Shown one piece after another: positions 1 to 64,000 of a stretch of DNA of 64,000 nt; position 1 is the first letter of the stretch, and each line of letters begins with the position of its first letter. Origin of the DNA: Pseudomonas bijieensis (GTDB taxonomy: Bacteria; Pseudomonadota; Gammaproteobacteria; Pseudomonadales; Pseudomonadaceae); the NCBI RefSeq assembly GCF_013347965.1, contig NZ_CP048810.1, forward strand, positions 5,951,501 to 6,015,500, written 5' to 3'. The position numbers and the translations under genes were made by a program. A model generated the notes under the pieces. That model saw nothing but the letters and a program-made list of their open reading frames with translations. It searched no databases and was not told the DNA's origin.

Positions 1-14
1 GTCGACTGAAAGTC

Positions 15-42
15 CGCTATCGCGAGCAGGCTCGCTCCCACA
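15..42 (-). repeat. REP element, family A, single copy at window edge
   Basis: This reads as the reverse complement of the family A REP seen throughout the window (GTGGGAGCGAGC, then an imperfect palindrome CCTGCTCGCGATAGCGG). Its partner, if any, lies outside the window. It sits 16 bases beyond the 3' end of glxR. Confidence 0.85.
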
Positions 43-57
43 GGGTTATGGGGTATG

Positions 58-948
58 TCAGTTATCGCGAATGGAGAAACTGGCCATATGTTCCAGCCCC
101 TTGATCAACGCCGAGTGATCCCAGTTGCTCCCACCGATGGCCGCGCAGGTGCTGAACACTTGCTGGGCATTGGCGGTGTTGGGCAGGTTGATGTTCAGTT
201 CCCTGGCGCCTTGCAGGGCCAGGTTCAGGTCCTTCTGGTGCAGGCTGATGCGGAAGCCCGGGTCGAAGGTACCCTTGATCATGCGCTCGCCATGCACTTC
301 GAGGATCTTCGACGAAGCGAAGCCGCCCATCAGGGCTTCACGGACCTTGGCGGGGTCGGCGCCGTTTTTCGCGGCGAACAACAGGGCTTCGGCCACGGCC
401 TGGATGTTCAGGGCGACGATGATCTGATTCGCCACTTTGGCGGTCTGGCCGTCGCCGTTACCGCCCACCAGGGTGATGTTCTTGCCCATGGCCTGGAACA
501 GCGGCAGAGCGCGCTCGAAAGCGGCGCTGTCGCCACCGACCATGATGCTCAGGGTCGCAGCCTTGGCCCCGACTTCACCGCCGGACACCGGGGCGTCGAG
601 GTACTGGGCGCCTTTTTCATTGATCTTCGCCGCGAATGCCTTGGTGGCGGTGGGGGAGATCGAACTCATGTCGATCACGATCTTGCCCGCTCCCACGCCA
701 GCCGCCACGCCATCGGCGCGGAACAGCACGTCATCGACCTGCGGGGTGTCCGGGACCATGACGATGATGAACTCGGCTTCCTGGGCCACTTCCTTCGGGT
801 TGGCCAACGCCACCGCGCCGCCGGCCAGCAGATCGGCCGGGGCCGCGTCGTGGTGCTGGGACAGGAACAGGCTGTGCCCGGCCTTTTGCAGGTTCAAGGC
901 CATGGGGTGGCCCATGATGCCGGTGCCGATGAATCCGATTTTAGCCAT
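58..948 (-). CDS. glxR: 2-hydroxy-3-oxopropionate (tartronate semialdehyde) reductase
   Basis: The 296-residue protein belongs to the beta-hydroxyacid dehydrogenase family and reduces tartronate semialdehyde to D-glycerate, the last step of the Gcl-Hyi-GlxR route from glyoxylate. It shows the Rossmann nucleotide loop GFIGTGIMG (residues 5-13), the substrate-binding motif DAPVSGG (118-124) and the catalytic lysine K171 in the QTAKVANQ segment. I chose the ATG giving MAKIGFIG because it has a GAGGA ribosome binding site just upstream; a start 12 codons earlier would add residues atypical of the family. It is the third gene of a minus-strand operon after gcl and hyi, separated from hyi by a REPIN. 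GarR is a paralogue with the same chemistry, but the gcl context favours GlxR. Confidence 0.93.
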   Translation of the reverse strand: MAKIGFIGTGIMGHPMALNLQKAGHSLFLSQHHDAAPADLLAGGAVALANPKEVAQEAEFIIVMVPDTPQVDDVLFRADGVAAGVGAGKIVIDMSSISPTATKAFAAKINEKGAQYLDAPVSGGEVGAKAATLSIMVGGDSAAFERALPLFQAMGKNITLVGGNGDGQTAKVANQIIVALNIQAVAEALLFAAKNGADPAKVREALMGGFASSKILEVHGERMIKGTFDPGFRISLHQKDLNLALQGARELNINLPNTANAQQVFSTCAAIGGSNWDHSALIKGLEHMASFSIRDN

Positions 949-1002
949 GGGGAAATCCTCTTGTTTTTGTATTGCTTCAAGCAAATGGGAGACAGTTTTT
1001 TT

Positions 1003-1090
1003 GTGGGAGCGAGCCTGCTCGCGATGGCGGTTCTACATTCAACAAAGATGCTGGCTGGACTACCGCTATCGCGAGCAGGCTCGCTCTCAC
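1003..1090. repeat. REPIN (inverted pair of family A REPs)
   Basis: A forward REP (GTGGGAGCGAGCCTGCTCGC) and a reverse copy face each other across about 30 bases, filling the hyi-glxR gap. The reverse copy carries GTGAGAGC instead of GTGGGAGC, and its first bases form the stop codon of hyi. Confidence 0.9.
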
Positions 1091-1860
1091 AAGGTTTTCA
1101 ACCAGCCCAATCCCGCTTCGGTGCTGGTCAGCGGCTTGTATTCGCAGCCGACCCAACCCTGGTAGCCGATGCGGTCCAGGTGTTCGAACAGGAAGCGGTA
1201 GTTGATCTCGCCCGTGCCCGGCTCGTTGCGACCGGGGTTATCCGCCAGTTGCACGTGGTTGATCGCCGCCAGGTTGCTTTCCAGGGTACGGGCCAGGTCT
1301 CCCTCCATGATTTGCATGTGGTAGATGTCGTATTGCAGGAACAGGTTGGCGCTGCCCACTTGCTCGCGAATCGCCAGGGCCTGGGCGGTGTTGTTCAGAT
1401 AGAAGCCGGGAATGTCGCGGGTGTTGATGGCTTCCATGACCAGCTTGATGCCTTTGGCTTGCAGCTTCTCGGCGGCGTACTTCAAGTTGGCGACGAAGGT
1501 TTTCTCCACCAGGGTTTCAGAGCAGTTCTGCGGACGAATTCCCGACAAGCAGTTGACTTGGGTGTTGCCCAGCACCTGGGCGTAGGCAATCGCCAGGTCG
1601 ACACCGGCGCGGAATTCCTCGACCCGGTCCGGCAGGCAGGCGATGCCGCGCTCGCCCTTGGCCCAGTCGCCGGCTGGCAGGTTGAACAGTACTTGGGCCA
1701 GGCCGTTGGCATCGAGCAAGGCCTTGAGTTCGGCCGAGCTGTAGTCGTAAGGGAACAGGTATTCGACGCCCGTGAAACCGGCCTTGGCGGCGGCTTCGAA
1801 ACGGGCGAGGAAATCCTGCTCGGTGAACAGCATGGACAGGTTGGCGGCGAAACGCGGCAT
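1087..1860 (-). CDS. hyi: Hydroxypyruvate isomerase
   Basis: This 257-residue TIM-barrel protein of the AP endonuclease 2 / xylose isomerase-like superfamily interconverts hydroxypyruvate and tartronate semialdehyde beside glyoxylate carboligase. Family features are the N-terminal MPRFAANLSMLF strand, the metal ligand glutamate in VMEAIN, the QYDIYHMQ segment and the late glutamate in GCEYKP. The length matches the family (about 258). The gene lies between gcl and glxR in the same direction, with REPINs in both gaps. Oddly, its TGA stop falls inside the first bases of a REP element, so the last codons abut the repeat. Confidence 0.93.
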   Translation of the reverse strand: MPRFAANLSMLFTEQDFLARFEAAAKAGFTGVEYLFPYDYSSAELKALLDANGLAQVLFNLPAGDWAKGERGIACLPDRVEEFRAGVDLAIAYAQVLGNTQVNCLSGIRPQNCSETLVEKTFVANLKYAAEKLQAKGIKLVMEAINTRDIPGFYLNNTAQALAIREQVGSANLFLQYDIYHMQIMEGDLARTLESNLAAINHVQLADNPGRNEPGTGEINYRFLFEHLDRIGYQGWVGCEYKPLTSTEAGLGWLKTL

Positions 1861-1893
1861 GGTGATCTCCTTTAAATATTTTCAAGGCCCTTT

Positions 1894-1980
1894 GTGGGAG
1901 CGAGCCTGCTCGCGATGACGGCGGTACAGCCAACATCACCGGCACTGACCCACCGCTATCGCGAGCAAGCTCGCTCCCAC
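1894..1980. repeat. REPIN, family A
   Basis: A forward and a reverse family A REP about 30 bases apart lie between gcl (ends 1997) and hyi (starts 1860). Such structured RNA inside an operon could affect mRNA stability; that is inference. Confidence 0.9.
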
Positions 1981-1996
1981 AGGAGGGCATCTGCGC

Positions 1997-3772
1997 TCAA
2001 TCGAGCAACGAAATGGCCGTCGGCGCATCGTTACCCACCAGCGCCAGGTCTTCAAACTCATTGACAGCGTTGATCTCGGTGCCCATGGAAATATTGGTGA
2101 CCCGCTCCAGGATGATCTCGACGATCACCGGCACCTTGAACTCCTCGATCATCGCCTGGGCCTGGCGCAGGGCCGGTTGGATACCGGCCGGTTCGAACAC
2201 CCGCAGCGCCTTGCACCCCAGGCCTTCGGCCACGGCGATGTGGTCCACGCCATAGCCGTTGAGTTCCGGGGCGTTGAGGTTGTCGAAGGACAGTTGCACA
2301 CAGTAGTCCATGTCGAACCCGCGTTGGGCCTGGCGAATCAGGCCCAGGTAGGAGTTATTTACCACGACGTGGATGTAAGGCAGCTTGAACTGCGCTCCCA
2401 CCGCCAGCTCTTCGATCATGAACTGGAAATCATAGTCACCCGACAGCGCGACGACCTTGCGACTGGGGTCGGCCTTGACCACCCCCAGCGCGGCCGGAAT
2501 GGTCCAGCCCAACGGGCCGGCCTGGCCGCAGTTGATCCAGTGCCGTGGCTTATAGACATGGAGGAATTGCGCCCCGGCGATCTGTGACAGGCCGATGGTG
2601 CTGACGTAGCAGGTGTCCTTGCCGAACACCTGGTTCATTTCTTCATACACACGCTGTGGCTTGACCGGCACGTTGTCGAAGTGGGTCTTGCGCTGCAAGC
2701 TGGCCTTGCGTTGCTGGCAGTCTTGCAGCCATTCGCTGCGGTTTTTCAGCTTGCCGGCGGCTTGCCATTCGCGGGCCACTTCGATGAACACCGTCAGGGC
2801 CGAGGCGGCGTCGGAAACGATGCCCAGATCGGGCGTGAATACGCGGCCGATCTGGGTCGGCTCGATGTCCACGTGAATGAACGTGCGGCCTTCGGTGTAG
2901 ACGTCCACCGAACCGGTATGACGGTTGGCCCAGCGGTTGCCGACGCCCAGCACCACGTCCGATTTGAGCAAGGTGGCGTTGCCGTAGCGGTGGGAGGTTT
3001 GCAGGCCGACCATGCCGACCATCTGCGGATGATCGTCGGGAATGGTGCCCCAGCCCATCAAGGTAGGGATGACGGGGATGCCGGTCAGCTCGGCGAACTC
3101 CACCAGCAGCTCGCTGGCATCGGCATTGATGATGCCGCCGCCGGCCACCAGCAATGGACGCTCGGCCTGGTTGAGCATCGCCAGGGCTTTCTCGATCTGC
3201 ACGCGGTTGGCCGCGGGTTTGGCCAGGGGCAGCGGTTGGTAGGCGTCGATGTCGAATTCGATCTCGGCCATCTGCACATCGAACGGCAGGTCGATCAGCA
3301 CCGGGCCCGGCCGGCCGGAACGCATTTCATAGAAGGCTTTCTGAAACGCGTACGGCACTTGGCCCGGCTCCAGCACGGTGGTCGCCCACTTGGTCACCGG
3401 CTTGACGATGCTGGTGATATCCACGGCCTGGAAGTCTTCCTTGTGCATGCGGGCGCGGGGTGCTTGCCCGGTGATGCACAGGATCGGGATCGAATCGGCC
3501 GAAGCGCTGTAGAGCCCGGTCACCATGTCGGTGCCGGCCGGCCCCGAGGTGCCAATGCATACGCCGATGTTGCCAGCCTTGGTCCGGGTGTAACCCTCGG
3601 CCATGTGCGAGGCGCCTTCAACGTGGCGAGCGAGGACGTGATCGATGCCACCCACCTTCTGCAAGGCCGAGTACAGCGGGTTGATTGCAGCACCCGGGAT
3701 GCCGAAGGCGGTGTCCACGCCTTCACGGCGCATCACCAGGACGGCGGCTTCGATTGCTCTCATTTTGCTCAT
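1997..3772 (-). CDS. gcl: Glyoxylate carboligase (tartronate-semialdehyde synthase)
   Basis: This 591-residue thiamine diphosphate enzyme condenses two glyoxylates to tartronate semialdehyde and CO2, starting the glycerate pathway used on glyoxylate, glycolate, allantoin or ethylene glycol. The N-terminal PYR domain carries [15 protein letters not shown]; the central domain and the C-terminal PP domain follow, the latter with the ThDP/Mg motif beginning GDYDFQF and ending NNSYLG. The ATG giving [10 protein letters not shown] matches the family start; an upstream in-frame ATG adds 12 basic residues and is unlikely. It is first in gcl-hyi-glxR. A TTGTATACAA palindrome lies 27 bases upstream of the start, so repression by a palindrome-binding regulator (possibly GntR-type) is plausible but unproven. 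Confidence 0.96.
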
Positions 3773-3798
3773 GGTTTTGTGCCTCTTACGTTTTGTAA

Positions 3799-3808
3799 TT
3801 GTATACAA
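3799..3808. promoter_or_regulatory. Candidate operator, proximal to gcl
   Basis: A perfect 10-base palindrome TTGTATACAA sits 27 bases upstream of the gcl start codon. The same sequence recurs at 3938-3947 in the same intergenic region. The GT-AC core resembles sites of GntR-family repressors; the cognate regulator is not in the window. Confidence 0.55.
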
Positions 3809-3937
3809 GTGGCTTTGCGCAGAGTGTATTCATGGCAAACGGCGCAGGTCAATTCATTTCATCAAGCGCCTGTTTCATTCGTCTGAACCTAGGTTTTGCT
3901 GCGGTATTTCATCACTTGATGGAAATTGAGAAAATTA

Positions 3938-3947
3938 TTGTATACAA
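3938..3947. promoter_or_regulatory. Candidate operator, second TTGTATACAA site
   Basis: This second exact copy of TTGTATACAA lies 139 bases (centre to centre) from the first, nearer the divergent GlcG-like gene. The surrounding stretch is markedly AT-rich compared with the flanking genes, as expected of a promoter region. Confidence 0.55.
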
Positions 3948-4039
3948 AAATATGTGTAGTTGTGTTCTATTTGCCGTGTTTGTTTTTGCTGAAAGTGAAG
4001 CCCGCAAGGCTCTCCCATAACAAAAGAAGGACAGCACCC

Positions 4040-4480
4040 ATGAGCGTTCTAACCTTGGAAATTGCCGTCAACCTGGCGGGGCAGGCCCTTGCCGCGGGTC
4101 GTGAAATCAGCGCCGCACCCTTGACCGTCGCGGTCCTGGACAGCGGCGGGCACCTGGTTGCCTTGCAACGCGAAGACGGCGCCAGCCTGCTGCGCCCACA
4201 AATAGCCATCGGCAAGGCCTGGGGCGCCATCGCCCTGGGCAAAGGCTCGCGCCTGCTCGCCCAGGACGCCCAGCAACGCCCGGCGTTCTTTGCCGCGTTG
4301 AATGGGTTGGGGCAGGGCAGCGTCGTACCGGCCCCGGGTGGGGTGTTGATCAGGGATCAGGATGGGAGGGTGCTGGGGGCGATTGGTGTCAGTGGGGATG
4401 TTTCGGATGTGGATGAGCAGGTGGCGGTCAGGGCCGTGGAGGCGGTGCTGTTGAGGGCGGATGTGGGGGTTACTATTTGA
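4040..4480 (+). CDS. GlcG/HbpS-family protein (DUF336), divergent from gcl
   Basis: This 146-residue cytosolic protein has no signal peptide and belongs to the GlcG/HbpS/DUF336 fold: an N-terminal helix, the TVAVLDSGGHLVALQREDGA strand-turn-strand, then PAPGGVLIRDQDGRVLGAIGVSGD. Relatives often sit beside glycolate or glyoxylate genes (glcG of glcDEFG), and some bind haem or cobalamin. Its biochemical role is not established. The ATG at 4040 follows AAAAGAAGG and gives the usual family N-terminus; a long upstream in-frame extension reads through the AT-rich promoter region and is unlikely. Divergence from gcl over shared palindromes suggests co-regulation. Confidence 0.82.
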   Translation: MSVLTLEIAVNLAGQALAAGREISAAPLTVAVLDSGGHLVALQREDGASLLRPQIAIGKAWGAIALGKGSRLLAQDAQQRPAFFAALNGLGQGSVVPAPGGVLIRDQDGRVLGAIGVSGDVSDVDEQVAVRAVEAVLLRADVGVTI

Positions 4481-4500
4481 TTTGCGGTGGTTGATCGTTC

Positions 4501-4600
4501 GCTATCGTGAGCAGGCTCGCTCCCACAGAGGGTGGAGTTGGGCACAGATTCTGCAAACGCCGCAAATCCACACTGTGGGAGCGAGCCTGCTCGCGATGGC
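4501..4600. repeat. REP pair upstream of RAYT (reverse then forward)
   Basis: A reverse family A REP (4501-4526) and a forward one (4575-4600) are arranged opposite to most pairs in the window. The forward copy faces the RAYT gene and can pair with the reverse copy at 5170, enclosing the gene. Confidence 0.88.
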
Positions 4601-4695
4601 CATCTAGCAGACACATCAAGCTAAAAAGTTTGCCTCCTATCCAGGCATTCACAGATCTAGCCTTCTTCATGAGTCAATCATTAAAGGGGCAAGGA

Positions 4696-5154
4696 ATGCC
4701 TGGTTCACCTGCTTCACATAAACTGCGCCTCGGTCGCTACGCCGAATCCAGTCGGGTTTATTTACTGACCACCAACACATCTGGCCGCGTACCAGTTTTT
4801 AAGGACGTTGTCCTGGGTAGATTGGTCGTTGAGCAATTTCGAAAAGCTCAGGAACAAGGCTGGGCCGACTCATTGGCCTGGGTGGTCATGCCTGATCATT
4901 TCCATTGGTTGATCGAATTGCGCAGGGGATCTTTGAGTGAGTTGATGCAAAGGACCAAATCATTGAGTACCAAAGCTGTAAATCTGCGCCTGGGTAATAA
5001 AGTCAGCCTTTGGCAGCAAGGATTTCATGACCGGGCCCTGCGGCGGGAGGACGAGTTGATAATAATGGCTCGCTATGTCGTCGCTAACCCATTGCGGGCT
5101 GGCCTGGTGAAGCGACTTGGCGATTATCCGCTGTGGGATGCCATTTGGCTTTGA
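4696..5154 (+). CDS. REP-associated tyrosine transposase (RAYT)
   Basis: This 152-residue protein is a Y1-type HUH transposase related to IS200/IS605 TnpA (Transposase_17 family). It shows the N-terminal SHKLRLGRYAESSRVYLLT block, the metal-binding HFH (residues 68-70, in MPDHFHWLIEL) and the catalytic tyrosine Y127 in IMARYVVANPLRAGLV. RAYTs are single-copy, host-vertical genes thought to mobilise or process REP hairpins. I chose ATG 4696 because GGGG lies 6 bases upstream and MPGSPASH matches RAYT starts; ATG 4669 would add nine residues and lacks a ribosome site. It is bracketed by REPs on both sides, the expected cognate arrangement. The catalytic motifs are intact, so it may be active. 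Confidence 0.93.
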   Translation: MPGSPASHKLRLGRYAESSRVYLLTTNTSGRVPVFKDVVLGRLVVEQFRKAQEQGWADSLAWVVMPDHFHWLIELRRGSLSELMQRTKSLSTKAVNLRLGNKVSLWQQGFHDRALRREDELIIMARYVVANPLRAGLVKRLGDYPLWDAIWL

Positions 5155-5169
5155 CATGAAATCGAGTTA

Positions 5170-5271
5170 CCGCTATCGCGAGCAGGCTCGCTCCCACAAG
5201 GGATTTAGGTTGCTCGCAGAATCTACATTCACAGCAGAACCCTGTGGGAGCGAGCCTGCTCGCGATGGCGG
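5170..5271. repeat. REP pair downstream of RAYT (reverse then forward)
   Basis: A reverse family A REP (5170-5197) and a forward one (5244-5271) mirror the arrangement upstream of the RAYT. The RAYT gene therefore sits inside a forward...reverse REP pair (4575 and 5197 ends) with an extra REP outside each. Confidence 0.88.
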
Positions 5272-5287
5272 CTACTCGGTCCTGAGC

Positions 5288-5896
5288 CTAGCGATCCACC
5301 TCACACCCCTTCAACACCAACCGGATAATCGTCTGCGCCGCCGCTTCGTAATCCGCTTCATCGAGCTTGGCCTTGCCGGTCACGGCGCTGATCTGCCAGT
5401 CGAAATCGGCATAGGTCTGGGTGGCGGCCCAGATGCTGAACATCAGGTGGTTGGGGTCGATGGGGGCGATCTGGCCGCGGTCGATCCAGGTCTGGATGCA
5501 ATCGATGTTGTGCCGGGCCTGGGCGTTGAGTTGTTCCACCAGGTCGGGGCTCAGGTGCGGGGCGCCGTGCATGATTTCGCTGGCGAAGACTTTCGAGGCG
5601 AAGGGCAGGTCGCGGGAGATGCGGATCTTGGAGCGGATGTAATGGCTCAGCACTTCACCGGGCACGCCGTCGGCATTGAATGGTGTCGAAGCCTGGAGAA
5701 TCGGCTCGATGATGCTTTCCAGGACCTCGCGGTAGAGGTTTTCCTTGGATTTGAAGTAGTAGTAGACGTTGGGTTTGGGCAGGCCTGCCTTGGCCGCGAT
5801 GTCGCTGGTCTTGGTCGCGGCGAAGCCCTTGTCGGCAAATTCTTCGCTGGCGGCACGCAGGATCAATTCTTTGTTGCGCTCGCGGATCGTGCTCAT
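5288..5896 (-). CDS. TetR-family regulator, RutR-like
   Basis: This 202-residue TetR/AcrR repressor has an N-terminal helix-turn-helix (about residues 8-55, with the typical GLPKPNVYYYFKSKENLY recognition region). Its C-terminal ligand domain closely resembles RutR of E. coli, notably APIDPNHLMFSIWAATQTYADF and AVTGKAKLDEADY. RutR senses uracil/thymine and controls pyrimidine and purine breakdown genes. A link to the gcl operon (purine breakdown feeds glyoxylate) is attractive, but the RutR-type operator TTGACC...GGTCAA is not visible near gcl, so I do not assign a target. The start at 5896 gives MSTIRERN; upstream in-frame codons look untranslated. Confidence 0.85.
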   Translation of the reverse strand: MSTIRERNKELILRAASEEFADKGFAATKTSDIAAKAGLPKPNVYYYFKSKENLYREVLESIIEPILQASTPFNADGVPGEVLSHYIRSKIRISRDLPFASKVFASEIMHGAPHLSPDLVEQLNAQARHNIDCIQTWIDRGQIAPIDPNHLMFSIWAATQTYADFDWQISAVTGKAKLDEADYEAAAQTIIRLVLKGCEVDR

Positions 5897-6027
5897 AAAC
5901 CCAGGGGTTCCTTGCCTATTCTGGCGGTGGCGCATGGTAGCACCGGCCTCGCGCGGCGCTCAAGAATGCCCTATGGGGGCGCTGCTCGCGGTATGCTGCG
6001 CAGCATTATTGTTCAAGGAGCCCCTCC

Positions 6028-6942
<915 letters not shown>

Positions 6943-6963
6943 ATCGGGCAATACATAACCATT

Positions 6964-7050
6964 GTGGGAGCGAGCCTGCTCGCGATGAGGGCCTGACAGT
7001 CAGCTTCATGTCGGCTGACAGATCGCTATCGCGAGCAGGCTCGCTCCCAC
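6964..7050. repeat. REPIN, family A
   Basis: A forward and a reverse family A REP lie in the gap between the converging DUF808 and mlaA genes. The position suits a transcription or mRNA-end barrier, as often seen between convergent genes. Confidence 0.9.
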
Positions 7051-7074
7051 AGTGGGTTTTGGGGTAGCCAGAAG

Positions 7075-7863
7075 TTATTCGGCAATCTGCAGTTTGCGCG
7101 ATTCGGTGTACACGTAGCGCACCTTTTCATACTCGAACGGCGAGTTCAGTTGCCCATAGCGGAAGCTGGTCTGGTAGCGCTTGTCCACGCCACGCAGGAG
7201 CAGGAGTTCCGGGTGGTTGCCGCTGACTTCGGAGACGTTCAGGAAGTTGATCGCAGATTCAGCCGTATAGTCCACCAGCAGGCCCGAGGTGTCGCGCAGG
7301 TTCGAAGGGCCGAAGATCGGCAGCACGAAGTACGCGCCGCCGGGCACACCGTAGAAGCCCAGGGTCTGGCCGAAGTCTTCGCTCTGGCGCGGCAGGCCCA
7401 TGGCGGTGGCCGGGTCCCACAGGCCGGCAATGCCGACGGTGGTGTTGAGCAACAGTCGCGCGGTGGTTTCCATCGAACGCTTGCCCTTGAATTGCAGCAG
7501 GCTGTTCATCAGGTTCGGCACGTCCCCCAGGTTATTGAAGAAGTTGCTCACCCCGGTGCGCACGAAGCTGGGCGTGACGTAGCGGTAGCCGTCGACCACG
7601 GGCAGGAATACCCACTGGTCGAAGCGGTAGTTGAAGTGATAGACCCGACGGTTCCAGGACTCCAGCGGGTCATAGACGTTCAGGGCGTTGAGCGTGGAGC
7701 GCTCGAACTCGCGCTGGTCCAGTCCCGGGTTGAACTTGAGCTTGGTCAGCGGTTCCTTGAAACCGTCCGAATCCACCACCACAGGCGCATTGGCCTTGCT
7801 GTTGTCGGCATGGACCATGCCCGCACTCATTAACGCGGCGATAAGCAGCAGGTATTTAGCCAC
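7075..7863 (-). CDS. mlaA: MlaA/VacJ-family outer-membrane lipid-asymmetry protein
   Basis: This 262-residue protein matches the MlaA (VacJ) family: LNVYDPLESWNRRVYHFNYRFDQ, NFFNNLGDVPNLMNSLLQ, GLWDPATAMGL, and GQTLGFYGVPGGAYFVLPIFGPS. MlaA sits in the outer membrane with porins and passes mislocalised phospholipids to periplasmic MlaC. The start is GTG, overlapping the end of the upstream hydrolase gene by 8 bases, so the two are translationally coupled. Unlike E. coli MlaA, the N-terminus (MAKYLLLIAALMSAGMVHADN) has no lipobox cysteine and looks like a signal peptidase I substrate, so it may not be a lipoprotein. No mla ABC genes are nearby. Confidence 0.88.
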   Translation of the reverse strand: MAKYLLLIAALMSAGMVHADNSKANAPVVVDSDGFKEPLTKLKFNPGLDQREFERSTLNALNVYDPLESWNRRVYHFNYRFDQWVFLPVVDGYRYVTPSFVRTGVSNFFNNLGDVPNLMNSLLQFKGKRSMETTARLLLNTTVGIAGLWDPATAMGLPRQSEDFGQTLGFYGVPGGAYFVLPIFGPSNLRDTSGLLVDYTAESAINFLNVSEVSGNHPELLLLRGVDKRYQTSFRYGQLNSPFEYEKVRYVYTESRKLQIAE

Positions 7864-9154
7864 GGAAAAACTCCAGCATGGCGTCGCTGTTGACGCGGTA
7901 GTTAAGGTTGCCGCAGTGGCCGCCCAGTGGATAAACCGTCAGGCGATCGCCAAAGGTCTTGCGTAGGAAGCCCAGGTCGCCCGGGCCAAGAATGACGTCG
8001 TCGGCATTGTGCATGACGGAAATCTTCGGGCTGTCGTGCAGGTAATCCTTCAGCGCGTACAGGCTGACCTGGTCGACCAGTTGCAGCAGGCTGCCGCCGT
8101 CGGTGCGCGCGCGCCACATGGGGATCACCTGCTCGGTGAGGTAACAGTCGAAATCGCATTGCAGCGCGCGCTTGAGGAACGGCGTCAGGCTGGTGCTTTC
8201 GGTAATCGGGAACTTGGGCGGGATGATCAGGCCGCGACGATTGATCAGGTCCGAGGTGAACGCGATGTCGGCCGCCGAGAAACGGAACGAGGTGCCAATC
8301 AACATCGCCATCTGTTCGTTGCTCAGGTGCTGCTTGGACTGCTGGAAGTCATAAAGCAGGGCGTCGTTGAGGTCGATGTAGCCCTTTTGCTGGAAGTAGC
8401 GGGTCAGCTTGTTCAGCACCAGTTCATAGAAGGTCGTGGTGCTGTTGATGCCCTTGACCTCGGTCTGGACCAGTTTGTCCAGGTTGGTGATCGAGGTGTA
8501 GAGGTTCACCGGTGGGTTGAGCAACAGCACTTTCTTGAAATTGAAGCTGCGCCGGGTTTCGTCCAGGTGGGCGACGAAGGCCGCATCCAGGCCGCCGAGG
8601 CTGTAGCCGGTGAGGTAATACTCGGTCACGGGCAGCTTGGGGTTTTGCGCGCGCACGGCTTGCATCACCCGGTACATGTCCTCGGCGTCTTCCTTGGAAA
8701 TGCCTGGCGTGGCGAAGCGCGAAGCGGCACTCATGAAGTCGAAGCTGGTGGGCGATGACAACTGCACGACGTGGTAGCCGGCCTTGTAGTAGAGGCGCTT
8801 GAGGTATTCATTGATGCTACTGTCAAAGCGCGCACCGGTGCCGGCGATCAGGAAAATCAGCGGCGCGGGCTTGTCCTGGGTGGCCATGCGGTAGGTGAGG
8901 CTTTTCACCGGCCAGAAGTTGTCCGGCAGGATGAACTCGCGTTCCGGGCGCAGGGTCAGGCTGTGGTCGGCCTGGTTGATGTCTTCGATCAGCGGCAGCT
9001 CCGGACGCAGGTCCGGCGGCGTGGTGGCGATGGTCGCCTCGAACGGGTTGGTCAAGGGGTAGCCATAGCTGGCGGCGTCAATATCTGCCGCCAGCGCGGA
9101 CGCACTCAGGATAAGGCCGCCGAGAAGGGCAGCGAAGCGCAAGGAACGGAGCAT
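7856..9154 (-). CDS. Secreted alpha/beta-fold hydrolase, serine nucleophile
   Basis: The 432-residue protein has a cleavable signal peptide (MLRSLRFAALLGGLILSASALAAD) and an alpha/beta hydrolase core. The oxyanion region is LIFLIAGTGARF, the nucleophile elbow is GYSLGG, and the late acid and histidine are likely in NADDVILG and LGGHCGNL. It should be periplasmic. The gene is upstream of, and overlaps, mlaA, so a lipase or esterase acting on envelope lipids is a reasonable inference, but the substrate is unknown. Start ATG 9154 has a GGAACGGAG ribosome site. Confidence 0.8.
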   Translation of the reverse strand: MLRSLRFAALLGGLILSASALAADIDAASYGYPLTNPFEATIATTPPDLRPELPLIEDINQADHSLTLRPEREFILPDNFWPVKSLTYRMATQDKPAPLIFLIAGTGARFDSSINEYLKRLYYKAGYHVVQLSSPTSFDFMSAASRFATPGISKEDAEDMYRVMQAVRAQNPKLPVTEYYLTGYSLGGLDAAFVAHLDETRRSFNFKKVLLLNPPVNLYTSITNLDKLVQTEVKGINSTTTFYELVLNKLTRYFQQKGYIDLNDALLYDFQQSKQHLSNEQMAMLIGTSFRFSAADIAFTSDLINRRGLIIPPKFPITESTSLTPFLKRALQCDFDCYLTEQVIPMWRARTDGGSLLQLVDQVSLYALKDYLHDSPKISVMHNADDVILGPGDLGFLRKTFGDRLTVYPLGGHCGNLNYRVNSDAMLEFFRG

Positions 9155-9581
9155 GACTGAATCCCTTAGAGGAAGGTGCCGAATGAGGTTCGCAGGCTAT
9201 GACCACCGAAGCAGAGCCAAGTGCCATGACGGGCACAAAACAGGCGCGGACGGGGTGCGATAGTAGCGGGACGATACACGGTCGGGCGTGGTGGCGGCTA
9301 GTTATCTGGCGTTTGCCGGATTTGACCGCAAAATCTTTCGTGTGGCGCTGGTACTAATGCCTGGAACAAAAGGGGGGGTGGCGTTCTGATGTCGTTTCTC
9401 GTTGCTTCGACGTCGCAGGCAGAGCAGGTTCCGGATCGGCGCAGGTTGATGATCAACGAGTCAGTACTCCACTGGCGTGCGGGCCGGTTTGCAGGTGAGC
9501 GTGATGGGGGCGCTGAGCACCATAACAATACGTTGACGTCGCTCGGCATCCGCCGGGCGCAGCACTTTCGGGGAAGTAACG
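9155..9581. other. 427-base divergent intergenic region, no gene recognised
   Basis: This gap separates the leftward hydrolase-mlaA operon from the rightward binding-protein gene and must hold both promoters. A 13-base palindrome GTTGATGATCAAC lies at 9445-9457, a possible regulator site. No convincing sigma70 pair, RNA gene or repeat was recognised. Short open frames here overlap each other on both strands and lack ribosome sites. Confidence 0.5.
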
Positions 9582-10433
9582 ATGAAGATGCGACGACTCT
9601 TGGGCGCAGGTGCCGCACTGGTACTGGCGATCAGCTCCACCCTGGCCAGCGCCGAAACCAAAACCCTGAGCATCGGTTACGTTGACGGCTGGTCCGACAG
9701 CGTCGCGACCACCCACGTGGCCGCCGAAGTGATCAAGCAGAAACTTGGTTATGACGTGAAACTGCAAGCGGTCGCGACCGGGATCATGTGGCAAGGCGTG
9801 GCCACCGGCAAGCTCGACGCGATGCTCTCGGCCTGGCTGCCGGTGACTCACGGCGACTATTGGACCAAGAACAAAGACAACGTGGTCGATTACGGCCCCA
9901 ACTTCAAGGACGCGAAAATCGGCCTGATCGTGCCGGAGTACGTCAAGGCCAAGTCGCTCGAGGATCTCAAGACCGACGATTCCTTCAAGAAGCGCATCGT
10001 CGGCATCGACGCCGGTTCAGGCGTGATGCTCAAGACCGAACAGGCGATCAAGGATTACGACCTGACCGGTTATCAACTCAAGGCCAGTTCCGGCGCCGGC
10101 ATGATCGCCGAGCTGACCCGTGCCGAGAAGAAAAACGAATCCATCGCCGTCACCGGTTGGGTGCCGCACTGGATGTTCGCCAAGTGGAAACTGCGCTTCC
10201 TGGAAGACCCGAAAGGCGTCTACGGCGCGGCTGAGACTGTAAACAGCATCGGCAGCAAGGAGCTGGACACCAAGGCCCCGGAAGTGGCCAAGTTCCTGAA
10301 GAACTTCCAGTGGTCGTCGAAAGACGAAATCGGCGAAGTCATGCTGGCAATCCAGGAAGGCGCCAAGCCGGAAGCCGCTGCCAAGGACTGGGTCGCCAAG
10401 CACCCGGATCGCGTGGCGGAGTGGATCAAGTAA
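9582..10433 (+). CDS. Glycine betaine/choline-type ABC substrate-binding protein, solitary
   Basis: This 283-residue periplasmic binding protein of the OpuAC family starts with a signal peptide (MKMRRLLGAGAALVLAISSTLASAE). It shows SIGYVDGWSDSVATTHVAAEV near the N-terminus, the aromatic ligand region GIMWQGVATGKLDAMLSAWLPVTHGDYW and AVTGWVPHWMFAKWKLRFLEDP, whose tryptophans form the cage for trimethylammonium groups in this family. No permease or ATPase gene is adjacent. Pseudomonads use several orphan binding proteins (CbcX, CaiX, BetX) with one Cbc transporter, so this is likely such an accessory. The exact ligand (betaine, choline, carnitine) cannot be set from sequence. Confidence 0.88.
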   Translation: MKMRRLLGAGAALVLAISSTLASAETKTLSIGYVDGWSDSVATTHVAAEVIKQKLGYDVKLQAVATGIMWQGVATGKLDAMLSAWLPVTHGDYWTKNKDNVVDYGPNFKDAKIGLIVPEYVKAKSLEDLKTDDSFKKRIVGIDAGSGVMLKTEQAIKDYDLTGYQLKASSGAGMIAELTRAEKKNESIAVTGWVPHWMFAKWKLRFLEDPKGVYGAAETVNSIGSKELDTKAPEVAKFLKNFQWSSKDEIGEVMLAIQEGAKPEAAAKDWVAKHPDRVAEWIK

Positions 10434-10455
10434 TCGACCTGGTCTGACTGTTCCG

Positions 10456-10489
10456 AAAACCGCATGAGCGTGTGTCATGCGGTTTTTTT
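10456..10489 (+). terminator. Rho-independent terminator after binding-protein gene
   Basis: The stem AAACCGCATGA pairs with TCATGCGGTTT over a short loop and is followed by a T tract. It lies about 20 bases after the stop codon. Confidence 0.9.
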
Positions 10490-10523
10490 GTGCCCGAAAT
10501 TCTCAAGTGCATGCAAATCCCTT

Positions 10524-10611
10524 GTGGGAGCGAGCCTGCTCGCGATAGCGGTGCATCTGCTTGCATCTATGCTGAATGTGCTACTGCAATCGCCAGCAGG
10601 CTCGCTCCCAC
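10524..10611. repeat. REPIN, family A (one diverged end)
   Basis: A forward REP faces a reverse copy whose palindrome has drifted (ATCGCCAGCAGG instead of ATCGCGAGCAGG). The pair lies between the binding-protein terminator and the yjcH-actP operon. Confidence 0.85.
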
Positions 10612-10751
10612 TTGAGGAGGGCGTAGCTAAAGTTTGCGGAAAACTGGCAAAACCGTCATGTCGTTCTAATACTAAGGTCGTCTGGAACCTCGCCTTGAGC
10701 CGCATAGAGTAGAGTCGTTCCAATTAAATCTGTGCTGCGAGGATAAAAACA

Positions 10752-11063
10752 ATGAACGACAGCATTTACCTCTCGATTCAAAACAGCCCGCGCTTCAAGG
10801 AGCTGGTGAGAAAAAGGGAAAAGTTCGCCTGGATTCTCTCGGCGATCATGCTTGGGCTGTATTCCGGCTTCATTCTTCTGATCGCCTACGGGCCACACAT
10901 TCTCGGGGCCAAGATCACGCCTGAGTCCACCATTACCTGGGGCATTCCCATCGGTGTCGGTCTGATTGTCTCGGCCTTCATCCTGACCGGTATTTACGTG
11001 CGGCGCGCCAACGGCGAGTTCGACGACCTGAACAATGCGATTCTCAAGGAGGCTCAGCAATGA
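10752..11063 (+). CDS. yjcH: DUF485 membrane protein (YjcH family), acetate-transport partner
   Basis: This 103-residue inner-membrane protein has two transmembrane segments (about residues 25-47 and 60-83) and the DUF485 N-terminal [16 protein letters not shown]. It always lies just upstream of the acetate permease actP in pseudomonads and enterobacteria; its stop overlaps the actP start by 4 bases (ATGA), which means coupled translation. Its exact role is unknown. GAGGA precedes the ATG. In Pseudomonas this operon is typically regulated with acetate metabolism, but no regulator site was identified here. Confidence 0.92.
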
Positions 11064-12718
11064 TCCGGCGTCTACTGGCTCTATTGAGCATCGCAGCGTT
11101 CGCTCCGGGCGCCTGGGCGGCTGAAGCCCTGACCGGTGCCGTGCAGAAACAACCCCTCAACGTCGCGGCTATCCTGATGTTCGTGGCCTTCGTCGGCGCG
11201 ACTTTATACATCACCTACTGGGCATCCAAGAAAAACAACTCGGCGGCCGACTACTATGCGGCCGGCGGCAAGATCACCGGCTTCCAGAACGGCCTGGCAA
11301 TCGCGGGCGACTACATGTCGGCAGCGTCCTTCCTGGGTATTTCCGCCCTGGTGTTTACCTCTGGCTACGATGGCCTGATCTACTCCATCGGCTTTTTGGT
11401 GGGCTGGCCGATCATTCTGTTCCTGATCGCCGAGCGCCTGCGTAACCTGGGCAAGTACACCTTTGCCGACGTGGCGTCCTATCGCCTGGGGCAAACCCAG
11501 ATCCGCAGTCTGTCCGCCTGCGGCTCGCTGGTGGTGGTGGCGTTCTACCTGATCGCGCAAATGGTCGGTGCCGGCAAGCTGATCCAGCTGCTGTTCGGCC
11601 TGGACTACCACGTCGCGGTGATCCTGGTGGGTGTCCTGATGTGCCTCTACGTGCTGTTCGGCGGCATGCTGGCCACCACCTGGGTACAGATCATCAAGGC
11701 GGTGCTGTTGCTGTCGGGTGCTTCGTTCATGGCGTTGATGGTCATGAAGCACGTCAACTTCGACTTCAACATGCTGTTTGCCGAAGCGGTCAAGGTGCAC
11801 CCTAAAGGCGAGGCGATCATGAGCCCTGGCGGTTTGGTGAAGGATCCGATCTCGGCCTTCTCCCTGGGCCTGGCACTGATGTTCGGTACCGCCGGCCTGC
11901 CACACATCCTGATGCGCTTCTTCACCGTGAGCGATGCCAAGGAAGCGCGCAAGAGCGTACTGTATGCCACTGGTTTCATCGGCTACTTCTACATCCTGAC
12001 CTTCATCATCGGCTTCGGCGCGATCCTGCTGGTCAGCACCAACCCGGCCTTCAAGGACGCGGCAGGTGCCTTGCTCGGTGGTAATAACATGGCGGCGGTG
12101 CACCTGGCCAACGCCGTGGGCGGCAGTATCTTCCTGGGCTTCATTTCGGCCGTAGCGTTCGCCACCATCCTGGCGGTGGTAGCAGGCCTGACCCTGGCCG
12201 GTGCCTCGGCGGTGTCCCATGACCTGTATGCCAGCGTGATCAAGAAAGGCAAGGCCAACGAGAAAGAAGAGATTCGTGTGTCGAAAATCACCACCATCGC
12301 CCTGGCGGTGCTGGCGATCGGCCTGGGTATCCTGTTCGAGAAGCAGAACATCGCGTTCATGGTGGGCCTGGCGTTCTCCATCGCGGCGAGCTGCAACTTC
12401 CCGGTACTGCTGCTTTCGATGTACTGGAAGAAACTGACCACCCGTGGCGCCATGATTGGTGGCTGGCTGGGCCTGGTCAGTGCCGTGGGCCTGATGGTGC
12501 TCGGTCCGACCATCTGGGTGCAGATCATGGGTCACGAGAAGGCGATCTTCCCGTATGAATACCCGGCGCTGTTCTCCATGGCGATTGCCTTCGTCGGCAT
12601 CTGGTTCTTCTCCATCACCGACAAATCGGCTGAAGGCGCAAACGAGCGGGCGCTGTTCTTCCCGCAGTTCGTGCGTTCGCAGACTGGTTTGGGGGCGAGC
12701 GGGGCGGTTAACCATTGA
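11060..12718 (+). CDS. actP: Cation/acetate symporter
   Basis: This 552-residue sodium:solute symporter family (SSF) permease imports acetate and other short monocarboxylates with a cation. A signal-like N-terminus ([22 protein letters not shown]) precedes about 13 transmembrane helices. Typical ActP segments are [29 protein letters not shown], the SSF core [24 protein letters not shown], and [17 protein letters not shown]. It is the second gene of yjcH-actP and is followed by a strong terminator. No acs gene is in the window. Confidence 0.95.
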
Positions 12719-12740
12719 TGTAGTGGTAAGTGCTTGAAGA

Positions 12741-12773
12741 AATACCCCGGTCGAGAGGCTGGGGTATTTTTTT
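12741..12773 (+). terminator. Rho-independent terminator after actP
   Basis: AATACCCC pairs with GGGGTATT across a 12-base loop and runs into a T tract, 22 bases after the actP stop. Confidence 0.9.
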
Positions 12774-12803
12774 GTGTGCGATAACAGTGGTGTGAGTGAT
12801 GAC

Positions 12804-12873
12804 GCCATCGCGAGCAGGCTCGCTCCCACAAGGAGTGCATTCCAGTGTGGGAGCGAGCCTGCTCGCGATGCGC
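12804..12873. repeat. REP pair, family A, reverse then forward
   Basis: A reverse and a forward family A REP lie close together between the convergent actP and gltA genes. This inward-tail layout is otherwise seen here only around the RAYT gene. Confidence 0.87.
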
Positions 12874-12919
12874 CGGGTCTGTCACAGCAGATTCTGGATC
12901 AGATAAGGAGGGCACAAAC

Positions 12920-12961
12920 AAAACAGCCCCTGCTCTTATATAAGAGGCAGGGGCTGTTTTG
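12920..12961 (-). terminator. Terminator of gltA
   Basis: A long near-perfect hairpin (CAGCCCCTGC pairing with GCAGGGGCTG, extended by TCTT/AAGA) has A and T runs on both sides, so it can act on either strand. It lies 33 bases beyond the gltA stop. Confidence 0.9.
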
Positions 12962-12993
12962 GTGCAGCTTGGGACCTTATTGCAAGGCAGGTC

Positions 12994-14283
12994 TTACTTG
13001 CGGTCTTCCAGCTTGGTGATGTCACGCGACTCGTAGCCGGTGTACAACTGGCGTGGGCGGCCGATCTTGTACGGGCTGGAGAGCATTTCCTTCCAGTGGG
13101 AGATCCAGCCCACGGTCCGCGCCAGGGCGAAGATCACGGTGAACATGCTGGTTGGAATGCCGATCGCCTTGAGGATGATCCCCGAGTAGAAGTCGACGTT
13201 CGGGTACAGCGAGCGCTCGATGAAGTACGGGTCGGTCAGGGCGATCTCTTCCAGGCGCATGGCCAGTTCGAGTTGCGGATCGTTGGTGATCCCCAGTTCC
13301 TTGAGCACTTCGTCGCAGGTCTGCTTCATGACGGTGGCGCGCGGGTCGCGGTTCTTGTAGACCCGGTGACCGAAGCCCATCAGCTTGAACGGATCGTTCT
13401 TGTCCTTGGCCTTGGCGATGAACTTGTCGATGTTCGAGACATCGCCGATTTCATCGAGCATGGTCAGTACCGCTTCGTTGGCACCGCCGTGGGCAGGGCC
13501 CCAGAGTGCGGCGATACCGGCGGCGATACAGGCGAACGGGTTGGCACCCGAGGAGCCGGCCAGGCGCACGGTGGACGTGGAGGCGTTCTGCTCGTGGTCG
13601 GCATGGAGGATGAAGATTCGGTCCATGGCCTTGGCGAGTACCGGGCTGATCGGTTTGATCTCGCACGGGGTGTTGAACATCATATGCAGGAAGTTCTCTG
13701 CATAGGTCAGGTCGTTGCGCGGGTACATCATGGGTTGGCCCATGGAGTACTTGTAGACCATGGCTGCCAGGGTTGGCATCTTCGCCACCAGGCGGATCGC
13801 GGAGATTTCGCGATGCTGGGGGTTATTGATGTCCAGGGAGTCGTGGTAGAAGGCCGAGAGGGCGCCGACAACGCCGCACATGACGGCCATCGGGTGGGCA
13901 TCGCGACGGAAGCCGTTGAAGAAGGTCTTCAACTGCTCGTGAACCATGGTGTGGTTCTTCACGGTGCTGACGAACTGGGCCTTTTGCTCTGCGGTTGGCA
14001 GCTCGCCGTTGAGCAGCAGGTAGCAGGTTTCCAGGTAGTCCGATTTTTCAGCCAGTTGCTCGATCGGGTAGCCGCGGTGCAGCAGGATGCCGTTGTCGCC
14101 GTCGATGTAGGTGATTTTCGACTCGCACGAGGCGGTCGACATGAAACCTGGGTCAAAGGTGAAACGGCCCGTGGCCGTCAGGCCCCGTACGTCGATTACA
14201 TCGGGACCAACGGTGCCGGTTAAAATGGGCAGCTCGACGGGGGCTGCGCCCTCGATGATCAACTGCGCTTTTTTGTCAGCCAT
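12994..14283 (-). CDS. gltA: Citrate synthase (type II, hexameric)
   Basis: This 429-residue enzyme condenses oxaloacetate and acetyl-CoA to citrate. Family motifs are the N-terminal domain of NADH-sensitive type II enzymes, the substrate histidine in [34 protein letters not shown], and the catalytic aspartate in [13 protein letters not shown]. Length and sequence match GltA of pseudomonads. The ATG follows AGGAGG. It is transcribed divergently from sdhC; a clear sigma70 promoter (14342-14369) and a terminator delimit a single-gene unit. Confidence 0.97.
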
Positions 14284-14341
14284 GTGGCCTCCTATTAATG
14301 CTTGAAATCATCAGACAGACCCCCCACGCAGGGCCCGCACC

Positions 14342-14369
14342 ACTATAGTGAGATAAATCCGAATGTCAA
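14342..14369 (-). promoter_or_regulatory. sigma70 promoter of gltA
   Basis: Read on the minus strand, TTGACA is followed after 16 bases by TATAGT, close to the sigma70 consensus. It lies about 60 bases upstream of the gltA start codon. Confidence 0.75.
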
Positions 14370-14483
14370 TTTGCCTAAAGTCTTGCTCCAGAAGGCTTTA
14401 ACCGGACTTTTTCCGCGAAATTGCCTGCCGTTTACGCCTTTTGCCGCATATGTGCAATGCGCTATTAGGGGAAGGTGAACGCG

Positions 14484-14512
14484 TTGTCATTAGTAGCCTA
14501 ACTGTCTATACT
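14484..14512 (+). promoter_or_regulatory. sigma70 promoter of sdhCDAB
   Basis: TTGTCA and TATACT are separated by 17 bases, a near-consensus sigma70 promoter about 135 bases upstream of the sdhC start. The long leader could carry post-transcriptional control. Confidence 0.72.
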
Positions 14513-14648
14513 CGGCCACCGACCGCCAGGGGCTTTTGGGCCTGCTTTCTTGGGGGTCGTCACTCCCTGGGTGGTGAGTACCTGACCAGTGCGCGCCCCA
14601 ACAACTTTGCCCTGATTGTTAGGGGCTCTTCAGTGTGAAAAAAAAGCC

Positions 14649-15023
14649 GTGAAAAGCCAACGACCTGTAAACCTAGACCTAAGGACCATCAAACTCCCAG
14701 TCACTGCTTACACGTCCATTCTTCACCGTATTTCCGGTGTCATCCTCTTCGTCAGCCTGGCCATCATGCTTTATGCATTGGACAAGTCGCTCGATTCGGA
14801 AGAAGGCTTCGGTCAGGTGAAAGCGTGTCTGACCAGTCCGCTAGCCAAGCTAGTGATTTGGGGCATCCTGTCCGCCTTGCTGTATCACTTGGTCGCCGGT
14901 GTGCGCCACTTGATCATGGACATGGGCATCGGTGAGACGCTGGAAGGCGGCAAGCTGGGCTCGAAAATCATTATCGCCGTGTCTGCGGTGCTGATCGTTC
15001 TGGCAGGAGTCTGGATATGGTAA
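14649..15023 (+). CDS. sdhC: Succinate dehydrogenase cytochrome b556 subunit
   Basis: This 124-residue membrane anchor has three transmembrane helices (about 23-45, 62-84 and 100-122) and helps bind haem b and ubiquinone. Motifs are RPVNLDLRTIKLPVTAYTSILHRISG (quinone-site serine and arginine) and the haem-ligand histidine in LLYHLVAGVRHLIMDMG. I chose the GTG at 14649 giving (M)KSQRPVNL; the upstream in-frame TTG would add 11 residues not typical of the family, and two other GTGs are out of frame. Its end overlaps sdhD by 7 bases. Confidence 0.92.
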   Translation: MKSQRPVNLDLRTIKLPVTAYTSILHRISGVILFVSLAIMLYALDKSLDSEEGFGQVKACLTSPLAKLVIWGILSALLYHLVAGVRHLIMDMGIGETLEGGKLGSKIIIAVSAVLIVLAGVWIW

Positions 15024-15385
15024 CCAACGTCACGAACCTTTCGCGTTCGGGCCTCTATGACTGGATGGCCCAGCGTGTGTCTGCGGTCGTTCTCGCGGCT
15101 TACTTCATTTTCCTGATCGGATATGTCGTGGCAAACCCTGGCCTGGGCTATGCCCAATGGCATGAACTGTTCGCAAACAACTGGATGCGTATCTTCAGTC
15201 TGCTGGCACTCGTCGCACTGGGCGCTCACGCCTGGGTCGGCATGTGGACCATCGCGACCGACTACCTGACGCCAATGGCGTTCGGCAAATCGGCGACTGC
15301 CGTACGTTTCCTCTTCCAGGCAGTATGCGGCGTTGCGATGTTCGCTTACTTCGTCTGGGGTGTGCAGATTCTCTGGGGTATCTGA
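15017..15385 (+). CDS. sdhD: Succinate dehydrogenase hydrophobic membrane anchor
   Basis: This 122-residue subunit has three transmembrane helices and completes the quinone pocket with SdhC. The SGLYDWMAQRVSAVVLAAY start and the histidine-bearing LLALVALGAHAWVGMWTIATDYL segment (haem ligand, then quinone-site tyrosine) are characteristic. It overlaps sdhC and is followed by sdhA after three bases. Confidence 0.95.
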   Translation: MVTNVTNLSRSGLYDWMAQRVSAVVLAAYFIFLIGYVVANPGLGYAQWHELFANNWMRIFSLLALVALGAHAWVGMWTIATDYLTPMAFGKSATAVRFLFQAVCGVAMFAYFVWGVQILWGI

Positions 15386-15388
15386 TCC

Positions 15389-17161
15389 ATGGCTAACATT
15401 CCAACGATTTCTTTCGACGCCATCATCATTGGTGGTGGCGGTGCCGGCATGCGCGCAGCGCTGCAACTGGCACAGGGCGGTCACAAGACTGCCGTGATCA
15501 CCAAGGTTTTCCCGACCCGTTCGCACACTGTATCCGCCCAGGGCGGCATTACCTGCGCCATTGCTTCGGCCGATCCGAACGATGACTGGCGCTGGCACAT
15601 GTACGATACCGTCAAGGGTTCCGACTACATCGGTGACCAGGACGCTATCGAATACATGTGTCAGGAAGGCCCGGCCGCGGTGTTCGAGCTGGACCACATG
15701 GGCCTGCCGTTCTCACGTACCGAAACCGGCCGCATCTACCAGCGTCCGTTCGGTGGTCAGTCCAAGGACTACGGCAAGGGCGGCCAGGCTGCGCGTACTT
15801 GCGCGGCGTCCGACCGTACCGGTCACGCACTGCTGCACACCCTTTATCAGGGCAACCTGAAGGCCGGTACCACGTTCCTGAACGAGTACTACGCCGTTGA
15901 CCTGGTGAAAAACCAGGACGGCGCCTTCGTCGGCGTGATTGCGATCTGCATTGAAACCGGCGAAACCACCTACATCCGCGCCAAGGCCACCGTGCTGGCG
16001 ACCGGCGGTGCTGGCCGTATCTACGCTTCCACCACCAACGCCCTGATCAACACCGGTGACGGCGTCGGCATGGCCTTGCGTGCTGGCGTTCCGGTGCAAG
16101 ACATCGAAATGTGGCAGTTCCACCCGACCGGCATCGCCGGCGCCGGTGTACTGGTGACCGAAGGTTGCCGTGGTGAAGGTGGTTACCTGATCAACAAGCA
16201 CGGCGAGCGTTTCATGGAGCGTTATGCTCCGAACGCCAAGGACCTTGCCGGTCGCGACGTCGTGGCTCGTTCGATGGTTAAAGAGATCATCGCCGGCAAC
16301 GGCTGTGGCCCGAACGGCGACCACGTGATGCTCAAGCTCGACCACCTGGGCGAGGAAGTGCTGCACAGCCGCCTGCCAGGTATCTGCGAGCTGTCCAAGA
16401 CCTTCGCTCACGTCGACCCAGTCGTTGCGCCGGTTCCAGTGGTTCCAACCTGCCACTATATGATGGGCGGCGTTGCCACCAACATCCACGGCCAGGCGAT
16501 CACCCAGAACGCCGAAGGCGTCGACGAAATCATCCCTGGCCTGTTCGCAGTGGGTGAAGTGGCGTGCGTATCGGTTCACGGTGCCAACCGCCTGGGCGGC
16601 AACTCGCTGCTCGACCTGGTGGTCTTCGGCCGCGCTGCCGGCCTGCACCTGGAGAAGGCGCTGTCCGACGGTATCGAGTACGACGACGCCACCGACGCCA
16701 ACATCGAAGCGGCCCTGGCGCGTTTGTCCGCCCTGAACGAGCGTACCGAAGGCGAAGACGTGGCGACCCTGCGTCGCGAGTTGCAAAACTGCATGCAGAA
16801 CTACTTCGGTGTATTCCGTACCGGCGAATACATGCAGAAGGGTATTGCCCAGCTGGCACAATTGCGTGAACGAATCGCCAACGTGAAGATCAACGATAAG
16901 TCGCAGGCGTTCAACACTGCCCGTATCGAAGCGCTGGAACTGCAGAACCTGCTGGAAGTGGCTGAAGCTACCGCCATCGCTGCCGAAGTACGTAAAGAGT
17001 CCCGCGGCGCTCACGCCCGTGAAGACTTCGAAGATCGTGACGACGAAAACTGGCTGTGCCACACCTTGTACTTCCCGGGTGAAAAACGCGTCTCCAAGCG
17101 TGCCGTGAACTTCTCGCCGAAGACTGTTCCGACTTTTGAACCTAAGATTCGGACTTATTAA
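15389..17161 (+). CDS. sdhA: Succinate dehydrogenase flavoprotein subunit
   Basis: This 590-residue catalytic subunit of complex II oxidises succinate to fumarate with covalent FAD. It shows the dinucleotide loop [13 protein letters not shown] (residues 12-24), the FAD-attachment histidine in [27 protein letters not shown], the active-site region in [20 protein letters not shown], and [19 protein letters not shown]. Length and order are normal for the family. It lies in sdhCDAB at the inner face of the membrane. Confidence 0.97.
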
Positions 17162-17172
17162 GGGTGGCCGCC

Positions 17173-17877
17173 ATGTTGCAAGTCAGTGTTTATCGCTACA
17201 ACCCTGATCAGGACGCTGCGCCGTTCATGCAGGATTTCCAGGTCGATACCGGTGGTAAGGACCTGATGGTGCTGGACGTGCTGGCCCTGATCAAGGAACA
17301 GGACGAAGGTTTTTCCTATCGTCGCTCTTGCCGCGAGGGCGTTTGCGGCTCCGACGGCATGAACATCAACGGCAAGAACGGCCTGGCCTGCATCACGCCG
17401 CTGTCCGCCGTGGTCAAGGGCAACAAGCTGATCGTTCGTCCGCTGCCAGGTTTGCCGGTTATCCGTGACCTGGTCGTCGATATGAGCATCTTCTACAAGC
17501 AATACGAGAAGGTGAAGCCATACCTGCAGAATGACACGCCGGCTCCGGCCATCGAGCGTCTGCAGTCTCCGGAAGAGCGTGAGAAGCTCGACGGTCTGTA
17601 CGAGTGCATCCTGTGCGCTTGCTGCTCGACCTCGTGCCCATCCTTCTGGTGGAACCCGGACAAGTTCCTGGGCCCGGCCGCCCTGCTGCAAGCGTACCGC
17701 TTCCTGGCAGACAGCCGTGACACCAAGACGTCCGAGCGTTTGGCTGCACTGGATGACCCGTTCAGCGTATTCCGCTGCCGCGGGATCATGAACTGCGTCA
17801 ACGTCTGCCCGAAAGGCCTGAACCCGACTAAGGCCATCGGTCACGTACGTAACATGTTGCTGCAAAGCGGCGTGTGA
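17173..17877 (+). CDS. sdhB: Succinate dehydrogenase iron-sulfur subunit
   Basis: This 234-residue subunit carries electrons from FAD to quinone. The 2Fe-2S cysteines lie in SCREGVCGSDGMN plus the cysteine of GLACIT; the 4Fe-4S and 3Fe-4S clusters use CILCACCSTSCPS and CRGIMNCVNVCPKGLNP. I chose ATG 17173 (MLQVSVYRYN), preceded by AAGGGTGG; the GTG three codons earlier is possible. It is the last sdh gene; a stem-loop separates it from sucA. Confidence 0.96.
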   Translation: MLQVSVYRYNPDQDAAPFMQDFQVDTGGKDLMVLDVLALIKEQDEGFSYRRSCREGVCGSDGMNINGKNGLACITPLSAVVKGNKLIVRPLPGLPVIRDLVVDMSIFYKQYEKVKPYLQNDTPAPAIERLQSPEEREKLDGLYECILCACCSTSCPSFWWNPDKFLGPAALLQAYRFLADSRDTKTSERLAALDDPFSVFRCRGIMNCVNVCPKGLNPTKAIGHVRNMLLQSGV

Positions 17878-17884
17878 TTCAGCT

Positions 17885-17913
17885 GCTGTACCCGTAGAAC
17901 CGCTGTACCCGTA
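17885..17913 (+). repeat. Short direct repeat after sdhB
   Basis: GCTGTACCCGTA occurs twice (17885-17896 and 17902-17913) with a 5-base spacer, just after the sdhB stop. Its meaning is unknown. Confidence 0.6.
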
Positions 17914-17955
17914 AAGGCCAGGGCGTGGGCTTCAACCCGCGTCTTGGCTATAACC

Positions 17956-17990
17956 AGAACAGCCGCTCACAAAGCGGCGGTTCTTATTTT
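17956..17990 (+). terminator. Terminator or attenuator between sdhB and sucA
   Basis: A 12-base stem with one mismatch (AGAACAGCCGCT against AGCGGCGGTTCT) over a 5-base loop is followed by TATTTT. The short T run suggests partial termination, which would let sucA and later genes be expressed at a different level from sdh. Confidence 0.6.
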
Positions 17991-18139
17991 GAAGAAATGA
18001 GACAAGCAGGGGCATCCGGGCTGGTACCCGGACTATCAGCGTGATCCTAAGTGGCTTGTTTTAGTCGCTGCACTCGGACTTCTGCAAGTTTGCTCGGTGT
18101 TTTCGCCGGTGGTGTTCCCCTAATCGAGGGTGACCAAGC

Positions 18140-20971
18140 ATGCAAGAAAGCGTGATGCAGCGCATGTGGAACAGTGCCCACCTCTCCGGTGGTAACGCTG
18201 CCTATGTGGAAGAGCTCTACGAGCTCTACCTGCACGACCCTAACGCTGTGCCAGAAGAATGGCGCACCTACTTTCAGAAGTTGCCGGCTGACGGTAACTC
18301 TGCCACTGATGTTTCGCACTCGACGATTCGCGATCATTTCGTGCTGCTGGCAAAGAACCAGCGCCGCGCTCAACCGGTGTCTGCCGGCAGCGTGAGCTCC
18401 GAGCACGAGAAGAAGCAAGTTGAAGTGCTGCGACTGATCCAGGCCTACCGGATGCGAGGCCACCAGGCAGCCCAGCTCGACCCGCTGGGGCTGTGGCAGC
18501 GTCCTGCACCTGCAGACCTGTCGATCACTCACTACGGCTTGACCAATGCCGACCTTGATACGACCTTCCGTGCCGGCGACCTGTTCATCGGCAAAGAGGA
18601 AGCGAGCCTACGCGAAATTCACGAAGCGTTGCAGCAGACATATTGCCGCACCATCGGCGCTGAATTTACGCACATCACCGATTCCGAGCAGCGCCAGTGG
18701 TTCCAGCAGCGTCTGGAAAGCGTTCGTGGCCGTCCGACGTACTCCGCCGAGATCAAGAGCCACTTGCTCGAGCGCGTCACTGCCGGTGAAGGCCTGGAGA
18801 AATACCTGGGCACCAAATACCCGGGCACCAAGCGTTTCGGCCTGGAAGGCGGCGAAAGCCTGATTCCGATGCTCGACGAGCTGATCCAGCGTTCCGGTTC
18901 CTACGGCACCAAGGAAGTCGTCATCGGCATGGCCCACCGTGGCCGTCTGAACGTGCTGGTCAACACCTTCGGCAAGAACCCGCGCGAGCTGTTCGACGAG
19001 TTCGAAGGCAAGAAGAAGGTCGAGCTGGGCTCCGGTGACGTCAAGTACCACCAGGGCTTCTCGTCCAACGTGATGACCACCGGCGGTGAAGTCCACCTGG
19101 CCATGGCATTCAACCCGTCCCACCTGGAAATCGTTTCCCCGGTGGTCGAGGGGTCGGTCCGTGCCCGTCAGGATCGTCGCAACGACCCGACTGGCGAGAA
19201 GGTGCTGCCGATCTCCATCCACGGTGACGCGGCATTCGCCGGTCAAGGCGTGGTCATGGAAACCTTCCAGATGTCGCAGACCCGCGGTTTCAAGACCGGC
19301 GGCACCGTGCACATCGTGATCAACAACCAGGTCGGCTTCACCATCAGCAACCCGCTGGACTCGCGTTCCACCGAGTACGCAACCGACGTCGCGAAAATGA
19401 TCCAGGCGCCGATTCTCCATGTGAATGGCGATGACCCGGAAGCCGTGCTGTTCGTGACTCAGTTGGCCATCGACTACCGCATGCAGTACAAGCGCGACGT
19501 GGTGATCGACCTGGTCTGCTACCGTCGTCGCGGCCACAACGAGGCCGACGAGCCAAGCGGCACCCAGCCGTTGATGTACCAGCAGATCGCCAAGCAGCGC
19601 ACCACCCGTGAACTGTATGCCGAGCGCCTGACCCAAGGCGGCGTGTTGGATGCCGAGCGCGTCCAGGAAAAAGTCGATGAATATCGCAATGCCCTGGATA
19701 ACGGCCTGCACGTTGTAAAAAGCCTGGTCAAAGAGCCGAACAAAGAGCTGTTCGTGGACTGGCGTCCTTATCTGGGCCATGCCTGGACCGCGCGTCACGA
19801 CACCCGTTTCGACCTCAAGACCCTGCAGGAACTGTCCGCCAAGCTGCTGGAAATCCCGGAAGGCTTCGTGGTTCAGCGCCAGGTCGCGAAAATCTACGAA
19901 GACCGGCAGAAGATGCAAGCCGGCGGCCTGCCGATCAACTGGGGTTACGCTGAAACCATGGCGTACGCGACCCTGGCGTTCGAAGGTCACCCGATTCGCA
20001 TCACCGGCCAGGATGTAGGTCGCGGTACTTTCTCGCACCGCCACGCGGCGCTGCACAACCAGAAAGACGCCAGCACCTACATCCCGCTGCAACACCTGTA
20101 CAAAGGCCAGCCCCGTTTCGACCTGTACGATTCGCTGCTGTCCGAAGAAGCCGTCCTGGCGTTCGAATATGGCTATTCCACCACCGAGCCGAATGCGCTG
20201 GTGATCTGGGAAGCCCAGTTCGGCGACTTCGCCAACGGCGCCCAGGTGGTTGTCGACCAGTTCATCACCAGCGGCGAGCACAAGTGGGGCCGTCTCTGCG
20301 GTCTGACCATGCTGTTGCCACACGGTTATGAAGGGCAGGGGCCGGAGCACTCTTCGGCACGTCTGGAGCGTTACCTGCAACTGTGCGCCGAGCACAACGT
20401 CCAGGTCTGCGTACCGACCACCCCGGCACAGATCTACCACCTGCTGCGTCGTCAGGTCATCCGTCCGCTGCGCAAGCCGTTGATCGTGCTGACACCGAAG
20501 TCGCTGCTGCGTCACAAACTGGCGATCTCCACGCTCGAAGATCTGGCCGAAGGCTCCTTCCAGACCGTCATTTCGGAAATCGACACCCTGGACGCGGCGA
20601 AGGTGACTCGCCTGATCCTGTGCAGCGGCAAGGTCTACTACGACCTGCTGGAAAAACGTCGTGCCGAAGGCCGCGAAGACATCGCCATCGTGCGTATCGA
20701 GCAGCTTTACCCGTTCCCGGAAGAAGACCTGATGGAGGCCATCGCGCCTTACACCAACCTCACCCACGTGGTGTGGTGTCAGGAAGAACCGATGAACCAG
20801 GGCGCGTGGTACAGCAGCCAGCATCATCTGCGTCGCAGCATTGGCAACCATAACAAGGCCCTGGGCCTTGAATATGCTGGCCGTGATGCTTCCGCTGCAC
20901 CTGCGTGTGGTTATGCGTCGATGCACGCCGAGCAGCAGGAAAAACTGCTGCAAGATGCTTTCACTGTTTAA
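18140..20971 (+). CDS. sucA: 2-oxoglutarate dehydrogenase E1 component
   Basis: This 943-residue thiamine diphosphate enzyme decarboxylates 2-oxoglutarate and transfers succinyl to lipoyl-SucB. The N-terminus MWNSAHLSGGNAAYVEELYELY is the E1o segment that binds the E2/E3 partners. GMAHRGRLNVLVN, the ThDP motif region with GDAAFAGQGVVMET and INNQVGFT, and the C-terminal transketolase-like GRGTFSHRHA and LPHGYEGQGPEHSSARLERYLQL all match OdhA/SucA. It heads sucAB-lpdG-sucCD and follows sdhB by 262 bases with a possible attenuator. Confidence 0.97.
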   Translation: MQESVMQRMWNSAHLSGGNAAYVEELYELYLHDPNAVPEEWRTYFQKLPADGNSATDVSHSTIRDHFVLLAKNQRRAQPVSAGSVSSEHEKKQVEVLRLIQAYRMRGHQAAQLDPLGLWQRPAPADLSITHYGLTNADLDTTFRAGDLFIGKEEASLREIHEALQQTYCRTIGAEFTHITDSEQRQWFQQRLESVRGRPTYSAEIKSHLLERVTAGEGLEKYLGTKYPGTKRFGLEGGESLIPMLDELIQRSGSYGTKEVVIGMAHRGRLNVLVNTFGKNPRELFDEFEGKKKVELGSGDVKYHQGFSSNVMTTGGEVHLAMAFNPSHLEIVSPVVEGSVRARQDRRNDPTGEKVLPISIHGDAAFAGQGVVMETFQMSQTRGFKTGGTVHIVINNQVGFTISNPLDSRSTEYATDVAKMIQAPILHVNGDDPEAVLFVTQLAIDYRMQYKRDVVIDLVCYRRRGHNEADEPSGTQPLMYQQIAKQRTTRELYAERLTQGGVLDAERVQEKVDEYRNALDNGLHVVKSLVKEPNKELFVDWRPYLGHAWTARHDTRFDLKTLQELSAKLLEIPEGFVVQRQVAKIYEDRQKMQAGGLPINWGYAETMAYATLAFEGHPIRITGQDVGRGTFSHRHAALHNQKDASTYIPLQHLYKGQPRFDLYDSLLSEEAVLAFEYGYSTTEPNALVIWEAQFGDFANGAQVVVDQFITSGEHKWGRLCGLTMLLPHGYEGQGPEHSSARLERYLQLCAEHNVQVCVPTTPAQIYHLLRRQVIRPLRKPLIVLTPKSLLRHKLAISTLEDLAEGSFQTVISEIDTLDAAKVTRLILCSGKVYYDLLEKRRAEGREDIAIVRIEQLYPFPEEDLMEAIAPYTNLTHVVWCQEEPMNQGAWYSSQHHLRRSIGNHNKALGLEYAGRDASAAPACGYASMHAEQQEKLLQDAFTV

Positions 20972-21015
20972 CGCCTTCGCGCTGACTGAAACCGAATTTT
21001 AAGGACCCACAGATA

Positions 21016-22239
21016 ATGGCTATCGAAATCAAAGCCCCGTCATTCCCGGAATCGGTTGCCGATGGCACCGTTGCCACCTGGCACAAGAAACCAGGCGAGG
21101 CCGTCAAGCGTGACGACCTGATCGTCGACATCGAGACCGACAAGGTCGTGCTGGAAGTATTGGCCGAAGCTGACGGCGTGCTGGGCGCAATCGTTGCCGA
21201 GGAGGGCGCTACCGTTCTGTCGAACCAGGTCCTGGGCTCGATCGAAGAAGGCGGCGCTGCCGCCGCTGCTCCTGCCGCCGCCGCTGCACCGGCTGCCGCC
21301 CAGGCCGCTGCTCCAGCTGCCGACGGCGAAGACGATCCAGTCGCTGCGCCTGCTGCGCGCAAGATCGCCGAAGAGAACGGCATCAACATCGCTTCCGTTG
21401 CCGGTACTGGCAAGGGTGGTCGTGTGACCAAGGAAGACGTGGTTGCCGCCGTTGCCGCCAAGAAAGCCGCTCCAGCCGCCGCACCCGCCAAGCCAGCCGC
21501 GCCTTCTGCTGCCGCGCCGGTGTTCGCTGCCGGTGATCGTGTTGAAAAACGCGTTCCGATGACCCGCCTGCGGGCCAAGGTTGCCGAGCGTCTGGTCGAA
21601 GCCCAGTCGAACATGGCGATGCTGACCACTTTCAACGAAGTCGACATGACCGAAGTCATGGCCCTGCGTTCGAAGTACAAGGATCTGTTCGAGAAGTCCC
21701 ACAACGGCGTACGCCTGGGCTTCATGTCGTTCTTCGTCAAGGCTGCCACCGAAGCGCTGAAACGTTTCCCGGCCGTCAACGCGTCGATCGACGGTTCCGA
21801 CATCGTCTACCACGGCTACGCCGACATCGGTGTTGCGGTTTCCAGCGACCGTGGCCTGGTGGTCCCGGTACTGCGTAACGCCGAGCTGATGAGCCTGGCC
21901 GAAATCGAAGGCGGCATCGCCACCTTCGGCAAGAAGGCCCGTGACGGCAAGCTGTCCATCGAAGAGATGACCGGCGGTACGTTCACCATCACCAACGGTG
22001 GTACATTCGGTTCGATGATGTCGACCCCGATCGTCAACCCGCCGCAAGCGGCTATCCTGGGCATGCACAACATTCTGCAACGTCCGATGGCGATCAACGG
22101 TCAGGTCGTGATTCGTCCGATGATGTACCTGGCACTGTCCTATGATCACCGCCTGATCGACGGTAAAGAAGCCGTGACTTTCCTGGTAACCATCAAGAAC
22201 CTGCTTGAAGATCCGGCTCGTCTGCTGCTGGATATCTGA
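21016..22239 (+). CDS. sucB: Dihydrolipoyl succinyltransferase (2-oxoglutarate dehydrogenase E2)
   Basis: The 407-residue E2o subunit has an N-terminal lipoyl domain with the modified lysine K43 in [11 protein letters not shown], a flexible Ala/Pro-rich linker (about 80-105), a peripheral-subunit-binding domain ([27 protein letters not shown]), a second Ala/Pro linker, and the acyltransferase core ending in the catalytic [13 protein letters not shown]. There is one lipoyl domain, as usual for SucB. It forms the 24-mer core of the complex. AAGGA precedes the ATG. Confidence 0.97.
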
Positions 22240-22251
22240 TTTCGCCGCGAG

Positions 22252-22271
22252 GGCCGGTCGGTTGACCGGCC
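22252..22271 (+). other. Stem-loop after sucB
   Basis: GGCCGGTC pairs perfectly with GACCGGCC over a GGTT loop, 13 bases beyond the sucB stop. It lacks a T tract, so it is more likely an mRNA-stability or processing element than a terminator. Confidence 0.65.
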
Positions 22272-22301
22272 TCTTGCTGAAACAACCGGTTTCGTCCCCA
22301 C

Positions 22302-22324
22302 GACGGTCACCACAAGTGACCGTC
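22302..22324 (+). other. Stem-loop before lpdG
   Basis: GACGGTCAC pairs perfectly with GTGACCGTC over a 5-base loop, ending 27 bases upstream of the lpdG start. Together with 22252-22271 it makes the sucB-lpdG gap strongly structured. Confidence 0.65.
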
Positions 22325-22347
22325 CGGTTTGATTCGAAAAGGAATGA

Positions 22348-23787
<1,440 letters not shown>

Positions 23788-23821
23788 TAGACAATAAGAA
23801 ACCACGGCGGTATGGCCCGTC

Positions 23822-23845
23822 GTGAGCCTTGCGAGCAAGACTCAC
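23822..23845 (+). other. Stem-loop between lpdG and sucC (first)
   Basis: GTGAGCCTTG pairs with CAAGACTCAC (one C-A mismatch) over a CGAG loop. No T tract follows. Confidence 0.6.
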
Positions 23846-23869
23846 CGCGGAATATCCGCTGGACGCAGC

Positions 23870-23908
23870 CTTGCGTAGCCGAACCGGTTGACCGGAAAGC
23901 TACGCAAG
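23870..23908 (+). other. Stem-loop between lpdG and sucC (second, nested)
   Basis: CTTGCGTAGC pairs perfectly with GCTACGCAAG; inside it, CCGG-TTGA-CCGG forms a second small hairpin. It lies about 75 bases before sucC and may be an mRNA processing or stabilising element. Confidence 0.65.
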
Positions 23909-23983
23909 CAGCAGTCACAGGTGGTGCGGCACCAGAACGGTGCAGCACCGAATGCGCAGTACCTAACGAAGACGGTAATAAGC

Positions 23984-25150
23984 ATGAATCTTCACGAGTA
24001 TCAGGGTAAGCAGCTGTTCGCTGAGTACGGCCTGCCAGTTTCCACCGGTTACGCGGTAGACACCCCGGAAGCGGCAGCAGAAGCTTGCGACAAAATCGGC
24101 GGCAGCGAATGGGTTGTCAAAGCCCAGGTTCACGCCGGTGGTCGCGGTAAAGCGGGCGGCGTAAAGCTGGTTCGCAGCAAAGAAGACGCCAAAGCCTTCG
24201 CACAGCAGTGGCTGGGCAAGCGTCTGGTGACTTACCAGACTGACGCCAACGGTCAGCCAGTCACCAAGATCCTGGTTGAATCGTGCACTGATATCGCTAA
24301 AGAGCTGTACCTGGGCGCGGTCGTTGACCGTTCGAGCCGCCGCATCGTGTTCATGGCTTCCACCGAAGGTGGCGTGGACATCGAGAAAATCGCTCACGAC
24401 ACCCCTGAGAAAATCCTCAAGGCCACCATCGACCCACTGGTTGGCGCACAGCCATTCCAGGGTCGCGAGCTGGCATTCCAGCTGGGCCTGGAAGGCAAGC
24501 AGGTCACTCAATTCGCCAAGATCTTCGTAGGTCTGGCCAAGCTGTTCCAGGACCACGACCTGGCGCTGCTGGAAGTGAACCCGCTGGTGATCAAGGCCGA
24601 CGGCGACCTGCACTGCCTCGATGCCAAGATCAACATCGACGCCAACGCCATGTACCGTCAGCCTAAGCTGAAGACTTTCCACGATCCGTCGCAGGACGAT
24701 CCGCGCGAAGCGCACGCTGCCAAGTTCGAACTGAACTACGTGGCCCTGGAAGGTAACATCGGCTGCATGGTCAACGGTGCCGGCCTGGCCATGGGTACCA
24801 TGGACATCGTCAACCTGCATGGCGGCAAGCCAGCCAACTTCCTCGACGTGGGCGGTGGTGCTACCAAGGAACGCGTAACCGAAGCGTTCAAGATCATCCT
24901 GTCCGACACCAACGTCGCTGCAGTACTGGTCAACATCTTCGGCGGCATCGTTCGTTGCGACATGATTGCCGAAGGCATCATCGGCGCCGTGAAAGAAGTC
25001 GGCGTGAAAATCCCGGTTGTTGTTCGCCTCGAAGGCAACAACGCTGAGCTGGGCGCTAAAGTACTGGCAGAAAGCGGTTTGAACATCATCGCTGCTACCA
25101 GCCTGACCGACGCTGCTCAACAAGTTGTCAAAGCTGCGGAGGGCAAATAA
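23984..25150 (+). CDS. sucC: Succinyl-CoA synthetase beta subunit (ADP-forming)
   Basis: This 388-residue subunit binds nucleotide through its N-terminal ATP-grasp domain ([35 protein letters not shown]) and succinate through the C-terminal ligase domain ([39 protein letters not shown]). ATG 23984 matches the universal MNLHEYQ start; the upstream in-frame frame runs through structured intergenic RNA and is not coding. Its stop overlaps sucD by one base (TAATG). Confidence 0.97.
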
Positions 25151-26034
25151 TGAGCGTCCTGATCAATAAAGACACCAAGGTTATCTGCCAGGGTATTACC
25201 GGTTCGCAAGGTAGTTTCCACACCCAGCAAGCCCTGGAATACGGCACCAAGATGGTTGGCGGCGTAACTCCGGGCAAAGGCGGCACCGAGCACCTGGGCC
25301 TGCCAGTGTTCAACACCGTGAAAGACGCTGTAGCTGCCACTGGCGCCACCGCCAGCGTGATCTACGTTCCAGCTCCTTTCTGCAAGGATTCCATCCTTGA
25401 AGCAGCGTTCGGCGGCATCAAGCTGATCGTTTGCATCACCGAAGGCATCCCGACCATCGACATGCTGGAAGCCAAGGTCAAGTGCGACGAGCTGGGTATC
25501 ACCCTGATCGGTCCTAACTGCCCAGGCGTGATCACTCCAGGCGAATGCAAGATCGGCATCATGCCAGGTCACATTCACTTGCCAGGCAAGGTCGGTATCG
25601 TTTCCCGTTCCGGCACCCTGACTTACGAAGCCGTGAAGCAGACCACTGACGCCGGTTTCGGTCAGTCGACTTGCGTCGGCATCGGTGGTGACCCGATCCC
25701 AGGTTCGAACTTCATCGACATCCTGAAGCTGTTCCAGGAAGACCCGAAGACCGAAGCGATCGTCATGATCGGTGAGATCGGCGGTTCCGCTGAAGAAGAA
25801 GCTGCTGCCTACATCAAGGCCAACGTGACCAAGCCGGTTGTTTCCTACATCGCTGGTGTGACTGCTCCTCCGGGCAAGCGCATGGGCCATGCTGGCGCAA
25901 TCATCTCTGGCGGCAAAGGCACTGCAGACGAGAAGTTCGCTGCACTGCAAGACGCAGGCGTGAAAACCGTGCGTTCGCTGGCAGACATCGGCAAGGCCCT
26001 GGCCGAGCTGACTGGCTGGGAAATGAAGAAGTAA
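25150..26034 (+). CDS. sucD: Succinyl-CoA synthetase alpha subunit
   Basis: This 294-residue subunit binds CoA and carries the phosphohistidine. It shows the CoA-binding [25 protein letters not shown], the [18 protein letters not shown] segment, [10 protein letters not shown], and the active-site histidine in [14 protein letters not shown]. It is the last gene of the suc operon and is followed by a strong terminator. Confidence 0.97.
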
Positions 26035-26061
26035 GCTTCGGCTGACTTTTTCGTTCCAGCA

Positions 26062-26090
26062 ACAAAGGCCACCTTCGGGTGGCCTTTGTC
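26062..26090 (+). terminator. Terminator of the sdh-suc block
   Basis: ACAAAGGCCACC pairs with GGTGGCCTTTGT over a TTCG tetraloop, 27 bases after the sucD stop. The T run is short but the stem is strong. Confidence 0.85.
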
Positions 26091-26132
26091 GTTTCTGGCC
26101 GTGTGACTGGGAAATATGTAGAGGGGGCTCTT

Positions 26133-26264
26133 GTGGCGAGGGGAGCTTGCTCCCGCTCGGCTGCGCAGCAGTCGTAAACCATACAGCGCCGCTTTACCTG
26201 AATAGATCCGGTTGTCTGTATTGGGGCTGCTGCGCAGCCCAGCGGGAGCAAGCTCCCTCGCCAC
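26133..26264. repeat. REPIN, family B
   Basis: A second repeat family begins GTGGCGAGGGGAGCTTGCTC and ends with its inverted copy. The ends enclose a smaller inverted pair related to GCTGCGCAGC. Its centre is unrelated to family A. Confidence 0.85.
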
Positions 26265-26458
26265 AGGGGCACTCTAGATACTGGGGAGACCCGGAAAAAT
26301 AGATACGTAAACGCGACACGGGGACGTCGCACATCGGATACTTCGCCCCTTTACAGTGCGTTTTATCGCCAAATTCGTTAGGCTAGCAGCCATTTTTGCG
26401 ACTGCTGCCCACAAGGAAGCGACGCGCTAAACGGGTCGGTCTTATACGGATCGACAGC

Positions 26459-26482
26459 ATTTCCCTCACCCATAAGGGAAAT
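26459..26482 (+). promoter_or_regulatory. Hairpin in the leader of the BrnQ-type gene
   Basis: ATTTCCCT pairs perfectly with AGGGAAAT over an 8-base loop, 40 bases upstream of the start codon. No T tract follows. The remainder of the 26265-26521 gap shows no gene or known riboswitch; the leader may regulate translation. Confidence 0.4.
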
Positions 26483-26521
26483 CCCCTCTCTAAATTCCGA
26501 TTCAGTAGTGTGGTTTCCTTA

Positions 26522-27835
26522 ATGAAAGTGTTGAAAGGCCAGGACATCCTGGCACTTGGTTTCATGACATTTGCCCTGTTCGTCGGGGCCGGCAACATCA
26601 TCTTCCCGCCTATCGTCGGTTTGCAATCCGGGCCTCATGTCTGGATGGCGGCGCTGGGCTTTTTGATCACGGCGGTCGGCCTGCCGGTTATCACCGTCGT
26701 CGCACTGGCCAAGGTCGGTGGCGCGATGGATGCCTTGAGCAGCCCCATCGGCAAGGTCGCCGGCGGCTTATTGGCAGCGGTGTGCTACCTGGCAGTCGGC
26801 CCGCTGTTCGCCACGCCGCGTACCGCCACCGTTTCGTTCGAAGTCGGCCTCGCACCGTTGACCGGCGAAAGCCCGCTGGCGCTGTTGCTCTACAGTGCAG
26901 CGTATTTCCTCCTGGTGTTCTTCATCTCGCTCTACCCGGGCCGCCTGCTGGACACCGTTGGCCGTTTCCTCGCACCATTGAAAATCATCGCCCTGGCCGT
27001 GCTGGGGATCGCGGCGTTTGCCTTGCCCGCTGGCGATATCGGCGTGGCAACTCCCGAGTACGTTGCGGCGCCATTTTCCCAGGGGTTCATCAATGGTTAC
27101 CTGACCATGGATACCCTCGGTGCGCTGGTGTTCGGCATCGTTATCGTCAACGCGATCCGCTCCCGGGGCGTCGAGTCGCCGGCCCTGATCACCCGCTACG
27201 CCATCATTGCCGGGCTGATCGCCGGGGTGGGCCTGGCACTGGTCTACGTCAGCCTGTTCCGCCTGGGTTCGGGCAGCCATGAAGTGGCAGTGGGCGCGAC
27301 CAACGGCGCTGCTGTGCTGCATGCCTACGTGCAACACACGTTCGGCAGCCTGGGCAGCGGTTTCCTGGCAGTGCTGATCTCCCTGGCGTGCCTGGTGACC
27401 GCAGTCGGCCTGACCTGCGCCTGCGCCGAGTACTTCAGCCGCGTGTTGCCGCTGTCCTACAAGACGCTGGTGGTGATCCTGGCGGCGTTCTCGCTGTTGG
27501 TGTCCAACCTGGGCCTGACCAAGCTGATTGCTTTCTCGATCCCGGTCCTGACCGCGATCTACCCGCCGTGCATCGCCCTGGTGGCCCTGAGCTTCTGCAA
27601 GGACTTCTGGCACGAGCAGGGGCGCATCGTTGGCCCAGTGATGCTGGTGTCGTTCCTGTTTGGCCTGATCGATGCGCTCAAGGGCGCCGGGCTGGCGGAT
27701 TGGATGCCGACGCAACTGGCCCACCTGCCGCTGAGCGAACAAGGCCTGGCCTGGCTGGTGCCTTCGGTGATGACCCTGGCGGTCGCGGTGGTGTGTGATC
27801 GTCTGCTGGGCAAGCGCAGCGAAGCACTGGCTTAA
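26522..27835 (+). CDS. brnQ: Branched-chain amino acid:cation symporter (BrnQ/BraB family)
   Basis: This 437-residue LIVCS-family permease has about 12 transmembrane helices and imports leucine, isoleucine and valine with Na+ or H+. The N-terminal [28 protein letters not shown] and the [19 protein letters not shown] block are diagnostic. ATG 26522 gives the family start ([13 protein letters not shown]); a long in-frame extension upstream would put a basic tail from the leader and is unlikely. It is a single-gene unit with its own terminator. Pseudomonas relatives are called BraB or BraZ; the sequence does not decide between them. Confidence 0.92.
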
Positions 27836-27867
27836 GCAGCTTCAGGCAGATTCACCGGCTACAACCG

Positions 27868-27905
27868 AAATGCCCCGTATCAATCGATACGGGGCATTTT
27901 TTTTT
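27868..27905 (+). terminator. Terminator after brnQ
   Basis: AAATGCCCCGTAT pairs perfectly with ATACGGGGCATTT over a 6-base loop, followed by a run of T. Confidence 0.93.
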
Positions 27906-27931
27906 GGGTGCGGTGTCTTTTTTCGTGGACT

Positions 27932-28019
27932 GTGGGAGCGAGCCTGCTCGCGATAGCGTCGGAACTGTCGATATAGAAGTGAAAGTTATATCGCTATCGC
28001 GAGCAGGCTCGCTCCCACA
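27932..28019. repeat. REPIN, family A
   Basis: A forward and a reverse family A REP lie between the brnQ terminator and the DUF599 gene. Confidence 0.9.
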
Positions 28020-28071
28020 CAGGGTTCGCTGATATTATTGCCGCAGAGTTTGTTTCGTCACAGGAAATCGA

Positions 28072-28809
28072 ATGTCATTCATCCAAGCCAACCTGATCCA
28101 TCTGCTTGCCGCCGCCTGGTTCATCATCTGCTGGGCGGGCTACACCCGTTACGCCACCTGGAAGGCGCGCGACACGGCCTGCCTGGCCAGTGTGATGCAC
28201 CTGTACCGCGAGGACTGGATGCGCCGCATGCTGTTGCGTGAGAATCGTATCGCCGATGCCAGCGTGATCGGCAATCTCGAACGCAATGCCTCATTCTTCG
28301 CCTCCAGCACGCTGATCATCCTGGCCGGTATCCTGACGGTGCTCGGGGCGTCTGATCGGGCGGTGTCGTTGTTGGCCGACATACCCATGGTGCAACAGGC
28401 TTCCCAGGGCATGGCGGAGGTCAAGTTGCTCTGCCTGGCATTGGTGTTCGTATATGCGTTCTTCACGTTCAGTTGGTGCATGCGCCAATACAACTTCGCG
28501 GCGGTCCTGGTGGGGTCGGCGCCGATGATCGGCGAGCGTCATGTCTCGGAGCAGGAGCGCAAGGCGTTTGCACTCAGGGCGGCGCGGGTCATCTCCATGG
28601 CGGCCAACCAATTCAACTTTGGCCTGCGTGCCTATTACTTCGGTATGACCATGTTGGCGTGGTTCGTCAGCCCCTGGTTATTCATGTTGATGAGTGCTGG
28701 CGTGGTGTTCGTGCTGTATCAGCGCGAATTTCATTCCGATGTGCTGGATGTGATGGTCTATACCCCCACGGAAGCGCCAGCGCCCGAGGTCGCCAAGGAC
28801 GCGGCGTGA
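28072..28809 (+). CDS. DUF599 inner-membrane protein
   Basis: This 245-residue protein has about four transmembrane segments: near residues 5-22, 78-95, 120-140 and 200-225. The DUF599 hallmarks are CWAGYTRYATWKARDTACLASVMHLYREDWMRRML at the start, NLERNASFFASSTLIILAG, and FSWCMRQYNFAAVLVGSAP in the middle. The family is widespread in proteobacteria and has no established function. ACAGGAAA precedes the ATG, and a strong bidirectional terminator follows. Confidence 0.85.
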   Translation: MSFIQANLIHLLAAAWFIICWAGYTRYATWKARDTACLASVMHLYREDWMRRMLLRENRIADASVIGNLERNASFFASSTLIILAGILTVLGASDRAVSLLADIPMVQQASQGMAEVKLLCLALVFVYAFFTFSWCMRQYNFAAVLVGSAPMIGERHVSEQERKAFALRAARVISMAANQFNFGLRAYYFGMTMLAWFVSPWLFMLMSAGVVFVLYQREFHSDVLDVMVYTPTEAPAPEVAKDAA

Positions 28810-28831
28810 CAGGCGTCTCCAAATCGCAGGC

Positions 28832-28864
28832 AAAAGAAAACCCGCACCAGGCGGGTTTTCTTTT
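28832..28864. terminator. Bidirectional terminator
   Basis: AAAAGAAAACCCGC pairs with GCGGGTTTTCTTTT over a 5-base loop, with A and T runs on both sides. It can stop both the rightward DUF599 gene and the leftward lipoprotein gene. Confidence 0.92.
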
Positions 28865-28879
28865 ACTGCTAAAACCGTA

Positions 28880-29128
28880 TTAGTTGGTTTTAGGCGCGGT
28901 AGCAGGGGCTTCTTTCGCAGCTGCTTCGTTCGATTCAGCCTGAGCTTTGGCGGCATCGGCGTTTTCTTTTGCCGCGTCGTTCACTTTATCCTGTGCTTTG
29001 TTCATGTCTTGCTGAGCTTGCTCGGCGTGTTTTGCGGCATCTTGAGCCTTGTCCTCGGATTTTTTATCGCAGGCAGCGAGACCGAGGGAGGCGGCCAACA
29101 TCAAGGCAATAGCAAAAGTCTTACGCAT
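28880..29128 (-). CDS. Small helical lipoprotein
   Basis: This 82-residue protein has a lipoprotein signal peptide (MRKTFAIALMLAASLGLAAC, lipobox LAAC, cysteine 20) followed by a highly charged, Ala/Gln/Lys-rich stretch (about 22-72) that should be a long alpha helix or coiled coil. Such a layout resembles Lpp-like or stress-induced small lipoproteins of pseudomonads, but no named family is certain. The residue after the cysteine is Asp, which in E. coli favours inner-membrane retention. ATG 29128 follows AGGAGAAAC. The longer upstream frame has no signal-peptide logic. Confidence 0.8.
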   Translation of the reverse strand: MRKTFAIALMLAASLGLAACDKKSEDKAQDAAKHAEQAQQDMNKAQDKVNDAAKENADAAKAQAESNEAAAKEAPATAPKTN

Positions 29129-29280
29129 GGGGTGTTTCTCCTTATGGAAATAACTACTGGCCTTTTGAGCGACCCCCCTCAGGTTAAGTTCCTCTTTTGC
29201 TACAGATATATAACTTTGCACGGTCGCGGAACTTTAGCGGACACGCCTGTTGCCAGGCCTATAAACAAACAAGGGCATTG

Positions 29281-29763
29281 ATGGACATGGCTGAAGATCC
29301 CATTTTTGAGCGTGCCACGCGCTTTTTATCCGCCCTGCGGCATTGCCAGGTGTTGGGCTTGAAGTTGCACAGCGCCAGTCGTGATGGGCTGACGCTCATC
29401 CTGCCGTTCAGCCCGCAAATCGTTGGCAATCCCCTGACGGGCATCATCCATGGTGGCGCGTTGACTTCATTGATGGACAGCGCGTGCGGCATGTCGACCT
29501 TGTGTGTGCTGCCACAATTCGAAGTCTGCCCCACCCTCGACCTGCGCATCGACTACATGCACGCCGCCGAACCCCACAAGGACGTCTACGGCTTCGCCCA
29601 GTGCTATCGGGTGACCCCGGACGTGATCTTCACCCGCGGTTTCGCCTATCAGGACGACCCCGAGCAACCCATCGCCCATGTGGTGGGCACGTTCATGCGC
29701 CTGGGCCAGCATGCCAGGGGCATGGGAAAAGCCAGTCCGATGACCGCCGTGGGCCAGCCATGA
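29281..29763 (+). CDS. Hotdog-fold thioesterase (PaaI-like), first of a pair
   Basis: This 160-residue PaaI/YbgC-like acyl-CoA thioesterase shows the hotdog helix motif GNPLTGIIHGGALTSLMDSACGMS, with the catalytic aspartate equivalent in MDSACG. The reading frame extends upstream, but the ATG at 29281 fits the family start. It overlaps the next thioesterase gene by four bases (ATGA), so the two are made together, and both lie just upstream of htpG. Substrates are unknown; paired hotdog proteins may form a heteromer. Confidence 0.82.
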   Translation: MDMAEDPIFERATRFLSALRHCQVLGLKLHSASRDGLTLILPFSPQIVGNPLTGIIHGGALTSLMDSACGMSTLCVLPQFEVCPTLDLRIDYMHAAEPHKDVYGFAQCYRVTPDVIFTRGFAYQDDPEQPIAHVVGTFMRLGQHARGMGKASPMTAVGQP

Positions 29764-30221
29764 CCGATACCACCCAGGAACAACTACGCCGCGCCTGTGA
29801 GCAGGGCGACTACGCACTGCTGCTCGCCTCGATCCCCTATGCCCAACTCATCGGCGTCGACTGCACGCGTCAGGGCGACGATTTGGTATTTCGTTTGCCG
29901 GCCAACAAGGACAACATTGGTAACCCTTTACTGCCGGCCATCCACGGTGGGGTCATTGCTGGTTTCATGGAACTGGCGGCTGCGGTGCATCTGTTGATCG
30001 CCACCGGCGCACCGGGCGTGCCGAAAATCATCGACTTTTCCCTGGATTACCTACGCACCGGGCAGTTTCGCGACACCTACGCCAAATGCCAGGTCTGGCG
30101 CCAGGGTCGGCGGGTCGCCAACGTCGCGATCACCGCCTGGCAAGACGTCGAGGCCGAACCCATCGCCACCGCCCGGGCGCATTTCAAGATCCAGGAACCT
30201 TCAAAACCCGCGCGCCCTTGA
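29760..30221 (+). CDS. Hotdog-fold thioesterase (PaaI-like), second of a pair
   Basis: This 153-residue protein has the same fold as its upstream neighbour: GNPLLPAIHGGVIAGFMELAAAVHLL in place of the active helix, with Glu in the catalytic position, then PKIIDFSLDYLRTG. Sequence divergence between the two copies argues for different substrates or a heteromer rather than recent duplication. Its stop codon overlaps the -35-like element of the candidate sigma32 promoter for htpG. Confidence 0.8.
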   Translation: MTDTTQEQLRRACEQGDYALLLASIPYAQLIGVDCTRQGDDLVFRLPANKDNIGNPLLPAIHGGVIAGFMELAAAVHLLIATGAPGVPKIIDFSLDYLRTGQFRDTYAKCQVWRQGRRVANVAITAWQDVEAEPIATARAHFKIQEPSKPARP

Positions 30222-30244
30222 AATCATCCCCTTTGCCCCCACCT
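30217..30244 (+). promoter_or_regulatory. Candidate heat-shock (sigma32) promoter of htpG
   Basis: CTTGAAA and CCCCACCT are separated by 13 bases, close to the RpoH consensus CTTGAAA / CCCCATNT. It lies 65 bases upstream of the htpG start and partly inside the end of the preceding gene, so htpG can be induced independently. Confidence 0.7.
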
Positions 30245-30308
30245 TGTGGACATCCCGCCGCCAATCTCAGCGAGGCGGACACCACCATCCACTTGGAGTT
30301 TGATGACC

Positions 30309-32213
30309 ATGAGCGTGGAAACTCAAAAGGAAACCCTGGGCTTCCAGACCGAGGTGAAGCAGCTGCTGCACCTGATGATTCACTCGCTGTATTCGAATAA
30401 GGAAATTTTCCTTCGCGAGCTGATTTCGAACGCCTCTGACGCTGTCGACAAATTACGTTTCGAAGCCCTTTCCAAGCCTGAACTGCTGGAAGGCGGCGCT
30501 GAGCTGAAAATCCGTGTGAGCTTCGACAAGGACGCGAAAACCGTCACCCTCGAAGACAACGGCATCGGCATGAGCCGCGAAGAGGTGATCACGCACCTGG
30601 GCACCATCGCCAAGTCCGGCACCGCCGATTTCATGAAGAACCTGTCCGGCGACCAGAAGAAAGATTCCCACCTGATCGGTCAGTTCGGCGTCGGTTTCTA
30701 TTCCGCGTTCATCGTGGCCGACCAGGTCGAAGTGTTCAGCCGCCGTGCCGGCCTCGCTGCGAGCGAAGGCGTGCACTGGTCGTCCAAGGGCGAAGGCGAG
30801 TTCGAAGTCGCTACCATCGACAAGGCTGATCGCGGTACCCGCATCGTGCTGCACCTCAAGTCCGGCGAAGACGAGTTTGCCGATGGCTGGCGCCTGCGCA
30901 ACATCATCAAGAAGTACTCCGACCACATCGCGCTGCCGATCGAGTTGCCGAAGGAAGTCGCCGCTGCCGAAGGTGAAGAAAAACCGGAAGTGGAGTGGGA
31001 AACCGTCAACCGCGCCAGTGCCCTGTGGACCCGTCCGCGCACTGAAGTGAAGGACGAGGAATACCAGGAGTTCTACAAGCACATCGCCCACGACTACGAG
31101 AACCCGCTGAGCTGGAGCCATAACAAGGTCGAAGGCAAGCTGGAATACAACTCGCTGTTGTACGTGCCGGCCCGTGCGCCGTTCGACCTGTACCAGCGCG
31201 AAGCGCCACGCGGGCTGAAGCTGTACGTGCAGCGTGTGTTCGTGATGGACCAGGCCGAATCGTTCCTGCCGCTGTACCTGCGCTTCATCAAGGGTGTGGT
31301 CGATTCCAACGACCTGTCCCTGAACGTTTCGCGGGAAATCCTGCAGAAAGACCCGATCATCGACTCCATGAAGTCGGCGCTGACCAAGCGCGTGCTGGAC
31401 ATGCTGGAAAAGCTGGCGAAGAACGAGCCCGAGCAGTACAAGAGCTTCTGGAAAAACTTCGGCCAGGTGATGAAGGAAGGCCCGGCCGAGGACTTCGCCA
31501 ACAAAGAGAAGATCGCCGGCCTGCTGCGCTTTGCCTCGACACAGGGTGACGATGGCGAGCAGATCGTTGGCCTGGCCGATTACCTGGCCCGCGCCAAGGA
31601 AGGCCAGGACAAGATCTACTACCTGACCGGTGAAACTTATGCACAGGTCAAGAACAGCCCGCACCTGGAAGTCTTCCGCAAGAAAGGCATCGAAGTGCTG
31701 CTGCTGACCGACCGCATCGACGAGTGGCTGATGAGCTACCTCAACGAGTTCGACGGCAAGAGCTTCGTCGACGTGGCTCGTGGTGACCTGGACCTCGGCA
31801 ACCTGGATTCGGAAGAAGACAAGAAAGCCGCCGAAGAAGTCGCCAAGAGCAAGGAAGGCCTGGTCGAGCGAATCAAGACGGCCCTGGGCGATGCTGTCAG
31901 CGAAGTGCGGGTCTCGCACCGCCTGACCGACTCCCCGGCGATCCTGGCTATCGGTGAGCAGGACCTCGGTCTGCAGATGCGCCAGATCCTCGAAGCCAGC
32001 GGCCAGAAGGTCCCGGACTCCAAGCCGATCTTCGAATTCAACCCGGCCCACCCGCTGGTGGAAAAACTCGACAACGAGCAGAGCGAAGAGCGTTTCGGCG
32101 ATCTGTCGCACATCCTGTTCGACCAGGCGGCCCTGGCAGCTGGCGACAGCCTGAAGGACCCGGCGGCGTATGTGCGTCGCCTGAACAAGCTGTTGGTTGA
32201 GCTGTCAGCTTAA
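30309..32213 (+). CDS. htpG: Molecular chaperone HtpG (Hsp90)
   Basis: This 634-residue cytosolic Hsp90 has a GHKL ATPase domain ([38 protein letters not shown]), a middle domain with the catalytic arginine loop in [10 protein letters not shown], and a C-terminal dimerisation domain. It remodels client proteins with DnaK. I chose ATG 30309 ([20 protein letters not shown]); an ATG two codons earlier is possible. A sigma32-like promoter precedes it and a strong terminator follows, making it an independent heat-shock unit. Confidence 0.97.
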
Positions 32214-32224
32214 GCAAGTGCAGG

Positions 32225-32249
32225 AAAAACCCGCTTCGGCGGGTTTTTT
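32225..32249 (+). terminator. Terminator of htpG
   Basis: AAAACCCGC pairs with GCGGGTTTT over a TTCG tetraloop, followed by T residues, 11 bases after the stop. Confidence 0.93.
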
Positions 32250-32282
32250 CATTTCTGGTGTTCCGTTCAAGAGGAGTCCGTC

Positions 32283-33011
32283 ATGAGTCAGGTTACGGTT
32301 CGTTCGCTGGTCTATCAGATCGAAGGTCAAAATTATGAAGGTCGCCTGGCCTTCGACGTCAGCCAGCAGGGTTCGCGCCCGGGGTTGCTGATGGCGCCCA
32401 ATTGGATGGGCGTAGGGGCGGGGGCCGAGGAGATCGCCAAGTCGGTAGCCGCTAACGGCTATGTCGTGTTGATCGCCGATTTGTACGGCCAGGATGTACG
32501 CCCGAGCAATGCCGATGAGGCCGGGGCAGCGATGATGCCGCTCAAGAATGACCGGGCGTTGTTGCGCCAGCGCATGCAGGCGGCGCTCGAGCAATTGCTG
32601 AATCAGGGCGACGCGGAGGTCGATGCGTCGAAACTCGCTACGTTCGGTTTCTGCTTCGGTGGCTGCTGTGCCCTGGAGCTGGCTCGCAGCGGTGCGCCGC
32701 TCAAAGCTGCGGTTTCATTCCACGGTACCCTCGATACACCGAATCCGGCCGATGCGCAGAACATCAAGGGCGCGGTGTTAGTGATGCATGGCGCCTCCGA
32801 CCCGCTGGTGCCGAAAGAGCAACTGCCAGCCTTCGAAGACGAAATGAACGCCGCTGGTGTGGATTGGCAACTGCTGAGCTACGGTGGCGCGGTGCATTCG
32901 TTCACCGACCCGCAGGCCAATGTGCCGGGCAAGATGATGTACGACGCCAAGGTCGCCGGGCGTGCGTTCCGGTCGATGCATAACTTGTTGGATGAGGTGT
33001 TCAAAGACTGA
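32283..33011 (+). CDS. Dienelactone hydrolase family protein
   Basis: This 242-residue alpha/beta hydrolase has the cysteine nucleophile elbow GFCFGGCC (C in place of the usual serine, as in dienelactone hydrolase), an acid in HGASDPLVPKEQL and the late histidine in GGAVHSFTDP. True dienelactone hydrolases cleave 4-carboxymethylenebut-2-en-4-olide; no aromatic degradation genes are nearby, so the physiological substrate is unknown. AGAGGAG precedes the ATG. Confidence 0.87.
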   Translation: MSQVTVRSLVYQIEGQNYEGRLAFDVSQQGSRPGLLMAPNWMGVGAGAEEIAKSVAANGYVVLIADLYGQDVRPSNADEAGAAMMPLKNDRALLRQRMQAALEQLLNQGDAEVDASKLATFGFCFGGCCALELARSGAPLKAAVSFHGTLDTPNPADAQNIKGAVLVMHGASDPLVPKEQLPAFEDEMNAAGVDWQLLSYGGAVHSFTDPQANVPGKMMYDAKVAGRAFRSMHNLLDEVFKD

Positions 33012-33045
33012 GGTTGGGTTGAAGCAGAACCCTGTGGGAGCCGTT

Positions 33046-33906
33046 CTAGGGCAACTCGATCCGCTCGCTTTCCCCCGGCACAGTCGGCCAGTCCCCGGCC
33101 GCCCAGCGCCGGCGGGCCTCATCGATCCGGGCCGGGTCGCTGGAGACGAAGTTCCAGTTGATCCGTCGCGGCCCATCCAATGGCGCGCCGCCGAACAGCA
33201 CGGCATGGCAGTCGCTGTCGGCAAACAGCGTCATCTCTTCGCCGACCGGCAGGACCACCAGCGAATGGGGTTCCACCGGTTCACCTTCAAGCCGTGCTTC
33301 GCCGCTGAGTACATACAGCGCCCGCTCTTCATGTTCGGTGGGAATCAGCAGCGACGTCGCAGTTTGCAGGTTCAATTCGGCATACAACGTAGGCGACAGC
33401 ACCGGTACCGGTGATTCCAGGCAAAAGCCTGACCCGGCGATCATGCGGATGCTGACCCCCAGGTTATCGCTGACCGGCAGGCTGTGTGCCGGGTGATGGC
33501 TGTAGTGCCCCGGGCCCTCTTCGTGGGACTTGGGCGAGGCCAGCCAGACTTGCAACCCATGCATGACGAAAGCGCTACCCAGCAATGATTCGGGCGTACG
33601 CTCGACGTGGGCGATGGCACTGCCGGCGGTCATCCAGCTGACATCGCCTGCCTCCACCACCTGGTCGGAACCCAGGCTGTCCTTGTGCTGGAGTTTGCCC
33701 TCGAACAGGTAGGTGAGGGTGGACAGCCCGATGTGGGGGTGCTGACGGATGTTCATGCCTTTGCCGGCCGGGTAGGTGGTTTGCAGCATGTGGTCGAAAA
33801 ACACGAAAGGCCCGACACTGCGGCACTTGGCGGAGGGTAGCGGACGAAGAATCGGCTGGCCTTCGACGTCTTCGGCGCGGGGGTGAACGGTCAGGGGCGT
33901 GGTCAT
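33046..33906 (-). CDS. Pirin family protein (cupin)
   Basis: This 286-residue bicupin shows the pirin N-terminal motif VGPFVFFDHM and metal-binding histidines in IRQHPHIGLSTLTYLFEGKLQHKDS and VMHGLQVWLA. Some bacterial pirins act as quercetinases or bind metabolic enzymes; the role here is unknown. ATG 33906 has a good GGAAGA site and the family start; the longer frame begins far upstream in the next gene's promoter. Its stop lies a few bases from a REP-like fragment (GTGGGAGC at 33034-33041). Confidence 0.87.
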   Translation of the reverse strand: MTTPLTVHPRAEDVEGQPILRPLPSAKCRSVGPFVFFDHMLQTTYPAGKGMNIRQHPHIGLSTLTYLFEGKLQHKDSLGSDQVVEAGDVSWMTAGSAIAHVERTPESLLGSAFVMHGLQVWLASPKSHEEGPGHYSHHPAHSLPVSDNLGVSIRMIAGSGFCLESPVPVLSPTLYAELNLQTATSLLIPTEHEERALYVLSGEARLEGEPVEPHSLVVLPVGEEMTLFADSDCHAVLFGGAPLDGPRRINWNFVSSDPARIDEARRRWAAGDWPTVPGESERIELP

Positions 33907-34031
33907 GTTGTCTTCCAGGTTGAACAACGGTTGCACCAAGCATAACCCGCCGCCGGCAGACGCGGCAGAGGCGCCTTGAACCCCGGCGGGACGGTTGGGG
34001 TCTACGCTGTTCATGGCTTTTGGAGACCCCC

Positions 34032-35042
34032 ATGCCCTTGACCCGTTTGATCTTCGCCTGGCTGCTGGTCGTTTCGAGTAGCGGTGCCGTGGCCCGCGAA
34101 TATGCCTACAGTGATGCGCATCTGCATTACGTCGATTTCTTTCAGGAAACCGCCGGCATGCCCAAGCTGCTCCAGGCGATGGCGGACAACCGTATCGAGC
34201 ATGTGATGATTTCCGGTGTTCCGGTGGCCAAGAAATGGCATGAGGACGAGCCCAAGCGTCCTCGTTATTACGCCGGTGACGACGCGGATGCCTATTGGTA
34301 CAGCGCCACCGACGTGATTGTCGCCGCCGCGGTGAGCAAGCTGACCGCCGAGCAACGCCAGCACTTTCATCCGTTCCTGTCGGGCTTCAATCCCAACGAC
34401 AAGAACTCCGCCGCCCACATCCAACGCATGCTCGATCTCTACCCAGGATTGTGGCAAGGCATCGGCGAGGTATTCACTCGCCATGATGACCTCACGGCGC
34501 TCACCTCGGGCGACACCCCGCGGGCCAACAACGAAGCCATGACGCGGATCTATCACCTGGCGGCCGAGAACGACCTGCCGGTGATGCTGCATTCCAACAT
34601 CACTTCCAAGCGCGAGAAAAACCCGTTGTACCTGGCAGAAATCGAGGAGCCGCTGCGCAATCACCCACACACACGCTTTATCTGGGCCCACGCCGGCACC
34701 AGCATGGAAATCCATCGCCACCAGACCCGCCTGGATTTTCTGTTGCCGACCCTGAGTCGCATGCTCGAGGCCTACCCCAATTTGTACATAGACCTGTCCT
34801 GGAGCGTGCTCACGCCGTACTTGCTGGACGAGGCGGGCAAGCCCCGGGACGAATGGGTAAAGCTGGTGGAGCGCTTTCCCGAGCGCTTCATGGTGGGGTC
34901 GGATGTGGTCGGGCGTTTCGACAAGCTGGGTAAGGAATTGCGCAGCTTCGATCCGTTCCTGGATGCCTTGCCGGAAGACGTGGCGAGGAAAGTGGCGCGG
35001 GATAACTTCCTTTCGGTATTGCCGCGTTCAGTGGCTCGCTGA
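34032..35042 (+). CDS. Secreted amidohydrolase family protein
   Basis: This 336-residue protein has a signal peptide (MPLTRLIFAWLLVVSSSGAVARE) and the TIM-barrel amidohydrolase_2 fold. Likely metal ligands are the HLH of SDAHLHYVDF, histidine in VMLHSNIT, histidine in WAHAGTS and the aspartate in MVGSDVVG. It should be periplasmic, unusual for this mostly cytoplasmic superfamily. The substrate is unknown. ATG 34032 follows GGAGA; the TTG four codons earlier is less likely. Confidence 0.82.
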   Translation: MPLTRLIFAWLLVVSSSGAVAREYAYSDAHLHYVDFFQETAGMPKLLQAMADNRIEHVMISGVPVAKKWHEDEPKRPRYYAGDDADAYWYSATDVIVAAAVSKLTAEQRQHFHPFLSGFNPNDKNSAAHIQRMLDLYPGLWQGIGEVFTRHDDLTALTSGDTPRANNEAMTRIYHLAAENDLPVMLHSNITSKREKNPLYLAEIEEPLRNHPHTRFIWAHAGTSMEIHRHQTRLDFLLPTLSRMLEAYPNLYIDLSWSVLTPYLLDEAGKPRDEWVKLVERFPERFMVGSDVVGRFDKLGKELRSFDPFLDALPEDVARKVARDNFLSVLPRSVAR

Positions 35043-35052
35043 GTCCGCTTTT

Positions 35053-35144
35053 GTGGCGAGGGAGCTTGCTCCCGCTGGGCTACGCAGTAGCCCCAACGTC
35101 TGGCGACTGCTGCGCAGTCGAGCGGGAGCAAGCTCCCTCGCCAC
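35053..35144. repeat. REPIN, family B
   Basis: It has the same ends as 26133-26264 (GTGGCGAGGGAGCTTGCTCCCGCT with its inverse), with a shorter centre. It lies just after the amidohydrolase gene. Confidence 0.88.
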
Positions 35145-35252
35145 AGGTCAATCCTATCCCCGGGCTATTGGTGGTATGACCAACATCGCTTTGTCATCAG
35201 CCTGTCACGCCCGCGTCATACCCTCGCGCTCATCTCAATCAAGGAGCGCACT

Positions 35253-35717
35253 ATGCACCTCACCCGTTCAAGCGCACTGGTCGCGCTGTTGTTGACCTGC
35301 GGTCTGGCACAGGCCGAAGTCCGTGTCGAAGGTCCGGTGGAATACGGCGTCTTCGAAGGGCCGCAAGCCGAGCTGCAATCGGGAGAGCGGGTCCTGCGGC
35401 GCAGCAACGAACAGATCCGCCAGACCGAAAGCGTGCCGGCGAAGCTGGGCACCAAGTTCGGCATGCGCTACCAGTTGGCCGGCAAGGTCGCCGATGACCA
35501 GCCGTTGACCCTGTTGTACTTCACCCCCGGCATCCGCACTCCCGATGGCGTGCGTCACGATAAATTCGAAGTCATCCAGAAACTGGTGCCTGGCGCGCCG
35601 CAGGATGTGATGGCCTACGAGTTCACCGAAAGCCACGAAGTGGTACCGGGGGAGTGGCGGTTCATGGTGTTCCAGGGTGATCGGTTGCTGACGCAGCAGC
35701 GATTTGTCGTGCGCTGA
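35253..35717 (+). CDS. DUF3859 periplasmic protein
   Basis: This 154-residue protein has a signal peptide (MHLTRSSALVALLLTCGLAQAE) and a beta-rich DUF3859 domain; the tail EFTESHEVVPGEWRFMVFQGDRLLTQQRFVV is characteristic of an immunoglobulin-like sheet. The function is unknown. AAGGAGCG precedes the ATG. It is monocistronic, between REPINs. Confidence 0.82.
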   Translation: MHLTRSSALVALLLTCGLAQAEVRVEGPVEYGVFEGPQAELQSGERVLRRSNEQIRQTESVPAKLGTKFGMRYQLAGKVADDQPLTLLYFTPGIRTPDGVRHDKFEVIQKLVPGAPQDVMAYEFTESHEVVPGEWRFMVFQGDRLLTQQRFVVR

Positions 35718-35742
35718 ATCCATCCACCACAGATCAAAAACT

Positions 35743-35829
35743 GTGGGAGCGAGCCTGCTCGCGATGGCGGTGGGACAGTCTCAGAAATGTCGACTGACAT
35801 ACCGCTATCGCGAGCAGGCTCGCTCCCAC
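35743..35829. repeat. REPIN, family A
   Basis: A forward and a reverse family A REP lie between the convergent DUF3859 gene and fabB. Confidence 0.9.
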
Positions 35830-35856
35830 AAATGAACCCAGGTGTATTTGCCAGGC

Positions 35857-35889
35857 AAAAAAACGCCCCGAACCAGTCGGGGCGTTTTT
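35857..35889 (-). terminator. Terminator of fabAB
   Basis: On the minus strand, AAAAACGCCCCG pairs with CGGGGCGTTTTT, giving a GC-rich hairpin and T tract 24 bases after the fabB stop. Confidence 0.92.
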
Positions 35890-35912
35890 CTGTGTGGCGT
35901 TAGCGGCGGGGC

Positions 35913-37133
35913 TTACTTGCCCTGCCAGCGCTTCAGTACCAGGGTGGCGTTGGTGCCACCGAAGCCGAAGCTGTTGCTCATCACGGTATTGATTGTGGCG
36001 TTTTCGCGAGTCTTGGTCAGGATCGGCAGGTCGGCCACTTCCGGATCCAGCTCATCGATGTTGGCCGAACCGGCCATGAAGTTGCCTTCCATCATCAGCA
36101 TGCAGTAGATCGCTTCGTGAACGCCGGCGGCGCCCAGGGAGTGACCCGACAGGCTCTTGGTGGAGCTGATGGCCGGGGCCTTGTCGCCGAACACTTCGCG
36201 CACACCTTTCATTTCCGCGACGTCGCCGACCGGAGTCGAGGTGCCATGGGTGTTGAGGTAGTCGATCGGTGCATCGACGGTGGACATGGCCATCTGCATG
36301 CAACGCACGGCGCCTTCACCGCTTGGTGCGACCATGTCGTAGCCGTCGGAAGTGGCGCCGTAGCCGACGATTTCCGCGTAGATTTTCGCGCCACGGGCCA
36401 GGGCGTGTTCCAGCTCCTCGACCACGACCATGCCGCCGCCGCCAGCGATGACGAAGCCATCACGGTCGGCATCGTAGGCACGGGAAGCTTTTTCCGGCGT
36501 GTCGTTGCGCTTGCTGGACAGGGCACCCATGGCATCGAACAGGAACGACTGGCTCCAATGTTCTTCTTCACCGCCGCCGGCGAACACGATGTCCTGCTTG
36601 CCCATCTGGATCTGTTCCATGGCGGTACCGATGCAATGGGCACTGGTGGCACAGGCAGAGGCGATGGAGTAGTTCAGGCCCTTGATCTTGAACGGCGTGG
36701 CCAGGCAGGCGGAAACCGTGCTGCTCATGGTCCGCGTGACGCGGTATGGGCCGACGCGCTTGACGCCTTTTTCGCGCAGGATGTCCAGCGCTTCCATCTG
36801 GTTCAAGGTGGAGGCGCCACCGGAGCCGGCGATCAGGCCGGTACGCGGGTTGGAAACCTGCTCTTCGGTCAGGCCGGAATCAGCGATGGCGTCCTTCATG
36901 GCCAGGTAGGCGTAAGCCGCCGCATGGCCGACGAAACGGTAGATCTTGCGATCGATCAGCTCTTCGAGGGGAAGGTCAATGGAGCCGGAAACCTGGCTAC
37001 GCAGACCCATTTCAGCATATTCCGGGTTGAACCGGATGCCAGGGCGACTTGCACGCAGGTTAGCGGAGACGGTCTCTTTGTCATTGCCCAGGCACGAAAC
37101 GATGCCCAGACCAGTGATAACGACGCGGCGCAT
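35913..37133 (-). CDS. fabB: 3-oxoacyl-ACP synthase I
   Basis: This 406-residue ketosynthase elongates unsaturated acyl-ACP and is essential for cis-unsaturated fatty acids. The thiolase-fold catalytic triad is C161 ([11 protein letters not shown]), H296 ([11 protein letters not shown]) and H331 ([11 protein letters not shown]). It sits 11 bases downstream of fabA, the classic fabAB operon of pseudomonads. Confidence 0.97.
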
Positions 37134-37144
37134 GCGGATAACCC

Positions 37145-37660
37145 TTAGAAGTTGTCAGTGGAGGTGAAAACGCCGACCCGGAGGCCTTCGGCGGTGTAGA
37201 TCTCGCGACCGTCCACGGCAACCGAACCATCGGCAATGGCCATGTTCAGCTTGCCCTTGAGGACGCGTTTGATATGAATGTTATAGGTGATTTTCTTGGC
37301 GGTCGGCAGGACCTGACCAAAGAACTTCACTTCGCCCGAGCCCAGGGCGCGACCGCGACCCGGCAGGCCTTGCCAGCCGAGGAAGAAACCGACCAATTGC
37401 CACATGGCATCCAGGCCCAGGCAGCCCGGCATGACCGGATCACCTTCGAAGTGGCAGGCGAAGAACCACAGGTCCGGAGTGATATCCAGCTCGGCGACCA
37501 ATTCACCTTTGCCGTACTTGCCACCCTCTTCGCTGATATGGGTGATGCGATCCACCATCAGCATGTTCGGGGCGGGCAGTTGCGCGTTACCTGGGCCGAA
37601 CAGCTCACCGCGACTGCAGCGCAGCAGATCTTCCCGGGTAAAGGCGTTTTGTTTGGTCAT
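37145..37660 (-). CDS. fabA: 3-hydroxyacyl-[ACP] dehydratase/isomerase
   Basis: This 171-residue hotdog enzyme dehydrates 3-hydroxydecanoyl-ACP and isomerises trans-2 to cis-3 decenoyl-ACP, the branch point to unsaturated fatty acids. The catalytic pair is H70 ([14 protein letters not shown]) and D84 (GLDAMWQL). It is the first gene of fabAB. The DesT repressor controls this operon in P. aeruginosa; I see no clear DesT palindrome in the 248-base upstream gap. Confidence 0.97.
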
Positions 37661-37908
37661 GCGAGCTCCTCAATAGTCCCGTGCGGCAGGGTGGGGCAAA
37701 TCTTCCCGGCCGATCGAAGCGTTCATGCCTCGAATCGACAGCCTACTCATAGACTATTGCGTTGTAGTGAAAGTCACAGCACACGGGAAATGAATGTACA
37801 CCTGTGCACTGAAATTTTTATTCAAGCCCCAATCGAGGCTTGTTCGGGTGCCTAAGACTGCCGCACTTTCGCCTTTCACGCCAGTCACAGATGGTCCAGT
37901 GGCCTGTT

Positions 37909-39810
37909 CTAGTTCACCCAGCGCTGCAGAATCTGCTGCAGATCGATCCTTTTGAACGGCTTGGCCAGGTAATCGTTCATGCCCGCCGCGAGGCAGGCTT
38001 CGCGGTCGCCCTGCAACGCGTTGGCCGTCAGGGCGATGATGGGCACCTCGCCGCAGCCCGGCAACTGACGGATCTGCCGCGTGGCTTCGTAGCCATCGAT
38101 GATGGGCAGCCGGCAATCCATGAGGATCGCCTCGAAAATCAGGCTTTCGGCGCTGCGTACCGCCTGGGCGCCGTCGGTGGCGACACTGACGGTGAAGCCC
38201 AGGCTGCGCAGCATGGCTTCGATCACCGTCTGATTGACCGGATTGTCCTCCACCAGCAACACGTTGCGGCCTTCGCCGTCGCCGCTGCCGACGGCCAGTC
38301 GTGGCGCCAGGGGCGTTGGCGTCTGGCGCGACAGGGCCAGCGGGATCTCGAGGGTGAACACCGAGCCCCGACCTTCTTCGCTCTGGGCCCGCAGTGTGCC
38401 GCCCATGCGTTCGGCCAGGGTACGGGCGATCGGCAGGCCCAGGCCAGTGCCGCCGTAGCGCCGGGAGATCGAACTGTCGGCCTGCTGGAAGGCATCGAAC
38501 ATGCGCTCCAGGCTCTCGGCCGGGATACCGATGCCACTGTCGCGCACCGTGCAGGTGAACCACAGCAGTTCGTGGTCCAGGGCTTGCCATTGGCATTGCA
38601 CGGTGACGCGGCCTTGCTCGGTGAATTTCAGGGCGTTGCCGATCAGGTTCACCAGAATCTGCCGTATCCGCGTCGGATCGCCCTGGACCTGCAGGGCCTG
38701 CATGTCGTCCGGGACCAGCAAGTCCAGGCCCAGCTTGCGCTGCGCGGCGCTGTGCTGAAAAGACTGCGCGCAACTGCCCACCAGCTCCGCCAGGTTGAAC
38801 GGGATGTGCTCCAGTTCCAGGGCCGAGCGTTCGATGCGCGAGAAGTCGAGGATGTCGTTGATCACCTTCAGCAGGTGTTCGGTGGATTCTGACGCCAGCG
38901 CCGTGTACTCGTGCTGCTCGTCGGTCATGCGGGTGGTTTCCAGCAGCTGCAGCATGCCCAGTACGCCGTTCATGGGCGTGCGCAGTTCATGGCTCATCAT
39001 CGCCAGGAACTCGGACTTTGCGCTGTTGGCTTTTTCGGCCTCTTCGCGGGTCTTGATCAGTTGAGCCATGGCCTGGTGCTGTTCGCGGCTGGCTTGCTCC
39101 AGACCGCCGGCCAGGTTGTTGATGTGCCGCGACAAGGCCCCCAGTTCGGCGTCATCGACGATGGGCAGTGGGGTGCTGTAGTCGCCTTGCTGGATGGCCT
39201 TGACCGCATTGCCGATGTCGCGGATCGGCCGTGACAGGTTGGTTGCCAGCCGACGCGCCACCAGGAAGGTGAACAACAGGGCGAACAGCGCCAGGATCGC
39301 GGCCTTGAACAGGATCTCCTGCTGTCGCTGACTGAAGGCGTCGCTGGACATGCCGACGATCACGCGGCCCAGGTAGTCTTCGCCGGACGCCTCGACGGAT
39401 GTGCTGTTGCCCTGCAGGAAATCATTGTTCAGGGCAATGCGCTGCAGGCGCACCGGGGCCTGGAAGACTTCGATCTGCTGGGCGCGGCTGCGGGTTTGTT
39501 CGGGTTGTTCGACGTACACCAAGACTTTGTCGGTACTGTCCTGGACCTCCAGGAAGCGCACGTGTGGGGTCGCCAGGGTCGCGGTGAGCAGGCTTTCCAG
39601 GACTTCGTTGTTGCCGGAAATCACCCCGTACTCCGTGGCGGGAGCCAGTTGGTTGGCGATCAGTTGCCCGGTGTGATTGAGTTCCTGGCGCAAGTCCTGG
39701 ATCCGCACGAAGGTAAAGAAGCTGATCAGCAGCACGGTCAGCAGCAACGCCGGGCCGAGGGCGATGAGCTGGGTACGGGTGTTGATGTCCCAACGGCGAC
39801 GCAAGGTCAT
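37909..39810 (-). CDS. Hybrid sensor histidine kinase/response regulator (PA1611-like)
   Basis: This 633-residue protein has TM1 (about 15-35), a periplasmic sensor of roughly 130 residues resembling the CHASE8/GacS-type region (GQLIANQLAPATEYGV), TM2 (about 168-185), HAMP (to about 240), HisKA with H274 (MSHELRTPMNG), HATPase (N392, DSGIGIP, GGTGLGLPIA) and a receiver domain with D565 (MDCRLP) and K617. It has no Hpt domain, so phosphate must go to a separate HptB-like protein. Beside fabA it matches the position of PA1611, which in P. aeruginosa acts with RetS and HptB. Its start overlaps the upstream binding-protein gene (ATGA), suggesting it senses through that protein. Confidence 0.9.
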   Translation of the reverse strand: MTLRRRWDINTRTQLIALGPALLLTVLLISFFTFVRIQDLRQELNHTGQLIANQLAPATEYGVISGNNEVLESLLTATLATPHVRFLEVQDSTDKVLVYVEQPEQTRSRAQQIEVFQAPVRLQRIALNNDFLQGNSTSVEASGEDYLGRVIVGMSSDAFSQRQQEILFKAAILALFALLFTFLVARRLATNLSRPIRDIGNAVKAIQQGDYSTPLPIVDDAELGALSRHINNLAGGLEQASREQHQAMAQLIKTREEAEKANSAKSEFLAMMSHELRTPMNGVLGMLQLLETTRMTDEQHEYTALASESTEHLLKVINDILDFSRIERSALELEHIPFNLAELVGSCAQSFQHSAAQRKLGLDLLVPDDMQALQVQGDPTRIRQILVNLIGNALKFTEQGRVTVQCQWQALDHELLWFTCTVRDSGIGIPAESLERMFDAFQQADSSISRRYGGTGLGLPIARTLAERMGGTLRAQSEEGRGSVFTLEIPLALSRQTPTPLAPRLAVGSGDGEGRNVLLVEDNPVNQTVIEAMLRSLGFTVSVATDGAQAVRSAESLIFEAILMDCRLPIIDGYEATRQIRQLPGCGEVPIIALTANALQGDREACLAAGMNDYLAKPFKRIDLQQILQRWVN

Positions 39811-40739
39811 GGTCGGTGTTCTCCTTCGGCCAACGTTGCCGCGACGGATTCGGCGTCAATCGGTTCGATCCCCAGTGAGCGGGAGACCTGCCGGTTGCCC
39901 AGGACTTTGAAGCGGTCTGGATACAGCGTGCGCGGCCAGGTCGTGGCGGGGCGGTCGAGCAACTCGTCGAGAATCGCCAGCCAGTCTTGTTGGTCGCTGT
40001 AGGTACTGGCCAGGCTGCCGGCCTTGACGAAGGCGGCGCTGGGCCCGATCAGGGCGCGTTGACGGGCATAGCTGCTGAGCAGCAGGTTCTTTACGGTCTT
40101 GGGGTTGTACAAGTCGGGGTCGTCGAGGCCCAACAGCACGTCGCTCTGGCCCAGCAGGTTGTGCAGGGGGCGGCTGTCGTTGGTGTCGTCCCAGCGTTCG
40201 CTGACGATGGCCAGGCCCAGTGGTGCCGCGGCTTGTTGGATGTCCTTGAGCAGGAATTCGCTGTGGGTGTCGTAAAGCACGCCGACGCGTCGCACTTGCG
40301 GCAGGATGGTGCGGATCAGCCGTAATTGCCGCGCCATCGGTGGATCGCTCCACAGCAGGCTCAGGTGAGCCGGCGTCGTCTCGCCCAGGCGGTCGCGGGC
40401 TTGCTGGCGGCTGATACGCAATACCAGGGTGGCCGGTCCCCGGGCGTCTTGCAGGCGCCAGTCGAGGCTGGGCAGGTCAAGCAGGACCAGGCGGATATTG
40501 CCCGGCAACTTGTCTGGTGCCGGTAGATTGGCCAGCGGGGTAAACCGCACGCTGTCTTCGGGGCGCAGGGCTTTCAGGGCCTGGGTGAAAGACTGCACGC
40601 CGGGGCTGTCCGCGGCACCGGTCAACAGGACTTCGGCCGCCCTAGCCTGGATGGGCGCCAGCCACGCAGCAAACACCAGGCATAGCGCCAGCGTCAGGCG
40701 GCCATGAAATGGCGACTTGCGGAGTGGATGCCGAGACAT
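39807..40739 (-). CDS. Periplasmic binding protein (ABC_sub_bind-like), middle of receptor-kinase operon
   Basis: This 310-residue protein has a signal peptide (to about residue 35, ...IQARAAE) and the two-lobed ABC_sub_bind fold (related to LivJ/AraF-type): LLTGAADSPGVQSFTQALK, RRVGVLYDTHSEFLLKDIQQAA and VLLGLDDPDLYNPKTVKNLLLSSYARQRALIGPSAAFVKAGSLAS. No permease or ATPase is adjacent. It abuts the TonB receptor gene with no spacer and overlaps the kinase gene by 4 bases. A role as soluble ligand sensor for the kinase is inferred. The ligand is unknown. Confidence 0.8.
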   Translation of the reverse strand: MSRHPLRKSPFHGRLTLALCLVFAAWLAPIQARAAEVLLTGAADSPGVQSFTQALKALRPEDSVRFTPLANLPAPDKLPGNIRLVLLDLPSLDWRLQDARGPATLVLRISRQQARDRLGETTPAHLSLLWSDPPMARQLRLIRTILPQVRRVGVLYDTHSEFLLKDIQQAAAPLGLAIVSERWDDTNDSRPLHNLLGQSDVLLGLDDPDLYNPKTVKNLLLSSYARQRALIGPSAAFVKAGSLASTYSDQQDWLAILDELLDRPATTWPRTLYPDRFKVLGNRQVSRSLGIEPIDAESVAATLAEGEHRP

Positions 40740-42863
40740 CTAGAACGACAACTCCGCGCTGAAGTACACGACATGGCGGGAGTCGTAGCGGTTGTCGCTG
40801 AAGGTGGTGGGCTGGTTGTCCAGGCGTTGTTGCAGGACCCCCGCCAATTCCAGGCTGGCCTTGCCCAGGGGGATACGCCGGGCGAGGCGGGTGTCCACCC
40901 GTTCGAAGCGATAGCCGTTCAGGGCGTCGGCGCCGTAATAGAACAGCGCGCTGTTCCAGCCCTGGCCCCAGTCCCGTAGCCAACCGGCCGAGCCGCTGTT
41001 GCGGGCGGTCAGTTGCTCGTCGAGGGGGTTGCTGGCCTGGGCATCGACATAGGCGTAGGTCAGGCGCAGACGGTCGGCGCTGGTCACACGCCAGTCGAAC
41101 TGGGTTTCGGCCCCGGAAAACTGGGATTGGTTGGCGTTGCTGGCGATGTACTGATTGTTGCGCAGCGGCTCGCTGATCATGCCGGTGATTTCGTCATGAA
41201 ACAGTTTCACGTCGACCGCCAGCCCCAGGTCCACGAAATAACCGTTGTAGCCCAGTTCCCGGGAGCGCATGTGCTCTTGTTCCAGGTTGCCCGGGCCGCG
41301 CGTCCGGACGAAGTAACGGGCACTGTTCTGGCCGAAGGCGGCGGGTTGCAGGTTGGTGACCTGATAGCTCCAGTTGACGTTGTTCTCGAACATGTCCGGG
41401 GAGCGCACAGCTTCGGAGTACACCGCCCGCAGGCCGTGGCGCGGGGTGATCAGGTAGTTGACCGCGACCCGTGGAGTCAGCGAGCTGCCGGTCAGGCGGG
41501 TGTCTTCGAACATCGCGCCGCCCTGCAACAGCCAATGCTCGGTGGCCCGCCATTCGAGCTGCCCGAACAGGCGCCAGGTGGTGTCGTCCAGGGTGCCGTT
41601 GAAGTACGTCTCCGAGTCGGCCCGGTCGTAGCGATAGTTGGCCCCAGTGACCAGGCGCAGGCTGTCGGACAGGCTCAGGGTGTCCTGGATCTCCAGGTCG
41701 TAACGCGATTCCCGGGCGCTCTGGTCGATATCGCCGCACAGGGTTTGCGAGGCGCCGTTGCGCCACTGGTCGAGCACCTGATTGGCCAACGCCTGTTCCT
41801 GTGGCGTGCCGGCTGGCGCGCCGCTGTTGATGTAGCTGGGGATATTGCGCGCCAGCTTCTCGGCATAGTAGGGGTTGAGTTGCCACAGGTCGGTCAGTTG
41901 CGGGCTGAAGGACACCTCGGCATCGCAGGCGCGCCAGGTCTGCTGGCGATCCCAGTGTTGAATCGAGCCTTGTACATAAACGCTGTGGTCGGGGTCCAGA
42001 TCGAGGTTCCAGCGCAGCGAGCCGGCGTAGTCCTTGGCGATGACGTCAGAGTTATCCCCGGCGGCGGTAATCCCGGCAAACACGGGGCGGTAGGTATAGG
42101 GCCGCTGGTTGGTCCCGTCCTTGGCGTTCAATTGCCAGTCGATGCTCTGTCGTTCGTCCAGGGTCTGGCTGACGGACAAGTTGAAGCGGTTCAGGCGACG
42201 ACTGTCGCGGTAATCGGCGCCGTTGCGGTCGCTGTCAAAGCCATCGTCTTCCTGGCCGGACAGCGACAGCCGAAGGTCGCCGCCTTCCCAGCCGCTACCC
42301 TGGCTGGCGTACCAGTCGCTGATGCCGCGTTGGCCCCGGGTGATTTTCAGCCGGGTGCCGTGGCTGTCGGCGGGGGCGCGGGTGATGATGTTGACCACTG
42401 CCATCAGTGCGTTGGCGCCGTAGCTGACGGTGTTGGGCCCGCGAAAGACTTCGATCCGCTCGATGTCTTCCATGGCCACCGGGATGTCGCTCCAGTCTAC
42501 CGTTGCCAACCCGGCGCGATACACCGAGCGGCCATCGATCAGCACCTGCATGCGGCGGGCTTCGCTGGCGTTGGTGCCGTGGTAGTTCACGGTGGCCTGG
42601 TTGCCGCTGATGTTGCCGACCATCATGCCCGGCACCAGGCGCAGCAGTTCGCTGATATCGCGGGCGCCGCTGGCCTTGATCAACTCGCTGTCGAGCACGG
42701 TCATGCTGCCCGGCACCGCCGCTGGCGATTGCTTCAGGCGCGTGGCCGTCAGCACCTGGGGCAGGGGCTGGCTGTCCACGAACAAGTCGTCGCCTAGCAC
42801 TGGCGGGCTGATGATCAGTGCCAATAACAGGGACGAACCTGGACGGGAGGGGCCAACGGACAC
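40740..42863 (-). CDS. TonB-dependent outer-membrane receptor
   Basis: This 707-residue receptor has a signal peptide (to about residue 25), a TonB-box-like LPQVLTATRL near the mature N-terminus, a plug domain (DISELLRLVPGMMVGNI; EARRMQVLIDGRSVYRAGL; DIERIEVFRGPNTVSYGANALMAVVNIITR) and a 22-strand barrel ending in the outer-membrane signature ELSF. Two cysteines (WRACDAE and TLCGDID) may form a disulfide in an outer loop. It resembles colicin I/vitamin B12-type receptors more than siderophore receptors, but no ligand can be assigned. First gene of the three-gene operon ending in a hybrid kinase. Confidence 0.9.
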   Translation of the reverse strand: MSVGPSRPGSSLLLALIISPPVLGDDLFVDSQPLPQVLTATRLKQSPAAVPGSMTVLDSELIKASGARDISELLRLVPGMMVGNISGNQATVNYHGTNASEARRMQVLIDGRSVYRAGLATVDWSDIPVAMEDIERIEVFRGPNTVSYGANALMAVVNIITRAPADSHGTRLKITRGQRGISDWYASQGSGWEGGDLRLSLSGQEDDGFDSDRNGADYRDSRRLNRFNLSVSQTLDERQSIDWQLNAKDGTNQRPYTYRPVFAGITAAGDNSDVIAKDYAGSLRWNLDLDPDHSVYVQGSIQHWDRQQTWRACDAEVSFSPQLTDLWQLNPYYAEKLARNIPSYINSGAPAGTPQEQALANQVLDQWRNGASQTLCGDIDQSARESRYDLEIQDTLSLSDSLRLVTGANYRYDRADSETYFNGTLDDTTWRLFGQLEWRATEHWLLQGGAMFEDTRLTGSSLTPRVAVNYLITPRHGLRAVYSEAVRSPDMFENNVNWSYQVTNLQPAAFGQNSARYFVRTRGPGNLEQEHMRSRELGYNGYFVDLGLAVDVKLFHDEITGMISEPLRNNQYIASNANQSQFSGAETQFDWRVTSADRLRLTYAYVDAQASNPLDEQLTARNSGSAGWLRDWGQGWNSALFYYGADALNGYRFERVDTRLARRIPLGKASLELAGVLQQRLDNQPTTFSDNRYDSRHVVYFSAELSF

Positions 42864-43062
42864 GGCACAACCTTTGATAATGGGAGGATGGCGGGCATGT
42901 TAACCGAGCTGAACGACTTTTCCATTCACGTTGACAGCATTTTCCTAGGAATTGATGGTCAGCTTCCTACAGCTGGCGGTAATTGTTGCCGGGGCTGGTC
43001 GCGACCTGGCCGCTCCGTATAATGCCCCGCATTGCCACTTGGTATGGATGAACGGATTGCAT

Positions 43063-44088
43063 ATGACTGAACAGCGCCCGATTGCGGTCCTGGGGGGCGG
43101 AAGTTTCGGTACCGCCGTGGCTAACCTGCTGGCCGAGAATGGTCACCCGGTGCGCCAGTGGATGCGTGACCCGGAGCAGGCCGAGGCCATCCGGGTCAAC
43201 CGCGAGAACCCGCGTTACCTGAAGGGCATCAAGATCCGCCCGGAAGTGGAACCGGTGACTGACTTGCAGGCAACCCTGGAGGGTAGCGACCTGTTCTTCG
43301 TCGCCTTGCCGTCCAGCGCCTTGCGTTCGGTACTGGCGCCCTATGCCGAGCGCTTGAGCGGCAAGCTGTTGGTGAGCCTGACCAAGGGCATCGAAGCCCA
43401 GACCTTCAAGCTGATGAGCGAGATTCTCGAAGAAATCGCCCCCAAGGCCCGGATCGGTGTGATCTCCGGGCCGAACCTGGCACGGGAAATCGCCGAGCAC
43501 GCCCTGACCGCCACGGTGGTCGCCAGTGAAGATGAAGAGCTGTGCCAACGGGTCCAGGCCGCCTTGCATGGCCGCACCTTTCGGGTCTACGCCAGTGCCG
43601 ACCGTTTCGGTGTGGAACTGGGCGGGGCGTTGAAGAACGTCTATGCGATCATTGCCGGCATGGCGGTGGCGCTGGGCATGGGCGAGAACACCAAGAGCAT
43701 GCTGATCACCCGTGCGCTGGCGGAAATGACCCGTTTCGCCGTCAGCCAGGGCGCCAATCCGATGACCTTCCTGGGACTGGCCGGCGTGGGCGACCTGATC
43801 GTCACCTGTTCCTCGCCCAAGAGTCGCAATTACCAGGTCGGTTTTGCCCTCGGCCAAGGCTTGAGTCTCGATGAGGCCGTGTCGCGCCTGGGTGAAGTGG
43901 CCGAAGGGGTCAACACCCTCAAGGTGCTCAAGGCAAAATCCCAGGAGGCGGGAGTGTACATGCCGCTGGTCGCCGGGCTGCACGCGATTCTGTTCGAAGG
44001 GCGCACGCTTGAACAGGTGATCGAGCTGTTGATGCGTGGCGAACCGAAGACCGACGTCGATTTCATTTCCACCAGCGGTTTCAATTGA
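43063..44088 (+). CDS. gpsA: Glycerol-3-phosphate dehydrogenase [NAD(P)+]
   Basis: This 341-residue enzyme reduces dihydroxyacetone phosphate to sn-glycerol 3-phosphate for phospholipid synthesis. It shows the Rossmann loop [19 protein letters not shown] (from residue 9), [11 protein letters not shown] and the catalytic lysine in [20 protein letters not shown] 43063 matches the family start; the longer frame upstream is noncoding. It heads gpsA-DUF4389-sixA. Confidence 0.96.
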
Positions 44089-44118
44089 ACCGCTATTGAT
44101 CGCAAGCAGGAGCGAGCC

Positions 44119-44466
44119 ATGAACGATCCGCAAGGGCAACCCCAATACGAATCCATCCTGCTGCGTGTGCTGTGGATGGTGATTTATCTGCTGGTCTGGC
44201 AGGTGGCGCAATTCATCCTCGGTGCCGTGGTGCTGGTGCAATTGATCTATCGGCTGATCTACGGCGCGCCCAGTGCCAGCCTGATGAATTTCGGCGACAG
44301 CCTGAGCCAGTTCCTGGCCCAGATCGGCCGTTTCGGCACTTTCCACAGCGACCAGAAACCCTGGCCGTTCGCGGACTGGCCGACTCCGCGCACGCCTGAA
44401 GGCGAAGCCCCTCACACCGTGGCACCGGCTCCGCATCCCGTTCGGGACGAGGAACCGAAGCTATGA
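44119..44466 (+). CDS. DUF4389 membrane protein
   Basis: This 115-residue inner-membrane protein has one clear long hydrophobic stretch (about residues 13-40, LLRVLWMVIYLLVWQVAQFILGAVVLVQ) and the DUF4389 tail FGDSLSQFLAQIGRFGTFHSDQKPWPFADWP. Function unknown. Its gene sits 30 bases after gpsA and overlaps sixA by 4 bases. Confidence 0.85.
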   Translation: MNDPQGQPQYESILLRVLWMVIYLLVWQVAQFILGAVVLVQLIYRLIYGAPSASLMNFGDSLSQFLAQIGRFGTFHSDQKPWPFADWPTPRTPEGEAPHTVAPAPHPVRDEEPKL

Positions 44467-44915
44467 AATTGTGGGTATTGCGCCATGGTGAGGCTGAGCC
44501 GTACGGTGCCCGTCCCGATCCGGAGCGGGCCCTGACGGCTCACGGTCGCGAGGAAGTGTTGCGCAGTGCCGCGCATTTGATCGGCCAGCCGCTGACCGCC
44601 ATTTACGCCAGCCCCTATTTGCGCGCCCAGCAGACCGCACAACTGGTGCGCGAAGCGCTGGGTTTTCAGCCTGAGCTGATCACGGTGAACTGGCTCACGC
44701 CGGACACCCGGCCGCAAAAAGTCCTGGAGCGCCTCGAGGACCAGGACAATGTGCTGCTGGTCAGCCATAACCCTTTGGTGGGCAGCCTGCTGGGCTTTCT
44801 GCAACACGGCCACCTGCAACACCCCGAGCAAGTGCAAACCGCCGGGCTGGCTGAGCTGGAAGGCGACATGCCGCTGGCCGGAACGATGAGGCTCAAAGGG
44901 ATCAGGCATCCCTGA
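44463..44915 (+). CDS. sixA: Phosphohistidine phosphatase
   Basis: This 150-residue histidine phosphatase of the phosphoglycerate mutase superfamily removes phosphate from histidine phosphotransfer proteins. The catalytic RHGEAEPYG includes H8, and the second histidine lies in VSHNPLVGSLLGF. In E. coli SixA acts on ArcB and on the nitrogen phosphotransfer system; the target here is unknown. It is last in gpsA-DUF4389-sixA. The nearby hybrid kinases make a phosphorelay target possible. Confidence 0.92.
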   Translation: MKLWVLRHGEAEPYGARPDPERALTAHGREEVLRSAAHLIGQPLTAIYASPYLRAQQTAQLVREALGFQPELITVNWLTPDTRPQKVLERLEDQDNVLLVSHNPLVGSLLGFLQHGHLQHPEQVQTAGLAELEGDMPLAGTMRLKGIRHP

Positions 44916-44967
44916 ACCGGTCGATGGCAGCACTGGGCAAAACAACAATCACACAGGAAGGGCAACG

Positions 44968-45411
44968 ATGAGTCTGTGGCGCACCACCCCCAACATCGAG
45001 CAACTGAACGCCGCCGGTAGAAACACCATCAGCGAAGTGCTGGACATTCGTTTCGAGTCTTTCGACGACGAATCCCTGACCGCCAGCATGGTGGTCGATC
45101 AGCGCACCCACCAGCCGTTCGGCCTGCTGCATGGCGGTGCTTCGGTGGTGCTGGCCGAAACGGTCGGGTCCATGGCCGCCTATCTCTGTGTCGATGCCAG
45201 CAAGTTCTATTGCGTGGGCCTGGAAATCAATGCCAACCATCTGCGCGGCGTGCGCAGCGGACGGGTGACCGCCACGGCCCGGATGGTTCATCTGGGCCGC
45301 ACCACCCAGGTCTGGGACATCCGCCTGGTCAATGACGAGGGCAAGGTCAACTGCGTGTCGCGCCTGACCATGGCGGTGGTGCCGCTGGGCGAGCAACCGC
45401 CGGCGCGTTGA
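44968..45411 (+). CDS. Hotdog-fold thioesterase (YdiI/EntH-like)
   Basis: This 147-residue protein shows the hotdog catalytic helix QPFGLLHGGASVVLAETVGSMAA with the catalytic glutamate, and GLEINANHLRGVRSGRVTATA. The family includes YdiI (1,4-dihydroxy-2-naphthoyl-CoA hydrolase) and EntH. Pseudomonas makes ubiquinone rather than menaquinone, so a general acyl-CoA proofreading role is more likely. AAGGGC precedes the ATG. Confidence 0.87.
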   Translation: MSLWRTTPNIEQLNAAGRNTISEVLDIRFESFDDESLTASMVVDQRTHQPFGLLHGGASVVLAETVGSMAAYLCVDASKFYCVGLEINANHLRGVRSGRVTATARMVHLGRTTQVWDIRLVNDEGKVNCVSRLTMAVVPLGEQPPAR

Positions 45412-45433
45412 TGCTCTAGTGGGATGCAATCCT

Positions 45434-45553
45434 GTGGTGAGGGGATTTTCTGTGGGAGCAAGGCTTGCCCGCGATGGAGTCGACGCGCAACACCTGATCC
45501 ACCCCAGCGTCTGCATCGCGGGCAAGCCTTGCTCCCACAAGTCTCCTCGCCAC
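45434..45553. repeat. Nested REPIN: family C inside remnants of family B
   Basis: An inverted pair of a third family (GTGGGAGCAAGGCTTGCCCGCGAT, 45452-45538) lies between half-elements of family B (GTGGTGAGGGGATTT at 45434 and TCCTCGCCAC ending 45553). One element therefore seems to have entered another. Confidence 0.7.
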
Positions 45554-45686
45554 ATGGGGCAGTGCTCACAGCTTGATAGCCCCATAGCCCAACCCCGACT
45601 GTCATCATTCCTGTCAGTTACGGTCATTGCCGTGCCGTCGGGTTCTGCGGACAATCTGCCCCAGTTCCCCCAATGGATCGGCTGTC

Positions 45687-46481
45687 ATGTCGCAACAGAT
45701 ATTTTTCACCCACGCCAATGGTTTTCCTTCGGCCACCTACGGCAAGCTGTTCGCTGCCCTGGCGCCGCAGTACCAGGTCGCGCATCTGGAGTTGCACGGG
45801 CATGACCCGCGTTTCCCGGTGGACGATAACTGGCACAACCTGGTGGATGAACTGATCCATCACCTGGAACAGCAACCGGCGCCGGTATGGGGCGTCGGGC
45901 ATTCCCTGGGTGGTGTGCTGCACCTGCACGCGGCGTTGCGTTGCCCACAGCTGTATCGCGGCGTGGTCATGCTCGATTCGCCGGTGCTGACCCGTACCGA
46001 CCAGTGGGTGATCCTGGCCGCCAAGCGCCTGGGTTTCATCGACCGCCTGACCCCGGCTGGACGGACCCTGGGGCGGCGTGAGGAGTTTGCTGACCTGGCG
46101 TCGGCCCGAGAGTATTTTGCCGGCAAGACCCTGTTCCGCGGTTTTGACCCGGAATGCTTCGACGCCTACTTGCAACACGGGTTGCAACAAGTCGGCGACC
46201 GGTTGCGGTTGCGCTTTGACCCCGCCACTGAAATCAGTATCTACCGCGGCGTGCCGCACACCAGTCCCGGGCGACCCCGCAAGCTCAAGGTGCCGCTGGC
46301 GGTGGTGCGCGGCCGGCAGAGTCGGGTGGTGATGCGTCATCACACCCGTTCGGTGGGGCGCATGCCCCATGGCGAGTCCCTGAGCATGCCCGGCGGTCAT
46401 ATGTTCCCCCTCGAACGTCCACAGGACACGGCCAACCTGCTCAAGAACCTGTTCCAGCGTTGGGAAGGGCGCAGCGCATGA
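45687..46481 (+). CDS. Alpha/beta hydrolase (PA1621-like)
   Basis: This 264-residue hydrolase shows the oxyanion HANGFPSATYGKLFAAL, the nucleophile elbow GVGHSLGGVLHLHAAL and the final histidine in MPGGHMFPLERP. Cytoplasmic; substrate unknown. ATG 45687 gives the compact family start. It overlaps the next hydrolase gene by 4 bases (ATGA). Position resembles PA1621-PA1622 downstream of gpsA in P. aeruginosa. Confidence 0.87.
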   Translation: MSQQIFFTHANGFPSATYGKLFAALAPQYQVAHLELHGHDPRFPVDDNWHNLVDELIHHLEQQPAPVWGVGHSLGGVLHLHAALRCPQLYRGVVMLDSPVLTRTDQWVILAAKRLGFIDRLTPAGRTLGRREEFADLASAREYFAGKTLFRGFDPECFDAYLQHGLQQVGDRLRLRFDPATEISIYRGVPHTSPGRPRKLKVPLAVVRGRQSRVVMRHHTRSVGRMPHGESLSMPGGHMFPLERPQDTANLLKNLFQRWEGRSA

Positions 46482-47329
46482 GTGTGGTCGAGGAAGTCCG
46501 CCTGAGCCTGCCTCACATCGAGCTGGCGGCCCACTTGTTCGGCCCGGAAGACGGGCTGCCGGTGATTGCCCTGCACGGTTGGCTGGACAACGCCAACAGC
46601 TTCGCCCGCCTGGCGCCCAGGCTCGAGGGCCTGCGAGTGATTGCCCTGGACATGGCCGGCCATGGGCACTCCGGGCATCGACCAGCCGGTGCCGGCTATG
46701 CCCTCTGGGACTACGCCCATGATGTGCTGCAAGTCGCCGAACAACTGGGTTTGAAGCATTTCGCCCTGTTGGGGCATTCCATGGGCGCCATTGTGTCGCT
46801 GGTGCTGGCCGGTTCCCTGCCGGAACGGGTGACGCACCTGGGCTTGATCGACGGGGTGATTCCTCCTACAGCCAAAGGCGATAACGCCGCCGAACGCATG
46901 GGCATGGCCCTGCAGGCGCAGCTGGATTTGCAGCAAAAACGCAAGCCGGTCTACAAAACCCTCGACCGGGCCATCGAGGCGCGGATGAAGGGGCTGGTGG
47001 CGGTCAGCCGCGAGGCCGCCGAATTGCTGGCCCAACGCGGCCTGATGCCGGTGCCCGGGGGCTATACCTGGCGTACCGACAACCGCCTGACCCTGCCATC
47101 GCCCCTGCGCCTGACCGATGAACAGGCCATGGCATTCGTGGCGCGGGTCGCTTGTCCGGCGCATCTGGTGGTGGCGGCCGATGGCATGCTGGCCCAGCAC
47201 CCGGAGTTGCTGGAGCGTCTACCCTTCAGTCATGAGCAGTTGCCCGGCGGCCATCATTTGCACCTGAACGACGAGGCCGGTGCCGCGCTTGTAGCAGACT
47301 GTTTCAATCGGTTCTTCACCGTTCCTTGA
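46478..47329 (+). CDS. Alpha/beta hydrolase (PA1622-like)
   Basis: This 283-residue protein has the oxyanion segment LHGWLDNANSFARLAP, LDMAGHGHSGHRP, the nucleophile elbow LLGHSMGAIVSLVLAG and the final histidine in LPGGHHLHLND. The order and overlap with the preceding hydrolase suggest joint function, possibly on acyl-CoA or ester intermediates with the nearby thioesterase. The substrate is unknown. Confidence 0.87.
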   Translation: MSVVEEVRLSLPHIELAAHLFGPEDGLPVIALHGWLDNANSFARLAPRLEGLRVIALDMAGHGHSGHRPAGAGYALWDYAHDVLQVAEQLGLKHFALLGHSMGAIVSLVLAGSLPERVTHLGLIDGVIPPTAKGDNAAERMGMALQAQLDLQQKRKPVYKTLDRAIEARMKGLVAVSREAAELLAQRGLMPVPGGYTWRTDNRLTLPSPLRLTDEQAMAFVARVACPAHLVVAADGMLAQHPELLERLPFSHEQLPGGHHLHLNDEAGAALVADCFNRFFTVP

Positions 47330-47458
47330 CTTGCGCCGGGCAACTGTCGAGGCTGAGCGGGTTGAAAGGGAGACAACCATGACAGACCTCTGTTTAGCAG
47401 CCTCGCGCTGCATCGACGACGCCCGTTGCGTCCAAGCGTCCCAGGCCAAGCCGATCCA

Positions 47459-48277
47459 ATGAAAGTATCCGTTCATTCACTCGTCCTGCTGGTGCTGGCC
47501 TGCCTCAGCCCGGCGTCGTTCGCCGTCGATGTGCCGGGCAGCCGCGACCTGGAGCGCGTGCCGCGCATGCCCGACGCGCAGATTGTCGATTATCGGCAAA
47601 CCAGCGACCTGGAACGCGTCTACCCCATGGGCTCGATCCGCAAGATCAGCGGTCAGCTGCGTTTCGACGGGCAGGTCGATGCCCGTGGCAATGTCACCTC
47701 GGTCACGTACGAACTGCCGCCGGAGCATTCCGCCACCCAGGCCTTTACCGCGGCGCGTGAAGCGCTGCAGAAACAGGGGGCCGAGCTGTTGTTCTGGTGC
47801 CAGGCCCGCGATTGCGGCGAAAGCAGCTTGTGGGCCAACGACGTCTTCGGCAATGCCAAACTCTATGGCGCCGACAGTGGCCAGGCCTTCTTGTTGCTGC
47901 GCCTGGCGCCGCCGGCGGACAACACGCTGATTGCGCTGTATGCCATCACCCGCGGCAATCGCAAGGCCTACCTGCATGTCGAGCAGTTCGAGGCGAACGC
48001 GGCGCTGGGGGACCTGCTGCCGACGTCGGCCACGCTGCTGCGCCAGCTCAAGGATACTGGAGTCCTGGACTTGCCGCGTCTTGCCGGTGAACCCGACGAC
48101 ACCTGGTTGCGCCTGTTGTCCCGGGCGCTGAACCTGGACACGGGCCTGCGGGTCAGTATTGCCGGCCCCAGGGCCGAGGCCTGGCTCGAGGCTCTGGCGA
48201 GCCAGGGTGTCCGGGCGGCGCGGATGGAGACCGCTAGCGGCGAAGCGGCGGGATTGCACCTGGAGTTGCTGCGCTAA
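47459..48277 (+). CDS. DUF4892 periplasmic protein
   Basis: This 272-residue protein has a signal peptide (MKVSVHSLVLLVLACLSPASFAVD) and a DUF4892 domain starting VPGSRDLERVPRMPDAQIVDY, with CQARDCGESSLWANDVFGNAKLYG in the middle; the two cysteines likely form a disulfide. Function unknown; usually found in pseudomonads next to these hydrolases. ATG 47459 gives the signal peptide directly. Confidence 0.85.
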   Translation: MKVSVHSLVLLVLACLSPASFAVDVPGSRDLERVPRMPDAQIVDYRQTSDLERVYPMGSIRKISGQLRFDGQVDARGNVTSVTYELPPEHSATQAFTAAREALQKQGAELLFWCQARDCGESSLWANDVFGNAKLYGADSGQAFLLLRLAPPADNTLIALYAITRGNRKAYLHVEQFEANAALGDLLPTSATLLRQLKDTGVLDLPRLAGEPDDTWLRLLSRALNLDTGLRVSIAGPRAEAWLEALASQGVRAARMETASGEAAGLHLELLR

Positions 48278-48341
48278 GCTGTCTCGGGGCAGCGGGTTTC
48301 ACCGCGTTGCTTCGGTCCTGTTCATTTTTTCGAGACCCTAC

Positions 48342-49379
48342 ATGCTCAATAACGATCGGCTGTTGGTGCAGATCCTGCTCCTGGTGTTGTTCGGCGCAAG
48401 CCTCTGGGTCATGGCGCCGTTCTGGTCGGCGCTGTTCTGGGGCGCGGTGCTGGCTTTCGCCAGTTGGCCGCTGATGCGCCTGCTGACCCGCTGGGTCAAT
48501 GGCCGCGAATCCCTGGCGGCGGCGTTGTTGACGGTGGGCTGGATGCTGCTGGTGGCGGTGCCGCTGGTGTGGTTGGGGTTCAACCTGGCCGACCATGTAC
48601 GCGATGCCACGGCGTTCATCAAGGACGTGCAGGTCGACGGCTTGCCTGAAGCCCCCGACTGGCTGGCCGGCGTGCCGTTGGTAGGCGGGCGACTGGTAGG
48701 CATCTGGAACAGCATCGACCAGCAGGGTGCGGCGATGATGGTGTCCATCAAGCCGTACCTGGGCCAGGTCGGCAATTGGCTGCTGGCCCGCAGCGCGCAG
48801 ATTGGCGGCGGCATGCTCGAACTGACCCTGAGCATCGTGTTCGTGTTCTTCTTCTATCGCGACGGCCCGCGCCTGGCGGTGTTTGTCCACGGCTTGCTGG
48901 AGCGCCTGATCGGCGACCGTGCCGGTTACTACATCGAACTGGTGGCCGGTACGGTGCAGCGGGTGGTCAACGGTGTGATTGGCACGGCGGCGGCCCAGGC
49001 CGTGCTGGCGCTGATCGGCTTCTTGATCGCCGGGGTGCCGGGCGCGCTGGTACTGGGTATCGTCACCTTCCTGCTGAGCCTGATCCCCATGGGGCCACCC
49101 CTGGTCTGGATCCCCGCCACGGCGTGGCTGGCGTGGAAGGGGGAGTACGGGATGGCAGTGTTCCTCGGCATCTGGGGCACGTTCATCATCAGTGGCGTGG
49201 ACAACGTGCTCAAACCCTACCTGATCAGCCGTGGCGGAAACCTGCCCTTGGTCATCGTGCTGTTGGGGGTGTTCGGCGGGTTGATCGCCTTCGGCTTCAT
49301 CGGCCTGTTCATTGGTCCGACCTTGCTGGCGGTGGCGTATAGCCTGTTGACGGACTGGAGCAAAAGCCAGGCGCGGTAG
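48342..49379 (+). CDS. AI-2E family transporter (YdiK-like)
   Basis: This 345-residue integral membrane protein has about eight transmembrane helices in the PerM/AI-2E_transport arrangement. The family's second half is clear: FVFFFYRDGPRLA, GVIGTAAAQAVLALIGFLIAGVPGALVLG, LLSLIPMGPPLVWIPA and GTFIISGVDNVLKPYLISRGGNLP. Despite the name, few members export autoinducer-2; some exchange cations. ATG 48342 gives the hydrophobic start. Confidence 0.88.
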   Translation: MLNNDRLLVQILLLVLFGASLWVMAPFWSALFWGAVLAFASWPLMRLLTRWVNGRESLAAALLTVGWMLLVAVPLVWLGFNLADHVRDATAFIKDVQVDGLPEAPDWLAGVPLVGGRLVGIWNSIDQQGAAMMVSIKPYLGQVGNWLLARSAQIGGGMLELTLSIVFVFFFYRDGPRLAVFVHGLLERLIGDRAGYYIELVAGTVQRVVNGVIGTAAAQAVLALIGFLIAGVPGALVLGIVTFLLSLIPMGPPLVWIPATAWLAWKGEYGMAVFLGIWGTFIISGVDNVLKPYLISRGGNLPLVIVLLGVFGGLIAFGFIGLFIGPTLLAVAYSLLTDWSKSQAR

Positions 49380-49407
49380 CCCACCCCAGAGGCAAGCACA
49401 AACCTTT

Positions 49408-49538
49408 GTGGCGAGGGGATTTATCCCCGCTGGGTTGCGAAGCGACCCCAAAAACTGCCGGCTCGTTCAGCCTGACACTCCGGGTCGTCTGATTTTAGGG
49501 CTGCTGCGCAACCCAGCGGGGACAAATCCCCTCGCCAC
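49408..49538. repeat. REPIN, family B (diverged)
   Basis: GTGGCGAGGGGATTTATCCCCGCTGGGTTGCG at the left faces its inverse at the right, with a longer centre. The palindromic core differs from other family B copies (GGGGATTTATCCCC instead of GGAGCTTGCTCC), so it may be a separate subfamily. Confidence 0.82.
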
Positions 49539-49569
49539 AAGTGAGTTTCAATCCAGGCTTGCCGGTGAA

Positions 49570-50409
49570 TCAGGTTGCCACGTTCAGGTGTTTACCCACG
49601 GTGGCGACGTTATCCAGCGAGTATTGCCGGCTGAGGTTGGCGATCATTCTGTTCAACGCTTCGCTGACATTGGCCTGTTCGGTGGAGCTGTCGCTGCGGC
49701 GACCGGCCTGCAAGGCGCTGTTGAATTCGTCGCTGCTGACACCACCGCTGCTGTCGCTGTCGAGTGCTTCCATCAGCATCGCGCTGGTGTCGGTGCTCGT
49801 GGACGTACCGTTGCTGGCCTGCAAGGCGCTGCTCAGTTCGCTGGCGGTGACGGTGGCGTCGCCATCGGCATCGAGCTGGCTGAACAGCTCTTCACTGGAG
49901 GTCTGTTGCGGTGGTGGCGGTGGCGCAAGGCTGGCGGCGAGTTCGTCAAGGCTGACAGTGCCGTCCTCGTTCTTGTCCAAGGCCGAGAACACTTGCTGGC
50001 TGTCGGCATCGCTGTCCGTGCTGGCCAGGCCGTTGCTCAACTCATCGCTGCTGACCACACCATCACCGTCGGTGTCCAGGACGCTGAGCAGCGCATCAGC
50101 CAGTTCGGTATTTGGCGCCTGGTCTCGTGGCGGCGGAGGTGGCGGCGCCATTGCGGCCATTTCCTCGCCGCTCAGGTCACCGCTGCCGTCACTGTCCAGG
50201 TCGCCGAAATTGTCGCTCAGGCTGACCAGGATGCCATCGTCGCTTTTTTGCGACAGGGCGGTGCTCAACTCTTCCTGATTGACCGAACCGTCGCCGTCAC
50301 TGTCGAGCTTGCTCAGCAGTTCCTTTTGAAACTGCTGGCTGCGGGCACTGCTGGTTGCGGTACTGCTGGTGCTGGTATAGGTCGAGTAACTGCTGACGCT
50401 ACCAATCAT
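49570..50409 (-). CDS. Multi-EF-hand calcium-binding protein (XopAW-like)
   Basis: The 279-residue protein has six EF-hand loops of the D-x-D-G-D-G type (starting at D36, D72 and D112, then DKNEDGTV, DADGDATV and DSDSSGGV), joined by two proline-rich linkers (about 88-95 and again near 160). There is no signal peptide; the Ser/Thr-rich N-terminus (SSYSTYTSTSSTATSS) resembles the secretion signals of type III effectors, and the family includes XopAW of Xanthomonas. No type III secretion genes are nearby. A calcium sensor or buffer is certain in outline; export is not. Confidence 0.82.
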   Translation of the reverse strand: MIGSVSSYSTYTSTSSTATSSARSQQFQKELLSKLDSDGDGSVNQEELSTALSQKSDDGILVSLSDNFGDLDSDGSGDLSGEEMAAMAPPPPPPRDQAPNTELADALLSVLDTDGDGVVSSDELSNGLASTDSDADSQQVFSALDKNEDGTVSLDELAASLAPPPPPQQTSSEELFSQLDADGDATVTASELSSALQASNGTSTSTDTSAMLMEALDSDSSGGVSSDEFNSALQAGRRSDSSTEQANVSEALNRMIANLSRQYSLDNVATVGKHLNVAT

Positions 50410-50553
50410 GGGCGCTCTCCTTGGGCTGGGATAGCCGGTGGGTGCACCGGCTTATGCAGCCTCGGCGGGGTAGTTGTCGTGGGTATGTGCAGTTTGTACC
50501 GGTGGCTGTACAAAACCTTCAGATCGACGCTCCCACAGGTGATAGGTGTGTTC

Positions 50554-51597
50554 TCAGGTACGAGGCAGGCTGATCACCGCCGTCAACCCACCCCCTGGCG
50601 TCTCTTCCAGGGTCAATTGTCCGCCCAGGCGTTCGGCGGCTTCCCGGGCGATGGTCATGCCCAGGCCAACACCGCCGGAATTTCGGTTGCGCGAGCCTTC
50701 CAGGCGATAGAAGGGCTCGAACACGGCTTCGCGTTTGTCTGCGGCAATACCGGGACCGTGGTCGATGACCCGGATCAGAACCCGTTGAGGCTGGTCCTCC
50801 AGGGTAATCTCTGCATGGCCGGCGTAGCGCAGGGCATTGTCGATGAGATTGTTGAGGCACGAGCGCAGCGCCATCGGTTGTACTCGCAGGGGGGCGCAGC
50901 TGCCGCTGACGTGCACATCGGCGCCCCGGTCCTGGGCGTTTTCGCTCAACGATTCCGCCAAGGCCTGCACATCCATCCATTGCAGCTCTTCACTGGTGCG
51001 CTGTTCGTGCAAGTAGGTGAGGGTGGCATCGAGCATGCCGATCATGTCGTCCAGGTCCTGGCGCATCTGGCTTTGCAGCTTGACGTCATCGATCTGCTCA
51101 AGGCGCAACTTGAGCCGCGATAGCGGCGTGCGCAGATCATGGGACACGGCGCCGAGCATGCGTGAACGTTGCTGCACTTGCTCGCGGATCCGCTTCTGCA
51201 TCAGGTTGAACGTATGCGCCGCCTGACGCGCCTCACGGGGCCCGTTTTCATCCAGCGGCGGGCTGTCGAGGTTTTCGCTCAGGCGCTCGGCCGCCTCGCT
51301 CAGGCGCTGGATTGGTCGGGTCAGGAGTTTGGCGCCGTACCAGGCCGCGACGATCAGGAACACGAATTGAAAGGTCAACGGCACCACCGGGCCACCGAAC
51401 CAAGGACGTGGTGGACGGTTGGGGGGCGGGCCATATCGCGGAGGGGCTTCGCCTTGTTGGTTCATGCCAGGTGGCGGCCCGGGTGGTGGCTGGTCGTAAT
51501 GGAAAAACCAGGCAAAGGCCAACAGGTGCGCCAGGACAATCGCCAGCAGGAGCACGCCAAACAGGCGGCCGAACAGGGAGTCCAGGCGCAGTCGCAT
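50554..51597 (-). CDS. Sensor histidine kinase (EnvZ-type)
   Basis: This 347-residue kinase has TM1 (about 10-32), an unusual short proline- and glycine-rich periplasmic loop (about 36-70), TM2 (72-90), HAMP, HisKA with H153 (AVSHDLRTPLSRL), and HATPase (NLIDNALRYA, DHGPGIA, GGVGLGMTIA). The tiny sensor loop suggests sensing within the membrane or by a partner. I took ATG 51597, which overlaps the regulator's stop by one base; a TTG one codon earlier is equally close. The stimulus is unknown. Confidence 0.9.
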   Translation of the reverse strand: MRLRLDSLFGRLFGVLLLAIVLAHLLAFAWFFHYDQPPPGPPPGMNQQGEAPPRYGPPPNRPPRPWFGGPVVPLTFQFVFLIVAAWYGAKLLTRPIQRLSEAAERLSENLDSPPLDENGPREARQAAHTFNLMQKRIREQVQQRSRMLGAVSHDLRTPLSRLKLRLEQIDDVKLQSQMRQDLDDMIGMLDATLTYLHEQRTSEELQWMDVQALAESLSENAQDRGADVHVSGSCAPLRVQPMALRSCLNNLIDNALRYAGHAEITLEDQPQRVLIRVIDHGPGIAADKREAVFEPFYRLEGSRNRNSGGVGLGMTIAREAAERLGGQLTLEETPGGGLTAVISLPRT

Positions 51598-52355
51598 CAA
51601 CCGATGTCCCGGGCGTCGAACAAGTAGCCTTCACCACGCACGGTCTTGATCAGTTGGGGGGCCTTGGGGTCGTCGCCCAGCTTCTGGCGCAGGCGCGATA
51701 CAAGCAGGTCGATGCTGCGGTCGAAGGCCTCGATGGAGCGCCCGCGAGCCGCGTCCAGCAGTTGTTCGCGGCTGAGCACCCGGCGCGGCCGTTCGATGAA
51801 GACCCACAGCAGGCGGAACTCGGCGTTGGACAGCGGCACCACCAGCCCGTCGGCGGAGATCAGTTGGCGCAGCACGCTGTTGAGCCGCCAGTTGTCGAAA
51901 CGGATATTGGCCCGCTGCTCGGTACGGTCGTCGCGCACCCGGCGCAGGATGGTCTGGATACGCGCCACCAGTTCCCTGGGTTCGAACGGCTTGGCCATGT
52001 AGTCATCGGCGCCCAGTTCCAGGCCAATGATGCGGTCGGTGGGCTCGCAGCGAGCGGTGAGCATCAGGATCGGGATGTCCGATTCTGCACGCAGCCAGCG
52101 GCACAGTTGCAGACCGTCTTCCCCCGGTAGCATCAGGTCTAGCACGATCACGTCGAAGTGCTCGGCCTGCATCACCTGGCGCATCGCGGCGCCATCGCTC
52201 ACGCCGCTGGCCCGTATGCTGAAGCGGGCCAGGTAATCGATCAGCAGCTCGCGGATCGGCACATCGTCATCGACGATCAGCGCGCGGGTACTCCAGCGCT
52301 TGTCATCGTCGGGCACTTTTTGATCGTCAGAATTTGCAACAGGGGTGTTCTGCAT
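51597..52355 (-). CDS. OmpR-family response regulator
   Basis: The 252-residue regulator has a receiver domain (phosphoacceptor D73 in VIVLDLMLPGEDG, lysine in MAKPFEP) and an OmpR/PhoB winged helix (NAEFRLLWVFIERPRRVLSREQLLDAARGR ... DRSIDLLVSRLRQKLGDDPKAPQLIKTVRGEGYLF). It is translated with the downstream kinase (TGATG overlap). Targets are unknown. ATG 52355 was chosen over an in-frame upstream start because it gives the family N-terminus. Confidence 0.9.
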   Translation of the reverse strand: MQNTPVANSDDQKVPDDDKRWSTRALIVDDDVPIRELLIDYLARFSIRASGVSDGAAMRQVMQAEHFDVIVLDLMLPGEDGLQLCRWLRAESDIPILMLTARCEPTDRIIGLELGADDYMAKPFEPRELVARIQTILRRVRDDRTEQRANIRFDNWRLNSVLRQLISADGLVVPLSNAEFRLLWVFIERPRRVLSREQLLDAARGRSIEAFDRSIDLLVSRLRQKLGDDPKAPQLIKTVRGEGYLFDARDIG

Positions 52356-52646
52356 GGATGCATCATCTGCCAGGTAAGCTGCCAACCGCAAAGAAGGCGG
52401 CGAGGTTGAGGCTTCAGCATAGGCTTCGCGCCGCAGGGCGTGAAGCGCTGAAAGGACGGGTTGCGGCGCCAGACGGTAGCGTGTCGGCGTGTTGCGCGCA
52501 TGTCATGAATGTATCGGCTTAGACACAAAGGCCGGTATCGTCCATGCTGCTCTGGACGCGATGATGATTTACCGATTATCGGGTCCCGCACGGGCGCTGG
52601 TTCCGCTACAATGCGCGCCGATTTCGACTTGCCTGAGAGCCCGCTC

Positions 52647-53345
52647 ATGTCCGCCTGCCAGACGCCCATTATCGTCGCCCTGGATTTCCCTACCCGTGAC
52701 GCCGCCCTGAAGTTGGCCGACCAGTTGGACCCCAAGCTCTGCCGGGTCAAAGTCGGCAAGGAACTGTTCACCAGTTGCGCTTCGGAAATCGTCGGGACCT
52801 TGCGTGACAAGGGTTTCGAAGTGTTCCTGGACCTGAAATTCCACGATATCCCCAACACCACCGCCATGGCCGTCAAGGCTGCCGCGGAGATGGGCGTGTG
52901 GATGGTCAACGTGCATTGCTCCGGCGGCCTGCGCATGATGGCAGCCTGCCGTGAAGTGCTGGACCAGCGCAGTGGGCCGAAACCGTTGCTGATCGGCGTG
53001 ACCGTGCTGACCAGCATGGAGCGCGAGGACCTGGCCGGGATCGGCCTGGACATCGAGCCTCAGGAGCAGGTGCTGCGGCTGGCGGCGCTGGCGCAGAAGG
53101 CCGGCCTGGACGGCTTGGTCTGTTCGGCCCTGGAAGCCAGCGCCTTGAAAGCGGCCCATCCGTCGCTGCAACTGGTGACCCCGGGGATTCGCCCGGCGGG
53201 CAGCGCCCAGGACGACCAGCGTCGTATCCTGACTCCGCGCCAGGCATTGGACGCTGGGTCCGATTACCTGGTGATCGGCCGTCCGATCAGCCAGGCGGCC
53301 GATCCGGCCAAGGCGTTGGCGGCGGTCGTGGCTGAACTGGCCTGA
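52647..53345 (+). CDS. pyrF: Orotidine 5'-phosphate decarboxylase
   Basis: This 232-residue TIM-barrel enzyme makes UMP from OMP. It shows [20 protein letters not shown], the catalytic charge network [10 protein letters not shown] (D62, K64, D67), [11 protein letters not shown], and the phosphate site [18 protein letters not shown] with VIGRPI. ATG 52647 follows GAGAGC and fits the family length; upstream frame is noncoding. Confidence 0.96.
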
Positions 53346-53365
53346 CCAAACCCTGAAGATCCCTT

Positions 53366-53391
53366 GTGGGAGCGAGCAAGCCCGCTCCCAC
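53366..53391. repeat. Collapsed REP hairpin between convergent genes
   Basis: GTGGGAGCGAGC runs directly into GCCCGCTCCCAC, giving a single short hairpin made from the outer parts of a forward and a reverse REP with the centre deleted. It sits between pyrF and the oxidoreductase gene, both reading towards it. Confidence 0.75.
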
Positions 53392-53404
53392 AGGTGTTTT
53401 GTGA

Positions 53405-54409
53405 CTAGACCTTCAATACCAGTTTCCCGAAATTCTCCCCACTGAACAATTTGGTCAGTGTCTCGGGGAACGTTTCCAGCCCTTCGACGATGTCTTCCTT
53501 GCTCTTGAGCTGCCCCTTGGCCATCCAGCCGGCCATTTCCTGCCCGGCGGCGGCGAACTGCGCGGCGTAGTCCATGACCACGAAGCCTTCCATGCGCGCC
53601 CGATTGACCAGCAGCGACAGGTAGTTGGCGGGGCCCTTCACCGCTTCCGTGTTGTTGTACTGGCTGATGGCGCCGCAAATCACCACGCGGGCCTTGAGGT
53701 TCAAACGGCTGAGCACGGCGTCGAGGATGTCGCCCCCGACGTTATCGAAATACACATCCACGCCCTTGGGGCATTCGCGTTTGAGGCCGGCGTGGACGTC
53801 TTCGTTCTTGTAGTCGATGACGCCGTCGAAGCCCAGCTCATCGATCAGGAACTTGCATTTATCGGCTCCGCCAGCGATGCCCACCACACGACAGCCTTTG
53901 ATCTTGGCGATCTGCCCGGCAATGCTCCCCACCGCACCGGCGGCACCCGACAGCACCACGGTCTCGCCGGCCTTGGGCGCGCCGACGTCCAGCAGGGCGA
54001 AATAGGCGGTCATGCCGGTCATGCCCAGCGCGGACAAATAACGTGGCAGCGGCGCCAGTTTCGGATCGACCTTGTAGAAACCTCTTGGCTCGCCGAGGAA
54101 ATAATCCTGCACGCCCAACGCACCGTTGACGTAGTCCCCGACCGCGAACCCAGGGTTGTTCGAGGCGATCACCTGGCCGACACCCAATGCCCGCATCACT
54201 TCACCGATGCCGACCGGCGGGATGTAGGACTTGCCCTCGTTCATCCAGCCGCGCATGGCCGGATCCAGGGACAGGTATTCGTTCTTTACCAGGATCTGGC
54301 CGGCTGCCGGCTCGCCGACCGGGACTTGTCGATAGGTGAAAGTCTCGCGGGTCGCCGCGCCTACCGGGCGTTTGGCGAGCAGGAACTGGCGATTGGTCTG
54401 GGCAGTCAT
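53405..54409 (-). CDS. NADP-dependent oxidoreductase (zinc-independent MDR family, CurA-like)
   Basis: This 334-residue medium-chain reductase shows DPAMRGWMNEGKSY, the nucleotide loop VLSGAAGAVGSIAGQIAKIKGCRVVGIAGG, DVYFDNVGGDILDAVL and ICGAISQYNNTE. It lacks the zinc-binding cysteines of alcohol dehydrogenases and groups with leukotriene B4 12-hydroxydehydrogenase/CurA, which reduce alkenals and enones. ATG 54409 gives MTAQTNRQFLLAKRP. Physiological substrate unknown; possible detoxification. Confidence 0.88.
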   Translation of the reverse strand: MTAQTNRQFLLAKRPVGAATRETFTYRQVPVGEPAAGQILVKNEYLSLDPAMRGWMNEGKSYIPPVGIGEVMRALGVGQVIASNNPGFAVGDYVNGALGVQDYFLGEPRGFYKVDPKLAPLPRYLSALGMTGMTAYFALLDVGAPKAGETVVLSGAAGAVGSIAGQIAKIKGCRVVGIAGGADKCKFLIDELGFDGVIDYKNEDVHAGLKRECPKGVDVYFDNVGGDILDAVLSRLNLKARVVICGAISQYNNTEAVKGPANYLSLLVNRARMEGFVVMDYAAQFAAAGQEMAGWMAKGQLKSKEDIVEGLETFPETLTKLFSGENFGKLVLKV

Positions 54410-54635
54410 GGCTGGCACTCAAGATGAATGGAGTCTTGTTGATAGACCTTCGAAGCGTTTGCCGCAAGGTTTGCTGATCCAGCGAATGCAGTTCGATCCA
54501 AGCGGGTGATAGTTCGCCCCAGGGCCTTATCACTGGCGCCCATGAATGCTCAAACGGCAATTGGATAGTGCTGCCGCGTCCTCGAGACCTGTGACTAGAC
54601 TGTCGGCATCCCCCGCATTCTTCGAGGAACAGACA

Positions 54636-55397
54636 ATGAGCATGACGTTTTCCGGACAAGTCGCCGTGGTCACGGGCGCAGCCGCAGGCATTGGCCGCGC
54701 CACTGCCCTGGCGTTCGCGGCCGAGGGCCTGAAAGTGGTGGTGGCTGACCTGGACGTGGCGGGCGGCGAGGGCACGGCGCAGTCGATTCGGGAGGCGGGC
54801 GGCGAGGCAGTATTCGTGCGCTGCAACGTGACGTTGGAAAGCGACGTACAGCATCTGATGAACGAGGTGATCAATACCTACGGTCGCCTGGATTATGCCT
54901 TCAATAACGCCGGGATCGAGATCGAGAAGGGCAAGTTGGCCGACGGTACCCTTGATGAGTTCGACGCGATCATGGGGGTCAATGTGAAGGGCGTCTGGCT
55001 GTGCATGAAGTACCAGTTGCCGCTATTGCTCGCCCAGGGCGGCGGCGCGATCGTCAATACGGCCTCGGTGGCTGGCCTGGGTGCCGCGCCGAAGATGAGT
55101 ATCTATGCAGCGTCCAAGCATGCCGTGATCGGCCTGACCAAATCGGCCGCCATCGAGTACGCAAAGAAGAAAATCCGCGTGAATGCGGTCTGCCCGGCGG
55201 TGATCGACACCGACATGTTCCGTCGTGCCTATGAGGCGGACCCGAAAAAAGGCGAGTTCGCCAATGCCATGCACCCGGTGGGGCGTATTGGCAAAGTCGA
55301 GGAAATCGCCAGCGCTGTGTTGTATTTGTGCAGTGATGGTGCAGCGTTCACCACAGGGCATTCCCTGGCGGTGGACGGCGGGGTTACGGCTTTCTGA
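54636..55397 (+). CDS. Short-chain dehydrogenase/reductase
   Basis: This 253-residue classical SDR has the cofactor loop TGAAAGIGRATAL (residues 13-25), an acidic residue after beta 2 (VVADLD) that favours NAD+, NNAG, the catalytic serine in NTASVAG and the YxxxK motif in YAASKHAVIG, and ends GHSLAVDGG. The substrate cannot be inferred. It diverges from the oxidoreductase over 226 bases. Start ATG 54636 after GAGGAAC. Confidence 0.87.
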   Translation: MSMTFSGQVAVVTGAAAGIGRATALAFAAEGLKVVVADLDVAGGEGTAQSIREAGGEAVFVRCNVTLESDVQHLMNEVINTYGRLDYAFNNAGIEIEKGKLADGTLDEFDAIMGVNVKGVWLCMKYQLPLLLAQGGGAIVNTASVAGLGAAPKMSIYAASKHAVIGLTKSAAIEYAKKKIRVNAVCPAVIDTDMFRRAYEADPKKGEFANAMHPVGRIGKVEEIASAVLYLCSDGAAFTTGHSLAVDGGVTAF

Positions 55398-55424
55398 GGA
55401 CGGTCTGCCAAGACTGTAGGAAAT

Positions 55425-55449
55425 AGCCCGCACTGGTTGCGGGCTTTTT
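55425..55449 (+). terminator. Terminator after SDR gene
   Basis: AGCCCGC pairs with GCGGGCT over a 6-base loop, followed by TTTT. Confidence 0.87.
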
Positions 55450-55602
55450 CTTGGGCGGCGCAAAAGTTCTTGGAAGGGACCATCAATGTGTTTCAAAGAG
55501 TGAGAATCAGCGGTTTTGATGTTGTTGTCTTACATCGTCTGGCGGCGGCCTGTGCTTAACTGTTTCCGGAAATAAAACAAACGCTTAGGAGCTTGGTTAC
55601 TC

Positions 55603-56991
55603 ATGGAATTGAGAATCGACCGACAGGCCCTGGTGCCCGTCGTGCAGCAAATTGTCGACGGGCTGGCGGGCTGGATCCGACAGGATGCGGTGCAACCGGG
55701 GACTCGACTGCCATCCGTCCGCCAACTGGCGCGGCAGAACCTGCTCAGCCAGTCCAGCGTCAATGAAGCGTGCGAACGCCTGGTCGCCCAAGGCCTGTTG
55801 GCGTCCCGCCATGGTTCCAGCTTCTTTGTCGCACCACCCCTTTCCCCCGTGCACGAGCCCACTGACCAGAATCGACAGCCAGATGCGCTTGCCGATGGGG
55901 GCGAAAGCGCGCAACGGGAATTGAAGTTGGGGTGTGGCGGGCTGCCCGAGAGCTGGCGTGAAAGTGATGACCTGGGTTATGCGATCCGTCAGGTCACCCG
56001 TACCGACATGGCGGGGTTGTTCAACTACAGCACGCCGTTAGGGCTGCCCGCCCTGCGCGAGCAACTGTCCAGGCGTCTGAAACAATTCAGTATCGAGGCC
56101 GATAAAAACCTGATCCTGACCACCACCGGGGCGACCCATGGGTTGGACCTCATCGTACGGACACTGTTGCCGCCAGGCTCCTGTGTGGTGGTGGAGAGTC
56201 CCGGCTATTCAAACCTGTTCGACCTGCTCAAGCTGCACAAGATCGACATGATCGAACTGCCCAGGACTCCGCGCGGCCCGGACGTCGATGCGCTGCAAGA
56301 CCTGCTGGCGATGCACCGGCCTACTGCGTTGTTCGTCAACAGTGCCTGCCATAACCCGACCGGTAGCAGCCTGGCTCCGGCCGTCGCTCAACGGCTGCTG
56401 CAACTAACGAAGGAACACGCCGTGCTGGTGATCGAAGACGATGCTTATGGCGACTTCCAGAGCTCGGCACGGACCCGGCTGGCGGCGCTGGATCCCGATG
56501 TGGTCTACGTGGGCAGTTTCTCGAAAACCCTGAGCAGCTCGTTGCGCGTCGGTTTCGTGGTGGCCGGGCCATCCATCATCGCGCGGCTGAGCGAGGTCAA
56601 GGGCATTACCAGCATGGGTGGGTCGCGGTTCTGTGAGTCGGTCCTTGCCTGCCTCCTGGCCAATGGGGCCTATCGCAAGCTGGTCCAGCGCCAGCGCCTG
56701 CGCCTGGGCGCCGATATGGGGGTGTTGTTGCAGGTATTGGAGGACGCCGACTGGGAGGTCTTTGGCAAACCGGCCGGTGGGCTTTTCATCTGGGCAAGAC
56801 CGCCATTGTGTGACTACGCTGGAGTGCAACGCCTGGCCAAGCGGTTCGGCGTGCAGCTGTCTTCGCGTACAGCGTTCAGCCCTTCGGGCGCCGACAGCGA
56901 CTGGCTACGGATCAACGTGGCCTATGCCCGGGACCCCAGAGCGCAGGCATTCTTTCGGGCCGCGGCTCTGGATCGACCTCGAGTGTCCTGA
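55603..56991 (+). CDS. MocR-type regulator (GntR winged helix fused to aminotransferase fold)
   Basis: The 462-residue protein has an N-terminal GntR winged helix (about 1-75: VQPGTRLPSVRQLARQNLLSQSSVNEACERLVAQGLL) joined by a linker to a class I aminotransferase-like domain (100-460) with SACHNPTGSSLAP and the PLP lysine in YVGSFSKTLSSSLRVGFVV. MocR regulators use PLP to sense amines or vitamin B6. No obvious target gene is divergent; the nearest neighbours are an SDR and a chemoreceptor. The ligand is unknown. Confidence 0.9.
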   Translation: MELRIDRQALVPVVQQIVDGLAGWIRQDAVQPGTRLPSVRQLARQNLLSQSSVNEACERLVAQGLLASRHGSSFFVAPPLSPVHEPTDQNRQPDALADGGESAQRELKLGCGGLPESWRESDDLGYAIRQVTRTDMAGLFNYSTPLGLPALREQLSRRLKQFSIEADKNLILTTTGATHGLDLIVRTLLPPGSCVVVESPGYSNLFDLLKLHKIDMIELPRTPRGPDVDALQDLLAMHRPTALFVNSACHNPTGSSLAPAVAQRLLQLTKEHAVLVIEDDAYGDFQSSARTRLAALDPDVVYVGSFSKTLSSSLRVGFVVAGPSIIARLSEVKGITSMGGSRFCESVLACLLANGAYRKLVQRQRLRLGADMGVLLQVLEDADWEVFGKPAGGLFIWARPPLCDYAGVQRLAKRFGVQLSSRTAFSPSGADSDWLRINVAYARDPRAQAFFRAAALDRPRVS

Positions 56992-57101
56992 AAACGACGC
57001 GGCTGTAGCTTTTTGCCATTATTCCGACGCCAGCATCTTGTGTTGCAGGGCGTCTCGTTGCGAATCTGCGATCAACACACACTGGCAGAGGACTGAGCGC
57101 A

Positions 57102-59069
57102 ATGATTTCGGCCGTGCAAGGACGTTTTGCCAACCTGGGTATGGCAAAGAAACTGGGTATCGGGTTTGTCCTGGTGTTGCTGCTGACCGCCGTGGTCGCG
57201 GCCATCGGTGTCTGGTCCCTGCAGACCATCAGTTATCGATTCGACGGCCTGAAACAGATGTCGTCCCTCAACAGCGGATTGCTCAAGGTCCGGCTGCTGG
57301 AGCAGGAATACGCCTCGCGTTCCGACCCCAAGACCGCCGACGCCCTGCGCCAGGGTGTCGATGGGCTGGTGGCCCAGGCGAACGAACTCAAGGTGCAGTC
57401 GGCTGCCAACGTACCAGTGATGAACGACGTGGAGCAGGCGCTGGCCGCGTATCGCAAGGCGTTCGACGAATTTGTCGGGTTGAGCCAGAGCAAGGACCTG
57501 GCGCTGGAAATGGCCAGTTGGTCGGTGTCCAGCGTCGCCAATAACCTGGACGTGTTGCAGGCCGGGCTGGCGGATGACGGCGCCTATACCTTGAAAGACA
57601 CCGAAGGCAAGGAGGGGGCCGAGTTCATCGAGCAGGCCAACCAGGTCAGCGAAGTGTCGCGGTTGATGTTGCAAGCCATGAATGAAGCGCGGGTCCGCTT
57701 GGATCAGAGCCGCAAGGGCAATGTCGAGGGCGCCGGGCAAGGCAGCATCGAGCAGGCCGAGCAGGCGATGAAACTGGCCGAAGCGCTCAAGACCACCGTC
57801 AAGGACCCGGGTTACCAGACCGTTCTGAATGAAGTGGCCGGGCATATTGGCGGTTTCAATGATCAACTGGCCGAATACACCGGTCTGTTGGCAAAGGAAA
57901 AAGTCGTCTACCAGCAACTGCACGAGCGCGCCGCCCAGGTGGTGGAGCGGGTGGACCAGGCCTTCAGTGCCGAAGACCATGCCATGCAGGCCGAACTGAA
58001 GAAAAACTCGCTGCTGATCATCGGTTCGTCGGCCTTGGCGTTGCTGGTGGGATTGATCGCGGCGTGGGTCATCACCCGGCTGATCGTGACGCCGTTGCGC
58101 AGTGTCATTCGTGTTGCCCAGCGGATTGCGGCGGGCGACTTGAGCGCCACGGTCGAAGTGACGCGCCGGGACGAAATTGGTCAGTTGATGCAGGCGATGC
58201 AACAGATGGGCGCGGGGCTGAGCAGTATCGTCAGCGGCTTGCAGGCCGGTATCGAGCAGTTGGCCAATTCGGCCCAATCGCTGTCGGCCGTGACTGAACA
58301 GACCAACCTGGAAGTCAGCAGCCAGAAAGAGGAAACCGAGCAGGTCGCTACGGCGATGAACCAGATGACGGCCACAGTGCATGACGTGGCACGCAACGCC
58401 GAAGAAGCGGCCCAAGCGGCCCAGACCGCCGACGACAAGGTCGAAAGCGGTCAGCAGGTGGTGCGTCAGAGCATGGTGCGCATCGAGCAATTGGCCGATT
58501 CGGCCACGTCGGCCAGTTCCAGCATCGAAAGCCTCAGTGCCGAGATCCAGAACATCGGTACGGTGCTGAGCGTGATCAAGAGCGTGGCCGAGCAAACCAA
58601 CCTGTTGGCGCTCAATGCCGCTATCGAGGCAGCCCGGGCCGGGGAACAGGGCAGGGGCTTCGCGGTCGTGGCCGATGAAGTGCGGGCATTGGCCAGGCGC
58701 ACGCAACAGTCCACCGAGGAAATCGAGCGACTGGTGAGCGCCTTGCGCTCAGCGGCCCAGGCTTCCGTGCAGCAGATCCAGAGCAGTGGCGAGTTGGTGA
58801 AAATGGCCGTCAGTGATGCACTGCAGACCGAAAGCGCCTTGGGCAGTATTGCGGCAGCGGTGTCGTTGATCCAGCAGATGAACCAACAGATCGCGGCGGC
58901 GGCCGAGCAGCAGAGTTCGGTGGCCGAAGAGATCAATCGCAGTGTCACCAGCATACGCGCCAGTGCCGATCAATCCTCCCTGGCGATGCGCGGCAATGCC
59001 GCTTCCAGCATCGAGCTGGCGCAGTTGGGGGTTGAGCTCAAGGGGATGGTGGGGCATTTCAAGTTGTAA
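57102..59069 (+). CDS. Methyl-accepting chemotaxis protein
   Basis: This 655-residue receptor has TM1 (about 19-40), a large all-helical periplasmic domain of about 260 residues consistent with an HBM (helical bimodular) sensor, TM2 (about 303-325), HAMP, and a cytoplasmic signalling domain with the hairpin tip [32 protein letters not shown]. It ends without the CheR-tethering pentapeptide. HBM receptors such as McpS of P. putida sense TCA-cycle acids; a ligand assignment here would need testing. A family B REPIN begins four bases after its stop. Confidence 0.9.
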
Positions 59070-59072
59070 GCC

Positions 59073-59177
59073 GTGGCGAGGGAGCTTGCTCCCGTTTGGG
59101 GGCGAAGCCCCCATCACTAAAGGGCTAGCGCGCCCGAAGCGCCGGACCGGCCCAGCGGGAGCAAGCTCCCTCGCCAC
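59073..59177. repeat. REPIN, family B
   Basis: GTGGCGAGGGAGCTTGCTCCCG at the left faces its inverted copy at the right, with GGGGGCGAAGCCCCC hairpin in the centre. It separates the convergent chemoreceptor gene and the gene at 59205. Confidence 0.87.
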
Positions 59178-59204
59178 AAGGGAACCCGATCCGGCCCTCC
59201 AACC

Positions 59205-59975
59205 TCAGTCGTAGACTTTTTTCTTCTTCCACTCGTCGTTTATTTCGTCGTCCTTCAAACCTTCGGTCAACTGGTTGACCTCGCCTTCGACCGGCTGGGT
59301 GCTGGCCAGGACCTGGGCATTGGCCCGGGCCAGGAGTTTCTCCAGGTAGGCCAGTTGTTCGGCGTAGACCTGGGGTTCCTGTTGCTTGCGCAGGTACTGC
59401 ACGCCGCGCTCGAAGGCCAGGCGGGCCTGTCCAGGCTGTTCTTGCTGCAGGGCTTGCTGGCCGAGGTTGTTGAAGAACTCGATGTGCAGCAGCACCAGGA
59501 TATGTCGGACTTCGCGAATCCAGCGCTTGGCTTCGTTAGGCGGCAGGAAACCATCCTGGGCGGCGCGGGTGATCTGGCCGTGCAAGGCCTCGAGCAGGAA
59601 ACGTACGTCCTTGGCCTTGGCTTCGGTCTGGATCGGCGCCGGCGGATTGTTCACCGGGATCGATTCACCCTGGGCGGCCAGTGCACTCAGCTCGTCCAGG
59701 CGTGCCTTGACTGCGGAATTGGTTTTATCCAGGTTCAGCAGGCGCTGGCAGACATTCATCTCAAGGCGCGTCATCAACAACTTCAGGGCCGGCGTCATCA
59801 ACTGCCCGGGGAAGGTTTCGGTGAGTTCGCCGCAGCGACGCATCCGGTCGTTGAGTTCTACCTTGGTGCGGGCCTTTTCCAGCTTGTTGTTCTCCACCAC
59901 GTGGTTCATGTAGCCAATGGCGATCAACAGGGCGATCCCGGCTACGACGAGCAGGGTGATCATGAGTGGTGTCAC
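59205..59975 (-). CDS. Membrane-anchored protein of unknown function
   Basis: I do not recognise a named family. The 256-residue protein has one N-terminal transmembrane anchor (about residues 4-24) followed by a soluble helical region rich in Leu, Gln and Glu, probably tetratricopeptide-like or coiled (for example the segment from about residue 160, LLHIEFFNNLGQQALQQEQP ... RLAFERGVQYLRKQQEP). The tail is very charged and lysine-rich. I accept GTG 59975 because AGAGGT lies 8 bases upstream; ATG 59963 is an alternative four codons later. Confidence 0.72.
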   Translation of the reverse strand: MTPLMITLLVVAGIALLIAIGYMNHVVENNKLEKARTKVELNDRMRRCGELTETFPGQLMTPALKLLMTRLEMNVCQRLLNLDKTNSAVKARLDELSALAAQGESIPVNNPPAPIQTEAKAKDVRFLLEALHGQITRAAQDGFLPPNEAKRWIREVRHILVLLHIEFFNNLGQQALQQEQPGQARLAFERGVQYLRKQQEPQVYAEQLAYLEKLLARANAQVLASTQPVEGEVNQLTEGLKDDEINDEWKKKKVYD

Positions 59976-60245
59976 CGGTAAGACCTCTTTATTAGGGTAC
60001 GCATGTCATGAGTGTAGTGGCTTGGCTTTTAAGCGCATAGGCCCGAGCGACGCGATTAGACGGGCGTCGTGCTGTTTATAGGAAGCACAACCGGGTGGGT
60101 GCACATTGCCATCATTTGCCGGGCGCGACTATAGCGCCCCGGCGGGTGACAGAATATAGGCGCCAGAGACTGGACAAGCAAAATGTCCGGATACGTCCCT
60201 TAAACAGGGCGAAGTCATTGATTTAAATAAATTTATATCTGGGGG

Positions 60246-60274
60246 TTGACGACCCTTCAATCCATCCATAGAAT
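60246..60274 (+). promoter_or_regulatory. Promoter of the tRNA cluster
   Basis: TTGACG and TAGAAT are separated by 17 bases and followed by a GC-rich discriminator (GCGCGCC), typical of stringently controlled stable-RNA promoters. It lies 62 bases upstream of the first tRNA. The rest of the 59976-60336 gap shows no gene. Confidence 0.8.
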
Positions 60275-60336
60275 GCGCGCCACTTACAGCGTAAAGCACT
60301 CAGCCAAACGCTGTAAGCAGTGAATGTTGTACGTGT

Positions 60337-60412
60337 GTCCCCTTCGTCTAGTGGCCTAGGACACCGCCCTTTCACGGCGGTAACAGGGGTTCGAGTCCCC
60401 TAGGGGACGCCA
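60337..60412 (+). tRNA. tRNA-Glu (anticodon TTC), copy 1
   Basis: The 76-base cloverleaf has the acceptor stem GTCCCCT/AGGGGAC, anticodon loop CTTTCAC (anticodon TTC), T-loop GGTTCGAGTCC and encoded CCA. Confidence 0.97.
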
Positions 60413-60414
60413 AT

Positions 60415-60490
<76 letters not shown>

Positions 60491-60594
60491 ATTTTAAACA
60501 GCGTTGCTTTCGGGCAAAGCTGAGTGAAACCAGAACCAACTCTTCGGAGGCGGATCTGGGCACTGGAACACACACCATGTGTTCCGGGCAGCGT

Positions 60595-60670
60595 GTCCCC
60601 TTCGTCTAGTGGCCTAGGACACCGCCCTTTCACGGCGGTAACAGGGGTTCGAGTCCCCTAGGGGACGCCA
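60595..60670 (+). tRNA. tRNA-Glu (anticodon TTC), copy 2
   Basis: This appears identical to the copy at 60337-60412. The 104-base spacer before it has no promoter of note, so all four tRNAs are probably one transcript. Confidence 0.97.
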
Positions 60671-60673
60671 TTT

Positions 60674-60749
<76 letters not shown>

Positions 60750-60754
60750 AATTC

Positions 60755-60787
60755 AAAAAAACGCCGCTCATCGAGCGGCGTTTTTTT
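60755..60787 (+). terminator. Terminator of the tRNA cluster
   Basis: AAAAAAACGCCGCT pairs with AGCGGCGTTTTTTT over a 5-base loop. Confidence 0.95.
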
Positions 60788-60999
60788 ATGCGCGTGAAAA
60801 AGCCATTTCCGCGCTCACGTGCCTTTAGCCAGTGATTTTCGCTGTCTGAGGGGGGCTGTGGTGCTTTTCCTTAATAATGAAGGTAAAGCGCGAGTACTTC
60901 ATACAAAACTTAAGGCAAAACCTTTAGGAAGATTAATAGTTCATTCCTAAAAAAAAGCGCTTCTCCTAACCTTCCAGTACCCATTCTGGAGGTGCACTT

Positions 61000-61632
61000 A
61001 TGCTGATTTTTGTTAAATCGATGGTCATTGGGCTTTGCATTGCAGCCCCCGTGGGACCCATTGGGCTGTTGTGCATACAGAGAAGTCTCATGCTTGGATG
61101 GCGAGCCGGTTTCGCGACGGGATTGGGGGCGGCCACCGCCGATTCGATCTATGGATTCATCGGCGCCCTGGGTATCACGGCCATCATTGCGACGCTCATC
61201 AGTTTTAAACCTTGGTTGTGTATCGTTGGTGGGCTGTTCCTCGCCTACATCGGCTATCAAACAATACGGTCGAAAGGTGGCGCGACCGCCATGGCGGGTG
61301 AGCGGGCCAATATGTTCAAGGCCTACTCGACCACGCTGTTCCTGACCCTGTCGAACCCCATGACCATCTTGTCGTTCATCGCGATATTTGCCGCGTTGAG
61401 TGACGGCATGGCCAGTGATCAGGGCAGCCAGTACTCCGTGCTGCCGATGGTGGCAGGTATATTCCTCGGCTCGGCTGCCTGGTGGTTGGGGTTGAGCGGG
61501 TTCTCCTCCATTTTCAAGGCGCGGATTGCTCAATCAAAGCTAAGGTTGATCAACTATCTTTCAGGGGCAACCATCACCATCCTCGGGGCCTACCAGGTGG
61601 CCACCGGCGTCATGTTGGCCACAGGAACCTGA
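61000..61632 (+). CDS. LysE-family amino acid exporter
   Basis: This 210-residue inner-membrane exporter has about six transmembrane helices and the LysE/RhtB signature in IAAPVGPIGLLCIQRSLMLGWRAGFATGLGAATADSIYG, with SNPMTILSFIAIFAAL at the middle helix. LysE/RhtB members expel amino acids, homoserine lactones or amino-acid toxins. It converges with two PLP-enzyme genes, so it may export their product or protect from it. GC content looks lower than in the rest of the window. AGGTGC precedes the ATG. Confidence 0.88.
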   Translation: MLIFVKSMVIGLCIAAPVGPIGLLCIQRSLMLGWRAGFATGLGAATADSIYGFIGALGITAIIATLISFKPWLCIVGGLFLAYIGYQTIRSKGGATAMAGERANMFKAYSTTLFLTLSNPMTILSFIAIFAALSDGMASDQGSQYSVLPMVAGIFLGSAAWWLGLSGFSSIFKARIAQSKLRLINYLSGATITILGAYQVATGVMLATGT

Positions 61633-61645
61633 ATCGGGAGAGTCA

Positions 61646-61682
61646 CAAGGCTTATCCCTCGCCGAGCGATGTATAAGCCTTG
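61646..61682. terminator. Hairpin between the convergent LysE and aminotransferase genes
   Basis: CAAGGCTTAT pairs perfectly with ATAAGCCTTG over a 17-base loop, in the middle of a 66-base gap between stop codons. Long loop and no T run make it a weaker terminator candidate for both strands. Confidence 0.6.
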
Positions 61683-61698
61683 GTATCCGTAGGACGTT

Positions 61699-62955
61699 TT
61701 ATTGCAGCCTGAACTCGACGTATGCCTTGAAACGGCTTATCGCTTGGGTGATTTCTGAGGTTGTTGCATTGCTGAACGACAGCCTGACCTGGGTGGCAGC
61801 CTCATTCATCAGCGAAAACAAGGTGGTGGGAAATACAATCACCTTGAACAGCTTGGCGCATTCGCGCATTTCAGAGTATCCAAAGACGAAAGGCAGTTGC
61901 ACATTGACGAAGAAGCCACCTGCCGGATGATTCCAGCTGACCGTTCTTTGGGCGCCGACCTTGAGTGGGAATTCCCGCTCAAGGCATTCAAGCATGTGGT
62001 TTCTTTTCTTCGTATAAGACAACACCCTGGGGTGGTTCAGCCCTTTCAACGAGTAGTCGTTCTCGATCAGCAAGCCAGCAACGACCGCTTGGCACAGGGC
62101 AGGGGTGTTGACGGTGATCAAGCTTTTGGCCTTGCACAATCGGCCGCTGAAGGACATGACCCCAGGGCCCTCTGGGGCGACCACATAGCCCATGCGCAAG
62201 CCCGGAAAAATCGACTTGGCAAAGGAGCCCAGCAAGAACACCCGACTGCTGTCGATGGACTTCATGGACGCAATGGCATCACCTTCGTACCTGAAGTAGC
62301 GGTAGGCCGTGTCTTCAAGGATGAAAAAGTTCTTTTCACTGGCCAAGGAAAGCATGGCGCTCCTGGCGTGGCAGGAAAGGCTGTCGGCGGTCGGATTGCT
62401 GAAGTCTGGGACGGCATAGAGTGCTTTGGTTTTTTCCCCTCGGGATTCAAGGTTTTCAACGATCTTGCGCAGGGCGCTCGGATCGAGAAAAGTCGCCATG
62501 GGGACGGGGACTATTTTTATGCCCAGCAGTTTTGCGATACCCGTGATCCCGGAAAACACCGGGTCAGGCACTAACAAAACACCGCCGCCTTCAAAGATGG
62601 ACAGGAGCGTCAAGGTGCAGGCTTCCTGGAAACCCATGCACACCACAATGCTTTCAGGGTTGGAAACGGTTATCCCTTCATCCACCCGCAAATAGGTGGC
62701 GATTATTTCATTGATGATTCCAGAGGTTTTTCCATATTGGCAAAGCAGCGTCGCCAGCGAATGCTCGGTGCCGGCAACGTGGTGTTTATATCGGGCCAGG
62801 CCCCTGTCGATGAGCGAAGGGTCGCACTGCTTATCATCAGGGCGACCGGAGGCCAATGAAATGGCCGCTGGGTTTTCTTGGGCGATGGAGTTTAGAAGGT
62901 GGATGACGTTCAGGATGGGGTCTTCGAATATCGTGTTTTCGAATGCGCTGGACAC
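61699..62955 (-). CDS. PLP-dependent class I aminotransferase (no regulator domain)
   Basis: The 418-residue enzyme has the fold type I core: SLASGRPDD, CMGFQEACTLTLLSIFEGGGVLLVPDPVFSG, YAVPDFSNPTADSL (asparagine for PLP), the ILEDTAYRYFRYEGD aspartate and the PLP lysine in LLGSFAKSIFPGLRMGYVV. It resembles the catalytic half of MocR proteins and 2-aminoadipate-type aminotransferases but lacks the winged helix. I chose GTG 62955 because GGAG lies 8 bases upstream; the longer frame runs back into the neighbouring gene. It follows the sulfur-type PLP gene on the same strand, with a terminator-like hairpin between. Confidence 0.85.
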   Translation of the reverse strand: MSSAFENTIFEDPILNVIHLLNSIAQENPAAISLASGRPDDKQCDPSLIDRGLARYKHHVAGTEHSLATLLCQYGKTSGIINEIIATYLRVDEGITVSNPESIVVCMGFQEACTLTLLSIFEGGGVLLVPDPVFSGITGIAKLLGIKIVPVPMATFLDPSALRKIVENLESRGEKTKALYAVPDFSNPTADSLSCHARSAMLSLASEKNFFILEDTAYRYFRYEGDAIASMKSIDSSRVFLLGSFAKSIFPGLRMGYVVAPEGPGVMSFSGRLCKAKSLITVNTPALCQAVVAGLLIENDYSLKGLNHPRVLSYTKKRNHMLECLEREFPLKVGAQRTVSWNHPAGGFFVNVQLPFVFGYSEMRECAKLFKVIVFPTTLFSLMNEAATQVRLSFSNATTSEITQAISRFKAYVEFRLQ

Positions 62956-62969
62956 TTTCGTTTCTCCAT

Positions 62970-63002
62970 AAAAAAGCAACGAGCCATCGAAGGCCCGTTG
63001 CT
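62970..63002 (-). terminator. Terminator or attenuator between the two PLP genes
   Basis: On the minus strand AGCAACGGGCC pairs with GGCTCGTTGCT (one mismatch) and runs into TTTTTT, 15 bases upstream of the aminotransferase start. It would end the upstream transcript or set a lower level of the downstream gene. Confidence 0.8.
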
Positions 63003-63017
63003 CATGATCAACACTCG

Positions 63018-64000
63018 CTAGGCCGGATCGACAGAGCTTTCTTGATCGATCTTGTGCTCCATGGCTTCGAATGCTTGCAGCAGGTCCTCCTTGAGGTCTT
63101 CCAGGTCCTCCAGGCCAAAGCACAATCGGACCAGGCCTTTCTCGATGCCCATGTCCGCTTTTTCCTGGTCCGTCATCGAGGCATGGCTGCCACTGAAGGG
63201 CTGGGCGACCATCGACGTCACGCAAGCCATTCCCGTGCCCGTGCCGAACCATTTGAGCGCGCTGGTGAATGTTTTGTAGAAGGGAACCAGATCGGGCCGA
63301 ATATCAACAAACACGATGCCGCCATAACCGGTTAATTGTTTGCCATCGATTCGTGGGTAATAGACATGCTCAATAAAAGGCAGCTCGCGCAGATAGTTGA
63401 GCATGCTTGCTGTGGTCTGGCTGTGTTTCTCCATGCGCAGGTTGAACGTCTGCATGCTTCTGCGCAGCAACCATGCGCTATTGGGGGTTAATATCGTGCC
63501 CGAATAAAAGCGACCCTCAAGGAGACGGTTATAGATCGTCTGATTGTTGACCAGAACCAGGCCGCCCATGACATCGCTGTGTCCAGAGAAGTATTTGGTT
63601 GCGCTGTACAGTGAGATGTCGGCGCCAAAGTTCAACGGTTTCTGGAAGATCGGCGTGGCCCAGGTGTTGTCAACGACCACCAGCGCCTGGGGGTTGTTTT
63701 GCTTGACGGCCCTGCTGACCCCATGAATATCAATGTCCTTCAGGAAAGGGTTGGTCGGTGTTTCGAAAATGACCATGTCGACGTTCGCCGGCAAGGCCTT
63801 CAGCCCCTCTTGTGTGGTGAGATCCAGAATCGTCAGGTGCGCGCCGATGCGGGCCGCATACCGCTGGAACAATTTATAAGAGCAGCCATAGATGTATTTG
63901 TTGATGACCAGCGAAGCACCCGGTTTCAACAGTTCCAACACCATGTAGATGGCGCTCATCCCGGTGCTGTAGGCCAGGGCATATTCGCTGCCCTCCAAGG
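63018..64000 (-). CDS. Cys/Met-metabolism PLP enzyme (cystathionine gamma-lyase/synthase-like), 5' end outside window
   Basis: The visible 327 or so residues lack the start, which lies beyond the window edge. The fold type I family of cystathionine gamma-synthase, gamma-lyase and methionine gamma-lyase is clear: YSTGMSAIYMVLELLKPG, IYGCSYKLFQRY, FETPTNPFLKDIDI, VVVDNTWATPIFQ, the PLP lysine in SATKYFSGHSDVMGG, and the C-terminal RLCFGLEDLEDLKEDL. These enzymes carry out beta- or gamma-elimination or replacement on amino acids such as O-acyl-homoserine. Which reaction applies cannot be told here. It precedes the aminotransferase gene and neighbours a LysE exporter. Confidence 0.88.
   Translation of the reverse strand, partial: LEGSEYALAYSTGMSAIYMVLELLKPGASLVINKYIYGCSYKLFQRYAARIGAHLTILDLTTQEGLKALPANVDMVIFETPTNPFLKDIDIHGVSRAVKQNNPQALVVVDNTWATPIFQKPLNFGADISLYSATKYFSGHSDVMGGLVLVNNQTIYNRLLEGRFYSGTILTPNSAWLLRRSMQTFNLRMEKHSQTTASMLNYLRELPFIEHVYYPRIDGKQLTGYGGIVFVDIRPDLVPFYKTFTSALKWFGTGTGMACVTSMVAQPFSGSHASMTDQEKADMGIEKGLVRLCFGLEDLEDLKEDLLQAFEAMEHKIDQESSVDPA

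Follow-up and report, generated by a model that had tools for sequence, protein, structure and literature searches.

In cell-surface signalling of the FecA/FpvA kind, a TonB receptor is linked with the signal. In LuxP-LuxQ, TorT-TorS, and XylFII-LytS, a periplasmic binding protein drives a sensor kinase, as described in the sections consulted of PMC6321045. The receiver of PA1611 of Pseudomonas aeruginosa possesses residues D522, D565, and R567 (PMC7467158), and for this kinase both a relay to HptB and binding to RetS have been published (PMC7467158, PMC4866733). According to the portions available of the corresponding papers, PA1612-PA1611 is an operon upstream of fabA, termed seemingly unrelated to fabAB (PMC3462791), and PA1613 is counted among iron-acquisition proteins (PMC9864456); no tie of PA1612 or PA1613 to PA1611 signalling was found in the excerpts of the literature searched.

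Gene arrangement between gpsA and fabA

The window, a stretch of 64,000 nt on the forward strand of Pseudomonas bijieensis (GCF_013347965.1, NZ_CP048810.1, 5,951,501-6,015,500), carried between gpsA and fabA a single run of three genes in its ORF list, encoding a TonB-dependent receptor (TBDR), a type I substrate-binding protein (SBP), and a PA1611-type hybrid histidine kinase (HK). With a probability of roughly 0.7, this trio is a trans-envelope sensor, that is, an SBP-dependent HK with its own outer-membrane TBDR. The features were as follows.

37145..37660, minus strand: downstream neighbour, presumably fabA from its translation and place (ORF list)
37909..39810, minus strand: HK, PA1611-type hybrid histidine kinase (ATG start, 633 aa; its receiver aligned to 7c1j, the solved receiver of PA1611)
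37927..38262, minus strand: HK receiver domain (aa 517-628, D565)
38335..38682, minus strand: HK HATPase_c (aa 377-492, domain search)
38830..39021, minus strand: HK HisKA (aa 264-327; phospho-accepting H274 by motif)
39094..39249, minus strand: HK HAMP (aa 188-239, domain search)
39313..39717, minus strand: HK periplasmic sensor domain, the evolution of which tracks the SBP (aa 32-166 as used; sCache_4 match at aa 36-101)
39807..39810, minus strand: 4-base stop/start overlap of SBP and HK (ORF coordinates)
39807..40739, minus strand: SBP, periplasmic type I substrate-binding protein (ATG start, 310 aa)
40740..42863, minus strand: TBDR, TonB-dependent outer-membrane receptor (GTG start, 707 aa)
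40911..42137, minus strand: TBDR TonB beta-barrel match PF00593 (aa 243-651, 86.6 bits)
42399..42719, minus strand: TBDR plug domain PF07715 (aa 49-155, 80.3 bits)
42864..43062, no strand: gpsA/TBDR divergent intergenic region
43063..44088, plus strand: divergent upstream neighbour, which we take to be gpsA (start set inside a longer ORF)

The TBDR stop codon (40742-40740) immediately adjoined the SBP ATG at 40739, and these coordinates, together with the SBP/HK overlap, agreed with the sequence-only reading that the three genes are joined. With start codons picked as those nearest to the window's, the 4-base overlap was found in 117 of the 119 loci measured and a TBDR-SBP gap no longer than 10 bases in 106 of 112; from the spacing across the 119 loci, both junctions are more than chance. 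Scans of 37600-43200 for sigma-70 promoters and terminators gave nothing exceeding shuffles, and the gpsA/TBDR intergenic region had no Rfam match at E up to 1. Fur control of the TBDR was considered and rejected, the best upstream match to the Fur consensus being 11/19, a level not above background, with 170 places of at least 11 in the window.

The HK shared with the GacS/BarA unorthodox kinases the order sCache_4-HAMP-HisKA-HATPase-receiver, but differed from them in having its own SBP and no Hpt domain, C-terminal or otherwise, in the domain search; its best NCBIfam score was for BarA, at 463 of the 890 required. D522, D565, and R567 of its receiver were the PA1611 catalytic residues with the same numbers, and its gene was directly upstream of fabA. 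Thus, the domain search and the receiver match to 7c1j bore out the earlier proposal of a PA1611-type kinase lacking Hpt beside fabA. The same receiver residues and the same place at fabA were shared by the PA1613-PA1612-PA1611 genes, the P. aeruginosa side of this comparison coming from partial texts of papers only. The nearest named SBP record to P. aeruginosa was that of P. paraeruginosa P0147.

The TBDR had both the plug and the beta-barrel of a TonB-dependent receptor and, by eye, a TonB-box-like stretch behind its signal peptide. The N-terminus of the SBP was likewise signal-peptide-like by eye. Its match to ABC_sub_bind PF04392 was weak (20.2 bits, under the 25.9 cut-off) and its TrpX score was 28.4 of 390, so that neither score cut-off was reached, with the fold alike; a PF04392 search of its own genome gave no match at E up to 0.001, indicating that the family model alone misses the SBP. 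The AlphaFold2 model (pLDDT 92.4) resembled solved PF04392-like structures, and its structure matches, LuxP among them, gave the fold seen in the amino-acid binding proteins that serve ABC importers. One solved relative, 3lft, is titled as an L-Trp complex, a ligand lead at fold level only.

A type I binding protein encoded with a kinase, as in LuxPQ and TorTS, was thus present in the window. The trio differed from LuxP-LuxQ, TorT-TorS, and XylFII-LytS, in which we know of no TonB receptor gene, in its sCache_4-like sensor domain, its PF04392-like SBP, the outer-membrane TBDR within the run, and an output that can be GGDEF-EAL.

The fold of the SBP would also suit an uptake system in which the TBDR and SBP use an ABC permease encoded elsewhere, with the HK merely a co-transcribed neighbour of fabA, and at least 144 ABC ATPase matches were found in the P. 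bijieensis genome (Pfam; 150 of 229 candidates scored). None of the 144 matches listed lay in the window, the closest among them being some 50 kb ahead of the window start and some 30 kb past its end, and no ABC permease was seen in the run on reading the ORF list of 30000-52000. The earlier statement that no ABC ATPase or permease is near therefore held for the ATPase among the matches listed and, for the permease, by that reading of the ORF list only. Neither an ABC ATPase nor a permease was thus found in the run, nor was an output partner seen in the Pseudomonas run.

Distribution and gene order

The order gpsA-TBDR-SBP-HK-fabA-fabB was found in 76 of 80 named loci and the HK in all 80; these loci were picked by SBP homology (80 of 84 relatives kept), P. 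aeruginosa not being among those returned. In a genus sample including the own genome, the HK was present in 98 of 99 genomes (E<=1e-130), the SBP in 74 (E<=1e-3), and the TBDR in 69 (E<=1e-100). The 24 of 98 HK-bearing genomes without an SBP match indicate that the HK also works without the SBP, which is not obligatory, and they count against a strictly dedicated unit. The synteny test proposed by the sequence-only reading thus had a mixed outcome: these genomes keep the HK without the pair, yet none of the 69 genomes with a TBDR lacked the SBP, and SBP absence marks the HK sensor domain (see below).

Of 62 further loci across Gammaproteobacteria, 51 combined TBDR, SBP, and a sensor protein, with the TBDR required on the SBP strand at a distance of up to 3.5 kb and the sensor protein within 600 bases. 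The order-level sample comprised 45 loci (43 of 75 matches and 2 from another search; 3 of the 45 from Pseudomonadaceae) and the class-level sample 20 loci of 43 matches, from which L087, L241, and L255, having no called SBP ORF, were left out of the counts. In the remaining 44 order-level loci the TBDR was found in 37, the sensor protein in 39, and both in 35 (7 had no TBDR match; 5 had no adjoining sensor, some near contig ends); in the 18 class-level loci the numbers were 16, 18, and 16 (2 had no TBDR match). The count of 35/44 supersedes an earlier 32/45, which was lower as it was obtained under stricter rules and with some genes masked by ORFs on the opposite strand.

In two class-level loci, a protein with sCache_4-HAMP-PAS-GGDEF-EAL replaced the HK, with TBDR, SBP, and sensor domain retained. 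Response-regulator-like ORFs were present within 3.5 kb in nine order-level loci (one four genes off) and one class-level locus (N-terminal motif), and all six tested were Response_reg+GerE. The trio was also found away from gpsA and fabA, beside housekeeping-like genes differing between families (judged by eye, without a search for ABC genes there). Both this recurrence and the GGDEF-EAL swap speak against mere uptake beside a co-transcribed neighbour, as does the SBP-HK overlap, whereas the persistence of the HK without the pair favours it; taken with the rate shift described below, uptake is an unlikely explanation.

Sensor domain evolution and the binding protein

In Pseudomonadaceae, the SBP was absent repeatedly with the HK kept. 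On an 86-row tree, which omitted L042, L099, and L100, kept only 13 of the 80 named loci, and in which L050, with an SBP fragment, was scored as without SBP, the SBP state changed 10 times, 8 of the changes being forced by starred branches. The ratio of sensor domain to core branch length, with L050, L187, and L190 left out, was 4.25 without SBP (33 rows) versus 1.85 with SBP (50 rows), a contrast of 2.29 (1.71-2.82 in 100 column bootstraps), and the receiver contrast in the same analysis was 0.86 (0.64-1.06). The first run (64 rows; also without L042, L099, and L100) had given 4.39 versus 2.22. Contrasts against the core were above 1 for gpsA (1.27), fabA (1.51), and the HAMP-linker (1.47) as well, so that the sensor-domain excess is partly general, amounting to about 1.8 against gpsA and about 1.5 against fabA.

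Independent pairs, picked greedily by shortest core distance, had median ratios of 2.36 without and 1.48 with SBP (11 and 16 pairs, p 0.0055), or 2.24 and 1.40 with a wider selection window (14 and 20 pairs, p 0.017). In these pairs, no significant difference was seen for the ratios of the receiver or of gpsA. Sensor-domain entropy was 1.47 without and 1.18 with SBP, that of core and receiver not being raised. Four sensor-domain columns, and one HAMP-linker column alike, shifted in conservation; I64 and G66, near the distal tip in a weak HK model (pLDDT 70), were conserved only with SBP. Overall, where the SBP is absent, the periplasmic domain of the HK evolves roughly twice as quickly when measured against the HK core, whereas the receiver does not. 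This faster change may reflect generally relaxed sensing, not loss of contact.

End-branch ratios were 1.96 in SBP-only rows (n=6), 2.14 in complete rows (n=44), and 4.28 in rows without SBP (n=33); the six rows lacking the TBDR alone had no rate rise, single ratios scattering from about 0.7 to 6.9. A shift that follows the SBP, not the TBDR (n=6), and the conservation of I64 and G66 near the modelled tip only with SBP are not easily squared with an HK that senses the ligand directly while the SBP scavenges or buffers the same ligand and travels with it without contact. Small ligands are bound directly by PDC domains such as those of CitA and DcuS, and a domain of the same fold kind in GacS contains a putative pocket (PMC5595915, as far as its text was available); direct sensing is nevertheless quite improbable here. 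The trans-envelope sensor reading instead predicts, from the rate coupling, that the SBP contacts the sensor domain and changes HK activity in the manner of LuxPQ and TorTS.

Proposed mechanism and its scope

In the trans-envelope sensor, the TBDR would bring a scarce putative ligand into the periplasm, where the SBP, without an ABC transporter beside it, would capture it. The SBP would then touch the PDC-like sCache_4 domain on the periplasmic side of the HK, probably at the membrane-distal tip of that domain, and occupancy would reset the HK. Since the HK has a receiver and no Hpt, published PA1611 work points to the HptB-HsbR and/or RetS-GacS route, in which the HK would feed HptB-HsbR and/or keep RetS off GacS. 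The sequences themselves gave the order of the genes, conservation, the modularity of the output, the coupling of rates, the predicted SBP fold, and the presence of hptB-hsbR-hsbA-like genes; ligand binding, SBP-HK contact, import by the TBDR, and the output in P. bijieensis are inferred.

Transduction of the FecA/FpvA kind, by which the TBDR would itself signal through its N-terminus, fits a receptor sharing a run with a signalling protein but is very improbable indeed, as the domain search found no STN domain in the TBDR and no sigma/anti-sigma genes were seen in the run on reading the ORF list by eye, whereas in the trans-envelope sensor the signal would go via the soluble SBP.

The role of TBDR and SBP as HK input, put forward by the sequence-only reading, gained support from the order kept far outside Pseudomonas, the GGDEF-EAL swap, and the sensor-domain rate shift without SBP. 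Its interpretation as a whole stood in part, having missed the HptB phosphorelay (PMC7467158, seen in part) and the trio beyond Pseudomonas. There is about an even chance that TBDR, SBP, and sCache_4 sensor constitute a three-part input module, widespread in Gammaproteobacteria and undescribed, whose output can be exchanged (a hybrid kinase, GGDEF-EAL, or an unorthodox kinase together with a LuxR-type regulator of its own); in Pseudomonas, this module would provide the PA1611-RetS-Gac and HptB branches with their missing ligand input. A literature search for TBDR, SBP, and HK together returned, by title, genome, proteome, transcriptome, or regulon papers.

The trio would bear on the signals that set the RetS/GacS/PA1611/HptB network. 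If TBDR and SBP are the PA1611 input, the search for the ligand could use a soluble, well-folded protein and not a membrane kinase, and the repeated natural SBP absences, together with the output swap, offer a clean comparative system for SBP docking on sCache sensors. In the P. bijieensis genome, 7TMR-DISM proteins were present along with the HptB-HsbR-HsbA-like genes.

Gene organization and the kinase

The three genes of the run are flanked by the divergent gpsA on one side and fabA-fabB on the other:

42863-40740, minus strand, TonB-dependent receptor (Pfam: plug and barrel)
40739-39807, minus strand, binding protein (Pfam: sub-threshold ABC_sub_bind)
39810-37909, minus strand, kinase (Pfam: sCache_4, HAMP, HisKA, HATPase and receiver)

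The ATG of the binding protein gene directly adjoins the receptor stop codon, and the binding protein and kinase genes overlap by four bases; the joined layout proposed in the sequence-only reading is thus borne out by the ORF coordinates. That reading had also noted a missing ABC neighbour, and this held for the ATPase part, no ABC ATPase match being found within the 64-kb window. The closest binding proteins with named species were those of P. ogarae and P. brassicacearum (94-96% identical). With high confidence, the predicted structure (pLDDT 92.4) is that of a type I binding protein, the nearest solved folds being 3lkv, 6hnj, and 3lft, of which 3lft carries the title of an L-Trp complex.

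The kinase receiver (aa 513-632) aligned without gaps to 7c1j, the receiver of P. aeruginosa PA1611, and possessed D522, D565, and R567 at the same numbers as in PA1611 (PMC7467158). Together with the absence of an Hpt domain by Pfam, this supports the earlier assignment as a PA1611-type kinase lacking Hpt beside fabA. HptB is reported to receive phosphate from PA1611 (PMC7467158), and PA1611 to counter RetS through an interaction independent of conserved phosphorelay residues (PMC4866733). In the own genome, an Hpt gene was observed among flagellar genes, adjoining receiver-phosphatase-like and STAS-like genes. This group, read by eye, we take to be hptB-hsbR-hsbA. The genome also encodes proteins bearing 7TMR-DISM, a domain found in RetS and LadS.

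In P. aeruginosa, PA1612 (binding protein) and PA1611 form an operon co-transcribed into fabA, fabA is unaffected by PA1611 deletion, and PA1613 (receptor) is mentioned in the same source (PMC3462791), the only one of the open-licence papers searched to mention PA1612. PA1613 also appears in an iron-protein vaccine study (PMC9864456) and is tabled, with a first count of 6, among the genes mutated in parallel across cystic fibrosis lineages (PMC4199492). No link of PA1612 or PA1613 to PA1611 signalling was found in the open-licence papers searched.

Distribution of the trio within and outside Pseudomonas

The genus sample comprised 99 genomes, counting the own one, and each protein had a separate E-value limit: 98 carried the kinase, 74 the binding protein, and 69 the receptor. 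The kinase was kept without a binding protein match in 24 genomes; in all 24 loci (L023-L046) the gpsA-to-kinase match distance was below 550 bases, and neither a receptor nor a binding protein match was found. For the earlier view of the three genes as one unit the outcome is mixed: the pair is not obligatory for the kinase, but the receptor was never met without the binding protein. In five genomes the binding protein was matched and the receptor was not. These were G001, G022, and G113, whose contexts (L047-L049) were read, G081 (L050), where the binding protein is a fragment, and G071, which is uninformative on receptor absence because the binding protein lies at a contig end. Full gene order was seen in 76 of 80 named loci chosen by binding protein homology, the receptor falling below threshold in four, one of which (L176) gave a weaker receptor match in another search. 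The four-base overlap was maintained in 117 of 119 loci. The binding protein gene was split over two frames in L051, and the kinase gene was split in L042, from another genome, which could be decay or sequencing error. A binding protein-kinase pair in L054, without a receptor hit, adjoined a Ser/Thr kinase gene and genes resembling type VI secretion parts.

At the order level, a profile (E<=1e-8) detected the binding protein in 68 of 194 genomes; at the class level, using a second profile (E<=1e-15), it was found in 39 of 185. Both counts include the own genome. Gene neighbourhoods were examined at 45 order-level loci (43 of 75 profile matches, hand-picked over many families, plus 2 from another search) and 20 class-level loci out of 43 matches; the trio counts are based on those with a called binding protein ORF, as follows.

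Neighbours of the binding protein gene (order level; class level)
Receptor within 3.5 kb, same strand: 37/44; 16/18
Sensor protein within 600 bases: 39/44; 18/18
Both: 35/44; 16/18

Flanking genes, read by eye, were housekeeping-like and varied between families. L077 and L088 had tandem binding protein genes with receptor and kinase either side. By motif, response-regulator-like ORFs were recognized within 3.5 kb at nine loci of the order-level set, four genes off in one of them, and at one locus of the class-level set; all six tested by Pfam were Response_reg+GerE. Some of the kinases had an Hpt domain. In one genus (G136, G174, G182, G198, G206, and G214), the kinase, directly behind the binding protein gene, had a frame of about 490-510 aa and a match ending before the receiver; the receptor was seen only in G136 (L100).

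In two class-level runs (L243:3150-8661 and L251:2927-8495), the genes for an ordinary receptor and for a binding protein scoring above the Pfam cut-off for PF04392 precede an sCache_4-HAMP-PAS-GGDEF-EAL gene, possibly a ligand-controlled c-di-GMP switch. Receptor, binding protein, and sensor domain thus stay together while the output changes.

Sensor domain evolution and the proposed mechanism

Were the binding protein to dock on the kinase, losing it would be expected to relax constraint on the sensor domain (aa 32-166) and hardly anywhere else. On a fixed 86-row tree built from gpsA, fabA, and the cytoplasmic portion of the kinase, binding protein presence changed 10 times, 8 of these forced by starred branches; the changes were read mainly as losses because the trio is so widespread. 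The ratio of total sensor domain branch length to that of the kinase core was 4.25 without (33 rows) versus 1.85 with the binding protein (50 rows), a contrast of 2.29 (bootstrap range 1.71-2.82), as against 0.86 (0.64-1.06) for the receiver; a first run of 64 rows gave 4.39 versus 2.22. Contrasts for gpsA (1.27), fabA (1.51), and the HAMP-linker (1.47) also exceeded 1, so the effect is partly general, the sensor domain excess being about 1.8 versus gpsA and about 1.5 versus fabA. Phylogenetically independent pairs gave 2.36 without versus 1.48 with the binding protein (11 and 16 pairs, p 0.0055), and a second set 2.24 versus 1.40 (14 and 20 pairs, p 0.017); in the two sets, no significant difference was seen for the receiver (p 0.14 and 0.23) or gpsA (p 0.26 and 0.22). 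On summed end branches, rows with the binding protein and no receptor (1.96, n=6, scattering widely from about 0.7 to 6.9) resembled complete rows (2.14, n=44), unlike those without the binding protein (4.28, n=33).

Four sensor domain columns (I64, G66, Q123, and L127) were at least 90% conserved with the binding protein and below 70% without; this shift was observed in one HAMP-linker column and in none of the core or receiver. In the kinase model, weak at pLDDT 70, residues 64-66 are placed at the end of a long helix rising from the membrane, at the apparent distal tip, where the binding protein may dock.

The receptor, judging from its family, would import a ligand, which the binding protein would deliver to the sensor domain, a contact suggested by gene order, modularity, and rates, and the kinase would change state. 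We give this reading a probability of about 0.7. LuxPQ, TorTS, and XylFII-LytS are kinases driven by binding proteins (PMC6321045), as proposed here for the trio. Receptor and binding protein can both be missing, so the kinase must have some activity independent of them, which the published RetS interaction would allow.

Elsewhere in the window, sucA-II and sucC RNA motifs were located at 17918-18136 and 23914-23982, and four consecutive tRNA genes, two pairs equal in score, at 60337-60746.
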